Source of the DNA: Leptotrichia trevisanii DSM 22070
GTDB taxonomy: Bacteria > Fusobacteriota > Fusobacteriia > Fusobacteriales > Leptotrichiaceae
Assembly: GCF_000482505.1 (NCBI RefSeq)
Contig: NZ_AXVL01000024.1
Coordinates: 1 to 60,069 of the forward strand
DNA: 60,069 nt
Direction of reading: 5' to 3'
The notes under the pieces are model-generated. The model was given only the letters and a program-made list of their open reading frames with translations, searched no databases and was not told where the DNA came from. The position numbers and the translations under genes were made by a program. Positions 1 through 60,069 of this stretch are shown piece by piece; position 1 is the stretch's first letter; each line of letters starts with the position of its first letter.

Positions 1-446
1 CTTTTTCTTTTCCTGCTGATATTGTGAAAGATGAACTTGAATACCTGGTTAACAGCGGCAGAAAGTTTTGACAGAAGAGATCTGTCGTAAAAGAAGAACT
101 TTCTGCATTCTTGAGGGACAGTAAAAAGGACATGTCGGTGCTCAATATTGAGAATATGTTTTTGAATATTTTCAGTCCATGTCCTAGAGTACTTGTAACC
201 ACAAGAAGGACAGAGCTTAGACTTACAAGTAATAGGGAACAGGTGTGTAACAGGACAGTGAGGACATTTGAACTTGACAAAACCTTTTGAAATATCCCTG
301 CAGGCAAGAAATTTATCAAAGGAAAGTTTAATATGTTCAAGGTGACTGTCGCCAATATTATTTTTCTTGCAAAATTTTAAGGAATCTAGTAAAATATTGT
401 TGTTACTGAAAATATATTTCAGTTTATTTTGTGTAATGTTTATCAT
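1..446 (-). mobile_element. IS91-family transposase, N-terminal part (cut by window start)
   Basis: Reading the minus strand from an ATG at 446 gives an open frame of about 148 codons that runs off the window. It has a Cys-rich zinc ribbon at about residues 62-88 (CPHCPVTH, then CKSKLCPSCGYK), followed by RTW and HVLFTVP. This is the usual start of IS91-type (Y2, rolling-circle-like) transposases, whose catalytic domain would lie beyond the window. Base composition is less AT-rich than the neighbours, which fits a mobile gene. The matching C-terminal end of such a protein lies at the other end of the window in the same orientation. Family assignment is from motif recognition only. Confidence 0.8.
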
Positions 447-468
447 AAATATATTATACAAAAAAATC

Positions 469-495
469 AGCCGAATTTCTATTCGGCTTTTTTTA
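469..495. terminator. Bidirectional hairpin terminator beside the IS
   Basis: AGCCGAAT, a TTCT loop and ATTCGGCT form a perfect 8-bp stem, flanked by an A-run on the left and a T-run on the right, so it can act on either strand. It lies just upstream of the transposase start and would block read-through into or out of the insertion sequence. It could also be part of the element's end. Confidence 0.6.
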
Positions 496-770
496 TTTTC
501 AGAAAAGTAAACTTATGCTTTTTAATGGGGTTTCAAATTTGAGAGTTTTATTATAGAAATCATATTATGAGCAAGAAGTTAAATAGTATGTAATTTAAAA
601 TTTGTTAAATATTTTCTATTAAGAGGACGGGAATAGTACTAGGTAGTTGCAAAATAAATTTGTTTATTTTATACATAAATTTTAGAGAGTATTTAATGGT
701 TGTAAGGTGATAACTTTTGTTATAAAAATGGATAAATAGTATTTGTTTTCTTTATTTTGTACTTTATTTT

Positions 771-779
771 TGATATACT
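771..779 (+). promoter_or_regulatory. Possible extended -10 promoter
   Basis: TGATATACT (TG, one base, TATACT) lies 46 bases before the start of the 143-residue gene. There is no convincing -35 box, as usual for extended -10 promoters. Weak, sequence-only call. Confidence 0.35.
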
Positions 780-824
780 GTAATAAATATATTGGAAGAT
801 GTTTGAAATTACGGGAGAAATAGT

Positions 825-1256
825 ATGGATAGGATTATGGATATTTATGAAATTATGAGAAATGTTAGTAGGATATCTTTTAAAGCAAAGAGTTTGGAAG
901 GGTCTTCGACAGGTTGGAATTATGTTGGCAAAGGGAATGTTGTGATTAGAGAAGAAGGAGATAGGTTGTATTTTATTGAAGAAATTATTCTGGATAATGA
1001 TATTCGGTATAATGATAGAAAATTATGGAAGTTTAAGAAAGATTATATTGGATTTTATAGGTTTAGAAATGGGGATTATGAGAAGATATTTGAGTTTTTA
1101 TTTTGTGATGGGGAATTTATGATGAAGAAAGAATATTTGTGCAGTCCTGATTTATATTATGGAGAAATGAAGATTTTGGATAATAAAATGTGTTTGATGA
1201 TAAAAGTAAAGGGGGAAAAGAAGAATGAAGTTTTGGAATACACGTACTTAACATAA
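825..1256 (+). CDS. Hypothetical 143-residue soluble protein
   Basis: Start ATG is preceded by GGGAGA at a good distance. The protein is small, has no signal peptide or membrane segment, and is rich in aromatic and charged residues. The middle repeats a pattern of short beta-like segments (GKGNVVIREEGDRLYFIEE, then KLWKFKKDYIGFYRF, then KIFEFLF), which suggests a lipocalin-like barrel and faintly recalls the DUF6314 pattern. I do not recognise it with confidence. It stands alone between the insertion sequence and a repeat-filled intergenic region, so it is likely an accessory gene. Confidence 0.6.
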   Translation: MDRIMDIYEIMRNVSRISFKAKSLEGSSTGWNYVGKGNVVIREEGDRLYFIEEIILDNDIRYNDRKLWKFKKDYIGFYRFRNGDYEKIFEFLFCDGEFMMKKEYLCSPDLYYGEMKILDNKMCLMIKVKGEKKNEVLEYTYLT

Positions 1257-1430
1257 AAATTTAATATGAATTCAGGATTTTTGGAAAGTATTGAAACAGA
1301 GTGTATTTAGTATACTTGATACTAACCTTGATTTAAATAATTAATTTATTAAAAATATTTTTAACAAGAAATTAAAATGTAATTTTTGTTTGTTAAACTA
1401 ATTATAGGATTAAAATTTAGAATTTAAATT

Positions 1431-1583
1431 AGGACATGTCTAAAAACTCTTAAAATAATGAATTTTTAACAAATTTTTCTAAAATTAGAAATAATAAATA
1501 CTGATTTTATGGTGCTTTGTACAATTTCTAAAATCAAAAAAATATTAAAAATAATATAGATTTTAAGTTTTCAGACACAGCCT
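1431..1583. mobile_element. Putative MITE with GTCT-AAAACT inverted ends
   Basis: The left end reads AGGACATGTCTAAAAACT. The right end, read on the opposite strand, is AGGCTGTGTCTGAAAACT. These are imperfect terminal inverted repeats (about 14 of 18 matching) bounding 153 bases that contain no coding frame. The layout fits a non-autonomous miniature element mobilised by a transposase recognising such ends. No clear target duplication is visible, and the source IS is not in this window. Confidence 0.5.
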
Positions 1584-1612
1584 ATTTTTAAATATTGAAA
1601 TAAAGTAACTTA

Positions 1613-1680
1613 TTTATACTAAACCCTATTTAAAAAATAGTAATAAAATTTTATAATAATTAGTTTGATAGCCTTGTAAA
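1613..1680 (+). repeat. TATACTAAA-type repeat, copy 1 (one end only)
   Basis: It begins TTATACTAAACCCTATTT and continues with an AATAAAATTTTATAATAA-like stretch. It matches copy 3 (52278-52420, reverse strand) and copy 2 (34573-34690) over roughly 50 bases. The opposite inverted end is missing here, so this is a degenerate or solo end. About 120 bases downstream lies the paired hairpin element, as in copy 2. Confidence 0.5.
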
Positions 1681-1802
1681 AAAAATCAAATCTAATTTTT
1701 AAGTATTCGTATAAGGGATTTTTATTCAAATTTTGAAAAACTGCTTATTATTAATAAATGTTTTTCATAATTTTATGTTTTTTCTTTTTATATGATATAA
1801 GC

Positions 1803-1909
1803 AAGGGAAATGAGTCGCTATTTCCCTTTATTTCACAATAATAATTATTTTAACATATTTAACTAGTAGCATATTAAAAAGGATGGCGAAAGTGCTATGT
1901 ACTAATCCT
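1803..1909. repeat. Paired inverted hairpin element, copy A
   Basis: The first hairpin is AAGGGAAA, loop TGAGTCGCTA, TTTCCCTT (1803-1828). The second, on the other strand, has an AGGAT/ATCCT stem at 1880-1909 whose loop contains TCGCC (GGCGA on the plus strand). The second hairpin's 24 bases at 1885-1908 match 35173-35196 at 23 positions. The two hairpins face each other like the halves of a BIME/REP pair. Stems differ between copies while the loop core stays. Confidence 0.6.
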
Positions 1910-1944
1910 GAAAAATAACCGCTGTCTTTTACAACAACGGTTAT
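1909..1944 (-). terminator. Terminator of the minus-strand operon
   Basis: ATAACCG (1915-1921) pairs perfectly with CGGTTAT (1938-1944). On the minus strand the hairpin is followed by TTTTTC. It sits 10 bases past the stop of the ankyrin-repeat gene. Confidence 0.7.
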
Positions 1945-1953
1945 CTAAAAATT

Positions 1954-2511
1954 CTAACTGTCTTCTTTTGGGTTATATGTTTTTATATAATCTTTCATCA
2001 TTTTTAATGCTATTGGTTTCTGACACCTTTTAACAAATTCTAAAGCTGTTAATCCCCATTTATCTTTTGTTAATAATTGTAATCCTGGTTGAGAAAAGAT
2101 TAATTTATATAGTGGAATCATCTCGTTTTCATCAGTAAAATAATTAAAAATATTTTTAAAAACTACAATTTTGTACGGTTTGTATAATGCTGTTATGTCT
2201 GCTCCTTTTTCTAAAAAAATTTTGCATAATTCTGTTGTTCCAGTTATATCGTCTCCTCCACGTTGAAATAAGGGAAAAAACAAAGTGGTCCCTTCCTTTG
2301 TTATACTTTTAATATTAGCTCCTTTATTTATTAAAAATTTTGCTATTTTATAACGTGCTTCGTTATTATTATTTCTTAAGGCATCATATAAAACATTACT
2401 TTTCAAGACACTTTCTTTATCTTCATATCCTTTTTCAAATAATTCTAAAAAATCTTCGTATGTTCCTAATATTGCTGCAGCAGATACTGTTCTATATTCT
2501 GACATTTTCAT
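1954..2511 (-). CDS. Ankyrin-repeat protein
   Basis: 185 residues with no signal peptide. Repeats such as YKIAKFLINKGANIKSITKEGTTLFFPL (about residues 54-81) and CKIFLEKGADITALY (about 96-110), plus KDKWGLTALEFVKR near the end, carry the ankyrin pattern. Ankyrin proteins act as protein-binding scaffolds; the partner here is unknown. It is last in a minus-strand run of three accessory genes and followed by a terminator. Small ankyrin proteins often accompany secreted toxins as immunity factors, but no toxin is recognisable here. Confidence 0.75.
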   Translation of the reverse strand: MKMSEYRTVSAAAILGTYEDFLELFEKGYEDKESVLKSNVLYDALRNNNNEARYKIAKFLINKGANIKSITKEGTTLFFPLFQRGGDDITGTTELCKIFLEKGADITALYKPYKIVVFKNIFNYFTDENEMIPLYKLIFSQPGLQLLTKDKWGLTALEFVKRCQKPIALKMMKDYIKTYNPKEDS

Positions 2512-2594
2512 CTCCTTTTTTAATTTTAATACTTCATTTTTACTTTTAAAAATATTTAAAATTTAAAGTTGTTTTTATTTTTATTCTAATATTC

Positions 2595-3071
2595 TTAATA
2601 ATTACCTTTTAGCACTTCTACTAGCACACATCTATTTTCTATATTCTTTTCAGGATACTTGTCTATATTTTTTAATATATTTTTCTTTTCTTTTTCTGGT
2701 ACTGAAATATATTTTGTTTTTGCTTCCTTATCAATTCCAAATGCTATCCCAAATAATTTTCTTTTTGTATAAAACCATTTTTTTCCAACTATTTCATAAG
2801 CATAATCTGTAGCTTCTCTTAATGAAGTAAAAAATTCATCTTGATTAGCAATTTCTCGCATTTTTTCGTTTTTGTCATCTATATAAAATTTTATTTGCCT
2901 TTCTTTAAAAATCTTATAATTTTTTTCATAATATTCTTTTCTATTTGCCATATAGCGATTATTTGGACAATCCGACACATTTATTCTTACTTTTTTTAAA
3001 TGATTTTTATAAAATAGACCAATAGCAATTATAAAAGCAGATAACAATAATAATTTAAAAAACTTATTCAT
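2595..3071 (-). CDS. Hypothetical protein with N-terminal membrane anchor
   Basis: 158 residues. Residues 4-22 (FFKLLLLSAFIIAIGLFYK) form a single hydrophobic segment with basic residues before it, so the rest probably lies outside the cytoplasmic membrane or the segment is an uncleaved anchor. The remainder is charged, Lys/Glu-rich and contains two cysteines (near residues 35 and 147). I do not recognise the family. It lies between the ankyrin and multi-pass membrane genes, with gaps of about 85 and 100 bases, so co-transcription is possible. Confidence 0.55.
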   Translation of the reverse strand: MNKFFKLLLLSAFIIAIGLFYKNHLKKVRINVSDCPNNRYMANRKEYYEKNYKIFKERQIKFYIDDKNEKMREIANQDEFFTSLREATDYAYEIVGKKWFYTKRKLFGIAFGIDKEAKTKYISVPEKEKKNILKNIDKYPEKNIENRCVLVEVLKGNY

Positions 3072-3174
3072 AGTTGCTCTCCTTTCTTTATTTTATTTGT
3101 ATTTTCAAATTATATTTTGTATATTATTTATACAATTGGGTTTAGATTTTAATATAGCAAAATTTTTAGTAGAA

Positions 3175-4647
3175 TTACTTTTTTTTAGAAGTTCTGTTTA
3201 TAAAAGAGTTTAGATAGCTGTTATTTTTTCTTATATTATAAATCATTGTTCGAGAATAATTTCTTTTTTTCTTTACGTAAGAAAATCTGTCTATTTTATT
3301 TAATATTATGTAGCGTTTAATTAATTTTAGAATATTAAATAATTCTGTGAGTATTGGGAGCAGGAGTATTATAAAAATCAGCAAGTAGGATTTTGAAAAA
3401 TAGGATACGAGGACGTTTATTATGTCGTAGCCTTTTTTTAGATTTTTGTCAAAAAATAGACTGAAGATAAAATCTCTTATTAGTAGCGTTTGAATCAAGG
3501 CTATTGGGAACATTAGCAGTTTTATTGTTCTGAGGATTGAAAAAACGGATTTTTTTATTGTTAGAGTATTTTTTTCATTTAGCATTAATTTGGATACTAT
3601 TTTTTCTTTTTCTTCAAATGGAAAATTGTAGTATTCGTATTCTATCAAAATAAAAATTATTAAAAATGTGAACAAAAAATTATTTATAATTTTTTTGATA
3701 TTTAAACTAGTTCCCATCACACCAAAATCACTAATTTTTTTACTTTCATCCCGTAATTCAAAATTATTGTTTAATATTAAAGTTTCACCAGTTTCCAGCT
3801 TAATTATTTTTCCATATACTTCTCCTTCAATAATTTTTTTATTTTTTAGTTTTATTTTTACGGTATCCCAGTTGAAATAAATTATCTTTCCTTTTAGCCA
3901 TATTGTTTCATTTTTTTCATTTATAAAAGATAAATTTACATTGTTATTGTCGTCAATTACTGTGTCTGTGATATTTATATTTCCCTTTTGAGAATTTTCG
4001 TAAGTAAGAATTTTTAAATTTTTATCTACTTTCCATTTTGTTTTTCCATCTTTGTTTACAATTTCGAGAGTGCTGTTTTTTAACTCGTCTATTGAATTTA
4101 TTTCTGCGTTTTTTATTAGAATGGATTTTTTATTTAATATTTCAAGTTCGTTTTTGTAAGAATTAAGGAAGTAGCCTACTCCAAAGAAAATTACAGCTAT
4201 TAGAAGAATTTTTTTAATATTATAGTCGTAAAGATAGGCAGTAAAAATTTTCTTTTTTATAATAAATGTTATAAGCATTGACAAAAACGACAGTATTATT
4301 ATAATAACAGCTGAAGCGTATATAAAGTAGTTGTAGCCTTTTAGATTTAAGGCAAGATTTAAAAATGAAATATAAAATAGGACTATGAGCAGAAACCTTA
4401 AAACATATCTGTTTACATTTATAATTTGTATTTTGCCATTTTTTATATTTTGAATTTTTTCTAATTGCTTATTTATTTTAGTTTTATTTGTATTTTTTAA
4501 TTTTAGCTGATTGTTTAACAAGGTTGATTTTTTATTTAGTTCATTTAATAATTTTGGTTCATTTTCCAGTTCTTTTTTTCTTTTTTGTATAAAAAATTTT
4601 TTGAAAAATTCGATAATTTCGATCTTGCTTTTAAATAGTTCTTTCAT
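3175..4647 (-). CDS. Multi-pass membrane protein of unknown function
   Basis: 490 residues. The first 75 residues are strongly charged with a coiled-coil look (KKRKKELENEPKLLNELNKK onward). Hydrophobic segments then appear at about 84-104, 108-130 and 145-162. A polar domain of about 150 residues follows (about 165-310) and looks extracytoplasmic. Three more segments lie near 317-337, 372-398 and 418-445. The basic C-terminus (KKKRNYSRTMIYNIRKN) is probably cytoplasmic. A GGGAGG ribosome site precedes the start. It is first in the minus-strand run 4647-1954. No enzyme motif is visible. Confidence 0.6.
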   Translation of the reverse strand: MKELFKSKIEIIEFFKKFFIQKRKKELENEPKLLNELNKKSTLLNNQLKLKNTNKTKINKQLEKIQNIKNGKIQIINVNRYVLRFLLIVLFYISFLNLALNLKGYNYFIYASAVIIIILSFLSMLITFIIKKKIFTAYLYDYNIKKILLIAVIFFGVGYFLNSYKNELEILNKKSILIKNAEINSIDELKNSTLEIVNKDGKTKWKVDKNLKILTYENSQKGNINITDTVIDDNNNVNLSFINEKNETIWLKGKIIYFNWDTVKIKLKNKKIIEGEVYGKIIKLETGETLILNNNFELRDESKKISDFGVMGTSLNIKKIINNFLFTFLIIFILIEYEYYNFPFEEKEKIVSKLMLNEKNTLTIKKSVFSILRTIKLLMFPIALIQTLLIRDFIFSLFFDKNLKKGYDIINVLVSYFSKSYLLIFIILLLPILTELFNILKLIKRYIILNKIDRFSYVKKKRNYSRTMIYNIRKNNSYLNSFINRTSKKK

Positions 4648-4854
4648 AAAGTATGTTGCCTCCCTTGTTGATAAATTTTGTTTTGTTATTATAGCATTAT
4701 TGTATTATTTTTTCTATATATTAATTATAGAATAGGGAAATGATGGAATTTTGACTGATTTTCTTGAAAAAAATTAGATTTATTGGGGAATTTGTGGTAT
4801 TATAAATAAATAATAGGTTAAAAAATAAAATTTTTTAAAAGAGGAAATTTATAG

Positions 4855-5748
4855 ATGACTGAGAGAGAGAAGGAAGTAAAAGAGAAGAGAATACAGGAAT
4901 TGCTTGTAAAAAGGGAAGAATATGTGAATAATGGGGAAATTGAGAAGGAAATTAGGGTGTTGCGGGAACTAAAGGTGCTGTTTAGAAGGCTGTATGGAGG
5001 GGAAAGTGACGAGAGCGTAAAAGTGCTGACTGAATTGGGGAATGCCTTGAAATATGTTGGGAAATTTGAGGAGTCGATAAGGCTTTTAACCAAAGCGGAA
5101 AAAATTGTGTTAAAAAATTATGGAGAAAATACGATGGCTTTTGTGGCTTGCAATGCAAATTTGGCGGAAGTTTACAGAATTATGAAAAAATATGAAAAAG
5201 TTGAGGAGAAATATTTTAAGGCGATAAAGACTTATAAAAAAAATAATTTTAGGGATGGATATATATTTGCGGGGATATGTAATAATCTAGGGCTTTTTTT
5301 TGAAGAAACGGGGAGATACAGGGATTCGGTAAAGTGGCAGAAAAAGAGTCTGGAAATATTGGAAAATTTGGAAAATAGTGAGGTACAAGGAGCAATTATC
5401 CGAAGCAATATGGTAAATTCATATTTAAAAATTGACGAAAAAAAATTGGCAGAAAATTCTGTGAATATAGCTCTTACGACGTTACAAAGTGAGGTGGGTG
5501 AAAATAGTAATTTGTATTTTAATATTTTACATAATTTGGCAAATGTCTATTTTGAAAATAAAAGTTATAAAAAAGCAGCTGTATTGCTGGAAAGATGTGA
5601 AAAACTGTGTGAAACTGTTTTTGGAATTGAAAGTGAAATTTATCAAAGTATTTTGGAAAAAATTTTAATTGCAAAACAGAGAATTGCTAAAAATAGAATG
5701 GAGCAGTATGTCTGGAAAAATCAGGTTGTAAAAAAATTGAAAAATTAA
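4855..5748 (+). CDS. Tetratricopeptide (TPR) repeat protein
   Basis: 297 residues, no signal peptide. The protein opens with a charged helix (TEREKEVKEKRIQELLVKRE). Repeats of about 42 residues follow, of the kinesin-light-chain/TPR_12 style: SVKVLTELGNALKYVGKFEE, then FVACNANLAEVYRIMKKYEK, then FAGICNNLGLFFEETGRYRD, and later YFNILHNLANVYFENKSYKK. Such proteins are protein-protein scaffolds. GAGGAA lies 11 bases before the ATG. It is divergent from the minus-strand accessory operon and upstream of the ylxM-like gene, which is about 160 bases away. Specific partner unknown. Confidence 0.8.
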   Translation: MTEREKEVKEKRIQELLVKREEYVNNGEIEKEIRVLRELKVLFRRLYGGESDESVKVLTELGNALKYVGKFEESIRLLTKAEKIVLKNYGENTMAFVACNANLAEVYRIMKKYEKVEEKYFKAIKTYKKNNFRDGYIFAGICNNLGLFFEETGRYRDSVKWQKKSLEILENLENSEVQGAIIRSNMVNSYLKIDEKKLAENSVNIALTTLQSEVGENSNLYFNILHNLANVYFENKSYKKAAVLLERCEKLCETVFGIESEIYQSILEKILIAKQRIAKNRMEQYVWKNQVVKKLKN

Positions 5749-5909
5749 AAAAATATATAAATTTTTATTTAATATGTACTCAAATTTCTTTCAAAATTTA
5801 ACTTATAAAAAACTAGGATTTGAGTAGAATAGTTATAATTTTTGAATTTTATATACAATTTGATTTGAGAGGTAAGGTTACAAGTAAAAATAAAAAGGAA
5901 GTCGGATTT

Positions 5910-6233
5910 ATGGATAAATTGGAGGATTTTTTGAAATATTCTGTGTTATTTTCTTATTATGGTGAACTTTTTCCAAAAAAGAAAAGGCAGTATCTGGAAC
6001 TTTATCTGGAAGAAAATAGTTCTCTTTCAGAAATTGCGGAACAATGTGGAGTTACAAGACAGGCAGTTTTTGACAATATAAAAAAAGGTGTTCAGAAACT
6101 GGATGAGTATGAGAGTAAACTTGGAATATTTGAAAAAGAAAAGGAATTGAAGGGGAAACTTGAATATTTGAGAAAAAATTTCACTATGGAGAATCTGGAA
6201 AAAATAATAGAGGATTTTGATTATACAGAATAG
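5910..6233 (+). CDS. ylxM: YlxM/UPF0122-like HTH protein
   Basis: 107 residues from the ATG at 5910, chosen because AAGGAA precedes it. A longer in-frame start at 5820 (TTG) adds 30 residues unlike the family and lacks a ribosome site. MDKLEDFLKYSVLFSYYGELFPKKKRQYLELYL followed by the sigma-4-type helix-turn-helix SLSEIAEQCGVTRQAVFDNIKKG matches YlxM, which partners the signal recognition particle in Firmicutes and is normally encoded beside ffh. Here ffh is not adjacent. The C-terminal part is a coiled helix. Start is well supported; function rests on the family. Confidence 0.8.
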   Translation: MDKLEDFLKYSVLFSYYGELFPKKKRQYLELYLEENSSLSEIAEQCGVTRQAVFDNIKKGVQKLDEYESKLGIFEKEKELKGKLEYLRKNFTMENLEKIIEDFDYTE

Positions 6234-6274
6234 TTTTATGATTCAAAAAAGTAAAAATAAAAAATAAGTTGCTA

Positions 6275-6302
6275 TTGACAAATAAAAAAGTTGGGGTATA
6301 AT
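6275..6302 (+). promoter_or_regulatory. Promoter for the rpiR leader transcript
   Basis: TTGACA (6275-6280), a 16-base spacer and TATAAT (6297-6302): both boxes are perfect consensus. It lies about 140 bases upstream of the regulator start, leaving a leader that contains a terminator-like hairpin. Confidence 0.75.
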
Positions 6303-6355
6303 GGTTATGTAAAGAATATGTGAAGTTATAAAATTGAGTTATTACTATTTGGATT

Positions 6356-6424
6356 AGACAAAACTGAAATGGCGGGAAATGCTTCTAAATAAATGTTTTC
6401 CCCCTTTGGTTTTGCCTTTTTTAT
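6356..6424 (+). terminator. Leader hairpin with T-run (attenuator or small-RNA terminator)
   Basis: GACAAAACTGAAATGGCGGGAAA on the left pairs imperfectly with TTTTCCCCCTTTGGTTTTGCC on the right across a short AT loop. It is immediately followed by TTTTTTATTT. It lies between a consensus promoter and the RpiR start codon 20 bases further on. It therefore either ends a roughly 115-base small RNA or acts as a transcription attenuator for rpiR. Confidence 0.55.
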
Positions 6425-6442
6425 TTAATAAGAAGGTGAAGG

Positions 6443-7303
6443 ATGATTATTAGTAAATTGGAGAAAAAGGAGAATTTTACGAATAATGAGAGGGAAATAG
6501 CGGATTATGTTTTGAGGCATTTGGAGGAGATTCATTTGTTGTCGGCGGAGAGTTTGGCGAAAAAGGCGTTTGTAAGCAAGGCTACGGTTGTGAGATTTTG
6601 TAAGAAACTCGGAGTTGAGGGGTATAGGGATTTTCAGAGGAGTCTGGATAAGGAAGTTGGAGAAATGATAAAAATTCAGGGGTTGCTTAGTGAGGAGCCT
6701 GTAAATAGTGAAACAAGATATGATGAAATCATTTCAATTATTCCATCACTTTATGAGAGGGTTATAGCGGCTACAAAACTTAATCTGGATACGCCTGTTA
6801 TGGAAAAGATTATTGAAAAATTGAGAAATACTAAGAAAATTGAGATTTATGGGACGGGAATTTCGTATATATTGGCAAAGCTGGCTTCGTTTAAGTTTAT
6901 GACGCTTGGAATTGAGAGTGCGGCTTATGACGGACTTAATGAGCATTATATTATTTCTGCGGAAAAAGGGGAGAAGGATATAGCGCTTATTATTTCGCTT
7001 TCAGGGACTAATCTTTATATGATTAGAATTGCGGAATATTTGAAAAAAAGGAATGTATTTGTTGTAGGAATTGGGAATGGCTCGTCTGAGGAAATAAAAA
7101 AAGCGTGTTCAGAATATATTGAAATACATGCTCCAAATTATATTTTGAGTTTTGAGATGGTGTCGCTATTTACTGGGATTAATTATGTGCTGGACATATT
7201 TTTCACTTCGCTTTTAGTGTCGAATTACTACAAAAATATAAATACTTCACTGGAAGTCAGTAAAAATTATGAGACAAATGAACCGAAAGTATCAAAAAAA
7301 TAA
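6443..7303 (+). CDS. MurR/RpiR-family sugar-phosphate-responsive regulator
   Basis: 286 residues, about the usual length. Residues 1-77 form the HTH_6 DNA-binding domain (NEREIADYVLRHLEEI, then SLAKKAFVSKATVVRFCKKLG). Residues about 120-255 form the SIS sugar-isomerase fold that binds a phosphosugar (KIEIYGTGISYILAKLASFK, then IALIISLSGTNLYMIRIAEYLKKRN). AGAAGG precedes the ATG. The next gene is a 6-phospho-beta-glucosidase, so a role in sensing a beta-glucoside-derived phosphosugar is a reasonable inference. Family certain, effector unknown. Confidence 0.88.
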   Translation: MIISKLEKKENFTNNEREIADYVLRHLEEIHLLSAESLAKKAFVSKATVVRFCKKLGVEGYRDFQRSLDKEVGEMIKIQGLLSEEPVNSETRYDEIISIIPSLYERVIAATKLNLDTPVMEKIIEKLRNTKKIEIYGTGISYILAKLASFKFMTLGIESAAYDGLNEHYIISAEKGEKDIALIISLSGTNLYMIRIAEYLKKRNVFVVGIGNGSSEEIKKACSEYIEIHAPNYILSFEMVSLFTGINYVLDIFFTSLLVSNYYKNINTSLEVSKNYETNEPKVSKK

Positions 7304-7351
7304 TTACAATAGACATAATTTTGAAACAATGGGGAAAATTGATAAATGCTC

Positions 7352-7380
7352 TTGTTTTTGTAAGATTTTAGTGTTATATT
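7352..7380 (+). promoter_or_regulatory. Possible promoter of the 6-phospho-beta-glucosidase gene
   Basis: TTGTTT (7352-7357), 17 bases, TATATT (7375-7380), followed by about 60 bases to the AGGAGG ribosome site. Moderate match. It would give the enzyme its own promoter apart from rpiR. Confidence 0.45.
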
Positions 7381-7429
7381 TTTAATGTAAAGAAAATTAT
7401 TAAAAATATTAAATACGAAAATTTTTTAG

Positions 7430-8863
<1,434 letters not shown>

Positions 8864-8904
8864 AAATGGAAAATATTTAATGAAATCTCAGATGATTAAA
8901 ATTA

Positions 8905-8941
8905 GAGAGGTTATCCTAAAAACTGGGATAACTTCTTTTTT
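8905..8941 (+). terminator. Terminator after bglA
   Basis: AGAGGTTATCC (8905-8915) pairs with GGATAACTTCT (8926-8936) with one G-T pair, then a T-run. Confidence 0.85.
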
Positions 8942-8968
8942 GCAAAAAAAAATAAATGAGGAGAAAAA

Positions 8969-9652
8969 ATGAACAGAGCAGTAAGAGCTTATATACTTTT
9001 AATATTGCTTATTGTGATGGTGGGGATGGAACTGGCAATTTTGGTAAAGATGGATACAGGAGTTGGCCCTTGGGATGCAATGGCACTATCTTTTTCGTTT
9101 TTGACGGGAATAAAAATGGGAACAGTAGGGATGATATGTAATTTTTTGTGTATATTTGGGCAAATTATTTTATTAAAAAAGGAATTTAAAAAAATAAATT
9201 TTTTACAGATACCTATTTCCATGTTGCTGGGATATACAGTTAATTTCTTTGTATATATAGTTTTTTAAAATATGGCATTTGACAATTATATTCTAAGGAT
9301 AACAATTACTGTCGTAATGCTGGTATTAATTTCCTTTACAATAGGGGCGATAGTGGTTCTGGGATTGCCAATATTTGCTTTGGAAGGTTTTTGTAGTGCG
9401 GTTCATATAAAAACTGGCATTCCGTTTGCAAAATTTAGACAATGGATGGATTTTTTCTGTGTTGGGGTTATAATAGTTTTGACACTTGTGTTTCCAATAA
9501 AATGGAGTTTACGTGAAGGAACGATAATTAGCATGCTTATATTTGGCCCTTTACTTGGAATATCAATGCCAAAAATTGAAAAATTCTATGAAAAATGGGA
9601 TTTAGTTGATGGAAAGAGTGAGATTGAGAAGGAAATAGAAGGATCGGAATAG
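8969..9652 (+). pseudogene. YczE/YitT-like membrane protein interrupted by one in-frame stop
   Basis: Two segments, 8969-9268 and 9272-9652, lie in the same frame and are separated only by TAA (9266-9268) and one AAT codon before the next ATG. Read through, they give about 227 residues, close to the usual length of YczE/YyaS/YitT-type proteins of unknown function. The first segment holds the family-like TGVGPWDAMALSFSFLTGIKMG and three hydrophobic stretches. The second has three more (for example VVMLVLISFTIGAIVVLGLPIFALEGFC). A fresh nonsense mutation is the simplest reading. Two separate subunits, or a sequencing error, cannot be excluded. The first segment starts at the ATG after GAGGAG. 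Confidence 0.7.
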
Positions 9653-9692
9653 GAAATATAAATTTTATAAAAAATAATGGAGGAGATTAATT

Positions 9693-10079
9693 ATGAAAAT
9701 AAATCATGTAGCAATTTATGTAAAAGATTTAGAAAAAACAAGAGAATTTTATGAAAAGTATTTTGAAGCAAAAGCAAACGATAAATATCACAATAAAAAT
9801 ACTGGATTACAGACTTATTTTCTAAGTTTTCCAGATAATGAGATAAGACTGGAAATAATGGCACGTCCTGAACTTTCAGAAAGAAATAACAAAGTAATGA
9901 ATGAAGGATTTATTCACCTTGCTTTTAGTGTTGGAAATAAGGAAAATGTTGATAAATTGACAAAAAGACTTGTAAATGATGGATTTAGATGTTTAAGTGG
10001 GCCTAGGACGACTGGAGATGGGTATTATGAGAGTGTTGTTGAGGATTGTGAGGGGAATTTGATTGAAATAACAGAATGA
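9693..10079 (+). CDS. VOC-family protein (glyoxalase/bleomycin-resistance fold)
   Basis: 128 residues, usual for a single vicinal-oxygen-chelate domain. It opens MKINHVAIYVKDLEKTREFYEKYF. Likely metal ligands are His5 region, Glu in IRLEIMA, His in FIHLAFSV and Glu in the final NLIEITE, the pattern of lactoylglutathione lyase relatives. A strong GGAGGAG precedes the ATG. Substrate cannot be told from sequence. It could be a detoxifying lyase or an isomerase. Confidence 0.85.
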   Translation: MKINHVAIYVKDLEKTREFYEKYFEAKANDKYHNKNTGLQTYFLSFPDNEIRLEIMARPELSERNNKVMNEGFIHLAFSVGNKENVDKLTKRLVNDGFRCLSGPRTTGDGYYESVVEDCEGNLIEITE

Positions 10080-10173
10080 TAAGATATTTGTTTGCAAATT
10101 GAGAAAAAAGATTTGGGGAGTATAATTACTAAGAAGGTACATAAAAATTTTCATATATTGAGGAGTGGTAATT

Positions 10174-10767
10174 ATGTTTAAGAAATTAGAAAAAAATGGG
10201 TTTTATTATGGATTTCCAGTATTATTGATGACTACAAAGGATAAAGAAACAGGCAAAAGCAATGTAACTCCGTTATCATCTTCATTTGTACTTGGAAAAT
10301 CAATAGTTGTGGGAATAGGATTTGGAAATAAAGGCTTTAAGAATATTGAAGATGGATTGGACGTAACTTTTAATGTTCCAGATGAAAACTTGTACGAAAG
10401 TGTGAAAAAGATTGAAAAATTTACAGGCGATACAGAAATATCAGAAGTAAAGCAAAATCTTGGATATACATATTGTGAAGATAAGTTTAAGATTGCAGGA
10501 TTTACTGAATTAGCTGGTGAAATGGTAAATTCTGTGAGAATAAAGGAGTGTCCAATTCACATAGAGGCAAAAGTTACAGATATTCAAAAAAAAGACTGGT
10601 TTGCCATAGTAACCTGCGAAATACAGGGGACTTTTGTTGATGAAAAAATAATGAAGGATGATTCTCACATTGATACAAAGAAATGGAAACCATTAATTTA
10701 TAAATTTAGGGAATATACTTCAACAGGCGATAGATTGGGATTAAATTTTAATTTTCAAGAAATTTAG
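10174..10767 (+). CDS. Flavin reductase-like (FMN-binding split barrel) protein
   Basis: 197 residues from the ATG at 10174, which sits 8 bases after GAGGAG. An in-frame GTG at 10165 overlaps that ribosome site and is unlikely. The opening FYYGFPVLLMTTKDKETGKSNVTPLSSSFVLG and the later FTELAGEMVNSVRIKECPIHIEAKVTDI match flavin reductase-domain proteins, which bind FMN and act as cytoplasmic oxidoreductases. The physiological partner is unknown. It stands alone between the VOC gene and radC. Confidence 0.82.
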   Translation: MFKKLEKNGFYYGFPVLLMTTKDKETGKSNVTPLSSSFVLGKSIVVGIGFGNKGFKNIEDGLDVTFNVPDENLYESVKKIEKFTGDTEISEVKQNLGYTYCEDKFKIAGFTELAGEMVNSVRIKECPIHIEAKVTDIQKKDWFAIVTCEIQGTFVDEKIMKDDSHIDTKKWKPLIYKFREYTSTGDRLGLNFNFQEI

Positions 10768-10935
10768 AAAGTAAAATTTAGTATTCTGTCCTTTGTTTTT
10801 CTTAATATTGTTATTTTTTTCGTTTTATGATAAACTATACTCGAACTTTTTAAAATTAAATAATCTTTGGGGTTTGATTTTAAAGTGATTTTATTAGGTT
10901 TGTATAAATTTTAAGAAACATTTTCTGGGGGAAAA

Positions 10936-11658
10936 ATGATGGGGGATAATAGAGAAATATTGGCTTTTAAGCAAAAGTTGGCTGAAGAGCAGGAAAAAGG
11001 GCATCGGGAAAGATTAAGACAGAGATTTTTGTCTGTGGGGGTAAAAGGCTTTCTGGATTATGAACTTTTGGAGCTTTTGCTGACGTATACGGTTATTAGG
11101 AAAAATTGCAGGGGGATTGCAAAAAGTCTGTTAAAAAAATATGGGGATTTGTACACGATTCTGCGGCAGTCTGAGAAAGAGTTGCAGAAAAATAAATATA
11201 TGACGGAAAGAACGGTTGTATTTTTAAAACTTCTGTTTGAAATTATAGAAAATGGGCTTTATAAAAAAATACATAATAAAAGAATTAATATATCAAGTAA
11301 CGTTAAATTGTTGAATTATTTGGAATATTCCCTTTTGAAAAGGGATGTTGAAGTGTTTAAAGTGCTATTCTTGAATACGCAGAATGAACTTCTCAAGGAA
11401 GAGGAGCTGTTTTATGGAACGATTGATAAAAGTACAGTTTATATTCGTGAATTAATAAAAAAAATATTGGAATATAATGCAAAGGGTGTAATTTTGGTGC
11501 ATAATCATCCAGCAGGTTCGCTACAACCGTCAGAATCTGATATTACATTGACAAAAAAAGTAAAGGAAGTATTTGAAAATATGGAAATACGTCTGGTTGA
11601 TCATTTAATAATAAGTGAAAAGGGATATTTTAGTTTTTTAGAAGGTGGAATTTTATGA
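10936..11658 (+). CDS. radC: RadC-family JAB-domain protein
   Basis: 240 residues. An N-terminal helix-hairpin-helix-like region (HRERLRQRFLSVGVKGFLDYELLELLLTY) is followed by the JAB metal-binding motif H189-N-H191-P with downstream PSESD. This is the RadC signature; despite the name, a repair role is doubtful in well-studied species. Two ATGs are adjacent (10936 and 10939) and either may serve. The stop overlaps the next start (ATGA at 11655), so it is translationally coupled to the PSP1/RicT gene. Confidence 0.92.
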   Translation: MMGDNREILAFKQKLAEEQEKGHRERLRQRFLSVGVKGFLDYELLELLLTYTVIRKNCRGIAKSLLKKYGDLYTILRQSEKELQKNKYMTERTVVFLKLLFEIIENGLYKKIHNKRINISSNVKLLNYLEYSLLKRDVEVFKVLFLNTQNELLKEEELFYGTIDKSTVYIRELIKKILEYNAKGVILVHNHPAGSLQPSESDITLTKKVKEVFENMEIRLVDHLIISEKGYFSFLEGGIL

Positions 11659-12161
11659 AAATAATAAATATTAAATTTAGAAAAACAAAAAAAGTTTATC
11701 CATTTATGATAAACGATATGGAAGATTATAAAAAGGGGGATCACGTGCTTGTAGATACAATTCGTGGTGAACAGATTGGAATAGTTCTGGGACTTGCCTT
11801 AAATAAGGAGCAAGGCGAGCAGGATGACTTGAAAATCAGGGAAGTGAAAAGAAAATTGTCAAATAAGGAAATTGAAAAGTTGAAGGAACTGGACAAAAAG
11901 GCAGACGAAGCCTATTTTAAGTGTAAAAAAATAGTAAAATATCTGTTGCCAGAAATGAACCTTGTTATCGGAGAGTACACATTTGACGAAAGCAAGCTGA
12001 TATTTTATTTTACAGCGAACAACAGGCTTGATTTTAGGGAACTTGTGAAGGAAGTAAACAGAACATTCAAGAAAAGAGTGGAATTTTATCAGATTAAAAC
12101 AAATGATGAAGGACGGATATTGTCAGCATTTGGGAAATATGGACGGGAAATTTACTGGTAA
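11655..12161 (+). CDS. Short RicT/PSP1-domain protein lacking the Fe-S cysteines
   Basis: 168 residues against about 275 for Bacillus YaaT/RicT. The PSP1 region is clear: KGDHVLVDTIRGEQIGIVLG, then FTANNRLDFRELVKEVNRTFKKRVEFYQI. In RicT the next stretch reads GGIGPCGRxLCC and continues for another 100 residues with more cysteines that bind an Fe-S cluster with RicA and RicF. Here it reads LSAFGKYGREIYW and stops, so the cysteines are replaced by Tyr/Trp and the C-terminal part is absent. The gene overlaps radC by 4 bases. A role in RNA maturation like RicT is uncertain. Confidence 0.8.
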   Translation: MKIINIKFRKTKKVYPFMINDMEDYKKGDHVLVDTIRGEQIGIVLGLALNKEQGEQDDLKIREVKRKLSNKEIEKLKELDKKADEAYFKCKKIVKYLLPEMNLVIGEYTFDESKLIFYFTANNRLDFRELVKEVNRTFKKRVEFYQIKTNDEGRILSAFGKYGREIYW

Positions 12162-12228
12162 AATTGAAATAATAAAGTGATATTTTAAATTAAAATTATA
12201 GTTTAGGAAATTTTTTTGAAAAAAGTAG

Positions 12229-12257
12229 TTGAAATATTGAATAAAATGTGCTATACT
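12229..12257 (+). promoter_or_regulatory. Promoter of the tRNA cluster
   Basis: TTGAAA (12229-12234), a 17-base spacer and TATACT (12252-12257), 24 bases before the first tRNA. Confidence 0.75.
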
Positions 12258-12280
12258 TATCAAGTAATAAATGATTTCGT

Positions 12281-12356
12281 GGTCGCATAGCTCAGTTGGG
12301 AGAGCACCTGCCTTACAAGCAGGGGGTCATTGGTTCGAGCCCAATTGTGACCACCA
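12281..12356 (+). tRNA. tRNA-Val (anticodon TAC)
   Basis: 76 bases including an encoded CCA. The acceptor stem GGTCGCA/TGTGACC, the D-arm AGCTCAGTTGGGAGAGC, the anticodon loop TTACAA and the T-arm GGTTCGAGCC all fold as a normal tRNA. Confidence 0.97.
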
Positions 12357-12363
12357 TTTTTAT

Positions 12364-12440
12364 GGAGGTGTAGCTCAGCTGGTTAGAGTGCTTGCCTGTC
12401 ACGCAAGATGTCGCGAGTTCGAGTCTCGTCACTTCCGCCA
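12364..12440 (+). tRNA. tRNA-Asp (anticodon GTC)
   Basis: 77 bases with encoded CCA. The acceptor stem GGAGGTG/CACTTCC contains one G-T pair. The anticodon arm is TTGCC-TGTCAC-GCAA and the T-arm holds GAGTTCGAGTCTC. It lies 7 bases after tRNA-Val. Confidence 0.97.
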
Positions 12441-12443
12441 TTT

Positions 12444-12519
12444 GCCCAGATAGCTCAGTCGGTAGAGCAAGGGACTGAAAATCCCTGTGTCCGTGGTTCG
12501 ATTCCGCGTCTGGGCACCA
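12444..12519 (+). tRNA. tRNA-Phe (anticodon GAA)
   Basis: 76 bases with encoded CCA. The acceptor stem is GCCCAGA/TCTGGGC. The anticodon arm is AGGGA-CTGAAAA-TCCCT. Three bases separate it from tRNA-Asp, so the three tRNAs form one transcript. Confidence 0.97.
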
Positions 12520-12556
12520 TTATTATTGATTTTAAACAAATTTTTCATAATATTGC

Positions 12557-12597
12557 AAAATACAATTCATTAGAAATAGAGAATTGTATTTTTTTTT
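12557..12597 (+). terminator. Terminator of the tRNA operon
   Basis: AAAATACAATTC (12557-12568) and GAATTGTATTTT (12581-12592) are perfectly complementary over 12 bases, and a T-run follows. Confidence 0.85.
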
Positions 12598-12638
12598 GAA
12601 ATATTGTTTATATAATTATTAAGAATAGGAGTATTATT

Positions 12639-13724
12639 ATGTGTAAAAAAGTTTTTATAGATACAAATATATTTATTGGTGAAAAATTTATGTTATCAAA
12701 TGATAAATTTGAAAAGTTAAAAACATATATTGAAAACGATAAAATAATATTGTTAAATAATGAAATAACAGAAAGAGAATTAGAAGTTCATATAATCAAA
12801 GATGTAAAAGAAGTAATAAACAGTTATAATAAAGTATTAAGCAAAAGTCCTTTTTTAGAAATATTAAGCGAAACTCCGATTAAATTATCTTTAGAAGATG
12901 AAACATACATAATTTCTTTTCTTAAAACAGAATTGATAAAATTTTTTGATGATTCTATAAAATTATCTTTAGAAGATGTAGATATAAAATTAATATTAGA
13001 AGATCATTTTAACTTAAACTTACCATTTGAGAAGACAAAGCAAAATGAATTTAAGGATGCTTTTGTTGCACAAATAATAAAAAAATATCAAAAAAAGAAT
13101 AACGAAAAAATTTATATTATTTCAAAAGACGACGGATTTAGGAAAACGTTTGACAATAATGATCAAAACTTTATAATTTTTGAAAATTTATCAAAATTTA
13201 TAGAAGAAATAGAAATGGAAATGTTGAAAGAAAATGAAAAATTCTTAATAAATGAAATAAAAGATGGAGAAGCAAATGATAAAATTAAAGATTTTATAGA
13301 TGATATTGGTTTAGAAATTGATTATGATTCCTCTGATTATGAAATTGATAATTATGAAATTATAGGAATTTATCCTGAGTTTATTAACTCTTGTGAAACA
13401 GAAAATATACAAATATATGAATTCAATGTAAAATTAGATATAGAAATAGAAATTACATATTTAGATGAAGATAGTTCTTATTATGACAAAGAAGATGGTG
13501 AGTATCTGTTTTCAAACTATATAACTGCTAAAGAAGAACATAATACAGAGTTTAAATTAGTAATTTTGTGTGATATAAAGGATTTGGAAAACAAGAGTAT
13601 AGAAGAAGACTTTTTTTTAGATTATATAACAATTGACAACGAAAAGTCTGATAAACGAATTTATTTAGATGAATATACTTGTGAGGATAGGGAAATTATT
13701 AATGAAACAATTAATAATTCTTAA
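12639..13724 (+). CDS. PIN-domain (DUF4935-like) protein with acidic C-terminal half
   Basis: 361 residues. The N-terminal half is a PIN-type nuclease fold: VFIDTNIFIG with D8, then EITERELEVHI, then DAFVAQIIKKY and IYIISKDDGFRKTF supply the usual cluster of acidic metal ligands. The C-terminal half (about 200-361) is very acidic with predicted beta strands and no recognised domain. Stand-alone PIN proteins cut RNA, often as toxins, but no antitoxin-sized partner is adjacent. The gene lies immediately after the tRNA operon, a common insertion place for acquired DNA, and is richer in A+T than the operon around it. Nuclease role inferred from the fold. Confidence 0.75.
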   Translation: MCKKVFIDTNIFIGEKFMLSNDKFEKLKTYIENDKIILLNNEITERELEVHIIKDVKEVINSYNKVLSKSPFLEILSETPIKLSLEDETYIISFLKTELIKFFDDSIKLSLEDVDIKLILEDHFNLNLPFEKTKQNEFKDAFVAQIIKKYQKKNNEKIYIISKDDGFRKTFDNNDQNFIIFENLSKFIEEIEMEMLKENEKFLINEIKDGEANDKIKDFIDDIGLEIDYDSSDYEIDNYEIIGIYPEFINSCETENIQIYEFNVKLDIEIEITYLDEDSSYYDKEDGEYLFSNYITAKEEHNTEFKLVILCDIKDLENKSIEEDFFLDYITIDNEKSDKRIYLDEYTCEDREIINETINNS

Positions 13725-13766
13725 AATATGTTAAAGAATTGTGTAACCTTAGGATAAAAAATTAAC

Positions 13767-13804
13767 AAGGAAATTGCTTTAATTTTTGAGATAATTCCTT
13801 TTTA
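13767..13804 (+). terminator. Weak terminator after the PIN gene
   Basis: AAGGAAATT (13767-13775) pairs with AATTCCTT (13793-13800) with one bulged A. The T-run is TTTTT. Confidence 0.45.
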
Positions 13805-13893
13805 TGTATGTTTAAGAGAATAAATTTTAAATTATTGTATTGAAAAAAATACTGTTTCATATAACTATAAAATAATATTTAAAAAATATAAAA

Positions 13894-13921
13894 TTGACAA
13901 AATACTATTTCAAGGTATAAT
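13894..13921 (+). promoter_or_regulatory. Promoter of the histidine phosphatase gene
   Basis: TTGACA (13894-13899), 16 bases, TATAAT (13916-13921): full consensus, about 100 bases before the start codon, so the transcript has a longish AT-rich leader. The 298-base gap before the gene otherwise holds only the weak terminator. Confidence 0.8.
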
Positions 13922-14022
13922 AAATAATAAAATTAAGTAAATATTAAAATTAAAAATAAGAAGAGAATATATTGTAAATGTTTATAATCAATTAAGAAAA
14001 TTTTTTATAGGGAGATGGTATT

Positions 14023-15243
14023 ATGTCAAAAATAAGAAAAATTGTGATATTTTTGATGTTTGTTTTTTGTAGTTTAATAATGTTTTCCAGTGAAAATTTG
14101 CAGCTGGAAAAGGTTGTGATTTTTAGCAGACATGGGCTGCGTTCACCTTTAACGTCGCCAGGGAGCAGATTGTCGAAGGTAACTCCGTATGAATGGGAGA
14201 ACTGGGACGTTCCTGCAAGTCATTTGACAAAAAAAGGTGCTATTCTGGAAACTTACTTTGGACAGTATATAAATGACTGGTTAATACAAAATGAAGTTAT
14301 AAAAAGAGGAGAATGCCTGAGTCCTGATAATGCTCAAATTTATACAAATAGCCTGCAAAGAACAATTGCAACTGGGCAATCGCTTACAACTGGGATATTT
14401 CCAGGATGTGATATTAAAACAGAGCATAAAATGGAAATAGGGAAAATGGATCCTGTGTTTAATCCAGTAATTACAACTGATAATGCCAAATTTAAGGAAG
14501 AAGCATTAAAAGGGATGAATTTGAAGAAACAGAATCAGGAATTAAAAGGTTCGTATTCTCTATTAAGTGATGTAATTAACTATACGAAATCTGAAGAATG
14601 CTTAAAGGAAGGAAAATGTAAATTTTTTAATGAGGAAGGGACATTGAAAATTGAAAAGGATAAGGAACCAGGAGTAGATGGGCCGATAAAATTGGGAACA
14701 CAGCTTGGTGATGCCCTGTTATTGCAATATTATGAAGGATATCCGCTGGATAAGATTGTTGGAAATAATATAAATACGAGGGAAAAATGGCAAAAGATAA
14801 CTGATATAAAAAATGGATATGAAGATTTGTTATTTGCAACAGATAAAGTGGCTAAAAATGTGGCTGCACCATTGATAAAATATATTTATAACGATATAAA
14901 TTCTTCAAATCACAAAGTAACAGTATTAGTGGGACATGATTCCAATATAGTTGCCATGCTTGCCGCTTTAGGTTTTAAAGATTATAAATTGGAAGAGCAA
15001 GTTGAAAAAACTCCAATTGGTGGAAAAGTATTCTTTGAAATTTGGAAAGATAAGAAAACAGGGGAAAGAAAAGTAAAAATTGAGTACATATATCAAACAT
15101 TGAGCCAAATAAGAGAAACACAAAAATTGACAAGGGAAAATCCACCTAAACATAGAGTTTTAGAAATGAAAAATTGTAGAATTGATAAAGAAGGATATTG
15201 TCCGTATTCTAAATTTATGACAGAATTACGAAAATTTAATTAA
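14023..15243 (+). CDS. Secreted histidine-type acid phosphatase
   Basis: 406 residues. Residues 1-22 (KIRKIVIFLMFVFCSLIMFSS) form a signal peptide, so the enzyme acts in the periplasm or outside. R36-H37-G38-L39-R40 is the phosphohistidine catalytic motif and GHD (H305-D306) the proton donor, the pattern of the AppA/Agp branch (phytase, glucose-1-phosphatase). Cysteine pairs such as ECLKEGKC suggest disulfides. It releases phosphate from organic phosphates; the exact substrate is unknown. GGGAG precedes the start. It is a single-gene unit with its own promoter and terminator. Confidence 0.88.
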   Translation: MSKIRKIVIFLMFVFCSLIMFSSENLQLEKVVIFSRHGLRSPLTSPGSRLSKVTPYEWENWDVPASHLTKKGAILETYFGQYINDWLIQNEVIKRGECLSPDNAQIYTNSLQRTIATGQSLTTGIFPGCDIKTEHKMEIGKMDPVFNPVITTDNAKFKEEALKGMNLKKQNQELKGSYSLLSDVINYTKSEECLKEGKCKFFNEEGTLKIEKDKEPGVDGPIKLGTQLGDALLLQYYEGYPLDKIVGNNINTREKWQKITDIKNGYEDLLFATDKVAKNVAAPLIKYIYNDINSSNHKVTVLVGHDSNIVAMLAALGFKDYKLEEQVEKTPIGGKVFFEIWKDKKTGERKVKIEYIYQTLSQIRETQKLTRENPPKHRVLEMKNCRIDKEGYCPYSKFMTELRKFN

Positions 15244-15260
15244 AATTTGGAAATTATAAA

Positions 15261-15300
15261 AAAAGGGTTATTTCAGTTCAGGATAGCTCTTTTTATTTTT
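15261..15300 (+). terminator. Terminator after the phosphatase gene
   Basis: AAAAGGGTTAT (15261-15271) pairs with ATAGCTCTTTT (15283-15293), with two G-T pairs, followed by more T. Confidence 0.75.
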
Positions 15301-15474
15301 GTTAAAAATAAAAATTTTAGGTAAAAGCAAGTAAAATTCTAAGCTAATTAGAAGAATTGGATAAGTTGTTTGAAATGCTTAAAAATAGGGGAATGTGGGC
15401 AGAATAAACCTGAAAATTAAGTCAAATAGTTAGAATTTATAAGTTTTATTTTGAATGGTATTGGTATAAAAAAA

Positions 15475-15503
15475 ATGACAAAATTGAAAAAATATAGTAT
15501 AAT
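15475..15503 (+). promoter_or_regulatory. Likely ftsK promoter
   Basis: ATGACA (15475-15480), 17 bases, TATAAT (15498-15503). It leaves a leader of about 200 bases before ftsK. Confidence 0.55.
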
Positions 15504-15711
15504 GTATGATATTGTGTGAAAGGTTTGGTAAAATTTATAGATATACTTGAACTTTCTTTAAATTAGAGTAAAAATTGAATGGATTCTGGAGATTAATCTA
15601 GCTTTTGAAGTTTGGTTTTCAATGGGAATTTATTATTATAAAAATTGTAATTTAAGTTTGTTGGCTGTAGAATAGAATAGGGAACTAAAAATTTGTAGAA
15701 AGGGTGACGAA

Positions 15712-18324
15712 ATGGATAAAAGAAAAATCGAGGGTATAATTTGGTTTGTTGTGGGATTTATACTGGCTTTATTATTGGCGAATAAATCCAGCATGTTAAA
15801 TGATAATGTTGGGGAAAATGTTTTTTCGCTTATATTAAGTGGGATTACGTTGTTTTTCGGAAAAATGACATGGTTTATAGCGATAGCTTCAATGCTGTAT
15901 GGAATAATAATATTTTTTTATGAGAAAATTGGAATTCATGTTACACAAGGGAAAATAGCTGCACTTATCGGATTATTTTTAAGCTGGTCAATGATTTTGA
16001 TAAGAGGTTCCGTTGTTAAGGGAGCTCCACTGGCTAACACTTTTACTGAAGCTGGAAGAAAATTGTTGGAAATAGGGTTTAACCGTGAAAGTGGAGGAAT
16101 ACCTGGGGCGTTGCTGTCAATGCCATTTTACAGCATTTTGCATTTACAGATTATGTTGATAGGATTGATAGTTTTAGTAATAGTTTTCTTATGTTGGCTA
16201 GTTAAGGATATGATTGAGTTGGGCTATGAGCTTTTGAAGGAAGTTATGAAATATTACAAAAGTGACGATTATAAGGAAAAAAAGAGAAAACTGGCAGCCA
16301 AAAAATATGCCGAAAACTTAAAAAAAACAGATTATAAGCGATATCAGCGGGAGATGTTAAAGGCAAAAATCATACAGTCAAGAAGTGAAAAATTAAGTTT
16401 TGAAATTGCTAAAAAGCCTAAGGATAATTTTTTACAAAAGACGGAAGTTTATTCCAAAGAAGAATTGGTTGAAAAGGAAAAGGAATGGATTGAACTTTTT
16501 GAAGAAAAAGAAAAGGAAAAACAGAAAAATTCAACTAAACAGAAGGATAATGTGAAAGAACCGAAAATTAAATTGGAAAATGTTGTAGAACCACTGGAAA
16601 ATACGAAAAATTCTGAAAATTCAGAAAATCAAAAGGAAAAAGTGTCTGATTCTGAAAAAGTTGAAGATAAAAAAGTAAAGGCTGAAGAAAATATAAAAAA
16701 TGAGAAAAAAACTGAAATAGAAGAAATGGACAAGGAAGAAAAAGAAAATATAGAAGATAAAAGAGAACCTAAATTGGAAATTGTAACACCAGCAAGACAG
16801 GGGACGGTTGCTAATTCTGCACAAATGGATCCGAACTTTCAGGAGTTTCCAAAACTTGAGGCATTTGAGAATACGGAGGCTGTAAAAAAGGGATTTGAGG
16901 AAGAGCTGAAAAAAGTGAATGCTATGTTTGACAATAATCAGGGATATGATGATGTTGTGAAAAAATCAATTTCTGAAATTTTTAAATCAAAACCGATGGA
17001 TTTGAAAAAGAAGGAGCAGATTGAAAAAAGTATAAGAGAAAATGTGAGCCATCTGGAAAATGTGCTAAAGGAATTTGGAGTGGAAGCGAAGGTTGTGAAT
17101 TATGAATACGGGCCTACCATTACAAGATATGAGATTATTATTCCAAAAGGTGTGAAGGTAAGTAAAGTTACTGGACTTTCAGATGACATAGCAATGAATC
17201 TGGCGGCGGAAAGTATTCGTATAGAAGCACCGATTCCAGGGAAAAATACTATTGGGATTGAAACTCCGAATAAAATAAAGGAACCTGTTCATTTTTCAAA
17301 TATTATAAAGAATAAGGAACTGGACAGCGGAGAATTAAAGGTAATATTAGGAAAAGACATTGTTGGACGGGATAAATTTATAGATATTGCGAAAATGCCA
17401 CATTTACTGATTGCAGGACAGACAGGTTCAGGGAAGTCGGTTGCTGTAAATACACTGATTTCAACATTGATTTCTAAAAAGTCTGAAAATGAAGTGAAAT
17501 TTATAATGGTGGATCCGAAAATGGTAGAACTTATGCCATATAACGACATTCCACATTTGCTTGTACCTGTAATTATAGATCCTCATCAAGCTGCAATAGC
17601 ATTGAAATGGGCAGTGAATGAGATGGAAAACAGATACAAGAAACTTATGGAAAATGGCGTGAGAAATATAAAAGGTTACAACAATCTGAGTTATGTGGAA
17701 AAAATGCCATATATTGTCATAATAATTGATGAGTTGGCAGATCTTATGATGGTTGCATCTGGAAGTGTGGAAGAATCCATAGCGAGAATTGCACAAAAGG
17801 CAAGAGCCGTTGGAATACATCTGGTTGTAGCGACACAGCGTCCATCCACCGATGTTATCACAGGAATGATAAAAGCAAACTTGCCAAGTAGAATTTCATT
17901 TGCCTTAAGATCACAAGTTGACTCAAGAACGATACTCGATAGTGCGGGAGCTGAAAAGCTGCTAGGACAGGGGGATATGCTGCTTCTTGCTAACGGTTCC
18001 TCAAAATTACAGAGAATACAGGGGGCGTATATTTCAGATGAGGAAGTTAAAAATTTGACAGATACGCTAAAATCTGCTAAAAAAGTAAAATATAGAAATG
18101 AAATTTTAGAAGAAGTTGAAGATGAAACAATTGATATTGATCCATTTTTTGAAAATGCAGTAAATATTGTGAAACAGGAGGAGAAAGTATCTATTTCGAT
18201 GCTACAACGTAAATTGAAGGTAGGATTTAACAGGGCTTCACGGATTTATGATCAGTTAAAGGAACATGGAATTATCAATTATGACAATCAGTTAATAGGA
18301 GATAATATTGATGAAATTGATTAA
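15712..18324 (+). CDS. ftsK: DNA translocase FtsK/SpoIIIE
   Basis: 870 residues. Four hydrophobic segments in the first 180 residues anchor it at the division septum. A Lys/Glu-rich linker (about 185-370) follows, then the alpha/beta motor with Walker A GQTGSGKS near residue 570 and Walker B VIIIDELADL near 672. A C-terminal winged-helix gamma domain (SISMLQRKLKVGFNRASRIYDQL, about 825-850) would read the polar sequences that steer the motor. It pumps DNA at the septum and helps dimer resolution. AAAGGGTGAC precedes the ATG. The next gene is mreB, a shape and division context. Confidence 0.96.
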   Translation: MDKRKIEGIIWFVVGFILALLLANKSSMLNDNVGENVFSLILSGITLFFGKMTWFIAIASMLYGIIIFFYEKIGIHVTQGKIAALIGLFLSWSMILIRGSVVKGAPLANTFTEAGRKLLEIGFNRESGGIPGALLSMPFYSILHLQIMLIGLIVLVIVFLCWLVKDMIELGYELLKEVMKYYKSDDYKEKKRKLAAKKYAENLKKTDYKRYQREMLKAKIIQSRSEKLSFEIAKKPKDNFLQKTEVYSKEELVEKEKEWIELFEEKEKEKQKNSTKQKDNVKEPKIKLENVVEPLENTKNSENSENQKEKVSDSEKVEDKKVKAEENIKNEKKTEIEEMDKEEKENIEDKREPKLEIVTPARQGTVANSAQMDPNFQEFPKLEAFENTEAVKKGFEEELKKVNAMFDNNQGYDDVVKKSISEIFKSKPMDLKKKEQIEKSIRENVSHLENVLKEFGVEAKVVNYEYGPTITRYEIIIPKGVKVSKVTGLSDDIAMNLAAESIRIEAPIPGKNTIGIETPNKIKEPVHFSNIIKNKELDSGELKVILGKDIVGRDKFIDIAKMPHLLIAGQTGSGKSVAVNTLISTLISKKSENEVKFIMVDPKMVELMPYNDIPHLLVPVIIDPHQAAIALKWAVNEMENRYKKLMENGVRNIKGYNNLSYVEKMPYIVIIIDELADLMMVASGSVEESIARIAQKARAVGIHLVVATQRPSTDVITGMIKANLPSRISFALRSQVDSRTILDSAGAEKLLGQGDMLLLANGSSKLQRIQGAYISDEEVKNLTDTLKSAKKVKYRNEILEEVEDETIDIDPFFENAVNIVKQEEKVSISMLQRKLKVGFNRASRIYDQLKEHGIINYDNQLIGDNIDEID

Positions 18325-18382
18325 AAAATAAATAAATTTTACAATAATATTTGAGATTATGGAAATTCGATATTAAAGTTGC

Positions 18383-18411
18383 TTGAGTATATTTGAAAAA
18401 AATGGTAAAAT
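18383..18411 (+). promoter_or_regulatory. Possible mreB promoter
   Basis: TTGAGT (18383-18388), 17 bases, TAAAAT (18406-18411). Moderate match, about 75 bases before the gene. Confidence 0.45.
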
Positions 18412-18486
18412 AGATTTAATAATGAAAATAAAATAATTCAATAAAGCTACTTTAAAGTAAAAAATAAAATGAAGGAGATAGAATAG

Positions 18487-19533
18487 ATGAAATTTTTTGA
18501 TATTTTTAAGACAAACATAGCACCAAAAGCTACACGGGATATAGCTATTGATTTGGGAACGGCGAATACAGTCGTGTATGTAAAAGGCGAAGGAATTCAG
18601 GTAGATGAGCCAACTTATGTTGCAATCAATAAAAAAACTGAAGAATTGGAACATATTGGTGAAAAAGCCAAGGAAATCATTGGAAGAACAGCTAAGCACA
18701 CTGAAATTATCCGTCCATTAAAAAATGGGGTAATTTCAAATTATGAAGTTACTGAAAGAATGCTTGAAGAATTTTTACATAGAATAAAAAAAGATAAATT
18801 TCAAAGTTCAAGAGTTATAATCTGTGTTCCAAGTGGAGTTACACAAGTGGAAAGAAGAGCTGTAATTGAAGTTGTAAAAGATGCAGGGGCAAAAGAGGTT
18901 TACCTGATTGAAGAACCGATAGCGGCTGCAATTGGTGTTGGAATTGACTTATTTGAACCGAAAGGGCATTTGATTGTCGATATAGGTGGAGGAACTACGG
19001 AAATTGCATTTATTGTATCTGGTGGGGCGGCATTGTCAAAATCAATTAAAATTGCTGGAGATCATTTGAATGAAGATATTATGGAATATGTAAAGGATGC
19101 ACATAATCTGTTAATTGGTGAGAGAACAGCGGAAGAATTAAAAATGAATACGATAAGTCAGGATGATCCTGATTATGAGTATGAAATCAGAGGGCGTGAA
19201 TTAGGTGTTGGATTACCAAAAAGTCTGAAAATAAAAGCATCTGAAATTGATGGAGCGATAAGAAGACATATTGATGCGATTATTGATGAAGTAAGACTTA
19301 CAATAGAGGAAATTGAGCCTGAAGTAGCAGCAGATATTTATGAAACAGGAATTTTCCTATCTGGTGGTGGAGCTGGAATAAGAATCTTGAAAGAGAGAAT
19401 AGAAGAAGAGCTATCATTACAGGTTACAGTTGGAGATGATGCGATTCATGCTGTAGTGACAGGAATTGCAGAAGTCTTGACAGATTTTAAGAAATATAAA
19501 AATGTCATTATTTCACCAATGTATGAATATTAA
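18487..19533 (+). CDS. mreB: Rod-shape actin homologue MreB
   Basis: 348 residues, full length. It has the actin-fold ATP sites DLGTANTVVYVKG (about 22-34), VDIGGGTTEIAFI (about 165) and FLSGGGAGIRIL (about 295). The short amphipathic start MKFFDIFKTN fits membrane association. It polymerises under the membrane and guides lateral wall synthesis. GAAGGAG precedes the ATG. mreC and mreD are not next to it, unlike the classical mreBCD order. Confidence 0.96.
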   Translation: MKFFDIFKTNIAPKATRDIAIDLGTANTVVYVKGEGIQVDEPTYVAINKKTEELEHIGEKAKEIIGRTAKHTEIIRPLKNGVISNYEVTERMLEEFLHRIKKDKFQSSRVIICVPSGVTQVERRAVIEVVKDAGAKEVYLIEEPIAAAIGVGIDLFEPKGHLIVDIGGGTTEIAFIVSGGAALSKSIKIAGDHLNEDIMEYVKDAHNLLIGERTAEELKMNTISQDDPDYEYEIRGRELGVGLPKSLKIKASEIDGAIRRHIDAIIDEVRLTIEEIEPEVAADIYETGIFLSGGGAGIRILKERIEEELSLQVTVGDDAIHAVVTGIAEVLTDFKKYKNVIISPMYEY

Positions 19534-19551
19534 TTGAATAATATAGAAATT

Positions 19552-19594
19552 TAGGGGAATTTTCTGAAGTTACAGGTAAAGGAGAATTCCCCTA
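19552..19594. other. Strong hairpin between mreB and scpB, without T-run
   Basis: TAGGGGAATTTTCT on the left pairs with GGAGAATTCCCCTA on the right (12 of 14 bases) across a 15-base loop. No T-run follows, so an intrinsic terminator is doubtful. It may be an mRNA-stabilising or processing stem. Confidence 0.5.
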
Positions 19595-19653
19595 TTAACG
19601 CAAAATAACAAATTTATTAATAAAAATAAAATAATAAAGATAAATGGTAGAAT

Positions 19654-20286
19654 ATGGAAAATTTTGAAAATAAAGAACTTGAGGAAAAAGAAAAAATTGA
19701 AGAGGTAATTCAAACTCAAAATGAAAATAAGATTGCTGATATTGAAGAAAAAGTTGAAGCAATAATTTTTTTATCTAAAGAAATGATAACAGTTAAGGAA
19801 CTGGCTCAGTTTTATAATATGGAAAATTTTGAGATGGAAGAAATATTGAATAATTTGAGGGAAAAACGAAAAAATACTGGAATAAATTTAAAAATTGAAA
19901 ATGGAATTGCATGTCTAGTGTCAAACCCGCTTTTTGGTTTTGATGTAAAAAAATTTTTTAATCCAGAAATGAAATTAAAGAAACTATCCCGTTCAGCAAT
20001 GGAAACATTGGCAATCATTGCATACAAAGGGCCTATAACAAAAGCTGAAATAGAGCAAATCCGAAGTGTCGGTGTGGATACAACCATGTCAAACCTGCTG
20101 GAAAGAAAACTAATTTATATTTCTGGACGGAAAAAGACGGCTGGAACACCGAATTTATACGAAGTGACAGATGATTTTTACAGTTATCTGAATATTCATG
20201 GGAAACAGGAATTGCCGGGAAGTGAGCAGTTTCAGAAAATTGAGATGCTTTATAAGGAAGATGAGAATGCAGAAAATGAAGAGTAA
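19654..20286 (+). CDS. scpB: Segregation and condensation protein ScpB
   Basis: 210 residues. After a charged 30-residue lead, the two winged-helix domains appear: KVEAIIFLSKEMITVKELAQFYNM, then LSRSAMETLAIIAYKGPITKAEIEQIRSVGVDTTMSNLLERKLI, which is the family signature. ScpB is the small subunit that works with ScpA and SMC in chromosome folding. scpA, usually upstream, is absent here; mreB takes its place. The C-terminus is acidic and unstructured. A clear ribosome site is lacking before the ATG, so the start could lie slightly downstream. Confidence 0.92.
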   Translation: MENFENKELEEKEKIEEVIQTQNENKIADIEEKVEAIIFLSKEMITVKELAQFYNMENFEMEEILNNLREKRKNTGINLKIENGIACLVSNPLFGFDVKKFFNPEMKLKKLSRSAMETLAIIAYKGPITKAEIEQIRSVGVDTTMSNLLERKLIYISGRKKTAGTPNLYEVTDDFYSYLNIHGKQELPGSEQFQKIEMLYKEDENAENEE

Positions 20287-20327
20287 ATTTGGATTTAATT
20301 GTAATGGTTCTTTTGATAAAGAGTTAT

Positions 20328-20347
20328 TAAGCAAAATTTCGTTAGAA
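20328..20347 (+). repeat. Solo arm of the 44.5-kb hairpin repeat
   Basis: TAAGCAAAATTTCGTTAGAA here is identical over 20 bases to 44521-44540, the left arm of the second long hairpin between fba and pyrG. The partner arm is not present at this site. Confidence 0.6.
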
Positions 20348-20424
20348 TAAAAACAAATAAAAAAAGTAGTTAAATGAATAAATCTGAAATAAAAATTAAA
20401 AAATAAAGATATGAGGTAAATAGA

Positions 20425-21111
20425 ATGAGATTAAATAAATTTATAGCTGAAACGGGATTTTGTTCACGTAGGAAGGCTGATGATCTAATAAATGAAGGAA
20501 GAGTTACAGTAAATAAGCATGAAGCAATTATCGGGATGGATGTGAAGCCTGAGGATGTTGTCAGAATTGACGGAGAAAGAGTAAGACTTAACACAAGATA
20601 CGAATATTATATTCTGAATAAGCCAAAAAGAGTGCTTTGTTCAAATGAGGACAAATTCGGGCGTAAACTTGCAGTGGACTTTATAAAATCACGTGCCAGA
20701 CTTTTTACTTACGGAAGGCTGGACTTTATGACGGAAGGGTTAATCATAATCAGTAATGATGGGGATATATACAATCACGTAATGCACCCACGAAAAAAAT
20801 TATACAAAAGCTACATTGCAAAAGTGAGCCGTGAACTTGAAGATAAGGATATTGAAGCACTGCAGTATGGAGTTGTGATTGATGGAAAAAGGACTGCACC
20901 TGCGAAAGTTAAGAAAATTGACAAAAAGGAACTTAGAATTGCGATTTTTGAGGGAAGAAACAGACAGATAAGAAAAATGCTGGAAACATTGGGATACACG
21001 GTTAATTCATTGAAACGGATTAAAGTGGGAGAACTTACGCTTGGACATTTGCAAGTGGGAGAATATCGTGCCTTGAATGAAGATGAAATCAAATATCTGA
21101 AAAATTTATAA
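20425..21111 (+). CDS. rluB: rRNA pseudouridine synthase, RsuA/RluB family
   Basis: 228 residues. An S4 RNA-binding domain (residues 1-60, RLNKFIAETGFCSRRKADDLI) precedes the synthase domain with catalytic D100 in YGRLDFMTEGL and the ending GRNRQIRKMLETLGYTV. It isomerises uridine in rRNA. The exact target (16S or 23S) cannot be told, so the symbol is by family. It follows scpB as in many Firmicutes. The start is supported by the family N-terminus and a GAGG-like site. Confidence 0.88.
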   Translation: MRLNKFIAETGFCSRRKADDLINEGRVTVNKHEAIIGMDVKPEDVVRIDGERVRLNTRYEYYILNKPKRVLCSNEDKFGRKLAVDFIKSRARLFTYGRLDFMTEGLIIISNDGDIYNHVMHPRKKLYKSYIAKVSRELEDKDIEALQYGVVIDGKRTAPAKVKKIDKKELRIAIFEGRNRQIRKMLETLGYTVNSLKRIKVGELTLGHLQVGEYRALNEDEIKYLKNL

Positions 21112-21135
21112 AATTTTCTGGCAGGAGGGAAAAAA

Positions 21136-21801
21136 TTGGAAAGTAATAAAAAATCAATATTTTTAATAGATTTTGACATAACAATCAGCAAAAAGGACTC
21201 AACAGACGTCTTACTTGAAGCACACCAGCCTGAATTTAAAAAAGAACTGCGAAAAAGATACAGAGCCGGAGAGTTTTCCATAAGAGAATTTATAAAAAAT
21301 GGGCTAGGTTCCCTAAATATAACAAAAGAGCAGTATATTAAGACTTTGCAGAAAAATGTGCCAATCGACGAAACTTTTATAAATTTTGCAAAAAGTGGAA
21401 TTAAATTTAAAATTGTGAGTGCAGGTGCAAGGCTGAATGTGCAGGGAACTCTGTCAAAATATGGAATAAACTTGCCAGACAGCGAAGTTATCTCGAATGA
21501 TTTAAAATTTAGTGGAACTGATAAAAATGAAATTACTGTAGAAAATCCATTTTTAGACAAGGAAGGCTATTACGGCGTTGACAAGAAAGAAGCTGTGGAA
21601 AGTTATCAGAAGCAGGGCTACACAACTTATTTTGTAGGCGATGGGCCCTCTGATTACAAGGCATTGGAAGTGGCTGATTTTGCTTTTGTGAGAAAAGGGA
21701 CTAGGGCAGTTAAGTTTTGTGAAGAGAATGGAATTGAGTTTTTTGAATTTGGGGATTTTGACGAGATTTTGAAGTGGGTAGAAAATAATAAGAAATTTTA
21801 A
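21136..21801 (+). CDS. MtnX-like HAD phosphatase
   Basis: 221 residues starting at TTG, supported by AGGAGGG 7 bases upstream. The HAD motif I is D12-F-D14-I-T, in which the usual Gly is Ile. Motif III is near the Lys of YGVDKKEAV, and motif IV is VGDGPSDYKAL. The DST and insertion pattern resembles MtnX (2-hydroxy-3-keto-5-methylthiopentenyl-1-phosphate phosphatase) and phosphoserine phosphatase-like HAD-IB enzymes. No methionine-salvage genes are nearby, so substrate is open. Confidence 0.8.
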   Translation: MESNKKSIFLIDFDITISKKDSTDVLLEAHQPEFKKELRKRYRAGEFSIREFIKNGLGSLNITKEQYIKTLQKNVPIDETFINFAKSGIKFKIVSAGARLNVQGTLSKYGINLPDSEVISNDLKFSGTDKNEITVENPFLDKEGYYGVDKKEAVESYQKQGYTTYFVGDGPSDYKALEVADFAFVRKGTRAVKFCEENGIEFFEFGDFDEILKWVENNKKF

Positions 21802-21824
21802 TTTAAGAAAAGAGTGCTTTTAAA

Positions 21825-22028
21825 ATGAAAAAATTTAAAATAATAATAGAAGAACATGTTTCAGAAGAATTTGAAGTTGAAGCAGAAAATATCGAAGAAG
21901 CATTTAATATTGCAGAGAAAAAATATTATAGTGGAGAATTTGTACTTGAACCAGGAAATGTTTCATATAAACTTATGTCTGGAGAAACAGTTGACAGAAA
22001 AGAAAGTATAGAATGGATTGAATTTTAA
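21825..22028 (+). CDS. DpnD/PcfM-like small protein
   Basis: 67 residues: KIIIEEHVSEEFEVEAENIEEAFNIAEKKYYSGEFVLEP follows the DpnD/PcfM pattern (a beta strand, a VEA-x-x-x-EEA helix and a YYxGE step). DpnD is the small companion gene of the DpnI methyl-directed restriction cassette, and PcfM is found on conjugative plasmids; the biochemical role is unknown. It sits 26 bases ahead of an endonuclease-like gene, which supports a restriction-type pair. GAAAAGAG lies upstream of the ATG. Confidence 0.65.
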   Translation: MKKFKIIIEEHVSEEFEVEAENIEEAFNIAEKKYYSGEFVLEPGNVSYKLMSGETVDRKESIEWIEF

Positions 22029-22054
22029 ATTATATAAGATTTTTGGAGTTTGGA

Positions 22055-22792
22055 ATGAAACAATATGAAGCTGTTATTTTGACAATTGAAAGATTAGGTG
22101 GAGTTGCCACTTTAGGAGAATTAAACCACGAAGTTTTTAAAATTAAAGAGTGTGAATGGAAAACTAAAATACCATTTGCAAGTATTCGGAGAATAGTTCA
22201 GCAAAGAAAAGAAATTTATAAAATAAAACCAGGACTTTATGGATTAGAGCAATTTAGAAAAGAAAATGAGTTAAAAGGAATAATTCAAGAAGATGAAAAA
22301 AATAAAAATTCTGAAGAAATAAAAAACTTTAACCATTCATATTATCAAGGATTACTTGTAAATATGGGAAATTTAAAAAATTTGAAAACATTTATACCGA
22401 ATCAAGATAAGAATAAAAAATTTATTGATAAAAAATTAAGTGAAATATCTTCACTTAATGAAATTCCAATGTTTACGTATAAAGAATTGGTAAAAAGAAG
22501 TTCGACGATTGACGTTATATGGTTTAATGAAAGAAAAATGCCACATTCTTTTTTTGAAGTTGAGCATTCTACCGATATACAAAATTCATTGTTGAAATTT
22601 TATGATTTACAAGATTTTTATACCAGAATGATTATTGTAGCAGATAAACGTCGGAAAAAAGAATTTGAAAATAAGATAGGATATACAGCATTTAATGAAC
22701 TAAAAGCCAGAGTTAAATTTTTAGATTATGAAGAATTAGTTAAACAATATGAACAAACGATTGAAAGGTTATCATTCAATACTCTTTTATAA
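22055..22792 (+). CDS. Winged-helix plus restriction-endonuclease-like protein
   Basis: 245 residues from the ATG at 22055, 7 bases after GGAG. The in-frame TTG at 22043 overlaps that site. Residues 1-68 look like a HARE-type winged helix (AVILTIERLGGVATLGELNH, later IYKIKPGLYGLEQF). The C-terminal half has STIDVIWFNERKMPHSFFEVEHSTDIQNSLLKFYDL, an Asp then E-x-E arrangement typical of the PD-(D/E)xK fold, followed by RMIIVADKRRKKEFENKI. No methyltransferase is adjacent. It may be a modification-dependent nuclease or an orphan restriction enzyme. Fold assignment is inference. Confidence 0.6.
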   Translation: MKQYEAVILTIERLGGVATLGELNHEVFKIKECEWKTKIPFASIRRIVQQRKEIYKIKPGLYGLEQFRKENELKGIIQEDEKNKNSEEIKNFNHSYYQGLLVNMGNLKNLKTFIPNQDKNKKFIDKKLSEISSLNEIPMFTYKELVKRSSTIDVIWFNERKMPHSFFEVEHSTDIQNSLLKFYDLQDFYTRMIIVADKRRKKEFENKIGYTAFNELKARVKFLDYEELVKQYEQTIERLSFNTLL

Positions 22793-22861
22793 AGTGTGGA
22801 AGCTAACTGGAATTGAAAAATTAGGTTATAAAAAATAAAGATAATTGGGAATGGAGGAAAA

Positions 22862-23161
22862 ATGTTAAGCAAAGAAGATGTTTTAAAAATAGCAGCACTT
22901 TCTAAATTGGAATTTTCAGAAAGTGAAATTGAAAAATTTAGGGTGGATTTGAATAAAATATTTGAGCATATGGAAGAGTTGAATGGGGTTGATACTACTG
23001 ATGTGGAGCCGCTTTTTAATGTGCTGGACTTAAAAGATAAATTGAGAGAAGATAAAGTTAGGGATGCTGGAATTAAGAAGGAAATTTTAGAAAATTCGCC
23101 GAATAAGGACGAGGAATTTATAATTGTACCAAAAGTTGTTGGAGAAAATGCGGATAATTAG
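22862..23161 (+). CDS. gatC: Aspartyl/glutamyl-tRNA amidotransferase subunit C
   Basis: 99 residues, full length. KIAALSKLEFSESEIEKFRVDLNKIFEHMEELNGVDTTDVEPLF is the GatC signature. GatC clamps GatA and GatB together in the enzyme that makes Gln-tRNA and/or Asn-tRNA by transamidation. GGAGG precedes the ATG. A DUF4253 gene separates it from gatA. Confidence 0.95.
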   Translation: MLSKEDVLKIAALSKLEFSESEIEKFRVDLNKIFEHMEELNGVDTTDVEPLFNVLDLKDKLREDKVRDAGIKKEILENSPNKDEEFIIVPKVVGENADN

Positions 23162-23181
23162 ATTCTTTTAAGGAGAGAAAA

Positions 23182-23928
23182 ATGTTGGGAAATGTAGATT
23201 TATTTGCAGATAAAATAAAATGTGATTATGAAAAAGTTAATGAAGATAGTGGAATAACAGAAGTTGTAAAAAGATATTTTGAGCTATTGGAAGAAGGTAA
23301 AAAAGAAGGTTTTATCCCTGTTTTTGTTGAGGTAAAAGATTATTTCAATGAAGAATTTCCTGAATTTGAGGAATACAAAAGAACAAGAGATGAAATTTTA
23401 GAAAATTATAAAAAAGTAGACTGTGCTCAGTGGTTTAAAGAAAGAAAACAGGAGTATATAGAAAATGAGTATCTGGATGAGGAATATGAATTTTCTGATG
23501 ACAACGATTACTTAGATTATTTTAAAAATTTCAATGAAGATAAAACTTTATATTTAAATTCAATATTTGACATAGAAACTGGAAAAATAAGGGAAAATGT
23601 AGGATTATTTAAAGTTCCAGCAGATAAAGTTTATGAAATTCCAGGATGGTTTTTATTTGGTGGTTTTAATGAATGTCCTTTGCCAGAAGAAATCATAGTT
23701 ATCAGTAAATATTGGTATGAAAAATATGATGCACGAATTGTTGCGATAACTGGTTCTGAAATGGAATTTTATTTGGAGAAATTCCCAAAAAAACAAAAAG
23801 AGGCTGAAGAATTAGCAATAGAGCAGTTTTTAGTTAGTGGGGATTTAGTTTTTCAAATTTATGATGGATTGGAGGAACTTTCAAAAGAGTTATACAAAGC
23901 TAAAAATTGGTATTTTTGGTGGGATTAG
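23182..23928 (+). CDS. DUF4253-domain protein inserted in the gatCAB operon
   Basis: 248 residues. The C-terminal 120 residues fit DUF4253: GWFLFGGFNECPLPEEIIVISKYWYEKYDARIVAITGSEMEF, then EELAIEQFLVSGDLVFQ, and the final WYFWWD. The N-terminal half is acidic and unrecognised. Function is unknown; in other bacteria such domains occur in stand-alone and polymorphic-toxin-related proteins. AAGGAGAG precedes the ATG. Gaps of about 20 bases to gatC and gatA show it is co-transcribed with the amidotransferase. Confidence 0.75.
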   Translation: MLGNVDLFADKIKCDYEKVNEDSGITEVVKRYFELLEEGKKEGFIPVFVEVKDYFNEEFPEFEEYKRTRDEILENYKKVDCAQWFKERKQEYIENEYLDEEYEFSDDNDYLDYFKNFNEDKTLYLNSIFDIETGKIRENVGLFKVPADKVYEIPGWFLFGGFNECPLPEEIIVISKYWYEKYDARIVAITGSEMEFYLEKFPKKQKEAEELAIEQFLVSGDLVFQIYDGLEELSKELYKAKNWYFWWD

Positions 23929-23949
23929 AAAAAAAGAAAGGTGAAAAAA

Positions 23950-25413
23950 ATGAATTTATACAAAAAAACGGCTAGTGAACTGGCTGAAATGATAAAAAAT
24001 AAAGAGATTACCTCAGAAGAAGTTACAAGAAATTTTTTAGATAGAATAAAAACAGTTGAAGATAGGGTTGGGGCTTTTTCTAATATTTTTGAGGAGAAGG
24101 CATTGGAACAGGCTCGAAAAATTGATGAAGAAAATAATGAAGAAGGAAGAAAAAATTATGAAAATACAGGACTTTTTGGAGTGCCTGTGGCGTTGAAGGA
24201 TAATATTGTTTCAAAAGGGGATTTGACAACGGCGGCTTCGCAAATTTTGAAAAATTATGTGGGAGTTTATGATGCAACTGTTGTGAAAAAGTTGAAGGAA
24301 GCTGGAGTAGTGCTGGTTGGGAAGGCTAATATGGATGAATTTGCGATGGGGTCTTCAAATGAAAATTCTTCGATAAAATCAGTTTCTAACCCTTGGGATT
24401 TGGCAAGAGTGCCAGGAGGAAGCAGTGGGGGATCGGCTGCTGCGGTTGCGGCTGGTGAAGTGCCTGTGGCTTTGGGAACAGATACAGGGGGAAGTATTAG
24501 ACAGCCTGCGAGCTTGACTGGAACTGTGGGAATAAAGCCAACTTATGGAAGAGTTTCGAGATATGGGCTTATGGCATTTGGTTCTTCGCTGGATCAGATT
24601 GGGGCTTTGGCAAAAAGTTCGCAAGATTTAGCAAGAGTTATGCAGATAATTTCTGGATATGATGAAAATGATCCGACAACTGCAGATGTGGAAGTGCCAG
24701 ATTATGTATCTTTGCTTGAAAAAGATATAAAAGGATTAAAAATTGGGCTTCCAAAAGAATATTTTTCAGATGAACTGGATAAGTCGATAAAGGAAGTTGT
24801 GGATAAAACTGTGGAAACATTGAAAAAACTTGGAGCGGAAGTGAAGGAAGTATCGTTGCCTTACACAAAATACGCAATTTCCACTTATTATATAATTTCA
24901 TCAGCTGAAGCAGCTTCAAACTTGTCAAGATATGACGGAGTGAGATATGGAGTTAGAAAAAGTGATGAAAATATTGAAGAAATGTATGTAAAATCACGAA
25001 CAGAAGGTTTTGGAGATGAAGTAAAACGTAGAATTATGATTGGAAATTACGTGTTAAGTTCTGGATTTTATGATGCTTATTATAAAAAGGCTTCACAAGT
25101 TAGAAGATTAATAAGAGATGATTTTTTGCGAGTTCTTTCAGAAGTTGATTTAATTTTGACACCAGTTTCTCCAACAACAGCGTTTAAAAAAGGTGAAAAA
25201 GTTACTGATCCAGTTCAGATGTATTTGGGAGATATTTTTACTGTATCAATAAATATGGCTGGATTGCCTGCAATTTCGGTACCAGGTGGTTTTATAAATG
25301 GACTTCCTGTGGGAATACAGCTGATTGGAAATTACTTTAGAGAAGATTTGCTGTTCAATGTGACGAATAAATTTGAGAAGGAACGTGGAGAGATAGAATA
25401 TCCTGAGTTGTAA
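23950..25413 (+). CDS. gatA: Aspartyl/glutamyl-tRNA amidotransferase subunit A
   Basis: 487 residues from the ATG at 23950, with GAAAGGTG as its ribosome site; an in-frame GTG at 23941 belongs to that site. It is an amidase-signature enzyme. The catalytic Lys is in VPVALKDNI, the Gly/Ser-rich GGSSGGSAAAVAAG provides the cis-Ser, and TGGSIRQPASL holds the nucleophilic Ser. It releases ammonia from glutamine and passes it to GatB. Full length, with no missing residues seen. Confidence 0.97.
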   Translation: MNLYKKTASELAEMIKNKEITSEEVTRNFLDRIKTVEDRVGAFSNIFEEKALEQARKIDEENNEEGRKNYENTGLFGVPVALKDNIVSKGDLTTAASQILKNYVGVYDATVVKKLKEAGVVLVGKANMDEFAMGSSNENSSIKSVSNPWDLARVPGGSSGGSAAAVAAGEVPVALGTDTGGSIRQPASLTGTVGIKPTYGRVSRYGLMAFGSSLDQIGALAKSSQDLARVMQIISGYDENDPTTADVEVPDYVSLLEKDIKGLKIGLPKEYFSDELDKSIKEVVDKTVETLKKLGAEVKEVSLPYTKYAISTYYIISSAEAASNLSRYDGVRYGVRKSDENIEEMYVKSRTEGFGDEVKRRIMIGNYVLSSGFYDAYYKKASQVRRLIRDDFLRVLSEVDLILTPVSPTTAFKKGEKVTDPVQMYLGDIFTVSINMAGLPAISVPGGFINGLPVGIQLIGNYFREDLLFNVTNKFEKERGEIEYPEL

Positions 25414-25475
25414 AAAAATCTTGAAAAGGAATTTTGATAAAATAAATTTTATGAAAGAAAGGGAATAAATAAAAA

Positions 25476-26912
25476 ATGAGTATGGAATATGAAACAGTCA
25501 TCGGACTGGAAGTGCATTGTCAATTGAAAACGAATACGAAAGTATGGTGTTCTTGTGATGCGGATTATGATAATAAAGAGCCTAATACTGCGGTATGTCC
25601 TATTTGTACAGGGCAGCCAGGGGCTTTGCCGAAGTTGAATGAGAAAGTATTGGATTATGCGATAAAGGCGGCACTTGCACTTGGGTGTGAGATAAACAGG
25701 GAGAGTTATTTTGATAGAAAAAATTATTTTTATCCTGATTCGCCAAAAAATTATCAGATTACACAGTTTTTTAAGCCTTATGCTGAAAATGGAGTTTTGG
25801 AAATTACGACAAATAGTGGAAAAGAGGCAAGTGTCGGGATTGAGAGAATACAGATTGAGGAAGATACGGCGAAAAGTATTCATACGGCTTCTGAAACTTT
25901 ACTGAATTATAACAGAGCCTCTGTGCCGTTAATTGAGATTATTTCAAAGCCTGAGATAAAAAATGCCGAGGAAGCGTATGCTTATTTGAATACATTGAAG
26001 GATAGGCTGAAATATACGAAAGTCAGTGATGTAAGTATGGAACTTGGATCACTTAGATGCGATGCTAATGTTTCTGTTAGAAAAAAGGGTGAAACAAAAC
26101 TTGGGACTAGAACGGAAACTAAGAACTTAAACTCATTTAAGGCGGTTGTGAAGGCGATTGAGTATGAAACAAACAGACAAATTGAAGTGCTTGAAAGTGG
26201 AGGGCGTGTAGTTCAGGAAACAAGACTCTGGGATGAGGAAAATGCAGTTACAAAGCCGATGAGAAGTAAAGAGGAAGCAATGGATTACAGATATTTTCCA
26301 GAGCCTGACTTGCCAGCGATTATCATTACTGAATCAAGACTTTCAAATGTAAAGGATGAAATGCCTGAATTTGCAGATGAGAAGGCAAAAAGATTTATTA
26401 ATGAGTATAAATTGAATGAAATGGAAGCGGCTACTCTTTCATCAGAGCAGGAACTGGCTGAATATTATGAGCAAGTTGTAAAAGTTTCAGATGATGCAAG
26501 ACTTGCGGCAAACTGGGTATTGACAGAAATTTTACGTGTATTGAAGGAAAAAAATATTTCTATTGAGGAATTTTCTGTTGAGCCTGAAAATATTGGAAAA
26601 TTAATTAAATTGATAAAAGCTAATACGATTAGTTCAAAAATTGCAAAAGATGTGTTTGAAATATTGCTTTCAGAAAATAAAGATCCTGAAATTATCGTAA
26701 AGGAAAAAGGGCTTGTGCAAATTACAGATAACAGCGAAATTGAAAAGATTGTAGAGCAGGTACTGGCTGAAAATCCTCAGTCTGTGGAAGATTACAAGGC
26801 TGGAAAAAGCAATGCACTAAAATATCTTATGGGACAGTCAATGAGGCTTTCTAAAGGTAAGGCCAATCCGCAAATGATTAATGAAATGATTTTAGCAAGA
26901 CTTGAAGGTTAA
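25476..26912 (+). CDS. gatB: Aspartyl/glutamyl-tRNA amidotransferase subunit B
   Basis: 478 residues. The start ETVIGLEVHCQLKT is the family signature. The zinc-binding region has WCSCDADY and CPICTGQPG. SYFDRKNYFYPDSPKNYQITQ forms part of the kinase-like active site, and the C-terminal YqeY-like tail (NALKYLMGQSMRLSKGKANP) binds tRNA. It phosphorylates and amidates mischarged tRNA. The next gene starts 22 bases downstream. Confidence 0.97.
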   Translation: MSMEYETVIGLEVHCQLKTNTKVWCSCDADYDNKEPNTAVCPICTGQPGALPKLNEKVLDYAIKAALALGCEINRESYFDRKNYFYPDSPKNYQITQFFKPYAENGVLEITTNSGKEASVGIERIQIEEDTAKSIHTASETLLNYNRASVPLIEIISKPEIKNAEEAYAYLNTLKDRLKYTKVSDVSMELGSLRCDANVSVRKKGETKLGTRTETKNLNSFKAVVKAIEYETNRQIEVLESGGRVVQETRLWDEENAVTKPMRSKEEAMDYRYFPEPDLPAIIITESRLSNVKDEMPEFADEKAKRFINEYKLNEMEAATLSSEQELAEYYEQVVKVSDDARLAANWVLTEILRVLKEKNISIEEFSVEPENIGKLIKLIKANTISSKIAKDVFEILLSENKDPEIIVKEKGLVQITDNSEIEKIVEQVLAENPQSVEDYKAGKSNALKYLMGQSMRLSKGKANPQMINEMILARLEG

Positions 26913-26934
26913 TATTGGTTAAATTAGGAGAGAA

Positions 26935-29046
26935 ATGAAAAAGGGTAAGAAAAAAAGTAGTATTATTGACAGAGCAAAGTCAAATATGGAAGAAAATAGA
27001 AAAAAGCAGAAGTTACAAAAAATTTTTAAAAAGCTGTTTAAATATTTTAACACATTTAATGGACGGTTTGTATTGATATTTCTTTTTACAGTTATAGGAT
27101 TTGCAGCGTTAATTGGAAGGGTTTACTATTTACAGACAAAAGGTGGGCAGAAGATAAGAGAAGATTCAGAAAAAAAGTATTCCTACAAAACCTATAAAAA
27201 GGCTAAAAGAGGTAAAATCTCCACGAGCGACGGGCAAGTTCTGGCATATGACAATGAGGACTATTTTGTTATACTTGATCCGACTTTGATTGATGAGGAA
27301 AATATTGATACACTGCTGGAAATGTTAAAAAGATATATCGAGTCCTTGGATATTCAAAAATATAAACTTGAATATCTGGAAAAAAAGAAGGCTGGCAGAC
27401 AGTATTTAAAAATAGAAAATAAGATTTCCTACAGGACAAAAATCGAAATAGAATCAGAAATTGACAATGATAAAAATGAGGCAATAAAGCGTAAAAAGGA
27501 AAAATATAAAAGACGGTTTAAAGGGATAGTCTTTGAAACGGTTTTTACAAGAAATTATGTGCAAAATGATGCTTTTCAGGAAACACTTGGGTTTGTAAAT
27601 AATGAAAATAAAGGTGTTTACGGGATTGAAAAATATTATGATAAACAGCTTGCAGGAGAAATGGGAGTTGAGCCACGGCTTAGAATACCAAAGCCATTTT
27701 TGGAAATTGTAAAAGTGAAAAATAAAAATGAAGCAAAAACAGCTGTTGAAGGAAATAATCTTGTACTTACACTTGACAGTGTTATGCAGTATAATCTTGA
27801 TGAGGAACTTCAAAAGGCGTTTGTAGATAATAATGCGAGTGCAGCAATGGGAATTATGATAGAAGTGGAAACTGGAAAGATACTGGCAATGTCGTCGTAT
27901 CCAAAGGCGGAAGACAAGGCGACTATAAAAAATAGGACAATCACTGATTTTTTTGAGCCAGGATCAATATTTAAGCCTATAACAGTTGCAATAGGGCTGG
28001 ATTCAAAAACAATTAATGAAAATACAAAAATATATTCAGCAGGTTCAATAAAAGTATACGATACAATAGTAAGGGATCATGACAGTTCAACAATTGGGAC
28101 TTTAGGTTTGGCAGATATAGTTGCACATTCTGGAAATGTAGCGATGGTAAAAATACAGAATGATATTAATAAAAATACTTTTTACCGTTATTTAGTAGAT
28201 GTTGGATTAGGCGGAAAAACAGACATAGATACGTATTTTGAATCAATGCAGAAACTTCGTGAGTTTAAAACTTTGAAGGATGAAGTAAGAAGGGCTAATA
28301 TAGCTTTTGGACAGGGGATTGCAGTAACACAGATTCAAATGATAATGGCATTAAATACAGTCATTAACAATGGTAAGTTAATGAAACCTTATCTGGTAGA
28401 CAGGATAGAAGACACCAAAGGGAATATAGTGAAACAGAATAAGCCCGATATGATAAAAAAAGTATTTAGTGATGAAGCCTCAAGATTAAATAGAAAGTAT
28501 ATGGAAGCAAGTGTAAATCGTGGAACTGGTGGAGGGGCATATATACCAGGCTACCGTGTTGGTGGGAAAACAGGAACTGCTCAGAAAGCGGGAAAGGAAG
28601 GATATAAAAATAGCCATGTCAGTTCATTTTTTGCATTTTTTCCAGCAGATAAGCCTAAATACGCTATATTGATAACTATCAGTGAACCTAAAGGTGGAAA
28701 ATATTATGGAGCAGAAGTTGCCTTGCCATCAGTAAGAAGAGTATTGGAAAAATTAATTGAGTATAAGAGAATACAGCCAAATGGAAAGGTTAAAACTCCT
28801 GATAAGAACATTATTGGGTTTGTGCAGCAGGAAAAGAAAAAGGATTTAGGGAAGATAAAGCAGGATTTTGAGAAAAATATTATGCCTGATTTAACTGGAA
28901 TTAGTCTGAGAGAGTTTTTGTCAATTTATCCGCAAGGGAAGTTTGCTCAATATGAAATTACTGGAAGCGGGGCAGTTGTGTCGCAGTTTCCTGAAAAAGG
29001 GACTAAATTGGATAGACAGACGAAGATACAGATAATGCTGGAATAA
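26935..29046 (+). CDS. ftsI: Septal peptidoglycan transpeptidase (PBP2X/FtsI/SpoVD type) with PASTA
   Basis: 703 residues. A basic cytoplasmic lead is followed by one membrane segment (about 43-62, FVLIFLFTVIGFAALIGRVYY). The PBP dimerisation domain comes next, then the transpeptidase domain with S344-I-F-K347, S399-G-N401 and K545-T-G. A single C-terminal PASTA domain starts near residue 645 (MPDLTGISLREFLSIYPQG). It cross-links septal wall. A GAGA site precedes the ATG. It lies between gatB and priA, not in a dcw cluster. It could be the elongation enzyme, but the PASTA tail favours division. Confidence 0.9.
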   Translation: MKKGKKKSSIIDRAKSNMEENRKKQKLQKIFKKLFKYFNTFNGRFVLIFLFTVIGFAALIGRVYYLQTKGGQKIREDSEKKYSYKTYKKAKRGKISTSDGQVLAYDNEDYFVILDPTLIDEENIDTLLEMLKRYIESLDIQKYKLEYLEKKKAGRQYLKIENKISYRTKIEIESEIDNDKNEAIKRKKEKYKRRFKGIVFETVFTRNYVQNDAFQETLGFVNNENKGVYGIEKYYDKQLAGEMGVEPRLRIPKPFLEIVKVKNKNEAKTAVEGNNLVLTLDSVMQYNLDEELQKAFVDNNASAAMGIMIEVETGKILAMSSYPKAEDKATIKNRTITDFFEPGSIFKPITVAIGLDSKTINENTKIYSAGSIKVYDTIVRDHDSSTIGTLGLADIVAHSGNVAMVKIQNDINKNTFYRYLVDVGLGGKTDIDTYFESMQKLREFKTLKDEVRRANIAFGQGIAVTQIQMIMALNTVINNGKLMKPYLVDRIEDTKGNIVKQNKPDMIKKVFSDEASRLNRKYMEASVNRGTGGGAYIPGYRVGGKTGTAQKAGKEGYKNSHVSSFFAFFPADKPKYAILITISEPKGGKYYGAEVALPSVRRVLEKLIEYKRIQPNGKVKTPDKNIIGFVQQEKKKDLGKIKQDFEKNIMPDLTGISLREFLSIYPQGKFAQYEITGSGAVVSQFPEKGTKLDRQTKIQIMLE

Positions 29047-29094
29047 GAATATTTTTTAATAAATTAATTGAGGGAGGAATTTTAAGGGGTAAAA

Positions 29095-31323
29095 ATGTAT
29101 TATTATGAAATTTATGTGGAGAATAATCAGGGGATATACACGTATAAATCGGAAGAGAAGTATGAAATTGGGCAATGGTGCATTGTTAATTTTATAAATA
29201 AGGATAAAATGGGGCTTATTGTAGCGACAGTCAATGAAAATCAGATTCAGTTTGATATTTCAAAAGTGAAAAAAATTAAGGATGTTGCCCCAGTTTTGTC
29301 TATTCCAAATGATATTATGCAGCTTATAAGGTGGATAAAAAATTATTACATAAGTGATTATTACAACGTAATAAAAGCAGTTTATCCAGGAGCATTGAAG
29401 TTAAATTATTCCAAAAAAGCCATTTTCCAAAGGGAATTTTCAGAAAATAATGAAACTTTGGAAATGGGCAAAATTGAGGAAATAAAAAAATTTAATGAAT
29501 ATATGAAAAAACGTCATGAAGTTACCGTTGCAACTTTGAAAAAGAATTTTTCCAGCGAAATTGTGGAAAAAGCTGTAAATGAAAAGGTTATTTCCATTGA
29601 AAAGAGAGTGATTTTAAATTCTAAAATTTCAAAAAAGGAAAAGGAAAAAAGTGAAATTGTAGAAAAGGAAATTGTTTTGAATGCTGAACAGCAGAAGGCT
29701 GTGGATACGATAAAAAATAGTGAAAAACAGATTTTTCTGTTAAAAGGGATAACTGGCTCAGGGAAGACGGAAATTTATATTAATTTGATAAAGGAAGCCT
29801 TGAAACAAGGGTTTGGGAGTATCTTTCTAGTGCCTGAAATTTCGCTTACAGTTCAGATGATACAAAGGCTTGAGGAGGAATTTCACAATGAAGTGGCTAT
29901 TCTTCATAGTAAACTTATGGACAAGGAAAAGAGGGAAGAGTGGACTTTCATACGAAATGGCGAAAAAAAAATTGTGATTGGAGCAAGATCGGCGGTTTTT
30001 GCACCTGTTCAGAACTTGAAATATATTATTGTGGATGAGGAGCATGAAAATACGTATAAGCAGGAGAATAACCCACGTTATCACGTAAAAAATGTGGCGA
30101 TAAAAAGGGCATTTTTGCAAAACGATAATTTGGAAGAAGCTGAAATTGTAAAAAGTGAAAAGATAAAAGTGATTCTAGGCTCGGCAACACCGTCTTTTGA
30201 AACGTATTATCAGGCACAGCAGGGAGATATTGAATTAATTGAGCTTACGAAACGGTACAAAAATGCGAAGTTGCCAAAATTTGAAATTGTGGATTTGAAT
30301 GAAACAACAGAAAATTTTTCGGAAGAACTGCTGGATAAGATTTCGCAGACATTGCAAAAAAATGAGCAGGTTATCTTGATTTTGAATAGAAAGGCATTTT
30401 CAAACTTGCTGAAATGCAAGGATTGTGGAAATATTCCAACTTGTCCTAATTGTAGCATTTCCTTAAACTACTACAAATATGACAATCGCCTCAAATGCCA
30501 TTACTGCGGCTATGAAAAACGTTTTGACAACACGTGTGATGAATGTGGCGGACATAAAATGAGACAAATTGGGGCTGGAACTGAAAAAATTGAGGAAGAA
30601 CTGGCGGCGGCGTTTCCATCGGCAAGAATAGTGAGAGTGGACTCTGAAAGCATAAAGACAAAGCAAAATTATGAAAAAGCCTACAATGATTTTAAAAATC
30701 ACAAATATGACATAATGCTCGGAACACAGATTATCGCAAAGGGACTGCATTTTTCAAACGTAACATTAGTTGGAATAATTAATGCTGATATAATCTTAAA
30801 TTTTCCAGACTTTCGGGCCTCAGAAAAGACTTTTCAGTTGCTGACACAGGCTTCAGGGCGTGCAGGACGTGGAGAAAAGGATGGCGAAGTGATTATTCAG
30901 ACTTTTAATGGCGAAAATGATGTAATAAAAAAAACAATTGAAAGTGATTATGAAGGATACTACAAAAATGAGATGATTATGCGAAAAATGTTGAATTATC
31001 CGCCTTTTGGACGAATTGTAATTTTGGTAATTTCGGCAACGGAGGAAAATCTGGTAACAGAAAAAGCTAAAATTTTACGTGAAGAAATTATAAGAAATGT
31101 AAATGCAGCTATGAATTTAACTCAAAATGATTTTATTTCAGATGCTTTCAAATCTCCGATTTACAAAATAAACGGAAGATACCGATACCAGATATTTTTT
31201 AAATTTGAAAGAGAAAATATCTTGAAAATCAAAAAAATTATAAAAAAATGTGTGGGCAAATTTCGGGAAAGAGAAAAAAAAGTTAGGGTTACGATTGATG
31301 TAGATCCTGTAAATATGATGTGA
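29095..31323 (+). CDS. priA: Primosomal helicase PriA
   Basis: 742 residues. An N-terminal DNA 3'-end binding domain (MYYYEIYVENNQGIYTY) is followed by a DEAH-type helicase with Walker A GITGSGKTEIY near residue 220, VDEEHENTYKQE, and the zinc module CKDCGNIPTCPNC, CHYCG and CDECGG (about 443-485). The helicase C-domain has TQIIAKGLHF and SGRAGRGEKDGEV. It reloads the replisome at stalled forks. AAGGGG precedes the ATG. Confidence 0.96.
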   Translation: MYYYEIYVENNQGIYTYKSEEKYEIGQWCIVNFINKDKMGLIVATVNENQIQFDISKVKKIKDVAPVLSIPNDIMQLIRWIKNYYISDYYNVIKAVYPGALKLNYSKKAIFQREFSENNETLEMGKIEEIKKFNEYMKKRHEVTVATLKKNFSSEIVEKAVNEKVISIEKRVILNSKISKKEKEKSEIVEKEIVLNAEQQKAVDTIKNSEKQIFLLKGITGSGKTEIYINLIKEALKQGFGSIFLVPEISLTVQMIQRLEEEFHNEVAILHSKLMDKEKREEWTFIRNGEKKIVIGARSAVFAPVQNLKYIIVDEEHENTYKQENNPRYHVKNVAIKRAFLQNDNLEEAEIVKSEKIKVILGSATPSFETYYQAQQGDIELIELTKRYKNAKLPKFEIVDLNETTENFSEELLDKISQTLQKNEQVILILNRKAFSNLLKCKDCGNIPTCPNCSISLNYYKYDNRLKCHYCGYEKRFDNTCDECGGHKMRQIGAGTEKIEEELAAAFPSARIVRVDSESIKTKQNYEKAYNDFKNHKYDIMLGTQIIAKGLHFSNVTLVGIINADIILNFPDFRASEKTFQLLTQASGRAGRGEKDGEVIIQTFNGENDVIKKTIESDYEGYYKNEMIMRKMLNYPPFGRIVILVISATEENLVTEKAKILREEIIRNVNAAMNLTQNDFISDAFKSPIYKINGRYRYQIFFKFERENILKIKKIIKKCVGKFREREKKVRVTIDVDPVNMM

Positions 31324-31410
31324 TTTTTTGTTTTTAAAAAGGTTTAGTATACTTGGAGGTGGAATTTTTGGGATTCTGCTTCTTTTTTATGTAATAATTT
31401 TACAAACACC

Positions 31411-31439
31411 TTGAAAAATAATGATTTGACTGTTATAAT
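31411..31439 (+). promoter_or_regulatory. Promoter of uppS-cdsA
   Basis: TTGAAA (31411-31416), 17 bases, TATAAT (31434-31439), 36 bases before the uppS start. Confidence 0.7.
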
Positions 31440-31475
31440 TAAAGCAATAATATTTTTATTCTTGAAAGGGATAAT

Positions 31476-32294
31476 ATGGATAGAGATGAATTGGTGATTC
31501 CTAAGCACATTGCTATTATTATGGATGGAAATGGACGTTGGGCTAAGGAGCGTGGAAAGATTCGGCTGGAAGGGCATAGGGCTGGGGCTAACAGTCTTGA
31601 AAAGATATTGAAATATACTGGGAGTATTGGCGTGAAATACTTGACTGTGTATGCGTTTTCGACTGAAAATTGGAAGAGGCCTAAAAAGGAAGTAAATGGA
31701 CTGATGGACTTGTTTGCAAAGTATTTGGATAAAGAGAAGAAAAATTTGAAAAAACAAGGCGTTAGATTGCTTGTTACAGGGGCAAAGGAAAATATTTCAC
31801 AAAAATTATTAAAGAAAATTGAAGAAACTGAAAATTATCTGGCAGATTGTGATAAGATTATTTTTAATATAGCATTTAATTATGGCGGGCGCCGAGAAAT
31901 TGTTGATGCCGTGAACAAGGTTTTGCAGACTAAGTTTATGGACAAATCAGGCAGAACAGCAGAAGGGCAGTTTGATAATGAAAATAACGGGCTGAATGTT
32001 ACGGAAAAAGTGGTAAATGGGTTTGTAGATAAGAAGGAAAGTTTGGAAAATATGAAAATTACGGAAGAAGAGTTTTCCAAATTCATGTACCGTCCAGAAG
32101 TTCCAGATCCAGAGCTTGTGATTAGAACAAGTGGCGAGTTTAGGATAAGTAATTTTCTGCTTTGGGAAATTGCCTATTCGGAGTTTTACATAACAGATGT
32201 TTACTGGCCTGACTTTGATGAAAAAGAATTAGATAAAGCGATTTTATCCTTTAATAAAAGGGATAGAAGATACGGAGGACTGAATGTTAAGTAG
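31476..32294 (+). CDS. uppS: Isoprenyl (undecaprenyl) diphosphate synthase
   Basis: 272 residues against about 240-250 usual. The catalytic Asp is D17 in AIIMDGNGRWA, FSTENWKRP binds substrate, and PDPELVIRTSGEFRISNFLLWEIAYSEFY is the family end. It builds the lipid carrier for peptidoglycan and other envelope sugars. Between NYGGRREIVDAVNKVLQ and the PDP motif there is an extra segment of roughly 35-40 residues, charged and poorly conserved-looking, which explains the added length. Its stop overlaps the cdsA start by 11 bases. Confidence 0.94.
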   Translation: MDRDELVIPKHIAIIMDGNGRWAKERGKIRLEGHRAGANSLEKILKYTGSIGVKYLTVYAFSTENWKRPKKEVNGLMDLFAKYLDKEKKNLKKQGVRLLVTGAKENISQKLLKKIEETENYLADCDKIIFNIAFNYGGRREIVDAVNKVLQTKFMDKSGRTAEGQFDNENNGLNVTEKVVNGFVDKKESLENMKITEEEFSKFMYRPEVPDPELVIRTSGEFRISNFLLWEIAYSEFYITDVYWPDFDEKELDKAILSFNKRDRRYGGLNVK

Positions 32295-33210
32295 ATTATT
32301 TATTATTTTGTTATTTGTACCTTTCCTTTTATGGATATTTTTAAAGGGGAATGTGATGTTTCTAGTATTTACGCTTGTAATAACTGGAATGTCACTGTTT
32401 GAATTTTATAAAATGTTAAAGGATAGAGGCTTTGAGGTGGCGAGCAGAATTGGAATGGGGCTTGGGCTGTTTTTGCCAGTTGCAATATATTTTCAGGAAA
32501 ATTCAAAAAATATTTTTTCATATTTCAAATTTGCCCTTTTCAAGCAGATTAACTTTGATATGGGCGGATTTATCGTATTTGCAATAATTCTTCTGTCTCT
32601 AAGGCAGGTTTTAAAGGTGAAAATTCAAAATGCAATGGCAGAAATTTCCTATACGTTGTTTGGAATTATTTATGTGTCATATTTATTTTCACACATTTTA
32701 TTGATAAAATATGAATTTTTAAATGGGAATATTCTAGTTGTAATGACATTTATGCTAATCTGGGCATGCGATATTTCTGCCTACCTTGTTGGAATGGCCA
32801 TCGGCGGAAAAATATTCAAACACAGGCTCGCACCGAAAATCAGCCCGAAAAAATCAATTGAAGGTGCAATAGCAGGGATTTTGGGAGTATTTTTAGTAAT
32901 TTTATCATTTGACAAAATATATTTATTTATAGCAAATTTTGTATGCGGAATCTCATTTCTCTCAAAAAGCTGTTCTGTAAATTACGATTACGTTGCCATT
33001 GGCGGCTTAAAAGCCTTTATTCTTGCACTTGCAATAGGAATCTTTGCCGAACTGGGAGATCTGGTGGAATCAAAAATAAAAAGAGAACTGGGAGTAAAGG
33101 ATTCTGGGAATTTGCTTTTGGGACACGGTGGATTTTTGGATAGATTTGACAGTGCATTATTTGTATTACCAATTGTGTATTATTTTATGAAATACGTAGC
33201 ATATTTATAA
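32284..33210 (+). CDS. cdsA: Phosphatidate cytidylyltransferase
   Basis: 308 residues, with about eight hydrophobic segments. The CDP-diglyceride synthase signature is at the end: FAELGDLVESKIKRELGVKDSGNLLLGHGGFLDRFDS. It makes CDP-diacylglycerol for phospholipid synthesis in the inner membrane. The start overlaps uppS, and the pair uppS-cdsA is conserved widely. Confidence 0.94.
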   Translation: MLSRLFIILLFVPFLLWIFLKGNVMFLVFTLVITGMSLFEFYKMLKDRGFEVASRIGMGLGLFLPVAIYFQENSKNIFSYFKFALFKQINFDMGGFIVFAIILLSLRQVLKVKIQNAMAEISYTLFGIIYVSYLFSHILLIKYEFLNGNILVVMTFMLIWACDISAYLVGMAIGGKIFKHRLAPKISPKKSIEGAIAGILGVFLVILSFDKIYLFIANFVCGISFLSKSCSVNYDYVAIGGLKAFILALAIGIFAELGDLVESKIKRELGVKDSGNLLLGHGGFLDRFDSALFVLPIVYYFMKYVAYL

Positions 33211-33265
33211 AATCAAGTTATTGAATAGATAAAAAAATAAAACAGAAGAAGGAGAAAAAATAAAA

Positions 33266-34504
33266 ATGAGCATAGATAGAAATAATGAAACAGAAGTAAA
33301 AAATGAAGTGGAAAGACAATTTAATATTTTGAGCCGTGGGTGTGATGAAATAATTAATGAGAATGAATTTAAGAAAAAGTTGGAAAAATCAATTTCAACT
33401 AATACTCCGCTACGGGTTAAATTGGGGATAGATCCGACAGGTTCGGAGCTGCATTTGGGACATGCTGTACCTTTGAGAAAATTGAAGCAGTTTCAAGATT
33501 TGGGGCATGAAGTGCTGTTTTTGATTGGAACTTTTACAGGGAGAATTGGGGATCCGACAGGAAAATCTGAAACTAGGAAGATGTTGTCGGAGGAGCAAGT
33601 AAGTGAGAATATCAAAACATACTTGGAACAAGTAAAATTGATATTGGACTTGGATAAAATAAAAGTTGTCTATAATGCTGACTGGCTGGAAAAATTATCG
33701 CTTTCGGATGCTTTAAATTTACTATCGCAGTTTACTGTGTCGCAAATGATTTCTAGAGAGGATTTTTCAAAAAGACTGGCTGAAAACAAACCAGTTTCGT
33801 TAATCGAGTTTATGTATCCAATTTTACAAGGATATGATTCGGTTGAACTGAAGGCTGATGTGGAATTGGGAGCAACAGAACAAAAATTTAATTTGCTAAG
33901 AGGAAGAGATTTACAGAAAAATTTTGGACAGGAGCAGCAAGTCTGTATGATAATGCCAATTCTAGTAGGGCTTGACGGAGTGGAAAAGATGTCTAAATCA
34001 CTTGGAAACTACATTGGTGTAAAAGACACTCCTAATGATATGTTTGGTAAAGTTATGTCAATTTCAGATGAACTAATGGAAAATTATTATACAATGATAA
34101 CAGATGTTCCTTTTGAGAAAATTGAAGAAATCAAAGCTCAAATCGCAGATGGAAGTTTACATCCAATGGAAGCAAAAAAGCAATTAGGAGCAGAAGTTGT
34201 AAAAATTTATTACGGTGAAGAAGCAGCTAAGGAAGCAAGAGGCTGGTTTGAAAATGTATTTAGTAAAAGAAATCTTGACGTAGATTTGCCAGAAGTGGAA
34301 GTTCCTTATGGAGAAATTAATGTAATTGACTTGCTTGTAAAAGAAGCAAAATTGCTTGGAGGAACAAGTGAAGCAAGAAGGCTAATTTCACAAGGTGGAT
34401 TCAAAATAAATGACGAGGCGATAAAAGATATTAAGGCAAATGTAAATGTCGAAAGAGGAATGATTATTAGGGCTGGGAAAAAGAAAATTGTGAAAGTGAA
34501 ATAG
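33266..34504 (+). CDS. tyrS: Tyrosyl-tRNA synthetase
   Basis: 412 residues. It is a class I synthetase: H63-L-G-H66 is the HIGH motif and K241-M-S-K-S the KMSKS loop. LGIDPTGSELHLGH and RIGDPTGKSETR are typical of the TyrZ-like branch. A C-terminal S4 domain (LLGGTSEARRLISQGGFKINDEAI, about 363-390) binds tRNA. GAAGGAG lies before the ATG. No T-box leader is visible in the 55-base upstream gap. Confidence 0.96.
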   Translation: MSIDRNNETEVKNEVERQFNILSRGCDEIINENEFKKKLEKSISTNTPLRVKLGIDPTGSELHLGHAVPLRKLKQFQDLGHEVLFLIGTFTGRIGDPTGKSETRKMLSEEQVSENIKTYLEQVKLILDLDKIKVVYNADWLEKLSLSDALNLLSQFTVSQMISREDFSKRLAENKPVSLIEFMYPILQGYDSVELKADVELGATEQKFNLLRGRDLQKNFGQEQQVCMIMPILVGLDGVEKMSKSLGNYIGVKDTPNDMFGKVMSISDELMENYYTMITDVPFEKIEEIKAQIADGSLHPMEAKKQLGAEVVKIYYGEEAAKEARGWFENVFSKRNLDVDLPEVEVPYGEINVIDLLVKEAKLLGGTSEARRLISQGGFKINDEAIKDIKANVNVERGMIIRAGKKKIVKVK

Positions 34505-34517
34505 TAAATTTTAAAAT

Positions 34518-34566
34518 AAAAAATCTCTATTTAGGAATTATTTTTCTTATGTAGAGTTTTTTTTTA
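34518..34566 (+). terminator. Terminator after tyrS
   Basis: AAAAATCTCTAT pairs with GTAGAGTTTTT across an AT loop, followed by T-run. Confidence 0.7.
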
Positions 34567-34572
34567 ATAAAT

Positions 34573-34690
34573 ATTAATACTAAATCCCGTTTAGAAATAG
34601 GAATAAATTTTTATAATAAGGTTGTTTAATAGCAAATTCGTAATTATTCAATTAAATTATTTTTTAGATATTTTGATTAATAAATATTTT
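34573..34690 (+). repeat. TATACTAAA-type repeat, copy 2
   Basis: It starts TAATACTAAATCCCGTTTAG and continues with an AATAAATTTTTATAATAAGG-like stretch, matching copy 3 read in reverse over about 80 bases (including GTTGTTTAATAGC and TAATTATTCAA). Only one end is preserved. It is followed by TTAATAAATATTTTTTCAT, also found before the hairpin elements at 1.75 and 44.28 kb. Confidence 0.55.
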
Positions 34691-34819
34691 TTCATATTAC
34701 TATGTTTTTTCTTTTTTATTTTCGTAGGATTGCTCATTGCCGCAAAACCTTATCTTGCAGTAAAGGTTTATCCTGATAATCAAAATATTTGGCAAGATTG
34801 CTACGCAATAACCTATGGC

Positions 34820-34918
34820 TAGTCTACGACATTTTACTGCACTGACAAAAAACTCGCTATGCTCAAACAGTTTTGCCAGCACAGAAAAATGCTCCGACGG
34901 ATTATTTATGCTAGACTA
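34820..34918 (-). repeat. Nested hairpin with TGTTTGAGC/AGCGAG loop words (HP3)
   Basis: The outer stem is TAGTCTA (34820-34826) with TAGACTA (34912-34918), perfect over 7 bases. The inner stem is CTGACAAAAAACT (34842-34854) with AGTTTTGCCAG (34869-34879). On the minus strand the inner loop region reads TGTTTGAGC, two bases, AGCGAG. The same two words flank the loops of the two hairpins at 44.35-44.66 kb, whose stems are unrelated. Confidence 0.5.
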
Positions 34919-35087
34919 TGTTTGAAAAATGAAAAAAATATATGTAAACTCATTTAAAATTGAACTACTAAAATTATACAAATTTTGTATTTTTAAAAAT
35001 TTGTAGTATAATCTAACAATAGCAAAACATAAATTTTTTGTTATTAATAGTTAATTCTTTTATTTTTATATTTTTTCTTTTTTTACA

Positions 35088-35209
35088 AAGCAAAGGGGAA
35101 TAGTCGCCATGCCCTTTTATTTCGCAATATTAGTTGTTTCAATTTCTTCAAATTATAACATCTGAAGATTTTGGCGAAAGTGCTATGCACTAATCCCCGC
35201 TTGTCTAAG
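35088..35209. repeat. Paired inverted hairpin element, copy B
   Basis: The first hairpin is AAAGGG (35092-35097) with CCCTTT (35112-35117), loop containing AGTCGCCAT. The second, at 35173-35196, is nearly identical to copy A and carries GGCGA on the plus strand. It is followed by GCTTGTCTAAG (35199-35209), which recurs at 44341-44351. The first 23 bases match copy C at 22 positions. Confidence 0.6.
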
Positions 35210-35329
35210 CATTTTTATTTGATTATAACAAATAATTTTATTAAAAAAAAAGATAGCTATATAAATAAAAAAATAATTATTCATAAAATTAGTTTTTAAA
35301 TAAATAGAAAATGAGGGAAGATGAGAAAT

Positions 35330-35698
35330 ATGGAAATATACGGTATTGGGACAGATATTATTGAAATATCCCGAATTGAAAAAGCGATTAATCAGACAAG
35401 CCTTTTTAAAAGGAAAGTTTATACGGAAAAAGAAATTGAGCATATTGAAAAAAAGAAACATCCATATGCTAGTTATGCAGGGAGATTTGCTGCAAAAGAA
35501 GCAGTTTCCAAGGCGTTTGGGACTGGGGTATATGGGTTTTCGCTAAGTGATATTGAGATTTTGAATGATGAGATGGGGAAACCTTATGTAACGCTTTATA
35601 ATGCGATAAAGGAGAAGGCACAGGGGCTTACAATACAGATTAGTATTTCACATAGCAGAGAATATGCGGTTAGTACGGTAATTATTTATAAAAAATAA
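35330..35698 (+). CDS. acpS: Holo-[acyl-carrier-protein] synthase
   Basis: 122 residues from the ATG at 35330, with GGGAAG about 9 bases upstream. An in-frame ATG at 35321 is too close to that site. EIYGIGTDIIEISRIEKAI and YAGRFAAKEAVSKAFGTG are the catalytic Mg-binding motifs, and the C-terminal ISISHSREYAVSTVI is typical. It attaches 4'-phosphopantetheine to acyl carrier protein. The redox membrane gene follows 21 bases later. Confidence 0.94.
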   Translation: MEIYGIGTDIIEISRIEKAINQTSLFKRKVYTEKEIEHIEKKKHPYASYAGRFAAKEAVSKAFGTGVYGFSLSDIEILNDEMGKPYVTLYNAIKEKAQGLTIQISISHSREYAVSTVIIYKK

Positions 35699-35719
35699 AA
35701 AAGAAAGGTGTGAAAAAAG

Positions 35720-37009
35720 ATGTTTTGGAGAAAAGATTTTAATATTGGGATAGAGAAAAGTAGATTTTTTGCGTTGATGATTATGCTTTTTGGTATATTT
35801 TGGATAAGTCAGATTGGTTATTCTGATGGAAATAGTCAGTCAAAGAAAGTAAAAATTGAGTACTTTGGTAGAAAAGACTGTAAAAATTGTGCAAATTTGG
35901 AGAAATTTTTGAAGGAATTATCTACTAAAAGGGATGATTTTGAATATGTGGAGCATAAAATTGACGAGAGCAAGGAGGAAAAGACATTTTTTGATGAAAC
36001 TACATCGAAGTTAAAACTTGTGAAGGGGACTCCGATTATTTACATTGACGGACACATTATTCAAGGGTTTAATACAGCGGATACAACTGGGAAAGAAATT
36101 GAAAGTTTGATAAATTCTGGAAAGACAAAGGATAAAATTTTGATTTTAAAGGAATATGTGGAAAGTGGACAGACTGGAAATGTGAGCAGTAATGGTGCAG
36201 TTTGTACGGGAGATACAGTATGTGAGGTGCCGGGACTTACGAAAGGTGCTGAAAATCAGGTGCTTGTGAATATTCCGATTATTAATAAGACTGTTGATTT
36301 GACAAATTATTCGTTACTTACAATGTCAATAATTTTGGGAACAATTGATGGATTCAATCCTTGTGCTATGTGGGTTCTGGTGTTATTTTTAACGGCTTTG
36401 ATTGCCGTTGGAAATAAAGTGAAAATGTTTCGTGTGGCAGGGTTGTTTATTTTTGCTGAAGCTGCGATGTACTTTTTTATTTTAAATGCGTGGATTTATG
36501 CTTGGGATTTTGTGGGACTTGACAAATGGGTAACTCCACTTGTTGGAATCGTTGGAATTATTGGTGGAATTTTCTTTATTAGAAATTACTTGAAAAAGGG
36601 CGATACGCTGGAATGTGAAGTTACAGATTTTGAACAGAGGGCAAAGATTTCTAAAAAGATAAAGGATATTGCCAACAAGCCATTTACATTACTGACAGCA
36701 CTTGCAATAATTGGTTTGGCACTTTCGGTAAATGTAATAGAATTTGCCTGTTCAGTAGGAATTCCTCAAACATACACAAAAATCCTGCAAATAAACGAAG
36801 TTCCATTCTGGACAAGACAATTTTACACATTTATCTACATAATTGGCTACATGATAGATGACATAATAGTTTTCGGCTTTGCCTTAATGAGTGTAAACAA
36901 ACTGCAATTAACTACAAAATATTCTAAATGGGTAAATCTGTTTGGTGGAATTTTGATGATAATTTTGGGATTCATAATGTTGATTAAGCCTAGTTTATTG
37001 ATAATGTAG
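35720..37009 (+). CDS. Glutaredoxin-like domain fused to a CcdA/DsbD-type transmembrane domain
   Basis: 429 residues. An N-terminal membrane segment (about 16-34) is followed by an extracytoplasmic thioredoxin-fold domain with C54-K-N-C57 and the cis-Pro step GTPIIYIDG (about 103-111). A linker carries two more cysteines (C162, C168). About six membrane segments from residue 195 hold GFNPCAMW (C214) and NVIEFACSVGIP (C344), the cysteine pair that carries electrons across the membrane in CcdA/DsbD. The protein probably passes thiol electrons from cytoplasm to periplasm in one chain. Target proteins are unknown. Confidence 0.85.
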   Translation: MFWRKDFNIGIEKSRFFALMIMLFGIFWISQIGYSDGNSQSKKVKIEYFGRKDCKNCANLEKFLKELSTKRDDFEYVEHKIDESKEEKTFFDETTSKLKLVKGTPIIYIDGHIIQGFNTADTTGKEIESLINSGKTKDKILILKEYVESGQTGNVSSNGAVCTGDTVCEVPGLTKGAENQVLVNIPIINKTVDLTNYSLLTMSIILGTIDGFNPCAMWVLVLFLTALIAVGNKVKMFRVAGLFIFAEAAMYFFILNAWIYAWDFVGLDKWVTPLVGIVGIIGGIFFIRNYLKKGDTLECEVTDFEQRAKISKKIKDIANKPFTLLTALAIIGLALSVNVIEFACSVGIPQTYTKILQINEVPFWTRQFYTFIYIIGYMIDDIIVFGFALMSVNKLQLTTKYSKWVNLFGGILMIILGFIMLIKPSLLIM

Positions 37010-37030
37010 ATAGAAAAATCAATAATTTGG

Positions 37031-37059
37031 TTTAAAAAATGTGAAAAATTTGTTATAAT
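37031..37059 (+). promoter_or_regulatory. Promoter of the MORN-repeat gene
   Basis: TTTAAA (37031-37036), 17 bases, TATAAT (37054-37059), 65 bases before the gene. Confidence 0.55.
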
Positions 37060-37124
37060 GTAAAAAGGTGAATTGACAAAATAAAAAAACAAACTTTATA
37101 AAATAAATAATAGGAGATGAGAAA

Positions 37125-37940
37125 ATGAAAAAAAATAATAGTAAAAAAATGTTATTTATTGCTGGAATGATGATAATATCAGCAGTTGCATACGGGAAAG
37201 ATGTGTTTGCAAATTATGGAACAAATTTTGGGAAAGTTAGGTTGTCGAAACTTAGCTCTCCGAATATGGAAGATGTGAAAAAAATTAATTCCAATACTTA
37301 TGAATTGACAGGAAGCGGAGAATACAGAATTATGGAAGAAGGGGGAAGAAGACTTGTTGTTAATTTGAGCAATGGAACGTTGAATGGGAAGTATGATGAA
37401 TTTTATGCAAATGGGAATAGATTTACGATAGGAAATTATAGAAATGGAAAAAAGGAAGGGGAATGGACAGTTTACACTGAAAATGGAAAAGTATGGAAAA
37501 AATATCAATACAAAGATGATCAGTTAAATGGGCGTTATTCTTCATATTACGGAAAAACAGGAGCTCAGGAAACAGTTGGAAATTATGAAAATGGGAAAAT
37601 GACAGGAACTTGGACTGAATATTATGAAAATGGTTCAAGAAAATCACAGGGAAATTATTCAAATGGACATAAAAATGGGTTATTTTCTGAATGGAATGCA
37701 AATGGAGGTAAAAAATCTGAAATTAATTACGAAAATGATGAAATAAACGGGAAAATGAATGTTTATTACGAAAATGGAAGACTTTTGTATGAAGCAAATA
37801 TGAATGGAGAAACAGGGACTGTAAAAGGATATTATACAAACGGAAGCCTTGTATTTGACGGAAGTATCAGAGGTAGAAGAAGAACAGGAACTTGGACTTA
37901 TTATGATAAGGCAGGAAATCCTAGAAAAGTAAATTATTAG
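37125..37940 (+). CDS. Exported MORN-repeat protein (YwqK-like)
   Basis: 271 residues. Residues 1-24 look like a signal peptide (KKMLFIAGMMIISAVAYG). From about residue 85 come eight or so copies of a 20-23 residue repeat of the form Y-x-NG-x-x-x-G-x-W-x-x-Y (for example GNYRNGKKEGEWTVYTENGK), the MORN_2 or YwqK-antitoxin pattern. Such repeats form an extended beta sheet; the YwqK toxin-antitoxin name comes from annotation and no toxin is adjacent. Probably a periplasmic or surface protein. AGGAGATGAG precedes the ATG. Confidence 0.85.
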   Translation: MKKNNSKKMLFIAGMMIISAVAYGKDVFANYGTNFGKVRLSKLSSPNMEDVKKINSNTYELTGSGEYRIMEEGGRRLVVNLSNGTLNGKYDEFYANGNRFTIGNYRNGKKEGEWTVYTENGKVWKKYQYKDDQLNGRYSSYYGKTGAQETVGNYENGKMTGTWTEYYENGSRKSQGNYSNGHKNGLFSEWNANGGKKSEINYENDEINGKMNVYYENGRLLYEANMNGETGTVKGYYTNGSLVFDGSIRGRRRTGTWTYYDKAGNPRKVNY

Positions 37941-37972
37941 AAAGTTTATTGGAGTGAAAAAGGAGGGGAGAA

Positions 37973-38875
37973 TTGTCGTATTCAGCAAATTTAAAAAGGG
38001 AAATCTTTAATTTGGAAAATTCTGATAAAGATGCTGTTTATGCAGAACTTTTTGGAATTTTTATTGCAAAGAATGTAATTACGGAAAATGGAATTTATTT
38101 TAGTACCGAAAATGTGTCGCTTGCTAAAAGAATTTATTCAAATTTACGGACAGTAACAAATATTCCAATCCAGCTAAAATATGTTATCAGCAAACGTCTG
38201 GGAATACATAAGCTCTATGAAGTGATACTTTTTCCAACTCAGCACAACCAGCAGGAATACAAATTATTTTTAAAAAAAATATACTTTCACAAAAATTTTG
38301 CTGTTGTGGAAGATGAAAAACAGTTAGCTGGCATAATTAGAGGATTTTTCCTTAGCTGTGGATATATAAAGTCTCCAGAAAAGGCGTATGCGATGGATTT
38401 TTTTGTGGATACTGAAGATTCTGCCACTTATTTGTATTACTTGTTTAAACAGATGGGGAAAAAGGTTTTTCAGACTGAGAAAAAAAATAAAAGCCTTGTT
38501 TATTTACGAAATTCAGAGGATATTCTGGATATAATTTTTTTGATTGGCGGAATAAATTCGTTTTTTGAATTCGAGGAGGTTACGATAAATAAGGAAATTC
38601 GGAATAAAATTAATAGAAATATGAACTGGGAAATTGCAAATGAAACAAAAAAATTGTCAGCTTCTGAAAAGCAGATTAATATGATAAAGGTGATTGATGA
38701 AAAAATGGGGCTTTCAGAATTAACCGATGTGCTGAGTGAAACGGCAAAACTGCGGCTGGAAAATCAGGAAATGTCTCTACAGGAACTGGCAGACTTAATG
38801 GAAATTTCCAAATCTGGAATAAAAAACCGGTTTAGACGGCTGGAAACAATTTATAAAGGACTGGTAGAAAATTAA
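37973..38875 (+). CDS. whiA: WhiA-family DNA-binding regulator
   Basis: 300 residues, start TTG chosen because GGAGGGGAG lies just before it and SYSANLKREIF is the family start. A LAGLIDADG-derived N-terminal domain (FLSCGYIKSPEKAYAMDFFVDT) is followed by a C-terminal helix-turn-helix (SLQELADLMEISKSGIKNRFRRLETI). In Gram-positives WhiA affects division and chromosome segregation. Here it lies just upstream of lpxK, a Gram-negative-type gene. Confidence 0.93.
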   Translation: MSYSANLKREIFNLENSDKDAVYAELFGIFIAKNVITENGIYFSTENVSLAKRIYSNLRTVTNIPIQLKYVISKRLGIHKLYEVILFPTQHNQQEYKLFLKKIYFHKNFAVVEDEKQLAGIIRGFFLSCGYIKSPEKAYAMDFFVDTEDSATYLYYLFKQMGKKVFQTEKKNKSLVYLRNSEDILDIIFLIGGINSFFEFEEVTINKEIRNKINRNMNWEIANETKKLSASEKQINMIKVIDEKMGLSELTDVLSETAKLRLENQEMSLQELADLMEISKSGIKNRFRRLETIYKGLVEN

Positions 38876-38903
38876 TTAAGAAAGTTAAGCTGAGGAAAAA
38901 TTA

Positions 38904-39923
38904 ATGAAATTATTGTCGATTATATATGGATTTATCGTGTTTTTACGAAATAAACTTTATGATTTGAATATTTTTAAAGAAAAAAAGGTTGATGGAGTGG
39001 AAATAATTTGCATTGGAAATATTGTGGCAGGTGGAACTGGGAAAACACCAGCTGTGCAGTATTTTGTGCAAAAATATTTAGAAAAAAATAAGAAAGTTGG
39101 AATTCTGAGTCGAGGCTACAAGGGAAAACGGGAAACTGATTTACTGCTTGTACGAGATGAAAAAAAGATTTATGCTACTTCAAAGGAATCAGGAGATGAA
39201 GCCTATTTGCATGCCTTAAATTTTCAAATTCCTGTCGTAGTCTGTAAAAATCGTTACGAAGGTGCAACTTTTTTAAAAGAAAAATGCGATGTGGAAACAA
39301 TTATTATGGATGACGGCTTTCAGCATAGAAAACTGAAAAAAGATAAAAATATAATTCTAATTGACGCAACAAATCCTTTTGGGATGGACAATTACTTGCC
39401 AAAGGGACGATTGCGGGAGTCACTTGACGCTTTGAAACGGGCTGATGAAATTATTATTACAAAAAGTAACTATGCTTCGAAAGAAGAAATTGCGAAAATT
39501 AAGGAAAGACTGGCAAAATATGAAAAACCAATTTCTATTGCCACTTTTGAAGAAAGTTATTTTTACAAATTAAATTTTGAAAATAGGAAAAAGTTTGGTA
39601 AAATAAATAATGAAAACAAAATAGGAAATGAAAAATTTCTATTGGAAACTATTAAAAATAAAAATGTACTAATTTTTTCTTCAATAGCAAATCCAGCTGT
39701 ATTTTATCAAACAATAAAAAAATTAAACCCAAGCAATATTGATGAAATAAAATTTACAGATCATCACGTTTACGCAAATGAAGAAATTTTGGAAATAAAG
39801 GAAAAAGCAAAAAACTATGATTATGTTTTGACAACAGAAAAGGATATTGTGAAAATTGATAAAAATATAGAAAATTTAATGATTTTGAAAATGGAATTTA
39901 AAATTGTTGAGAAAATGAAATAG
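38904..39923 (+). CDS. lpxK: Tetraacyldisaccharide 4'-kinase (lipid A)
   Basis: 339 residues. GNIVAGGTGKTPAVQYF (about 37-53) is the Walker A, and ILSRGYKGK, DEAYLHA, MDDGFQHRKLKKD and LPKGRLRESLDALKRAD are family motifs. It phosphorylates the lipid A precursor at the inner membrane, showing that the organism makes lipopolysaccharide. The family's N-terminal membrane-facing helix is present (LLSIIYGFIVFLRNKLYD). A 28-base gap after whiA suggests an operon. Confidence 0.94.
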   Translation: MKLLSIIYGFIVFLRNKLYDLNIFKEKKVDGVEIICIGNIVAGGTGKTPAVQYFVQKYLEKNKKVGILSRGYKGKRETDLLLVRDEKKIYATSKESGDEAYLHALNFQIPVVVCKNRYEGATFLKEKCDVETIIMDDGFQHRKLKKDKNIILIDATNPFGMDNYLPKGRLRESLDALKRADEIIITKSNYASKEEIAKIKERLAKYEKPISIATFEESYFYKLNFENRKKFGKINNENKIGNEKFLLETIKNKNVLIFSSIANPAVFYQTIKKLNPSNIDEIKFTDHHVYANEEILEIKEKAKNYDYVLTTEKDIVKIDKNIENLMILKMEFKIVEKMK

Positions 39924-39977
39924 AGTTATTTTTTATAAAGTGCAAATAAAACTAAAGCAGGAGGGAGGAATTAAATT

Positions 39978-40757
39978 TTGACTGAAAATAAAAAGCTGGA
40001 AAGTGAAAACGTATTTTTAAATACAGAAAATTTTTCACAATTTATTCTAAAATATAAAAATAATTTTGAAAAACGAAAATATTTTCAGCTTGACAAAAAT
40101 TTTAAGATAACAGCTAAAGAACCATCATTTATACTAGAATTGGGATACATTTATTTTAGTGAAAACGAAAAAAATGAAAATATAAAACAAATCATAAATG
40201 AACAATTTTTGGAAACGTTTAAAGAAAAAGACAAAAAAATAGAACGGTTAAGTAAGGTTGAACTTCCAAAATTAATAGACGGATTTAGAAGAAGCATTTT
40301 TAACAAAGAAAAAATTTATGCTGTAAAATTGGGAAATGAACTGCTGTATCGGGATAAAAATAAATTTTTTGAGATTTTATACAACTATTCATTAATTTCA
40401 GCAGATACAAATAAACTTGTAAAAACTTTTTTTGCAGAAAAAATGATAGAAAAAATTGAAGCTGAAAACGGTTCGAAATTTAGCGAAATTCGTGATAAAA
40501 TAGATGAGATAATAAAAAATATCATAAATTATTTCACAAAATCTGATTCAGCTTTCCTAAATTTTGAAAATGTGGAAAACTTAATCTTTTTTGTGGAAAA
40601 TCAAGCTGATGAACTTTATAAAAAAATTTATGTGGAAAATTACGATAAAATTGTGGAAAAGTATAATATTCAAAATGTAAAAAAAATAGAATTTAGTAAA
40701 AATTATGATTTTGAAAATTTAAGTGGAAGTAAAAAAATATTATATAAATATATATAA
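39978..40757 (+). CDS. Hypothetical 259-residue protein between lpxK and serS
   Basis: It begins at TTG, 7 bases after a strong GAGGGAGGAA. The protein is Lys/Glu/Asn-rich, mostly helical in appearance, with no signal peptide or membrane segment. Features such as [26 protein letters not shown] and a run of Phe/Asn-rich helices are not recognised by me. The tight spacing (54 bases after lpxK, 22 before serS) places it in the same transcript as both. Probably a lineage-specific cytoplasmic protein. Confidence 0.65.
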
Positions 40758-40779
40758 AAAGAAAGGAAATAAAAAAATT

Positions 40780-42051
40780 ATGTTGGAAATGAGATACATA
40801 AGGGAAAATGCCGATAAAGTCAGAGAATATTTAAAAAATAGAAATAGTGACTTTGATTTGGATTCATTGCTGAAATTTGATGAGGATAGAAGGAGTTTGC
40901 TTCAGGAAGTGGAAATGCTGAAGAAGGAGAGAAATGAGTCAAGTGCATTAATTGGAAAATATAAACAGGAAGGGAAGGATCCTGCTGAATTGCTTGCGAG
41001 AATGCAGACTGTCAGTGCCAAAATTAAGGAACTTGATCAAAAAGTGGCTGAAATTGATGAGAAACAGTTAGAGCTTGCTTATACGATTCCAAACAAATTA
41101 AGTGATACGACTCCAGTTGGAAAAGATGAAGATGATAATGTGGAAGTTAGAAAATGGGGAACTCCAAGAGAATTCGACTTTGAAATAAAATCTCATGATG
41201 AACTGGGAGTAGAACTTGGGATTTTGGATTTTGAAAGAGGGGCAAAACTTAGTGGTTCGAGGTTTACAGTTTATAAAAATGCAGCGGCAAGACTGGAAAG
41301 AGCATTAATTGCATTTATGATTGATGTTCATACTGGGGAACATGGATTTGAGGAAATTTTTACACCGCAGTTGGTAAAAAGAGAAATGATGGTGGGAACA
41401 GGGCAGCTTCCAAAATTTGCCGATGATGCCTATAAAATCGACGGTGAAGAGATGTACTTGATTCCAACGGCAGAAGTTACACTTACAAATTTACATAATA
41501 GCGAAATTCTGGATGAAGAGGAACTGCCTAAATATTACTGCGGATATACAGCTTGTTTCAGAAAGGAAGCAGGTTCTGGAGGACGTGACTTAAAAGGGCT
41601 TATAAGACAGCACCAGTTTAATAAAGTGGAAATGGTAAAAATTGTAAAACCCGAAACTTCTTATGATGAACTTGAAAAAATGGTAAACTGTGCGGAGAAA
41701 ATATTGCAGAAATTAGAGCTGCCATATAGAGTTCTGGCACTTTGCAGTGGAGATTTAGGATTTAGTGCGGCAAAAACTTATGATTTGGAAGTTTGGGTGC
41801 CAAGTCAAGGGAAATACAGGGAAATTTCTTCCTGCTCAAATACAGAGGACTTTCAGGCTAGACGTGCAATGATTAAATACAGGGAAAAAGAAACAGGAAA
41901 GAGCCATTTTGTACATACTCTGAATGGATCAGGGCTGGCAGTGGGAAGAACATTGCTTGCCATCATGGAAAATTATCAGCAGGATGACGGAACTATAAAA
42001 GTTCCAGAAGTGTTAGTACCTTATATGGGTGGAATGACAGTTATAAAATAA
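40780..42051 (+). CDS. serS: Seryl-tRNA synthetase
   Basis: 423 residues from the ATG at 40780, preceded by GAAAGGAA; an upstream in-frame ATG would overlap the preceding gene. The N-terminal coiled-coil arm (about 25-100) binds the long variable arm of tRNA-Ser. The class II motifs are [21 protein letters not shown] (motif 2 area) and [18 protein letters not shown] (motif 3). Full length. Confidence 0.96.
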
Positions 42052-42205
42052 CAAAATCGCTATAACCGTAATTATCATATTAATCTGGTTTTTTCCTAGA
42101 CTGTCAAAAACTGCTCAAGAATTAAGTTCGATAAAAATAGGTTATTTTAAGAATTTTGGGTATTTTGAAAATAATTTTGTTATTAAATGACTGAATGGAG
42201 AGGAT

Positions 42206-42925
42206 ATGGAAAAATTTGTAAAATTTTTTATAATTATGATGATTATTGTAGGTATAGCAGGAGTTCTTGAATTTAGTGGGTATTTGTACCATAATGAGAT
42301 TCTGGCACAGCTGGCAGGCTATAAGACACAGGGACTTGATATTTCACATCATCAGGAAAAAGTGAACTGGACTCTTGTAGATAAAAAATATAAATTTATT
42401 ATTTTGAAGGCAACAGAAGGGCAGAATTTTCTTGATACGGATTTTTTATATAACTGGAATAATTCCAGACTGAATGGTTTTGTAGTTGGAGCATATCATT
42501 TTTTTACAATGACAAGCAGTGGAGAGGCACAAGCTGATTTTTATATAAGCAAAGTTCCTGATTCCGACAAGACATTACCTCCAATTATTGATTTGGAAAT
42601 ATCTACAAAAAAATATAAAAAGACGGAAGTAATAAAGCATTTGAGAGATATGGTTAAAAAACTTGAAAAACATTATAGGAAAAGAGTAATCTTTTATGTG
42701 AACTACAAAACTTATAACGCATATATAAAAGGTGAATTTCTGAAAAATAGAATTTGGATTACAGACTACAAATATTTTCCTAAAATAGAAGAAGCTGACA
42801 GATGGATAATCTGGCAAGTATCAAAGCGTGGGAGAATAGAGGGGATTCCAGGATTTACAGATAAAAATGTACTTAGAAAAGGAATGACGGTAGAAGAGCT
42901 GATAAATCAAAGTAAAATAAACTAA
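42206..42925 (+). CDS. GH25-family lysozyme with N-terminal membrane anchor
   Basis: 239 residues. Residues 5-24 (VKFFIIMMIIVGIAGVLEFS) are a signal anchor. The GH25 fold begins at QGLDISHHQEKVNWTLV, with ILKATEGQNFLDTDF, GAYHFF and IIDLEIS supplying the conserved Asp and Glu of the active site. It cleaves peptidoglycan between MurNAc and GlcNAc and probably acts in wall turnover. GAGAGG precedes the ATG. Confidence 0.9.
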   Translation: MEKFVKFFIIMMIIVGIAGVLEFSGYLYHNEILAQLAGYKTQGLDISHHQEKVNWTLVDKKYKFIILKATEGQNFLDTDFLYNWNNSRLNGFVVGAYHFFTMTSSGEAQADFYISKVPDSDKTLPPIIDLEISTKKYKKTEVIKHLRDMVKKLEKHYRKRVIFYVNYKTYNAYIKGEFLKNRIWITDYKYFPKIEEADRWIIWQVSKRGRIEGIPGFTDKNVLRKGMTVEELINQSKIN

Positions 42926-43064
42926 ATAAAATATATTTAAAAATCAAAATATGACTATTTAGTTACACTAATTATAAGTATTTGAGAATATATTTAAAAA
43001 AATATTTTATTTTTAATTATTATTTTTTGTTTTCTATTGATTTTTATACAAAAATTTGGTAACA

Positions 43065-43070
43065 TATAAT
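43065..43070 (+). promoter_or_regulatory. Possible -10 box of fba
   Basis: A consensus TATAAT lies 42 bases before the fba start, with only a T-rich (TTTTAT) -35 region 17 bases upstream. Weak but well placed. Confidence 0.35.
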
Positions 43071-43111
43071 TAAAGAAGTTAATCTAATTAATAAATATTA
43101 GGAGGCGTAAA

Positions 43112-44095
43112 ATGAAATATCATTTTAAAGATTTAGGATTAAGCAACACTAAAGAAATGTTTGCTAAAGCAAATAAAGAAGGTTATGCAGTACCTGCTTT
43201 TAACTTTAACAACATGGAACAATTACAAGGAATTATCGAAGCATGTGTTGAAGAAGGATCACCAGTAATTCTTCAAGTATCAACAGGTGCAAGAAAATAT
43301 ATTGGTAAAGAAATGTTGCCTTGGCTTGCAAAAGCTGCAACAGCTTATGTAGAAGCATCTGGATCAGACATTCCAGTAGCATTGCACTTGGATCATGGTC
43401 CAAATTTTGCTGAAGCAAAAGACTGTATCGAATACGGATTCTCTTCAGTAATGTATGATGGATCTCATCACCCATATGATGCAAATGTTGCAGAAGCAAA
43501 ACAAGTTGCTGATTTCGCTCACCAACACGATGTAACAGTTGAAGCTGAATTAGGAGTTTTAGCTGGAATCGAAGACGATGTGGTAGCAGCAGAACACGTT
43601 TATACTCAACCTGATGAAGTTGAAGACTTCGTATCAAAAACAGGAGTTGATTCATTAGCAATCGCAATTGGAACTTCTCACGGAGCTCACAAATTCAAAC
43701 CAGGGGACGATCCTAAATTAAGATTGGATATCTTGGCAGAAATCGAAAAAAGAATACCTGGATTCCCAATCGTATTACATGGTTCATCAGCTGTACCAAA
43801 ACAATTTGTAGAAATGATTAACCAATATGGTGGAAAAATTGCTGACGCAATTGGTATCCCTGATTCAGAATTAAGAAAAGCCGCTAAATCAGCAGTAGCT
43901 AAAATTAACGTAGATACTGATGGAAGATTAGCTTTCACAGCAGGAATCAGAGAAGTATTCGCTAAAAAACCAGGAGAATTTGATCCTAGAAAATATGTAG
44001 GGCCTGCAAAAGACTACATGAAAGAATACTACAAAGATAAAATCAGAAACGTATTTGGATCAAACGGAGCTTATAAAGCTGGAGCTGCAAGATAA
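43112..44095 (+). CDS. fba: Class II fructose-bisphosphate aldolase
   Basis: 327 residues. Zinc ligands lie in ALHLDHGPNF, VEAELGVLAG, IGTSHGAHKF and VLHGSSAVP. It cleaves fructose-1,6-bisphosphate in glycolysis. A perfect AGGAGG precedes the ATG. Codon use is visibly different from the neighbours, with more frequent C-ending and CCA codons, as expected for a very highly expressed gene. A strong terminator follows. Confidence 0.96.
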   Translation: MKYHFKDLGLSNTKEMFAKANKEGYAVPAFNFNNMEQLQGIIEACVEEGSPVILQVSTGARKYIGKEMLPWLAKAATAYVEASGSDIPVALHLDHGPNFAEAKDCIEYGFSSVMYDGSHHPYDANVAEAKQVADFAHQHDVTVEAELGVLAGIEDDVVAAEHVYTQPDEVEDFVSKTGVDSLAIAIGTSHGAHKFKPGDDPKLRLDILAEIEKRIPGFPIVLHGSSAVPKQFVEMINQYGGKIADAIGIPDSELRKAAKSAVAKINVDTDGRLAFTAGIREVFAKKPGEFDPRKYVGPAKDYMKEYYKDKIRNVFGSNGAYKAGAAR

Positions 44096-44123
44096 TAACA
44101 AATAAAAAATGAAAATTAAATTT

Positions 44124-44166
44124 GGACTATCTCAAGTTTATCCTAAAACTTGGGATATTCCTTTTG
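44124..44166 (+). terminator. Terminator after fba
   Basis: GGACTATCTCAAGTT (44124-44138) pairs with AACTTGGGATATTCC (44147-44161) over 15 bases with two weak positions, followed by TTTT. Confidence 0.8.
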
Positions 44167-44353
44167 AGTTTTACATAAATAAAATTTGTTTAAAAGAGGT
44201 GAAAATTTTTTTTTTCCTCTTTTTTTGTGGAAAAACAACAAAATAAATTTTTAAAAATTTGTGAAATGAAATATTGTTAATAAATATTTTTTCTTTTTTT
44301 AAAGCAAAGGGGAACAGTCGCCATCCCCTTTGCAAACCCGGCTTGTCTAAGAA

Positions 44354-44469
44354 TTTTTTTGAAATGAAATTGATTGTTTGAGCTTTTTCAAAATTTTTAG
44401 ACTGTAATTAATTTAAGAAATTATAATAATATTTGTTAAAAAGCGAGTTTCAATTTCATTTCAAAAAAA
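44354..44469. repeat. Long hairpin HP1 with perfect 20-bp stem
   Basis: TTTTTTTGAAATGAAATTGA (44354-44373) is perfectly complementary to 44450-44469. Immediately inside the stem are TGTTTGAGC on the left (44375-44383) and AGCGAG on the right (44442-44447). The loop is about 76 bases, AT-rich. Confidence 0.65.
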
Positions 44470-44523
44470 TCACGACATTTTTAGTTTAATTAAAACAATT
44501 AATTTAACTAAAACAAAAAATAA

Positions 44524-44654
44524 GCAAAATTTCGTTAGAAGAAAAATAGCTGTCTGAGCTTTTGGAATAGACTTTACATAAAACAAAGTTATATAAATTG
44601 AGATAATCTATATTCAAAAGTGAGTTCTATTTTTCTTTTATAAGAAAGTTTTGC
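44524..44654. repeat. Long hairpin HP2, paralogue of HP1 with unrelated arms
   Basis: The left arm is 44524-44549 and the right arm 44628-44654. They are complementary apart from a two-base bulge and a few mismatches. Inside the stem are TGTCTGAGC (44551-44559) and AGTGAG (44619-44624), matching HP1 and HP3, although the arms share no sequence with HP1. The outer part of the left arm (44521-44540) recurs exactly at 20328-20347. Confidence 0.6.
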
Positions 44655-44882
44655 GTAAAGCGTGGGTGCAGGGAGATGGCGATTGATCTCCCTGCTTAAA
44701 ATAAACTTGAACATAAATAAACTTGAGAAAAAACAGTTATTAATCATAATATATTAAAATTAAAAAAAGAGATTTAAAAAGAATAGTTTAAAAAATAATA
44801 ACTTACTAAATTAAGTGATATTTTATAAAATTGCCAAAAATATTTAAAATTGAATAAATAGGAATAGAAAATAGGAGGAAAA

Positions 44883-46496
44883 ATGGACAGACAGAATAAT
44901 ACGACAAAATATATATTTGTTACAGGTGGAGTTGTTTCATCACTTGGAAAAGGGATTGTAGCTTCTTCTTTAGGGAGATTACTTAAAGAGAGAGGCTATA
45001 AGGTTACAATTCAAAAGTTTGATCCATATATAAATGTGGATCCAGGAACTATGAGTCCTTATCAGCATGGAGAAGTTTTTGTTACAGAGGACGGAGCAGA
45101 AACTGACTTGGATTTGGGGCATTATGAGAGATTTATCAATGAGAATCTGACAAAGTATAATAATTTGACTACTGGGAAAATTATGTCGAAGATTATTGCG
45201 AAAGAGCGTCATGGAGAATTCTTGGGAGGAACTGTGCAAACTGTGCCTCACATGACAGATGAAATTAAGTACAATGTTATAAAAGCGGCTGAGGAAAATA
45301 ATTCGGATATTGTAATTACTGAGATTGGCGGGACAATTGGGGATATTGAAAGTGATCCGTTTATCGAGGCAATTCGTCAGTTGAAAAGAGAAGTTGGCAG
45401 AGAGAACATTGCCTATATTCACGTAACGTTATTGCCTTATTTGAAAGCTGCTGGAGAATTGAAAACAAAACCTACACAGCACAGTGTAAAAATGCTTCAA
45501 GGACTTGGAATCTCGCCAGATGTGATTGTAGTGAGAAGTGAACATCCTGTTGATGAAAATATTAAGAAAAAAATCTCACTTTTCTGTGATATTGATGAAG
45601 AGGCGGTTATTGAATCACTTGACGCAAAAAGCCTTTATGAAATACCACTAACTATGGAAAAATTGGGACTTGCCGATGTAATTTGTAAACATTTTAAAAT
45701 AAAAAATGAAAAACCGTTATTAACAGAATGGACTAAAATGGTGGAAAAATTCAAAAATCCTAAAAGACTTGTAAAAGTGGCAATTGTTGGGAAATATATT
45801 GAATTAAAGGATGCTTATATCAGTATTCACGAATCAATCGAGCATGCTGGATTTAATCTTGATACAAAAGTTGAGATTGACTATTTTAAGGCTGGTGAAT
45901 TTGATGTGAAAAAACTAGCTGATTATGATGGAATTTTAGTGCCGGGAGGATTTGGTGACAGAGGAGTGGATGGAAAAGTTGAAGCGATTAAATTTGCAAG
46001 AGAAAACAATATTCCATTTTTTGGAATCTGTCTTGGAATGCAAATGGCTTGTGTGGAATTTGCAAGAAACGTGCTTGGCTACAAAGGTGCAACTTCAACA
46101 GAATTTGAAAAGGACACTCCATATCCGATCATAAGCCTGATGGAAGAACAAAAAGGGCTAAAAGACATGGGAGGAACAATGCGTCTTGGAGCATATCCAT
46201 GTGTGTTAAAAGACGATAGTTTAGCTGCAAGTGTTTACGGAAGAACTGAAATTGCTGAAAGACATAGACATAGATACGAATTTAATAATGCTTATAGAGA
46301 AGAATTTGAAAAAAATGGAATGGATATTGTAGGATTATCTCCAGATGGAAATTATGTGGAAGTAATTGAAATAAAAGATCATCCATATTTTATAGCATCA
46401 CAATATCATCCAGAATTCAAAAGCCGTCCAAATCGTCCACATCCATTGTTCACAGGATGGATAAAAGCGGCATTAAAAAAACGAAGTGAAAAATAA
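44883..46496 (+). CDS. pyrG: CTP synthase
   Basis: 537 residues, normal length. The synthetase domain starts [22 protein letters not shown] with the P-loop. The glutaminase domain contains [18 protein letters not shown] with the nucleophilic Cys and [12 protein letters not shown] with the catalytic His/Glu. It converts UTP to CTP using glutamine. AGGAGG precedes the ATG. No pyrG-type reiterative attenuator is obvious in the leader. Confidence 0.96.
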
Positions 46497-46525
46497 TGAA
46501 TAAGTATTGATTGAAAAATAATTTA

Positions 46526-46568
46526 AGCAGGAGAACTTTATTAATTAGGAGTTTTTCTGCTTTTTTTG
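46526..46568 (+). terminator. Terminator after pyrG
   Basis: AGCAGGAGAACT (46526-46537) pairs with AGTTTTTCTGCT (46550-46561), followed by seven T. Confidence 0.8.
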
Positions 46569-46575
46569 TAAATTA

Positions 46576-46612
46576 AAAAAAGACAATCTTAAAAATAAGA
46601 AAGTCTTTTTAT
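46576..46612. terminator. Bidirectional terminator between pyrG and ptsH
   Basis: AAAAAGACAATCTT pairs with AAGAAAGTCTTTTT (12 of 14 bases), with A-runs to the left and T-runs to the right. It can end the convergent ptsH transcript on the minus strand. Confidence 0.65.
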
Positions 46613-46692
46613 TTTTTAGTTTAATAAAACATATTTTCTATAACAAATCTATAAAAAACAATATTTTTATTTCACTTAATTACTACAATTTA

Positions 46693-46953
46693 TTAGTCTC
46701 TGATAGTTGCTAATAATTCTCCTAAAACTTCAACTGCTTGATCAGCGTCAGGCCCTTCAGCGTGAACTGTAACTTGCGAACCATTTTTGATTCCAATTGA
46801 TAATAGTTTCAATAAAGATTTTCCGTTTACTTTTTTCCCTTCATTTTCAACTTCTACTGTACTTTCGAATTCTTTTGCTTTAGCAACAAATACTCCACCT
46901 GGTCTTGTATGTAATCCTGTAGGATTTGTCATAGTAACTGTTTTACTTGCCAT
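46693..46953 (-). CDS. ptsH: Phosphocarrier protein HPr
   Basis: 86 residues. The active-site His is H15 in GLHTRPGG. S46 in GKSLLKLLSIGI is the regulatory serine phosphorylated by HPr kinase in many bacteria. HPr passes phosphate from enzyme I to sugar-specific PTS enzymes such as the EIIBC at 55 kb. AAGGAGG precedes the ATG. ptsI is not adjacent. Codon use suggests strong expression. Confidence 0.96.
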   Translation of the reverse strand: MASKTVTMTNPTGLHTRPGGVFVAKAKEFESTVEVENEGKKVNGKSLLKLLSIGIKNGSQVTVHAEGPDADQAVEVLGELLATIRD

Positions 46954-46986
46954 TTATTTATCCTCCTTAATTATATCTCTACTTTA

Positions 46987-47015
46987 ATTTTACAACAGTT
47001 TTTGGTATTTGTCAA
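46987..47015 (-). promoter_or_regulatory. Promoter of ptsH
   Basis: On the minus strand TTGACA (47015-47010), 17 bases, TAAAAT (46992-46987), about 34 bases before the start. Confidence 0.7.
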
Positions 47016-47076
47016 TAAGGGGGAAAAACATTTTTTCTGTTGGTAAATCAAACAATATTTTTTATTTTCAAAAAGT

Positions 47077-48720
47077 TTATTGAACTTCGATTAATAGAGA
47101 ATGAAAGTTTGTGTAAATTACATTTCCTGGCTTACTGTTTTTAATTTTTTTTACAAATTTTCTTTCGCAGTAGTCAACAGTGACTTTATCGCCTTTTTTT
47201 GCTTTAGAATGTTCACAGGCTAGGTTTGCTGCGTGTAGAAGCACATCATTTGGAAGTTCCTGATTATTTCGTAAAATAAGTACGTGGCTTCCAGGAATGT
47301 CCTTTATGTGCATCCAGATGTCATTGGGCTGTCCTTTGAAAAAGGATATTTCCTCATTTTCCTTATTATTTCTTCCAACGAAAATTTGAAAGCCATTATA
47401 GTTAAATGATAGTAATTCACGTTTTTTCGGTTTGTTCAATTTGATTTTATTTTTCGATTTATTTCCGTTATTTGCTAAATTCAGTTCATTTTCAATTTCT
47501 TCAATTCCAATAAAATCATTTTCCTTTTCGATAAACATTTTTATTTCTTCAAAATATCTTATTTCATTCTGAATGTCTAAAAATCTTGAATTTAAGGCTG
47601 AAATAGTCCGTTTTCCTTTATTATACTTATTGTAATAAAAATTCAAATTATCATTTGGAGATAAAAGCGGATCCAGATTTATCATAACTTCCTGATTGTT
47701 ATAAAAATCAAAAACTGTAACTTTTTTCATTCCATATTTTATCTGGTGCATATTTGCTGCCAAAATATCCCCAATATTTTTATAATTTTCAAAATTTTCA
47801 TTTTTTTTCAAATCAACTTTTATATTTTTCTCAATTTTTTTGAATTTTTTTATTTGAGAATCAACATATTTTAGCAGGTTTTTCTTTTTCTCACTAATAA
47901 CATTTGAAGTAATAGTCGTTTTAAAATAGGCATTTAAGCCATCATTTAAGGTTTCAAAATATTTTCTTCCATTTTTATTTTCACTTTCTAAATTTTTATT
48001 TTCCTTTTGACTAAATTCAGAAAATTCATTGTAGGTTAGCACTTTCTGGATTTTTCCACGATTTAAGATTTCGTACATTACTGGTTTGTAGCTGGATAAA
48101 TATTTTTTGAAAGTATCATAATCCTGCGAACATTCCAGTGCAAAGGCACGCCCCACACCTTCAATTTTTTCCATAAAAGTTTCTGTTTCAAATGGAAAAT
48201 TTTCAGCTTCCAGATATATAGGCGAAATCTTTTTTTCCTCAAATGGCAACGTATATTTCGCACCAGTCATAATAACACGGTTCCCAACATCAATCGAAGT
48301 AAAATAAAGTGCAGACAAAATTTTATCTTTGCTAGTCAGAAAAATATTGCTTGCTTTTCCCATAATCTCGATAATCAATGTATATTTTTCCACATCTCCA
48401 AACTGATTTAACTTCTCAAAGTCAAAATAGACAATCCTGTCAAAGCCTTCTTGCCTAATATTTATCAAAATTGAATTTTGCAGATGTTTTTTTAATGATA
48501 ATAAAAATTTTGACTGAAAATCAGTATTTGGATCTTTTTCATCCTTTAAGTAAAAAATCGTTGAATTGTCCTTTACTTGAAAAATCAAATTATTTTTTCC
48601 AAAAAAGAGTGAAAATGAAACTCTGTCATATTGAAAAATCTTTGTCAACTTATACCGTAATATTTTTTCTTTTATTTCTTTTATCAAAAATGAAATCCCA
48701 ATTCCATCTAAATAAAGCAT
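47077..48720 (-). CDS. rqcH: RqcH/NFACT-family ribosome quality-control protein
   Basis: 547 residues. NFACT-N starts MLYLDGIGISFLIKEIKEKIL, with DRIVYFDFEK in place of the usual DRI motif. Coiled coil and HhH-like regions follow (about 200-390). The NFACT-R domain contains FQIFVGRNNKENEEISFFKGQPNDIWMHIKDIPGSHVLIL and ends with KKGDKVTVDYCERKFVKKIKNSKPGNVIYTNF. RqcH binds split 50S subunits and directs alanine tailing of stalled peptides; older names call it fibronectin-binding protein. The MarR-FeoA gene starts just upstream. Confidence 0.9.
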   Translation of the reverse strand: MLYLDGIGISFLIKEIKEKILRYKLTKIFQYDRVSFSLFFGKNNLIFQVKDNSTIFYLKDEKDPNTDFQSKFLLSLKKHLQNSILINIRQEGFDRIVYFDFEKLNQFGDVEKYTLIIEIMGKASNIFLTSKDKILSALYFTSIDVGNRVIMTGAKYTLPFEEKKISPIYLEAENFPFETETFMEKIEGVGRAFALECSQDYDTFKKYLSSYKPVMYEILNRGKIQKVLTYNEFSEFSQKENKNLESENKNGRKYFETLNDGLNAYFKTTITSNVISEKKKNLLKYVDSQIKKFKKIEKNIKVDLKKNENFENYKNIGDILAANMHQIKYGMKKVTVFDFYNNQEVMINLDPLLSPNDNLNFYYNKYNKGKRTISALNSRFLDIQNEIRYFEEIKMFIEKENDFIGIEEIENELNLANNGNKSKNKIKLNKPKKRELLSFNYNGFQIFVGRNNKENEEISFFKGQPNDIWMHIKDIPGSHVLILRNNQELPNDVLLHAANLACEHSKAKKGDKVTVDYCERKFVKKIKNSKPGNVIYTNFHSLLIEVQ

Positions 48721-48743
48721 ATTTCACTCCCTTTCTACAACTT

Positions 48744-49406
48744 TTAAAGCGTATTTTTCCTAACCATAATATTTTCTGCATCCTCAATATTTAAAACTTT
48801 TTCATCCCCATCAACTATCAAAGTTATTAAATATTTATCGATATTTAAAATTTTTATAAGTGATTTTATCATAACGCCTTTTTCGTTTAAGTATTTTCTA
48901 ATTGCGGTACTTCCTTTGATTGAAGAAACTTGGACTAAATCATCTTTTTCAAAATTTAAGATTGATTCAGGCTGAATGTCCTTTTTAACTTTATCCAGAT
49001 TTTTTACGATTGTTTCAAAAACTTCGATAAATGTGTCCAGTTTTTTTTGTGGAATATCGTCTGTTATTTTTTCAAGAATGTTTGAGTGAAAATTTCCGTG
49101 ATAGTTTAATGCAACTTTTCCTTTTTGGGTTAGTTTTACAAAAACTTTGCGTCTGTCGATATCCGACCGGGAGCGTTCCAGAAATTGCTTGTCAGTTAGC
49201 TTGTTTACGGCGACTGAGGCTGTTCCCATTGTAATGCCCAGTTTGTCAGATAATTCATTCATTGTGATTTCGCTTTCTCCGATAGCTTCAATAATGTGAA
49301 GTTCAGATGTAGTCAAACATTTAATTACCTGATTTAAATTTATTTCTTCAATTTTGTAATATGTTTTATAAAATTTGTCTAATAGATTTTCAATTTTTTC
49401 ATACAT
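48744..49406 (-). CDS. MarR-type HTH fused to a FeoA (SH3-like) domain
   Basis: 220 residues. Residues 1-140 form a MarR winged helix (TTSELHIIEAIGESEITMNELSDKLGITMGTASVAVNKLTDKQFLERSRSDIDRRKVFVKLTQKG). Residues about 145-220 look like FeoA: FEKDDLVQVSSIKGSTAIRKYLNEKGVMIKSLIKIL, then DGDEKVLNIEDAENIMVRK. This copies the domain plan of DtxR/MntR metal regulators (HTH plus FeoA-like domain) but with a MarR head, so metal-responsive repression is a reasonable inference. No feo genes are adjacent. Promoter and targets are unknown. AAAGGAAA precedes the ATG. Confidence 0.8.
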   Translation of the reverse strand: MYEKIENLLDKFYKTYYKIEEINLNQVIKCLTTSELHIIEAIGESEITMNELSDKLGITMGTASVAVNKLTDKQFLERSRSDIDRRKVFVKLTQKGKVALNYHGNFHSNILEKITDDIPQKKLDTFIEVFETIVKNLDKVKKDIQPESILNFEKDDLVQVSSIKGSTAIRKYLNEKGVMIKSLIKILNIDKYLITLIVDGDEKVLNIEDAENIMVRKNTL

Positions 49407-49549
49407 TTTAATTTTTCCTTTCTTACTTTATTTATTTTTTCATACTTTTACATTCAATCCCTTTTAATATCGAATAGATAAACTAAATAACTTTAGGATT
49501 TGAGTAATGTAGATATAATTTTTTGAGTTCAATTTAAGATACTATTATA

Positions 49550-50182
49550 TTATTTTAGGGAATCTATTTTTTCCTTATAATTTCCGCTAAAAATGTAAGA
49601 ACCTGCAACAAGAACATTTGCTCCAGCCTCTTTTACCAGCTTAGCAGTTTTGTCATTTATTCCGCCATCCACTTCAATATCAATGTTTTTGTTAATTTTT
49701 CGCAAATCTTTTATTTTCTGAATCATTTCAGGAATGAATTTCTGCCCGCCAAAACCGGGATTCACAGTCATAATTAGAACCATATCAATGTTATCCAGGT
49801 CATATTTTATAACATCCAGCGGAGTAGAAGGATTTAATGCGACTCCTACTTTTTTTTCAAAAGATTTTATTAGCTGAATCGTTCTGTTCAAGTGCTTTGT
49901 AGCTTCAGCATGGACTGTGATTATGTCTGAAAATTCGGCAAAATCTTTTATTAAATAGTTTGGCTCGTTTACCATTAGATGTACATCAAACACAAGGTTG
50001 CTATGTTTTCGTAAAGATGAAATGACAGGGGCTCCAAAGCTGATATTTGGGACAAAATTTCCATCCATAACATCTAAATGCAAATATTCTGCTCCAAGTT
50101 TTTCTACTTCTGTGATTTCTTCCTTCAATTTACTAAAGTCTGCAGCAAGCAGTGAAGGTGCTATTATAATTTTTTTATTCAT
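49550..50182 (-). CDS. rpe: Ribulose-phosphate 3-epimerase
   Basis: 210 residues. IAPSLLAADFSKL, YLHLDVMDGNFVPNISFG, VFDVHLMV, MTVNPGFGGQKF and EVDGGINDKT are the conserved barrel motifs with metal-binding His and Asp. It interconverts ribulose- and xylulose-5-phosphate. It follows rsgA and the PASTA gene on the same strand, the order known from Bacillus prkC-rsgA-rpe. Confidence 0.95.
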   Translation of the reverse strand: MNKKIIIAPSLLAADFSKLKEEITEVEKLGAEYLHLDVMDGNFVPNISFGAPVISSLRKHSNLVFDVHLMVNEPNYLIKDFAEFSDIITVHAEATKHLNRTIQLIKSFEKKVGVALNPSTPLDVIKYDLDNIDMVLIMTVNPGFGGQKFIPEMIQKIKDLRKINKNIDIEVDGGINDKTAKLVKEAGANVLVAGSYIFSGNYKEKIDSLK

Positions 50183-50242
50183 AAAAAATCAACTCTTTTC
50201 TTTAATTAAATATATTAAATATTCTAAAATTAAGCGTCAGGT

Positions 50243-51142
50243 TTAGGTATATTTTAAAAACCGTATATTTTCAAGCGAGTATAAATAAAAATCATATCGT
50301 TCTTTTGAAATGTTGCCATTTTCCACATTTTCCTTTATTGCACAATTTGGCTCATTTACGTGAATACAGTCCCGAAATTTACAATCGGGAATAAATTCCA
50401 GAAATTCTGGGAATAATTTTTCCAGTTCCTTTTTTTCTTCCAGTTTTGGAAAATCAAGCGTTGAAAATCCCGGTGTGTCTATTATGTATGAATGTGGAGC
50501 TGACATAAAGAATCGGCTTTCTATTGTAGTGTGTCGCCCCTTTTTAGTTTTTTCACTAATATCGTTTGTAGTCAATATCTCTTCACCAATCAAAGTGTTA
50601 ATAAGTGTAGATTTTCCAGCTCCCGATGGCCCCGAAATTACAACGGACTTTTCGTTTATATATTGCTTTAATTCTGCAAGTCCAGTATTTGTTTGTGTAG
50701 AAATTGGAAAAATGGAAATTATATCTCTAAAAATTTTGCTAAATTTAGTTAAAAATTCTTCTAATTCTTCTTCTGAAACCAAATCAATCTTGGATAAGAT
50801 TAATACAACTGGAATATTTTGAGAATTTGCGTTTAAAAGCATTTTCTGAAAATTTGTAAAATCAAAATTTGGGCTTTTTATTGCAAATAGAATACCGATA
50901 AAATCAATATTTGCAATAAGTGGACGATACAAAAAGTTCTTCCTTTTTTCAATTTTTTCAATAACTCTTTCCTTTGCGTCAAATTCCACGCAGTCCCCAA
51001 TAATACAGTTCATTTTGTCATTTTTTACTTTTAATGTTCCACGTAATTTACATTCATAAATATTTTCTTCGCTTAAATTCTTGGAATTTTCATCCAAAAC
51101 ATAATAAAATCCTTTTATTTTTCTAATAACTTTTCCTTTAAT
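50243..51142 (-). CDS. rsgA: Ribosome small-subunit GTPase RsgA
   Basis: A circularly permuted GTPase: an OB-fold start, then LSKIDL, GPSGAGKSTLINTLIG and DTPGFSTLDF, then the zinc site CKFRDCIHVNEPNC. It tests 30S subunit maturation. A TTG at 51097 gives 284 residues but cuts off the first OB strand. The frame upstream reads KGKVIRKIKGFYYV, which fits the family perfectly, yet no ATG, GTG or TTG precedes it before a TGA. I therefore place the start at an ATT (51142); this non-standard start, or an assembly indel, needs confirmation. Gene identity is secure. Confidence 0.85.
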   Translation of the reverse strand: MKGKVIRKIKGFYYVLDENSKNLSEENIYECKLRGTLKVKNDKMNCIIGDCVEFDAKERVIEKIEKRKNFLYRPLIANIDFIGILFAIKSPNFDFTNFQKMLLNANSQNIPVVLILSKIDLVSEEELEEFLTKFSKIFRDIISIFPISTQTNTGLAELKQYINEKSVVISGPSGAGKSTLINTLIGEEILTTNDISEKTKKGRHTTIESRFFMSAPHSYIIDTPGFSTLDFPKLEEKKELEKLFPEFLEFIPDCKFRDCIHVNEPNCAIKENVENGNISKERYDFYLYSLENIRFLKYT

Positions 51143-51219
51143 AAAAATATTTGGGAGAAATTTTAAAATAAAAATTCAAAATAACTCCCATCTCCTTTCT
51201 AAATTTTTTTCTATTTTAG

Positions 51220-52173
51220 CTATTCGCCACCATTATCTCCACCGCTGGAATCATTATTATTTCCGCCACCTTGTGTGTTGTTACGTGGAGGAGATTGTGT
51301 ATTTCCATTATTCTTCTGTTCAGAACCTTGCTGATCTATTTTGTTAATTGTGTTATCAATGATTTTCTCAATTTCCTGATTATCTATTTCTTCTTGAGAC
51401 TGGTTGATAATTTCCTCAGTTGATTTTTCACGTTTTTTCGGAGCAGCTCCAGTATTTAACACAATTGATACCTTCTGTCCTCTCTGAATCTTCGTTCCAG
51501 CCGCAGGATCTGTAGAAATAATAGTATTTACAGGCAATGTTGGATCGCTTGTACGTGAAATATTTCCAATGTCAAGCCCAATCTGTTTTAACAACTCTCT
51601 TGCATCATTCAAGTCAAGCCCTGTTATATTCGGCATAACTGACGGATCTACCATTTGCTGTGAAGAAACCAGTATTGAAATTTTTTGGTTAATCTCAAGT
51701 TTTGTACCCGGTTTTGGATAAACTCCTAAAATTGTGTTATATTTTTGGTTAGACGGATAATAGTCAATCGTTTCAATCTGAATATTTTGCCCTTTTAACC
51801 GAGATCTTGCTTCAAGTAGCTCCAATCCAATAATATTAGGGACTTTTACATCTTCCCCATTATTTACCCAGATTCTTATAACTCTGTTTACCTTTACTTC
51901 CTTGCCTGGACGTGGATCCTGATTATAAACCGTATCCAGCGGTACTTTTTCTGTCTTGGAATTAATAACTTTGACTTTTAACCCAGCTTTTTTCAAATAT
52001 TTTACAGCATCCTTCTTGTCAAGATTCATAACATCAGGAATAACTGTAAGCCTAGTGTTAAAAAAATGACGTTCAAAAACATCTTTTCCAAATCTTATTA
52101 ATGCCACTAAACAAAGCAGTACAATAATAGTTCTAAAAAATTTTCCATAATTAAATTTATATCTTGTGGCCAT
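51220..52173 (-). CDS. PASTA-domain membrane protein without kinase domain
   Basis: 317 residues. A short cytoplasmic start is followed by one membrane segment (about 13-30, RTIIVLLCLVALIRFGKDV) and then three PASTA domains: VIPDVMNLDKKDAVKYLKKAGL, KVPNIIGLELLEARSRLKGQ and VMPNITGLDLNDARELLKQIGL. The tail is Gln/Asn/Gly-rich and low-complexity. PASTA domains bind peptidoglycan fragments. In Bacillus the gene before rsgA-rpe is the PASTA kinase PrkC; this protein keeps the sensor and anchor but has no kinase. A GAGGTG site precedes the ATG. Confidence 0.88.
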   Translation of the reverse strand: MATRYKFNYGKFFRTIIVLLCLVALIRFGKDVFERHFFNTRLTVIPDVMNLDKKDAVKYLKKAGLKVKVINSKTEKVPLDTVYNQDPRPGKEVKVNRVIRIWVNNGEDVKVPNIIGLELLEARSRLKGQNIQIETIDYYPSNQKYNTILGVYPKPGTKLEINQKISILVSSQQMVDPSVMPNITGLDLNDARELLKQIGLDIGNISRTSDPTLPVNTIISTDPAAGTKIQRGQKVSIVLNTGAAPKKREKSTEEIINQSQEEIDNQEIEKIIDNTINKIDQQGSEQKNNGNTQSPPRNNTQGGGNNNDSSGGDNGGE

Positions 52174-52277
52174 TTTTCACCTCGTTATTTTTATTGTTAA
52201 TTCTTTACTTTATATAATATCATAAATATTGAAAAAATGATATAAATTTATTTTTTCAACACACAGCAGATATTTTA

Positions 52278-52420
52278 TTTATACTAAACCCCATTTAAAT
52301 AACAAATTTATTACAAACTTTTTTAATAAAAAATAAAAAAGTTGAATGATTATGAATTAGCTATTGAACAACCCTATTATAAAAATTTATTCCCATTTTT
52401 AAACGGGGTTTTAGTATAAA
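52278..52420. mobile_element. Complete TATACTAAA-type MITE, copy 3
   Basis: The left end is TTTATACTAAACCCCATTT. The right end, on the other strand, is TTTATACTAAAACCCCGTTT. This gives inverted ends of about 20 bases bounding 143 bases with no gene. Read in reverse it matches the single-ended copies at 34573 and 1613 over 50-80 bases. It fits a non-autonomous element dispersed by a transposase not present here. Confidence 0.65.
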
Positions 52421-52532
52421 TTAAAAAGACTGTAATTGTAAAACTGGTTACTCTTTCTTCAGTAAGAGAAGAAAAAATATAATAAATGACAATTATCTAT
52501 TAAAATTTTTGAAATAAAAATAAAAACCCTCA

Positions 52533-52560
52533 TTTACTTTTAATATATGTATGTTATACT
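52533..52560 (+). promoter_or_regulatory. Promoter of the first SIMPL gene
   Basis: TTTACT (52533-52538), 16 bases, TATACT (52555-52560). Confidence 0.55.
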
Positions 52561-52614
52561 TATATAAAAGGTAGAAAATTTTAAAAATAATAAATAAAAA
52601 TTATGGAGGGAAAG

Positions 52615-53742
52615 ATGAAAAAGATAGTAATTGCACTTTTTTCACTTATGAGTATTCTTTCATTTGGTGTGAATGAGAATATTGTGAGAAAAATTAGTGT
52701 TACGGGGAATGCAGAGAGGGAAGTTATGCCAGATTTAGCGAAGATTAATTTTAAGATTGAGAAGAAGGGGAGTAACTTGAGTCAGACAACTAATGAGGTT
52801 AATAAGAAGATTGAGAAGTTCAAGAGCGAATTGAGGGCTAGGAGAATATCGCTTGAGAATTTGGAAACAAAGGCGTTTTACAATAGGAAAGGAAGCGAAT
52901 ATCAAGATGATGAAGATATTCTGGATGTGAAAACTGTTCCAAATAAGACTGTCAAAAAGACTGATAAAAAGCCGACTTCTTATGATGTGACAATGTTAAT
53001 GCTGGTAAAAAATACAGATTTTAACAAAATTTCAGCATTGATTGACTTGGAAGATGGAAATAATTTGCAAAGTATTCAGAAAAATTTTGATGAAAATACA
53101 TTTGCATTTAATATAAGTGAAAATGGGGTAACGGTTGATCAGGCCTTGAATAAAGTATTTAATAAACTTAATATTTCCAGAAGAAAATTGACAGCGGCAG
53201 GAATTCCTGAAAGCGATATTGTTTTGAGCGATTATACAATACGGGAAAATTATACAGAAAATAAGAGTACAAAAAAAGATGTTTATTATGTTACAAATGA
53301 GTTTGTACTTACAACAAAAAATATAAAGGAACTTAACACAATAATTTCAATTGCTGATGACAATGGGATAAATATAAACGGTTCAATTAATTTTGATTTG
53401 TCAGATAAGGACAGAATTGAGTCAGAAATGTACAAAGATGCCTATAATCAGACAAAACAGAAGGCGGAAAGCATTTTACGTTCCAGCAAGATGAAACTGG
53501 GAACACCGATTATTGTGAGCGAAGATGTGGAATTTCAGCAAAAAATGATTGACAGAATTGATCAGGACTGGGAAGTGAAATATGAAGCGGCAGCGGCTCC
53601 TATTGCACTTGAAACTTCGGATAGGCTTTATAATAGTAAAAGTTATGTTAAAGAAACTAGAAGTAGAAACTCAAGAGTTGACTATACTCCAAAACCGCTA
53701 AAACTTGTGCAAAATATATCAGTTATGTATGAAATGAAATAA
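52615..53742 (+). CDS. SIMPL (DUF541) periplasmic protein, copy 1
   Basis: 375 residues from the ATG at 52615, which follows GGAGGG; an in-frame ATG at 52603 precedes that site. A signal peptide (KKIVIALFSLMSILSFG) is followed by RKISVTGNAEREVMPDLAKINFKIEKKGSNLSQTTNEVNKKIEKF, the SIMPL start. Later NFDLSDKDRIESEMYKDAYNQTKQKAESILRSS is the family core. SIMPL proteins are exported; in other species they are linked to stress and interleukin-receptor signalling names, but the role is unclear. It is tandem with a paralogue 100 bases downstream. Confidence 0.85.
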   Translation: MKKIVIALFSLMSILSFGVNENIVRKISVTGNAEREVMPDLAKINFKIEKKGSNLSQTTNEVNKKIEKFKSELRARRISLENLETKAFYNRKGSEYQDDEDILDVKTVPNKTVKKTDKKPTSYDVTMLMLVKNTDFNKISALIDLEDGNNLQSIQKNFDENTFAFNISENGVTVDQALNKVFNKLNISRRKLTAAGIPESDIVLSDYTIRENYTENKSTKKDVYYVTNEFVLTTKNIKELNTIISIADDNGININGSINFDLSDKDRIESEMYKDAYNQTKQKAESILRSSKMKLGTPIIVSEDVEFQQKMIDRIDQDWEVKYEAAAAPIALETSDRLYNSKSYVKETRSRNSRVDYTPKPLKLVQNISVMYEMK

Positions 53743-53839
53743 CAAAAATAGTATAACTTTATATTTAGATAATTATAAATTCACTAAAAGTAGCATCTTA
53801 ATTTTTATAGAAAATTAAATTTTAGAAAGGAATTTTAAA

Positions 53840-54901
53840 ATGAAAAAAATAATAGCGTTACTTATAATGATTTTTTCGGTAATATCATTTGCAGACGGCG
53901 AAGTTACTGGAAAAAGAATACAGGTTAGAGGGGTTTCAAAGAAGGAAATTATGCCAAATTCGGCAAAAATTGCTCTTACGATTCAAACTGAGAATGAAAG
54001 TCTGGATAAGGCAAGTGGGGAAAATTCACAAATTTTGGAAAGATATAAGAGATTGCTTGCTCAGACTGGGACAAAATACAACAAGATTAATTCGACAGGA
54101 TATTCCACTTATGAAACATATAACTGGGATACGGTAATTGAAAACAAAGGGAAAAAAGAATATAAAACAAAACTTTCAGTAGAAGTTGACAGAATTTCTC
54201 TTGATACATTAAAAAATTTTATGAGTGTTCTTGCGGCTGAAAAAATTTATTCCTTGAACAGAAGTAAAAATGGCACATATATTTTCACTGTTGAATCTCA
54301 GGATGCAACAAATAAACAGGCATATCAGAATGCAATGTCAAAATTTAATGATATTCAGCAAAAATTGAGCAAAGCAGGAATTCCCGCAAGTACAGTAAAA
54401 ATCTCAGGATATGACAATAAGGAAGTAAGCCTTGAAAAAAGAACAAGCAACAAAAAAAATATCCAAGTCGTTTTACATCAAATAGAAGTTGAAACAAGAG
54501 ATTTGAAAAATCTTGGAAACATCATAAATGTAGCAAGCACATTAGGAATTGGTACAACTGGACAAATCGAATACGACATTGACAATAAGCAGCAGCTGGA
54601 AAATGAACTTTACGAAAATGCCTACAAGGAAGCCTTGAAAAAAGCCCAAGTTATCTTAGGAAAAACAGATTTAAACCTAAAAAATCCTGTTACAATCACA
54701 GATAAATCATACGGAGTTATCCAGCCTTATTACGATTACAACTACAATTACTACAACGAAGCCAGTTACGCAACTAATTTAGTGCAAGTGAAAAAAAGCG
54801 ACAGAGAACTTCTCGATGAATCCGCAAGAAGAAACATCGTAATTTCTCCAAAAAAATTAAATATTTCAAAAACTGTCTACATCGAATTTGAAATGAACTA
54901 A
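53840..54901 (+). CDS. SIMPL (DUF541) periplasmic protein, copy 2
   Basis: 353 residues. A signal peptide (KKIIALLIMIFSVISFADG) is followed by KRIQVRGVSKKEIMPNSAKIALTIQTENESLDKASGENSQIL and the core YDIDNKQQLENELYENAYKEALKKAQVILGK. Same fold and arrangement as the preceding gene but diverged, so an old tandem duplication. AGAAAGGAAT precedes the ATG. Confidence 0.86.
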   Translation: MKKIIALLIMIFSVISFADGEVTGKRIQVRGVSKKEIMPNSAKIALTIQTENESLDKASGENSQILERYKRLLAQTGTKYNKINSTGYSTYETYNWDTVIENKGKKEYKTKLSVEVDRISLDTLKNFMSVLAAEKIYSLNRSKNGTYIFTVESQDATNKQAYQNAMSKFNDIQQKLSKAGIPASTVKISGYDNKEVSLEKRTSNKKNIQVVLHQIEVETRDLKNLGNIINVASTLGIGTTGQIEYDIDNKQQLENELYENAYKEALKKAQVILGKTDLNLKNPVTITDKSYGVIQPYYDYNYNYYNEASYATNLVQVKKSDRELLDESARRNIVISPKKLNISKTVYIEFEMN

Positions 54902-54913
54902 AAATATAATTTA

Positions 54914-54955
54914 AGAAAACTGCTGTATTTATATAATATGGTAGTTTTTATTTTC
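54914..54955 (+). terminator. Terminator after the SIMPL pair
   Basis: AAAACTGC pairs with GTAGTTTT across an AT loop, followed by TATTTTCTT. Confidence 0.55.
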
Positions 54956-55046
54956 TTAAAAATCAACGAAAAATTAAAAAGAAATAATTTTTAAATTAAT
55001 ATACAGTTGTAATTCAAATAAGGTTATAGTTTTTTTCAAATCGGTA

Positions 55047-55074
55047 TTGACTTTAAAAAAAAATACTGTATAAT
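55047..55074 (+). promoter_or_regulatory. Promoter of the PTS EIIBC gene
   Basis: TTGACT (55047-55052), 16 bases, TATAAT (55069-55074), 57 bases before the start. Confidence 0.75.
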
Positions 55075-55130
55075 TAACATTATTGTTTAAAAAATTGTGA
55101 ATTGTAATTTGTTTTAGGAGGAATTTTTTT

Positions 55131-56630
55131 ATGAAAAAGTATCATGATGATGCTGTTAAGTTATTAGAACTTGTCGGTGGAAAAGAAAATGTTGTGGCAG
55201 TTACTCACTGTGCGACTAGAATGAGATTTTCTCTTGCAGATGAGAAAAAAGCAAATCCAAAAGAGATAGGACAGCTTGACTCTGTTAAAGGAACATTTAC
55301 AAATGCGGGACAGTTTCAGGTAATTGTAGGAAATGATGTTGGAGATTTCTATAAAGAATTTATAAATGTTTCAGGTATTCAAGCAGCTTCAAAAGAAGAT
55401 GTAAAAAAAGCAGCTATGGAAAAACAACCATTACTACAAAGAATGGTTGCACATCTGGCAGAAATTTTCGTTCCATTAATTCCAGCATTGGTAGCTGGAG
55501 GGCTTATGCTTGGGCTAACAAATTTCTTAGGGGCAGAGTTACCGTTTTTACATAATAAGTCACTAAATCAACTATATCCTTTAGCAGCTAATTTATCTAA
55601 ATTTATAAATTGGATAGGGGTAGCTGTATTTGGAATGTTGCCAGTTTTGGTTTCGTGGTCAACAGTTCGTAAATTTAAAGGTAACGAGGCACTAGGAATT
55701 GTATTGGGGCTTATGCTAGTTTTAGCAGGAACAATGTTAAATGCTTATACTTATGGGGATATTGTAGCAAAAGGGCATAATATAAGAGAAATGTTGATTA
55801 ACGGATCTGCAGAATATGGAATAAAAGCAGGAGAATATGTTATTGATTTAGGATTTTATAAGATTTTAATGATAGGATATCAAGCACAGGTATTACCAGC
55901 AATGTTTGCAGGAATTGCAATGTGTTATATAGAGAAATTCTTTAATAAACGAACTCCAGAAGTTTTAAAATTAGTTTGGGTGCCATTTATAACATTAGTT
56001 GTAACTGGTTTCTTGACTATATTATTTATAGGTCCTTTTGCAAGAATGATTGGAGAAGGATTAACTGGATTGTTTAAATTCTTATTCCAAACACCAGGAT
56101 TAAAATATTTTGGAGCAATAATATTTGGAGCAACTTATGCACCTCTTGTTATTACAGGATTGCATCATACATTCATGGCAATAGATTTTCAGTTGCAGGC
56201 AACTTTGGGAGGAACATTTATTTGGCCATTAATTGCCCTATCTAATATTGCTCAGTCAGGAGCAGTATTTGCAACTTACTTTATTTATAAAAAAGATAAG
56301 AAGCAAGAATCAGTTTCATTATCTTCAACAGTATCAGCTTGTTTTGGAATTACTGAACCAGCATTATTTGGAGCAAACTTGAAATTCATGTATCCATTTT
56401 ATGCAGCATTGTGTGGTTCAGTTCTAGCGGCTTTAATTTCAACAGGATTTGGAGTATTATCAAATGGAATTGGTGTAGGAGGACTAGCGTTAGCATTTCT
56501 GTCAATTAAATTTACTAATGGAGGAATTTATCAATTAGGTTTTTGGATTGCTTCGATTGTAGCGTTTGTAGTTCCATTTGTTTTAACGTTCTTATTTTCA
56601 AAAACAAAATTAAATAAGGAAAACAAATAA
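55131..56630 (+). CDS. PTS sugar permease EIIBC (trehalose/sucrose type)
   Basis: 499 residues. The EIIB domain (1-90) carries the phosphorylated Cys in THCATRMRFSL and NAGQFQVIVGN. The EIIC domain (about 105-490) has the usual ten or so segments with GGLMLGLTNFLGAE, TYAPLVITGLHHTFMAIDFQL and FGITEPALFGANL. The overall pattern is closest to trehalose permeases (TreP/TreB) and sucrose permeases, which lack EIIA and borrow it. Phosphate comes through HPr. No phosphotrehalase or sucrose-6-phosphate hydrolase is next to it, so the sugar is not settled. AGGAGG precedes the ATG. Confidence 0.9.
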   Translation: MKKYHDDAVKLLELVGGKENVVAVTHCATRMRFSLADEKKANPKEIGQLDSVKGTFTNAGQFQVIVGNDVGDFYKEFINVSGIQAASKEDVKKAAMEKQPLLQRMVAHLAEIFVPLIPALVAGGLMLGLTNFLGAELPFLHNKSLNQLYPLAANLSKFINWIGVAVFGMLPVLVSWSTVRKFKGNEALGIVLGLMLVLAGTMLNAYTYGDIVAKGHNIREMLINGSAEYGIKAGEYVIDLGFYKILMIGYQAQVLPAMFAGIAMCYIEKFFNKRTPEVLKLVWVPFITLVVTGFLTILFIGPFARMIGEGLTGLFKFLFQTPGLKYFGAIIFGATYAPLVITGLHHTFMAIDFQLQATLGGTFIWPLIALSNIAQSGAVFATYFIYKKDKKQESVSLSSTVSACFGITEPALFGANLKFMYPFYAALCGSVLAALISTGFGVLSNGIGVGGLALAFLSIKFTNGGIYQLGFWIASIVAFVVPFVLTFLFSKTKLNKENK

Positions 56631-56647
56631 GTGTATTTACAAATTAT

Positions 56648-56682
56648 AAAAATAGCAGGTTTTTTAACTCCTGCTTTTTTTT
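56648..56682 (+). terminator. Terminator after EIIBC
   Basis: AGCAGG (56654-56659) pairs with CCTGCT (56670-56675); the stem extends into A/T and ends in a T8 run. Confidence 0.85.
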
Positions 56683-56713
56683 AAAATACAAAAAATAAGG
56701 AGAGTGACGGATT

Positions 56714-58297
56714 ATGAAAAAAAAACTAGTAATAATTTTGTTTATTATGCTAATTACTGGAGTAATTGGAAATGGTGCGACACGTGGTAATAGAAAGAGA
56801 GTTAGCAGAAAGAAAATTGGTAATGTGAAAGTGAGTGAAAAAACTGTGGATTTATCAAATTATAATAGAGTAAAGAAGGTCAGCATTTTTGTACAAGGTT
56901 TTGAGAGCGGGCCCGCTGTGAGCAAAGTTATTTTAGAAATGGGTGATTATAGAATTACGAATCTTGATAAAAATGATTGGAAAATAAAAACAAATGGATT
57001 TGAGCGAAAAGTAATGGATGTGTATGTTTCGGATAAGAAAGGAGAGAAAGCTTTTGATACTGGGATTGTTACACTTGAATTAGAAAATAAGTTTAACTCT
57101 GATACCTTGAAGTATGAAGGTTCGCCTTTTGCTTATAACAGACAGAAATTTTTTAATGAATGGGTAAAAGAATATGTTGTGGAAATCGAGGGAAAAGTCA
57201 ATGTTGATGGAAAGAGTTATTTGGTTAGTAAAAAAGAGGATGTGATCAATAACAGAATTTCGACAGATACGGAACTGTTTAATTATAGAAGTTCATTTAG
57301 TGGAAATTACAAAAATCCGATTACAAAAAAAATGGAAAATTTGAAACTGGAAATGGCGGCTTATGAGCCTGAAAACTTTAAAGTGGGAGCAAAAAAGCCT
57401 TTAATCGTTTGGCTTCATGGACAAGGGGAAGGTGGAACGGATCCTGATATTGATATTTTGGGAACAGAAACTTGGCACTTGCGAAAGAGGAAATTCAGAA
57501 ATATTTTACTGCAGGAGGAACTGATACAAAAGGAGCATTTGTTCTAGCTGTTCAGTCGCCAATTTACTGGATGGATGAGGGTGATGGAACTAATGGAAAT
57601 GGAAGTGGAAATTCGAGATACACTCAAATTTTGATGGATAGATACAATCAAGGAATATGTAAAACATAATCCGTATGTTGATACAGACAGAATTTATCTT
57701 GCTGGAGATTCAAACGGCGGATACATGACTGTAAATATGATAATTACTTATCCAGATTACTTTGCGGCGGCAGTACCGATTTGCGAGGCGTATGCTTATC
57801 ACGAATATGCGAGAAATAGCGATGAAACTTACAAGACAAACAATATTGAAGTTTCGGCAGGCGGTAAAAACAGTGCGGTTTCAAGATTTGTGGAAACTAA
57901 AAAACTGTGGGTAACAAAAGAAAAAATTCAGAAGATGAAAAAAACGCCAGTATGGTTCATTGCGGCAGCAGATGACGAGATTGTTACACCGAAAAAATTC
58001 TCGCTTCCAACATATAGAGATTTATTAAGGGCTGGAGCCGATAATGCGTGGTATTCGTATTATGAAAATGTAGTTGGGACAGATGTGCCAAATTCAAGAT
58101 TTCCTGGACATTTTTCGTGGATATATTTTTTGAATAATCAAGTGGAAGGTGTGCAGAATAGGGATAAAATAAAAAATTCCAAAGATACCGAAACTTTCGG
58201 ATTTGAGCCAAGTAACGCTGGAAAAGGCGGGAGTGAAAAGGCTAAAGTTAATGGAAAAATGTTTGCAATGGATGAATTTTCAGAAGAAAACGAATAA
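56714..58297 (+). pseudogene. Exported alpha/beta-hydrolase (esterase/peptidase), two frameshifts
   Basis: Three overlapping frame pieces together give one protein of about 527 residues. A signal peptide (KKKLVIILFIMLITGVIGNG) is followed by a beta-rich N-domain and a hydrolase domain with LIVWLHGQGEGG, GDSNGGYM (nucleophile), AADDEIVTPKKF (Asp) and GHFSWIYF (His). The frame is lost near 57474, where one G appears missing in CTTGGCACTT (restoring it gives ALAKEEIQKYF). It is regained at 57637-57644, where GATA is duplicated (removing one copy gives MDTIKEYVKHNPYV). The lesions compensate, leaving about 165 bases out of frame. Predicted role: periplasmic esterase or peptidase if intact. Confidence 0.8.
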
Positions 58298-58325
58298 AAA
58301 ATAACAGGTGTTCTGCAAAAAATGC

Positions 58326-58355
58326 TTGCAATTTTATATAAAATTGTAGTATGAT
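58326..58355 (+). promoter_or_regulatory. Likely gdhA promoter
   Basis: TTGCAA (58326-58331), 18 bases, TATGAT (58350-58355), about 70 bases before the gene. Confidence 0.45.
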
Positions 58356-58427
58356 GTAACGGTAGAGAAGATTTTTAACAGGAAGTTTAAAAATCAGAAC
58401 AGACTAGAGAAAAGTGAGGTAGAAACG

Positions 58428-59681
58428 ATGGCAAAAGAAACATTAAATCCATTTGAGATTGCTCAAAAACAAATCAAATCAGCTTGTGATAAATTAAACG
58501 CAGATCCAGCTGTTTATGAAATCCTAAAAAATCCTATGAGAGTGTTGGAAGTATCGTTCCCAGTAAAACTGGACAACGGAACAGTTAAAACATTTACAGG
58601 ATACAGATCTCAACATAACAATGCAGTAGGGCCTTTTAAAGGTGGACTTAGATTCCATCCAGACGTAACAAGAGACGAAGTAAAAGCATTATCAACTTGG
58701 ATGACATTCAAATGTTCAGTAGCAGGAATCCCTTATGGTGGTGGAAAAGGTGGAATGGCAATTAATCCTAAAGATTATTCTAAAGCTGAGTTAGAAAGAA
58801 TTTCTAAAGGTTTTGCAAAAGCAATTTCACCAATTATTGGAGAAAAAGTTGATATACCAGCTCCAGACGTTAATACAAACGGACAAATCATGTCTTGGAT
58901 GGTTGACGCTTATGAAGAAGTTGCAGGAAAATCAACAAAAGGTGTATTTACAGGAAAACCTTTAGAATTTGGAGGATCTCTTGCAAGAACGGAAGCAACT
59001 GGATACGGAGTTAATTTAACAGCTAAAAAAGCATTGGCAAAATTAAATATTGATGTTAAAGGAGCAACATACGCTGTACAGGGATTTGGAAATGTTGGAT
59101 TCTACACAGCTTACTACGCATATAAAGACGGTGCAAAAATTGTAGCATTCTCAAATTCAGATGTTGCAATTTACAATGAAAATGGAATTGACATGGAAGC
59201 TGTAATAAAAGACTTTGAAGAAAATGGACGTATTGTAGCAAACAAAGGATACGGAAAAGATATTACAAATGCTGAATTATTAGAATTGGAAGTTGATGTT
59301 CTAGCACCATGTGCCTTAGAAAACCAAATTACTTCTGAAAATGCCGACAGAATTAAGGCGAAAGTAATTACAGAAGGAGCAAATGGGCCGACTACTCCAG
59401 AAGCTGATGAAATCTTATTCAAAAAAGGAATCGTAGTTATCCCTGACATTCTTGCAAACTCAGGTGGAGTTGTAGTTTCATACTTTGAATGGGTACAAAA
59501 TTTACAAAGCTACTACTGGCCATTTGAAGAAGTTCAACAAAAAGAAGATGCCTTGTTATCAACAGCATTTGAAGATGTATGGAACTTAGCAGATGAATAC
59601 AAAGTAGACTTGAGAAATGCAGCTTATATGAAGAGTATCGAAAGAATTTCAAAAGCAATGAAATTAAGAGGATGGTATTAA
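58428..59681 (+). CDS. gdhA: Glutamate dehydrogenase
   Basis: 417 residues. YRSQHNNAVGPFKGGLRFHP, MTFKCSVAGIPYGGGKGGMAINPK (catalytic Lys) and PAPDVNTNGQIMSWMVDAYE form the substrate side. GFGNVGFYTAYYAYKDGAKIVAFSNS is the nucleotide-binding Rossmann motif; the residues after it fit an NAD-linked enzyme of the fermentative type. It oxidises glutamate to 2-oxoglutarate and ammonia, a main energy route in amino-acid-fermenting fusobacteria. GTGAGG precedes the ATG. Codon use indicates strong expression. Confidence 0.95.
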   Translation: MAKETLNPFEIAQKQIKSACDKLNADPAVYEILKNPMRVLEVSFPVKLDNGTVKTFTGYRSQHNNAVGPFKGGLRFHPDVTRDEVKALSTWMTFKCSVAGIPYGGGKGGMAINPKDYSKAELERISKGFAKAISPIIGEKVDIPAPDVNTNGQIMSWMVDAYEEVAGKSTKGVFTGKPLEFGGSLARTEATGYGVNLTAKKALAKLNIDVKGATYAVQGFGNVGFYTAYYAYKDGAKIVAFSNSDVAIYNENGIDMEAVIKDFEENGRIVANKGYGKDITNAELLELEVDVLAPCALENQITSENADRIKAKVITEGANGPTTPEADEILFKKGIVVIPDILANSGGVVVSYFEWVQNLQSYYWPFEEVQQKEDALLSTAFEDVWNLADEYKVDLRNAAYMKSIERISKAMKLRGWY

Positions 59682-59717
59682 TTTTTTAAGTTTTTGATTT
59701 AAGTTAAATATTAAATA

Positions 59718-59766
59718 AAGAACCTATTTCTATTTTTATAAATTATAGAGTAGGTTCTTTTTTATT
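59718..59766 (+). terminator. Terminator after gdhA
   Basis: AAAGAACCTA (59718-59727) pairs perfectly with TAGGTTCTTT (59751-59760), then a T-run. Confidence 0.85.
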
Positions 59767-59822
59767 TATAAGGAAATTAAATTCATATTTTTTAGGTATT
59801 TACTGATATATTTGATAATTTT

Positions 59823-59850
59823 AAAAGAGGCGTCAGCCTCTTTTCCTTTT
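59823..59850. terminator. Bidirectional hairpin at the IS 3' side
   Basis: AAAAGAGGC, loop GTCA, GCCTCTTTT: a perfect 9-bp stem with T-rich sequence after it on the plus strand and AT-rich sequence after it on the minus strand. It lies about 70 bases past the transposase stop and may end its transcript or mark the element's end. The short palindrome CCAACCTAGTTGG (59891-59903) lies between the two. Confidence 0.55.
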
Positions 59851-59915
59851 CTTTTGTCAAATAAATATACAAATGTCTACGACAAAATATCCAACCTAGT
59901 TGGATTAATAAAATA

Positions 59916-60069
59916 TTAATAGTATTTTTTGAGGGGCGGATATCTGTAATGATAAAATTCCCATACAATCATTTTAACCTTGCATGCTGGACAGTAAAAA
60001 GGATTCATCCCGAAAGTCCTGTACATCTGCCTTTGATAAAATGAATATCTTGACACGGCAATGTTTTTC
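59916..60069 (-). mobile_element. IS91-family transposase, C-terminal part (cut by window end)
   Basis: On the minus strand an open frame enters from the window end and stops at TAA (59918-59916) after about 50 codons. It reads SRYSFYQRQMYRTFGMNPFYCPACKVKM, then WEFYHYRYPPLKKYY. The F-G-x-N-P-F-x-C-P-x-C pattern is the usual C-terminus of IS91-type transposases. It has the same orientation as the N-terminal piece at 1-446. Confidence 0.75.

Follow-up and report, generated by a model that had tools for sequence, protein, structure and literature searches.

The hairpin locus between fba and pyrG of Leptotrichia trevisanii is one copy of a dispersed, probably once mobile, palindromic repeat

In Leptotrichia trevisanii DSM 22070, the hairpin-rich DNA between fba and pyrG is no single RNA locus but a copy of a dispersed repeat. 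There are good grounds to regard it as a non-autonomous palindromic interspersed DNA element of a Leptotrichia-specific family, here called family A, which spread most likely, and may still be spreading, by transposition in trans. Family A is repeated and modular, its units are present at some orthologous sites and absent from others, nested modules have been gained or lost within them, and their sequences evolve in a way that preserves base pairs. It is best read as formerly or occasionally mobile, and we infer that it moved as a unit, with the hairpins as recognition ends and by means of an enzyme. A likely mover can be named for an associated layer only, C, and it is the IS630 family.

Anatomy and folding of the fba-pyrG copy

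The DNA analysed (the window) is a stretch of 60,069 nucleotides. Within it the reading frames of fba (43112-44095) and pyrG (44883-46496) enclose the non-coding hairpin region, and among the ORFs of the window none of at least 60 aa lies in this intergenic region. The parts of the copy are as follows.

44265..44294, unstranded: left arm of an outer AT-rich inverted repeat, partner 44726-44755; similar to the outer motif GATTAATAATAGTTTTTTC
44304..44333, + strand: left terminal hairpin, family A L type, GCAAAGGGGA-ACAGTCGCCA-TCCCCTTTGC; stem 44304-44313/44324-44333, 10 bp
44334..44352, + strand: left subterminal box AAACCCGGCTTGTCTAAGA, which partly pairs with 44655-44667 and closes the junction
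44353..44373, + strand: left arm, 5' side of the perfect 21-bp inverted repeat
44374..44449, + strand: left arm interior, TTGTTTGAGC ... GCGAGTT core; compact copies carry a GAA triloop where this one has an AT-rich insert (about 44384-44442)
44450..44470, + strand: left arm, 3' side of the perfect inverted repeat
44479..44513, unstranded: small central inverted repeat in the linker between the arms, variable among copies
44524..44549, + strand: right arm, 5' side, GCAAAATTTC...GAAAAATAG
44550..44624, + strand: right arm interior, CTGTCTGAGC ... GTGAG core; its loop holds an AT-rich insert, 44560-44619
44627..44654, + strand: right arm, 3' side, CTATTTTTC...GAAAGTTTTGC
44655..44667, + strand: right subterminal box GTAAAGCGTGGGT
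44668..44695, - strand: right terminal hairpin, R type, reading GCAGGGAGAT-CAATCGCC-ATCTCCCTGC on the - strand and inverted relative to the left hairpin; stem 44668-44677/44686-44695, 10 bp
44726..44755, unstranded: right arm of the outer AT-rich inverted repeat, partner 44265-44294

A preliminary description of this DNA had seen the hairpins and missed the repetitive nature of the locus. It gave the two outer hairpins, which indeed face each other, stems of 9 and 10 bp; both are of 10 bp. The perfect 20-bp inverted repeat that it reported (44354-44373 with 44450-44469) has 21 bp in fact (44353-44373/44450-44470), the second long hairpin (44524-44549 with 44628-44654) is present in imperfect form at 44524-44549/44627-44654, and the smaller inverted repeat placed near 44478-44513 was found at 44479-44493/44499-44513. 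It had also claimed more pairing than random AT-rich sequence would allow, and comparison with dinucleotide-shuffled controls bears this out on both strands. With RNA parameters z is about -8.5 (-120.2 kcal/mol and z -8.6 on the + strand, -108.8 kcal/mol and z -8.4 on the - strand, with 0/100 shuffles as good in each case), and with DNA parameters about -10 (-10.4 and -9.9 on the two strands). The pairing extends outward of the hairpins into the inverted repeat 44265-44294/44726-44755, which is 77% complementary. Compared with most other copies, the segment 44353-44470 is turned round, in that positions 59-176 of the query match the opposite strand from the rest of the query.

Copies and distribution of family A

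A full unit of family A measures about 390 bp and consists of the left hairpin, the subterminal box GGCTYGTCTAAG, the left arm, an AT-rich linker, the right arm, the subterminal box CGTAAAGCGGGG and the right hairpin in reversed orientation. The two terminal hairpins face inward and have the conserved loop CARNCGCCA, the subterminal boxes pair across the element, and the two internal arms are built on a CTGTCTGAGC/GCGAG core. The outer motif GATTAATAATAGTTTTTTC is present outside most copies. The outer boundary is diffuse: only some of the copies have, about 80-100 bp further out, a motif like AAGTATYYAT. With its terminal inverted repeats, non-coding content, short length and multiple copies, family A has several of the characters of a MITE.

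In the own genome, where copies were counted as blastn matches to the element of the window, 96 matches fall into about 40 places with full or partial copies. Matches occur in all 13 Leptotrichia genomes examined, most of which harbour tens of them, and three (G006, G008 and G010) have one or two each for this query. Family A was absent from 83/83 other genomes of the order, in a first pass that scored few candidates per genome. The exact pattern of one family A end matched Leptotrichia only in a collection of species genomes, in keeping with the genus of the window, and it had no match in viral contigs. The copies are intergenic and, relative to codirectional neighbour genes, lie in the same orientation in 10 cases and in the opposite one in 12. 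No gene of annotated size was found inside family A in the copies examined; the ORFs that overlap it are few and of 60-80 aa. In the open literature searched, no earlier description of such a family in Leptotrichia or Fusobacteria was found.

Two further places in the window carry parts of family A.

1616..1904, + strand: C end and degraded family A left hairpin with a nested D module
35079..35216, + strand: second, partial family A copy, a left end with a nested D module (35118-35192)

Upstream of the latter are a B module (34.7-34.9 kb) and a C end (34577-34595). The whole composite, 34577-35216, stands directly upstream of a gene that starts at about 35320 and that, judged by eye, we take to be holo-ACP synthase-like.

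The fba-pyrG site differs among species. A or part of A occurs there in the own genome (G000), G001, G002 and G004; in G001, where the left half is missing between AAGCAAA direct repeats, the right hairpin and the right arm remain, and G002 and G004 have kept the right half. The intergenic region of G006, G007, G008, G010, G011 and G012 has 250-478 bp and no recognised A unit. The genomes G003, G005 and G009 carry another palindromic element there, namely B, with C ends. It has a AACTGTCTGAGC..GCGAGTTTT core in common with A, and its orientation in G003 and G005 is opposite to that in G009. Pairwise comparisons with G002, G003 and G005, in which the flanks are strongly diverged, gave no clean empty site or target-site duplication for family A; they yielded differences in nested modules and one site resembling a solo end. 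At the best candidate empty site, L027 compared with G002, an apparent solo outer end remains. No coding element was found between family A ends in 1.18 Mb of sister-species sequence. Many of the insertions are old, as the high identity of orthologous copies (e.g. L012) shows. These findings, like the diffuse boundary, weigh against the transposition reading.

Under the proposed mechanism, units of family A would have moved in trans as non-autonomous DNA. The recognised ends would have been the terminal hairpins in extruded form, either single-stranded DNA or a cruciform. The preliminary description had listed a transposition substrate folded as single-stranded DNA among its options. This came among the closest to the present reading as far as a mobile-looking palindromic family is concerned, and the recognition of folded hairpins is the part that we infer.

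The C layer and the nested modules

With at most 2 mismatches allowed, the own genome contains the 19-base C end, ATACTARAYCCCRTTTAAA, 108 times and its reversed control 0 times. Solo C copies measure about 90-190 bp, and one of them lies in the window.

52281..52416, unstranded: solo MITE C, TIR ACTAAACCCCATTTAAA..., 132 bp, with near-perfect inverted ends and TA on both sides

Nearly all C junctions read ..ATA/CTAA...TTAG/TAT.., as would be expected for a putative TA target duplication. C ends bound the IS630-type transposons (Pfam DDE_3) of the sister species G011 and G006, with 17-bp ends in common, which makes it very probable that C is a MITE derived from IS630; the IS630-type transposons of sister species probably moved it. 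At L179, L181 and L189, ends of the ACTAAACCCCGTTTAAA type lie 1109-1111 bp apart around a DDE_3 gene; these 1.11-kb transposons (L179 1396-2504, L181 807-1917, L189 911-2019) include several reading frames that look interrupted or frameshifted. The own genome has only a broken relative, at C10:71230. In this way a widespread MITE of Leptotrichia is now tied to an IS630-type parent in sister species.

C forms the IS630-related outer layer of some composites, and family A might have been no more than cargo, moved only inside C ends. The match between C ends and the TIRs of IS630-type transposons agrees with this, as do the 4 of about 40 family A copies enclosed by inward C ends and 4 more with one C end. 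However, 32 copies, including that at fba-pyrG, have no recognisable C end within 700 bp, and the cargo explanation is accordingly unlikely.

For the transposition of family A in its own right, the nested modules add direct evidence that hairpin loops and feet acquire or lose segments. Module D consists of a GTTC-GTA-GAAC mini-hairpin and a TTTCGC...GCGAAA palindrome; D matches are dispersed, and 14 of the 82 classified terminal ends bear D. At fba-pyrG, the right terminal hairpin of G004 has at its foot a D insert of about 85 bp in place of the GC of G002. At L017, D is present in the own genome and absent from G002, and the left-arm loop, which is GAGC-GAA-GCGAG (a GAA triloop) in the own copy, is 57 bp longer in G002. 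Such orthologous before and after states offer a natural series for palindrome nesting in a bacterial chromosome. Most likely, further palindromic modules entered hairpin loops and hairpin feet once the units had spread, and later diversification proceeded by nested insertion, by inversion through the arms and by deletion between short repeats. Other composites include L044 606-1563, of about 960 bp, in which C ends surround B modules and an A-like right end, i.e. three layers in one intergenic region. A variant of module B (L028 1357-1452, L044 1282-1377) has a long hairpin GGAGCTTTTATTTG...CAAATAAAAGTCG around a GACGACTGGAAGGAGGAG-like internal segment.

A bolder idea, which we hold only tentatively and consider rather doubtful, is that these are selfish DNAs with hairpin ends, whose palindromes take the loops and feet of others as specific targets of transposition, are recognised as folded single-stranded DNA and have their arms kept complementary by templated copying. 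If true, bacterial palindromes would insert into palindromes and so generate nested elements.

Stem evolution and relation to known systems

Covariation among homologues, which the preliminary description had proposed to look for, is found in the terminal stems. In 65 of 68 L and R ends all nine stem pairs are of Watson-Crick type, and the stems come in 11 different sequences. When 35 distinct ends are compared, paired cells make up 99.0%, and 82 cells are changed on both sides as against 1 on one side; such cell counts are tallies of sequences rather than of independent events. Of 500 shuffles, 0 attained the observed value for pairing, for the number of double changes or for the score, and in slid registers the pairing of the terminal stems drops to 31-51%. 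The rarity of one-sided changes suggests templated correction between the arms. Since the stems change almost only in pairs, family A is a test case for in vivo recognition of hairpins or for hairpin-templated repair. The scarcity of intermediates with a single change is also the outcome expected if static palindromes were kept by arm-to-arm templated correction and spread by rearrangement only; this would leave some 40 copies in unrelated intergenic sites unexplained and is very improbable as a full account.

An evolving RNA stem is expected to pass via G-U pairs. G-T (G-U) cells are nearly absent from the terminal stems and substitutions are paired, which argues for DNA-level hairpins; in family A it is apparently the pairing of the DNA that is conserved, and no RNA product. 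A structured non-coding or cis-regulatory RNA between fba and pyrG, one of the options of the preliminary description, could account for the very strong fold excess and for the covariation of homologues. We give it scant credence, because the fold is equally strong on either strand, the copies lie either way round with respect to genes, the left arm runs opposite to that of most copies, the orthologous site is empty of A in other species, dispersed repeats with variable inserts are atypical for an RNA gene, and Rfam covariance models gave no match at the gathering threshold or even at E<=1. Annotators should be cautious not to call such hairpin loci RNA genes. A role as intrinsic terminator was considered and rejected: the left hairpin has one weak terminator-like site, on the - strand, and the right hairpin has none, so that termination is not the common feature. 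A terminator-like site just after fba (44128-44157) lies outside the element.

The preliminary description had also suggested a composite of nested REP-like elements. The nested, dispersed and palindromic character holds, and membership in the REP/RAYT system does not. By definition, a REP palindrome bears the tetranucleotide GTAG or CGTC at one of its ends (PMC3733652). In the aligned ends of family A the hairpin is flanked by AA or TAAC on the 5' side and by AAYCC-type sequence on the 3' side, and a CGTC-like string, GGCTCGTC, lies about 10 nt inside the element, away from the hairpin end. That family A is a REP/BIME moved by a RAYT (Y1, IS200/IS605-like) transposase, as short GC-rich hairpins in inverted intergenic pairs and Y1 transposases in 10 of 13 genomes of the genus might suggest, is hardly to be believed, given the missing tag, the absence of Y1 (PF01797) from the own genome, G003 and G004, all rich in family A copies, and the lack of family A ends beside the six sister Y1 loci examined (L170-L175). 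G008 harbours 9 Y1 transposases (e.g. L171), seven of them scoring the same, yet few family A copies.

Family A thus resembles the REP/BIME of Enterobacteria and Pseudomonas in its inverted pairs of short GC-rich hairpins, intergenic position, high copy number and hairpin-preserving variation, but differs in the lack of a GTAG tag and of a RAYT in the genome, in the 390-bp unit and in the conserved long arms. BOX and RUP of Streptococcus pneumoniae are modular stem-loop repeats, and RUP has TIRs in common with an IS630 element (PMC3049150). By description these are alike in their modular stem-loops, and the tie between RUP and IS630 parallels MITE C; BOX modules, however, form tandem arrays, whereas those of family A are nested in hairpin loops and feet. 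Layer C carries the IS630-type TIRs of sister species, as do IS630-derived MITEs, while most family A copies are without these ends. The insertion sequences IS1397, ISPsy8 and IS621 target REPs, and ISPsy8 inserts at the symmetry axis of the predicted hairpin (PMC1525189); insertion into palindromes is a likeness, but the inserts of family A are themselves gene-free palindromes. Short palindromic repeats in Volvox organelles are often inserted into one another and are thought to be selfish DNA (PMC2670323), and this source names, by citation only, the double-hairpin elements of fungal mtDNA alongside them. Likened by description, the Volvox repeats agree with family A in mutual insertion and differ in their organelle setting and shorter units. 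By anatomy, no GTTRRRY-type core (integron attC) was noticed in the hairpin ends. Because family A does not pass the REP/RAYT tests and no target duplication was demonstrated, it is placed in no single known family and is described as a distinct variant of MITE- or REP-like palindromic repeats. Elsewhere in the window, a cluster of three tRNA genes occupies 12281-12516.
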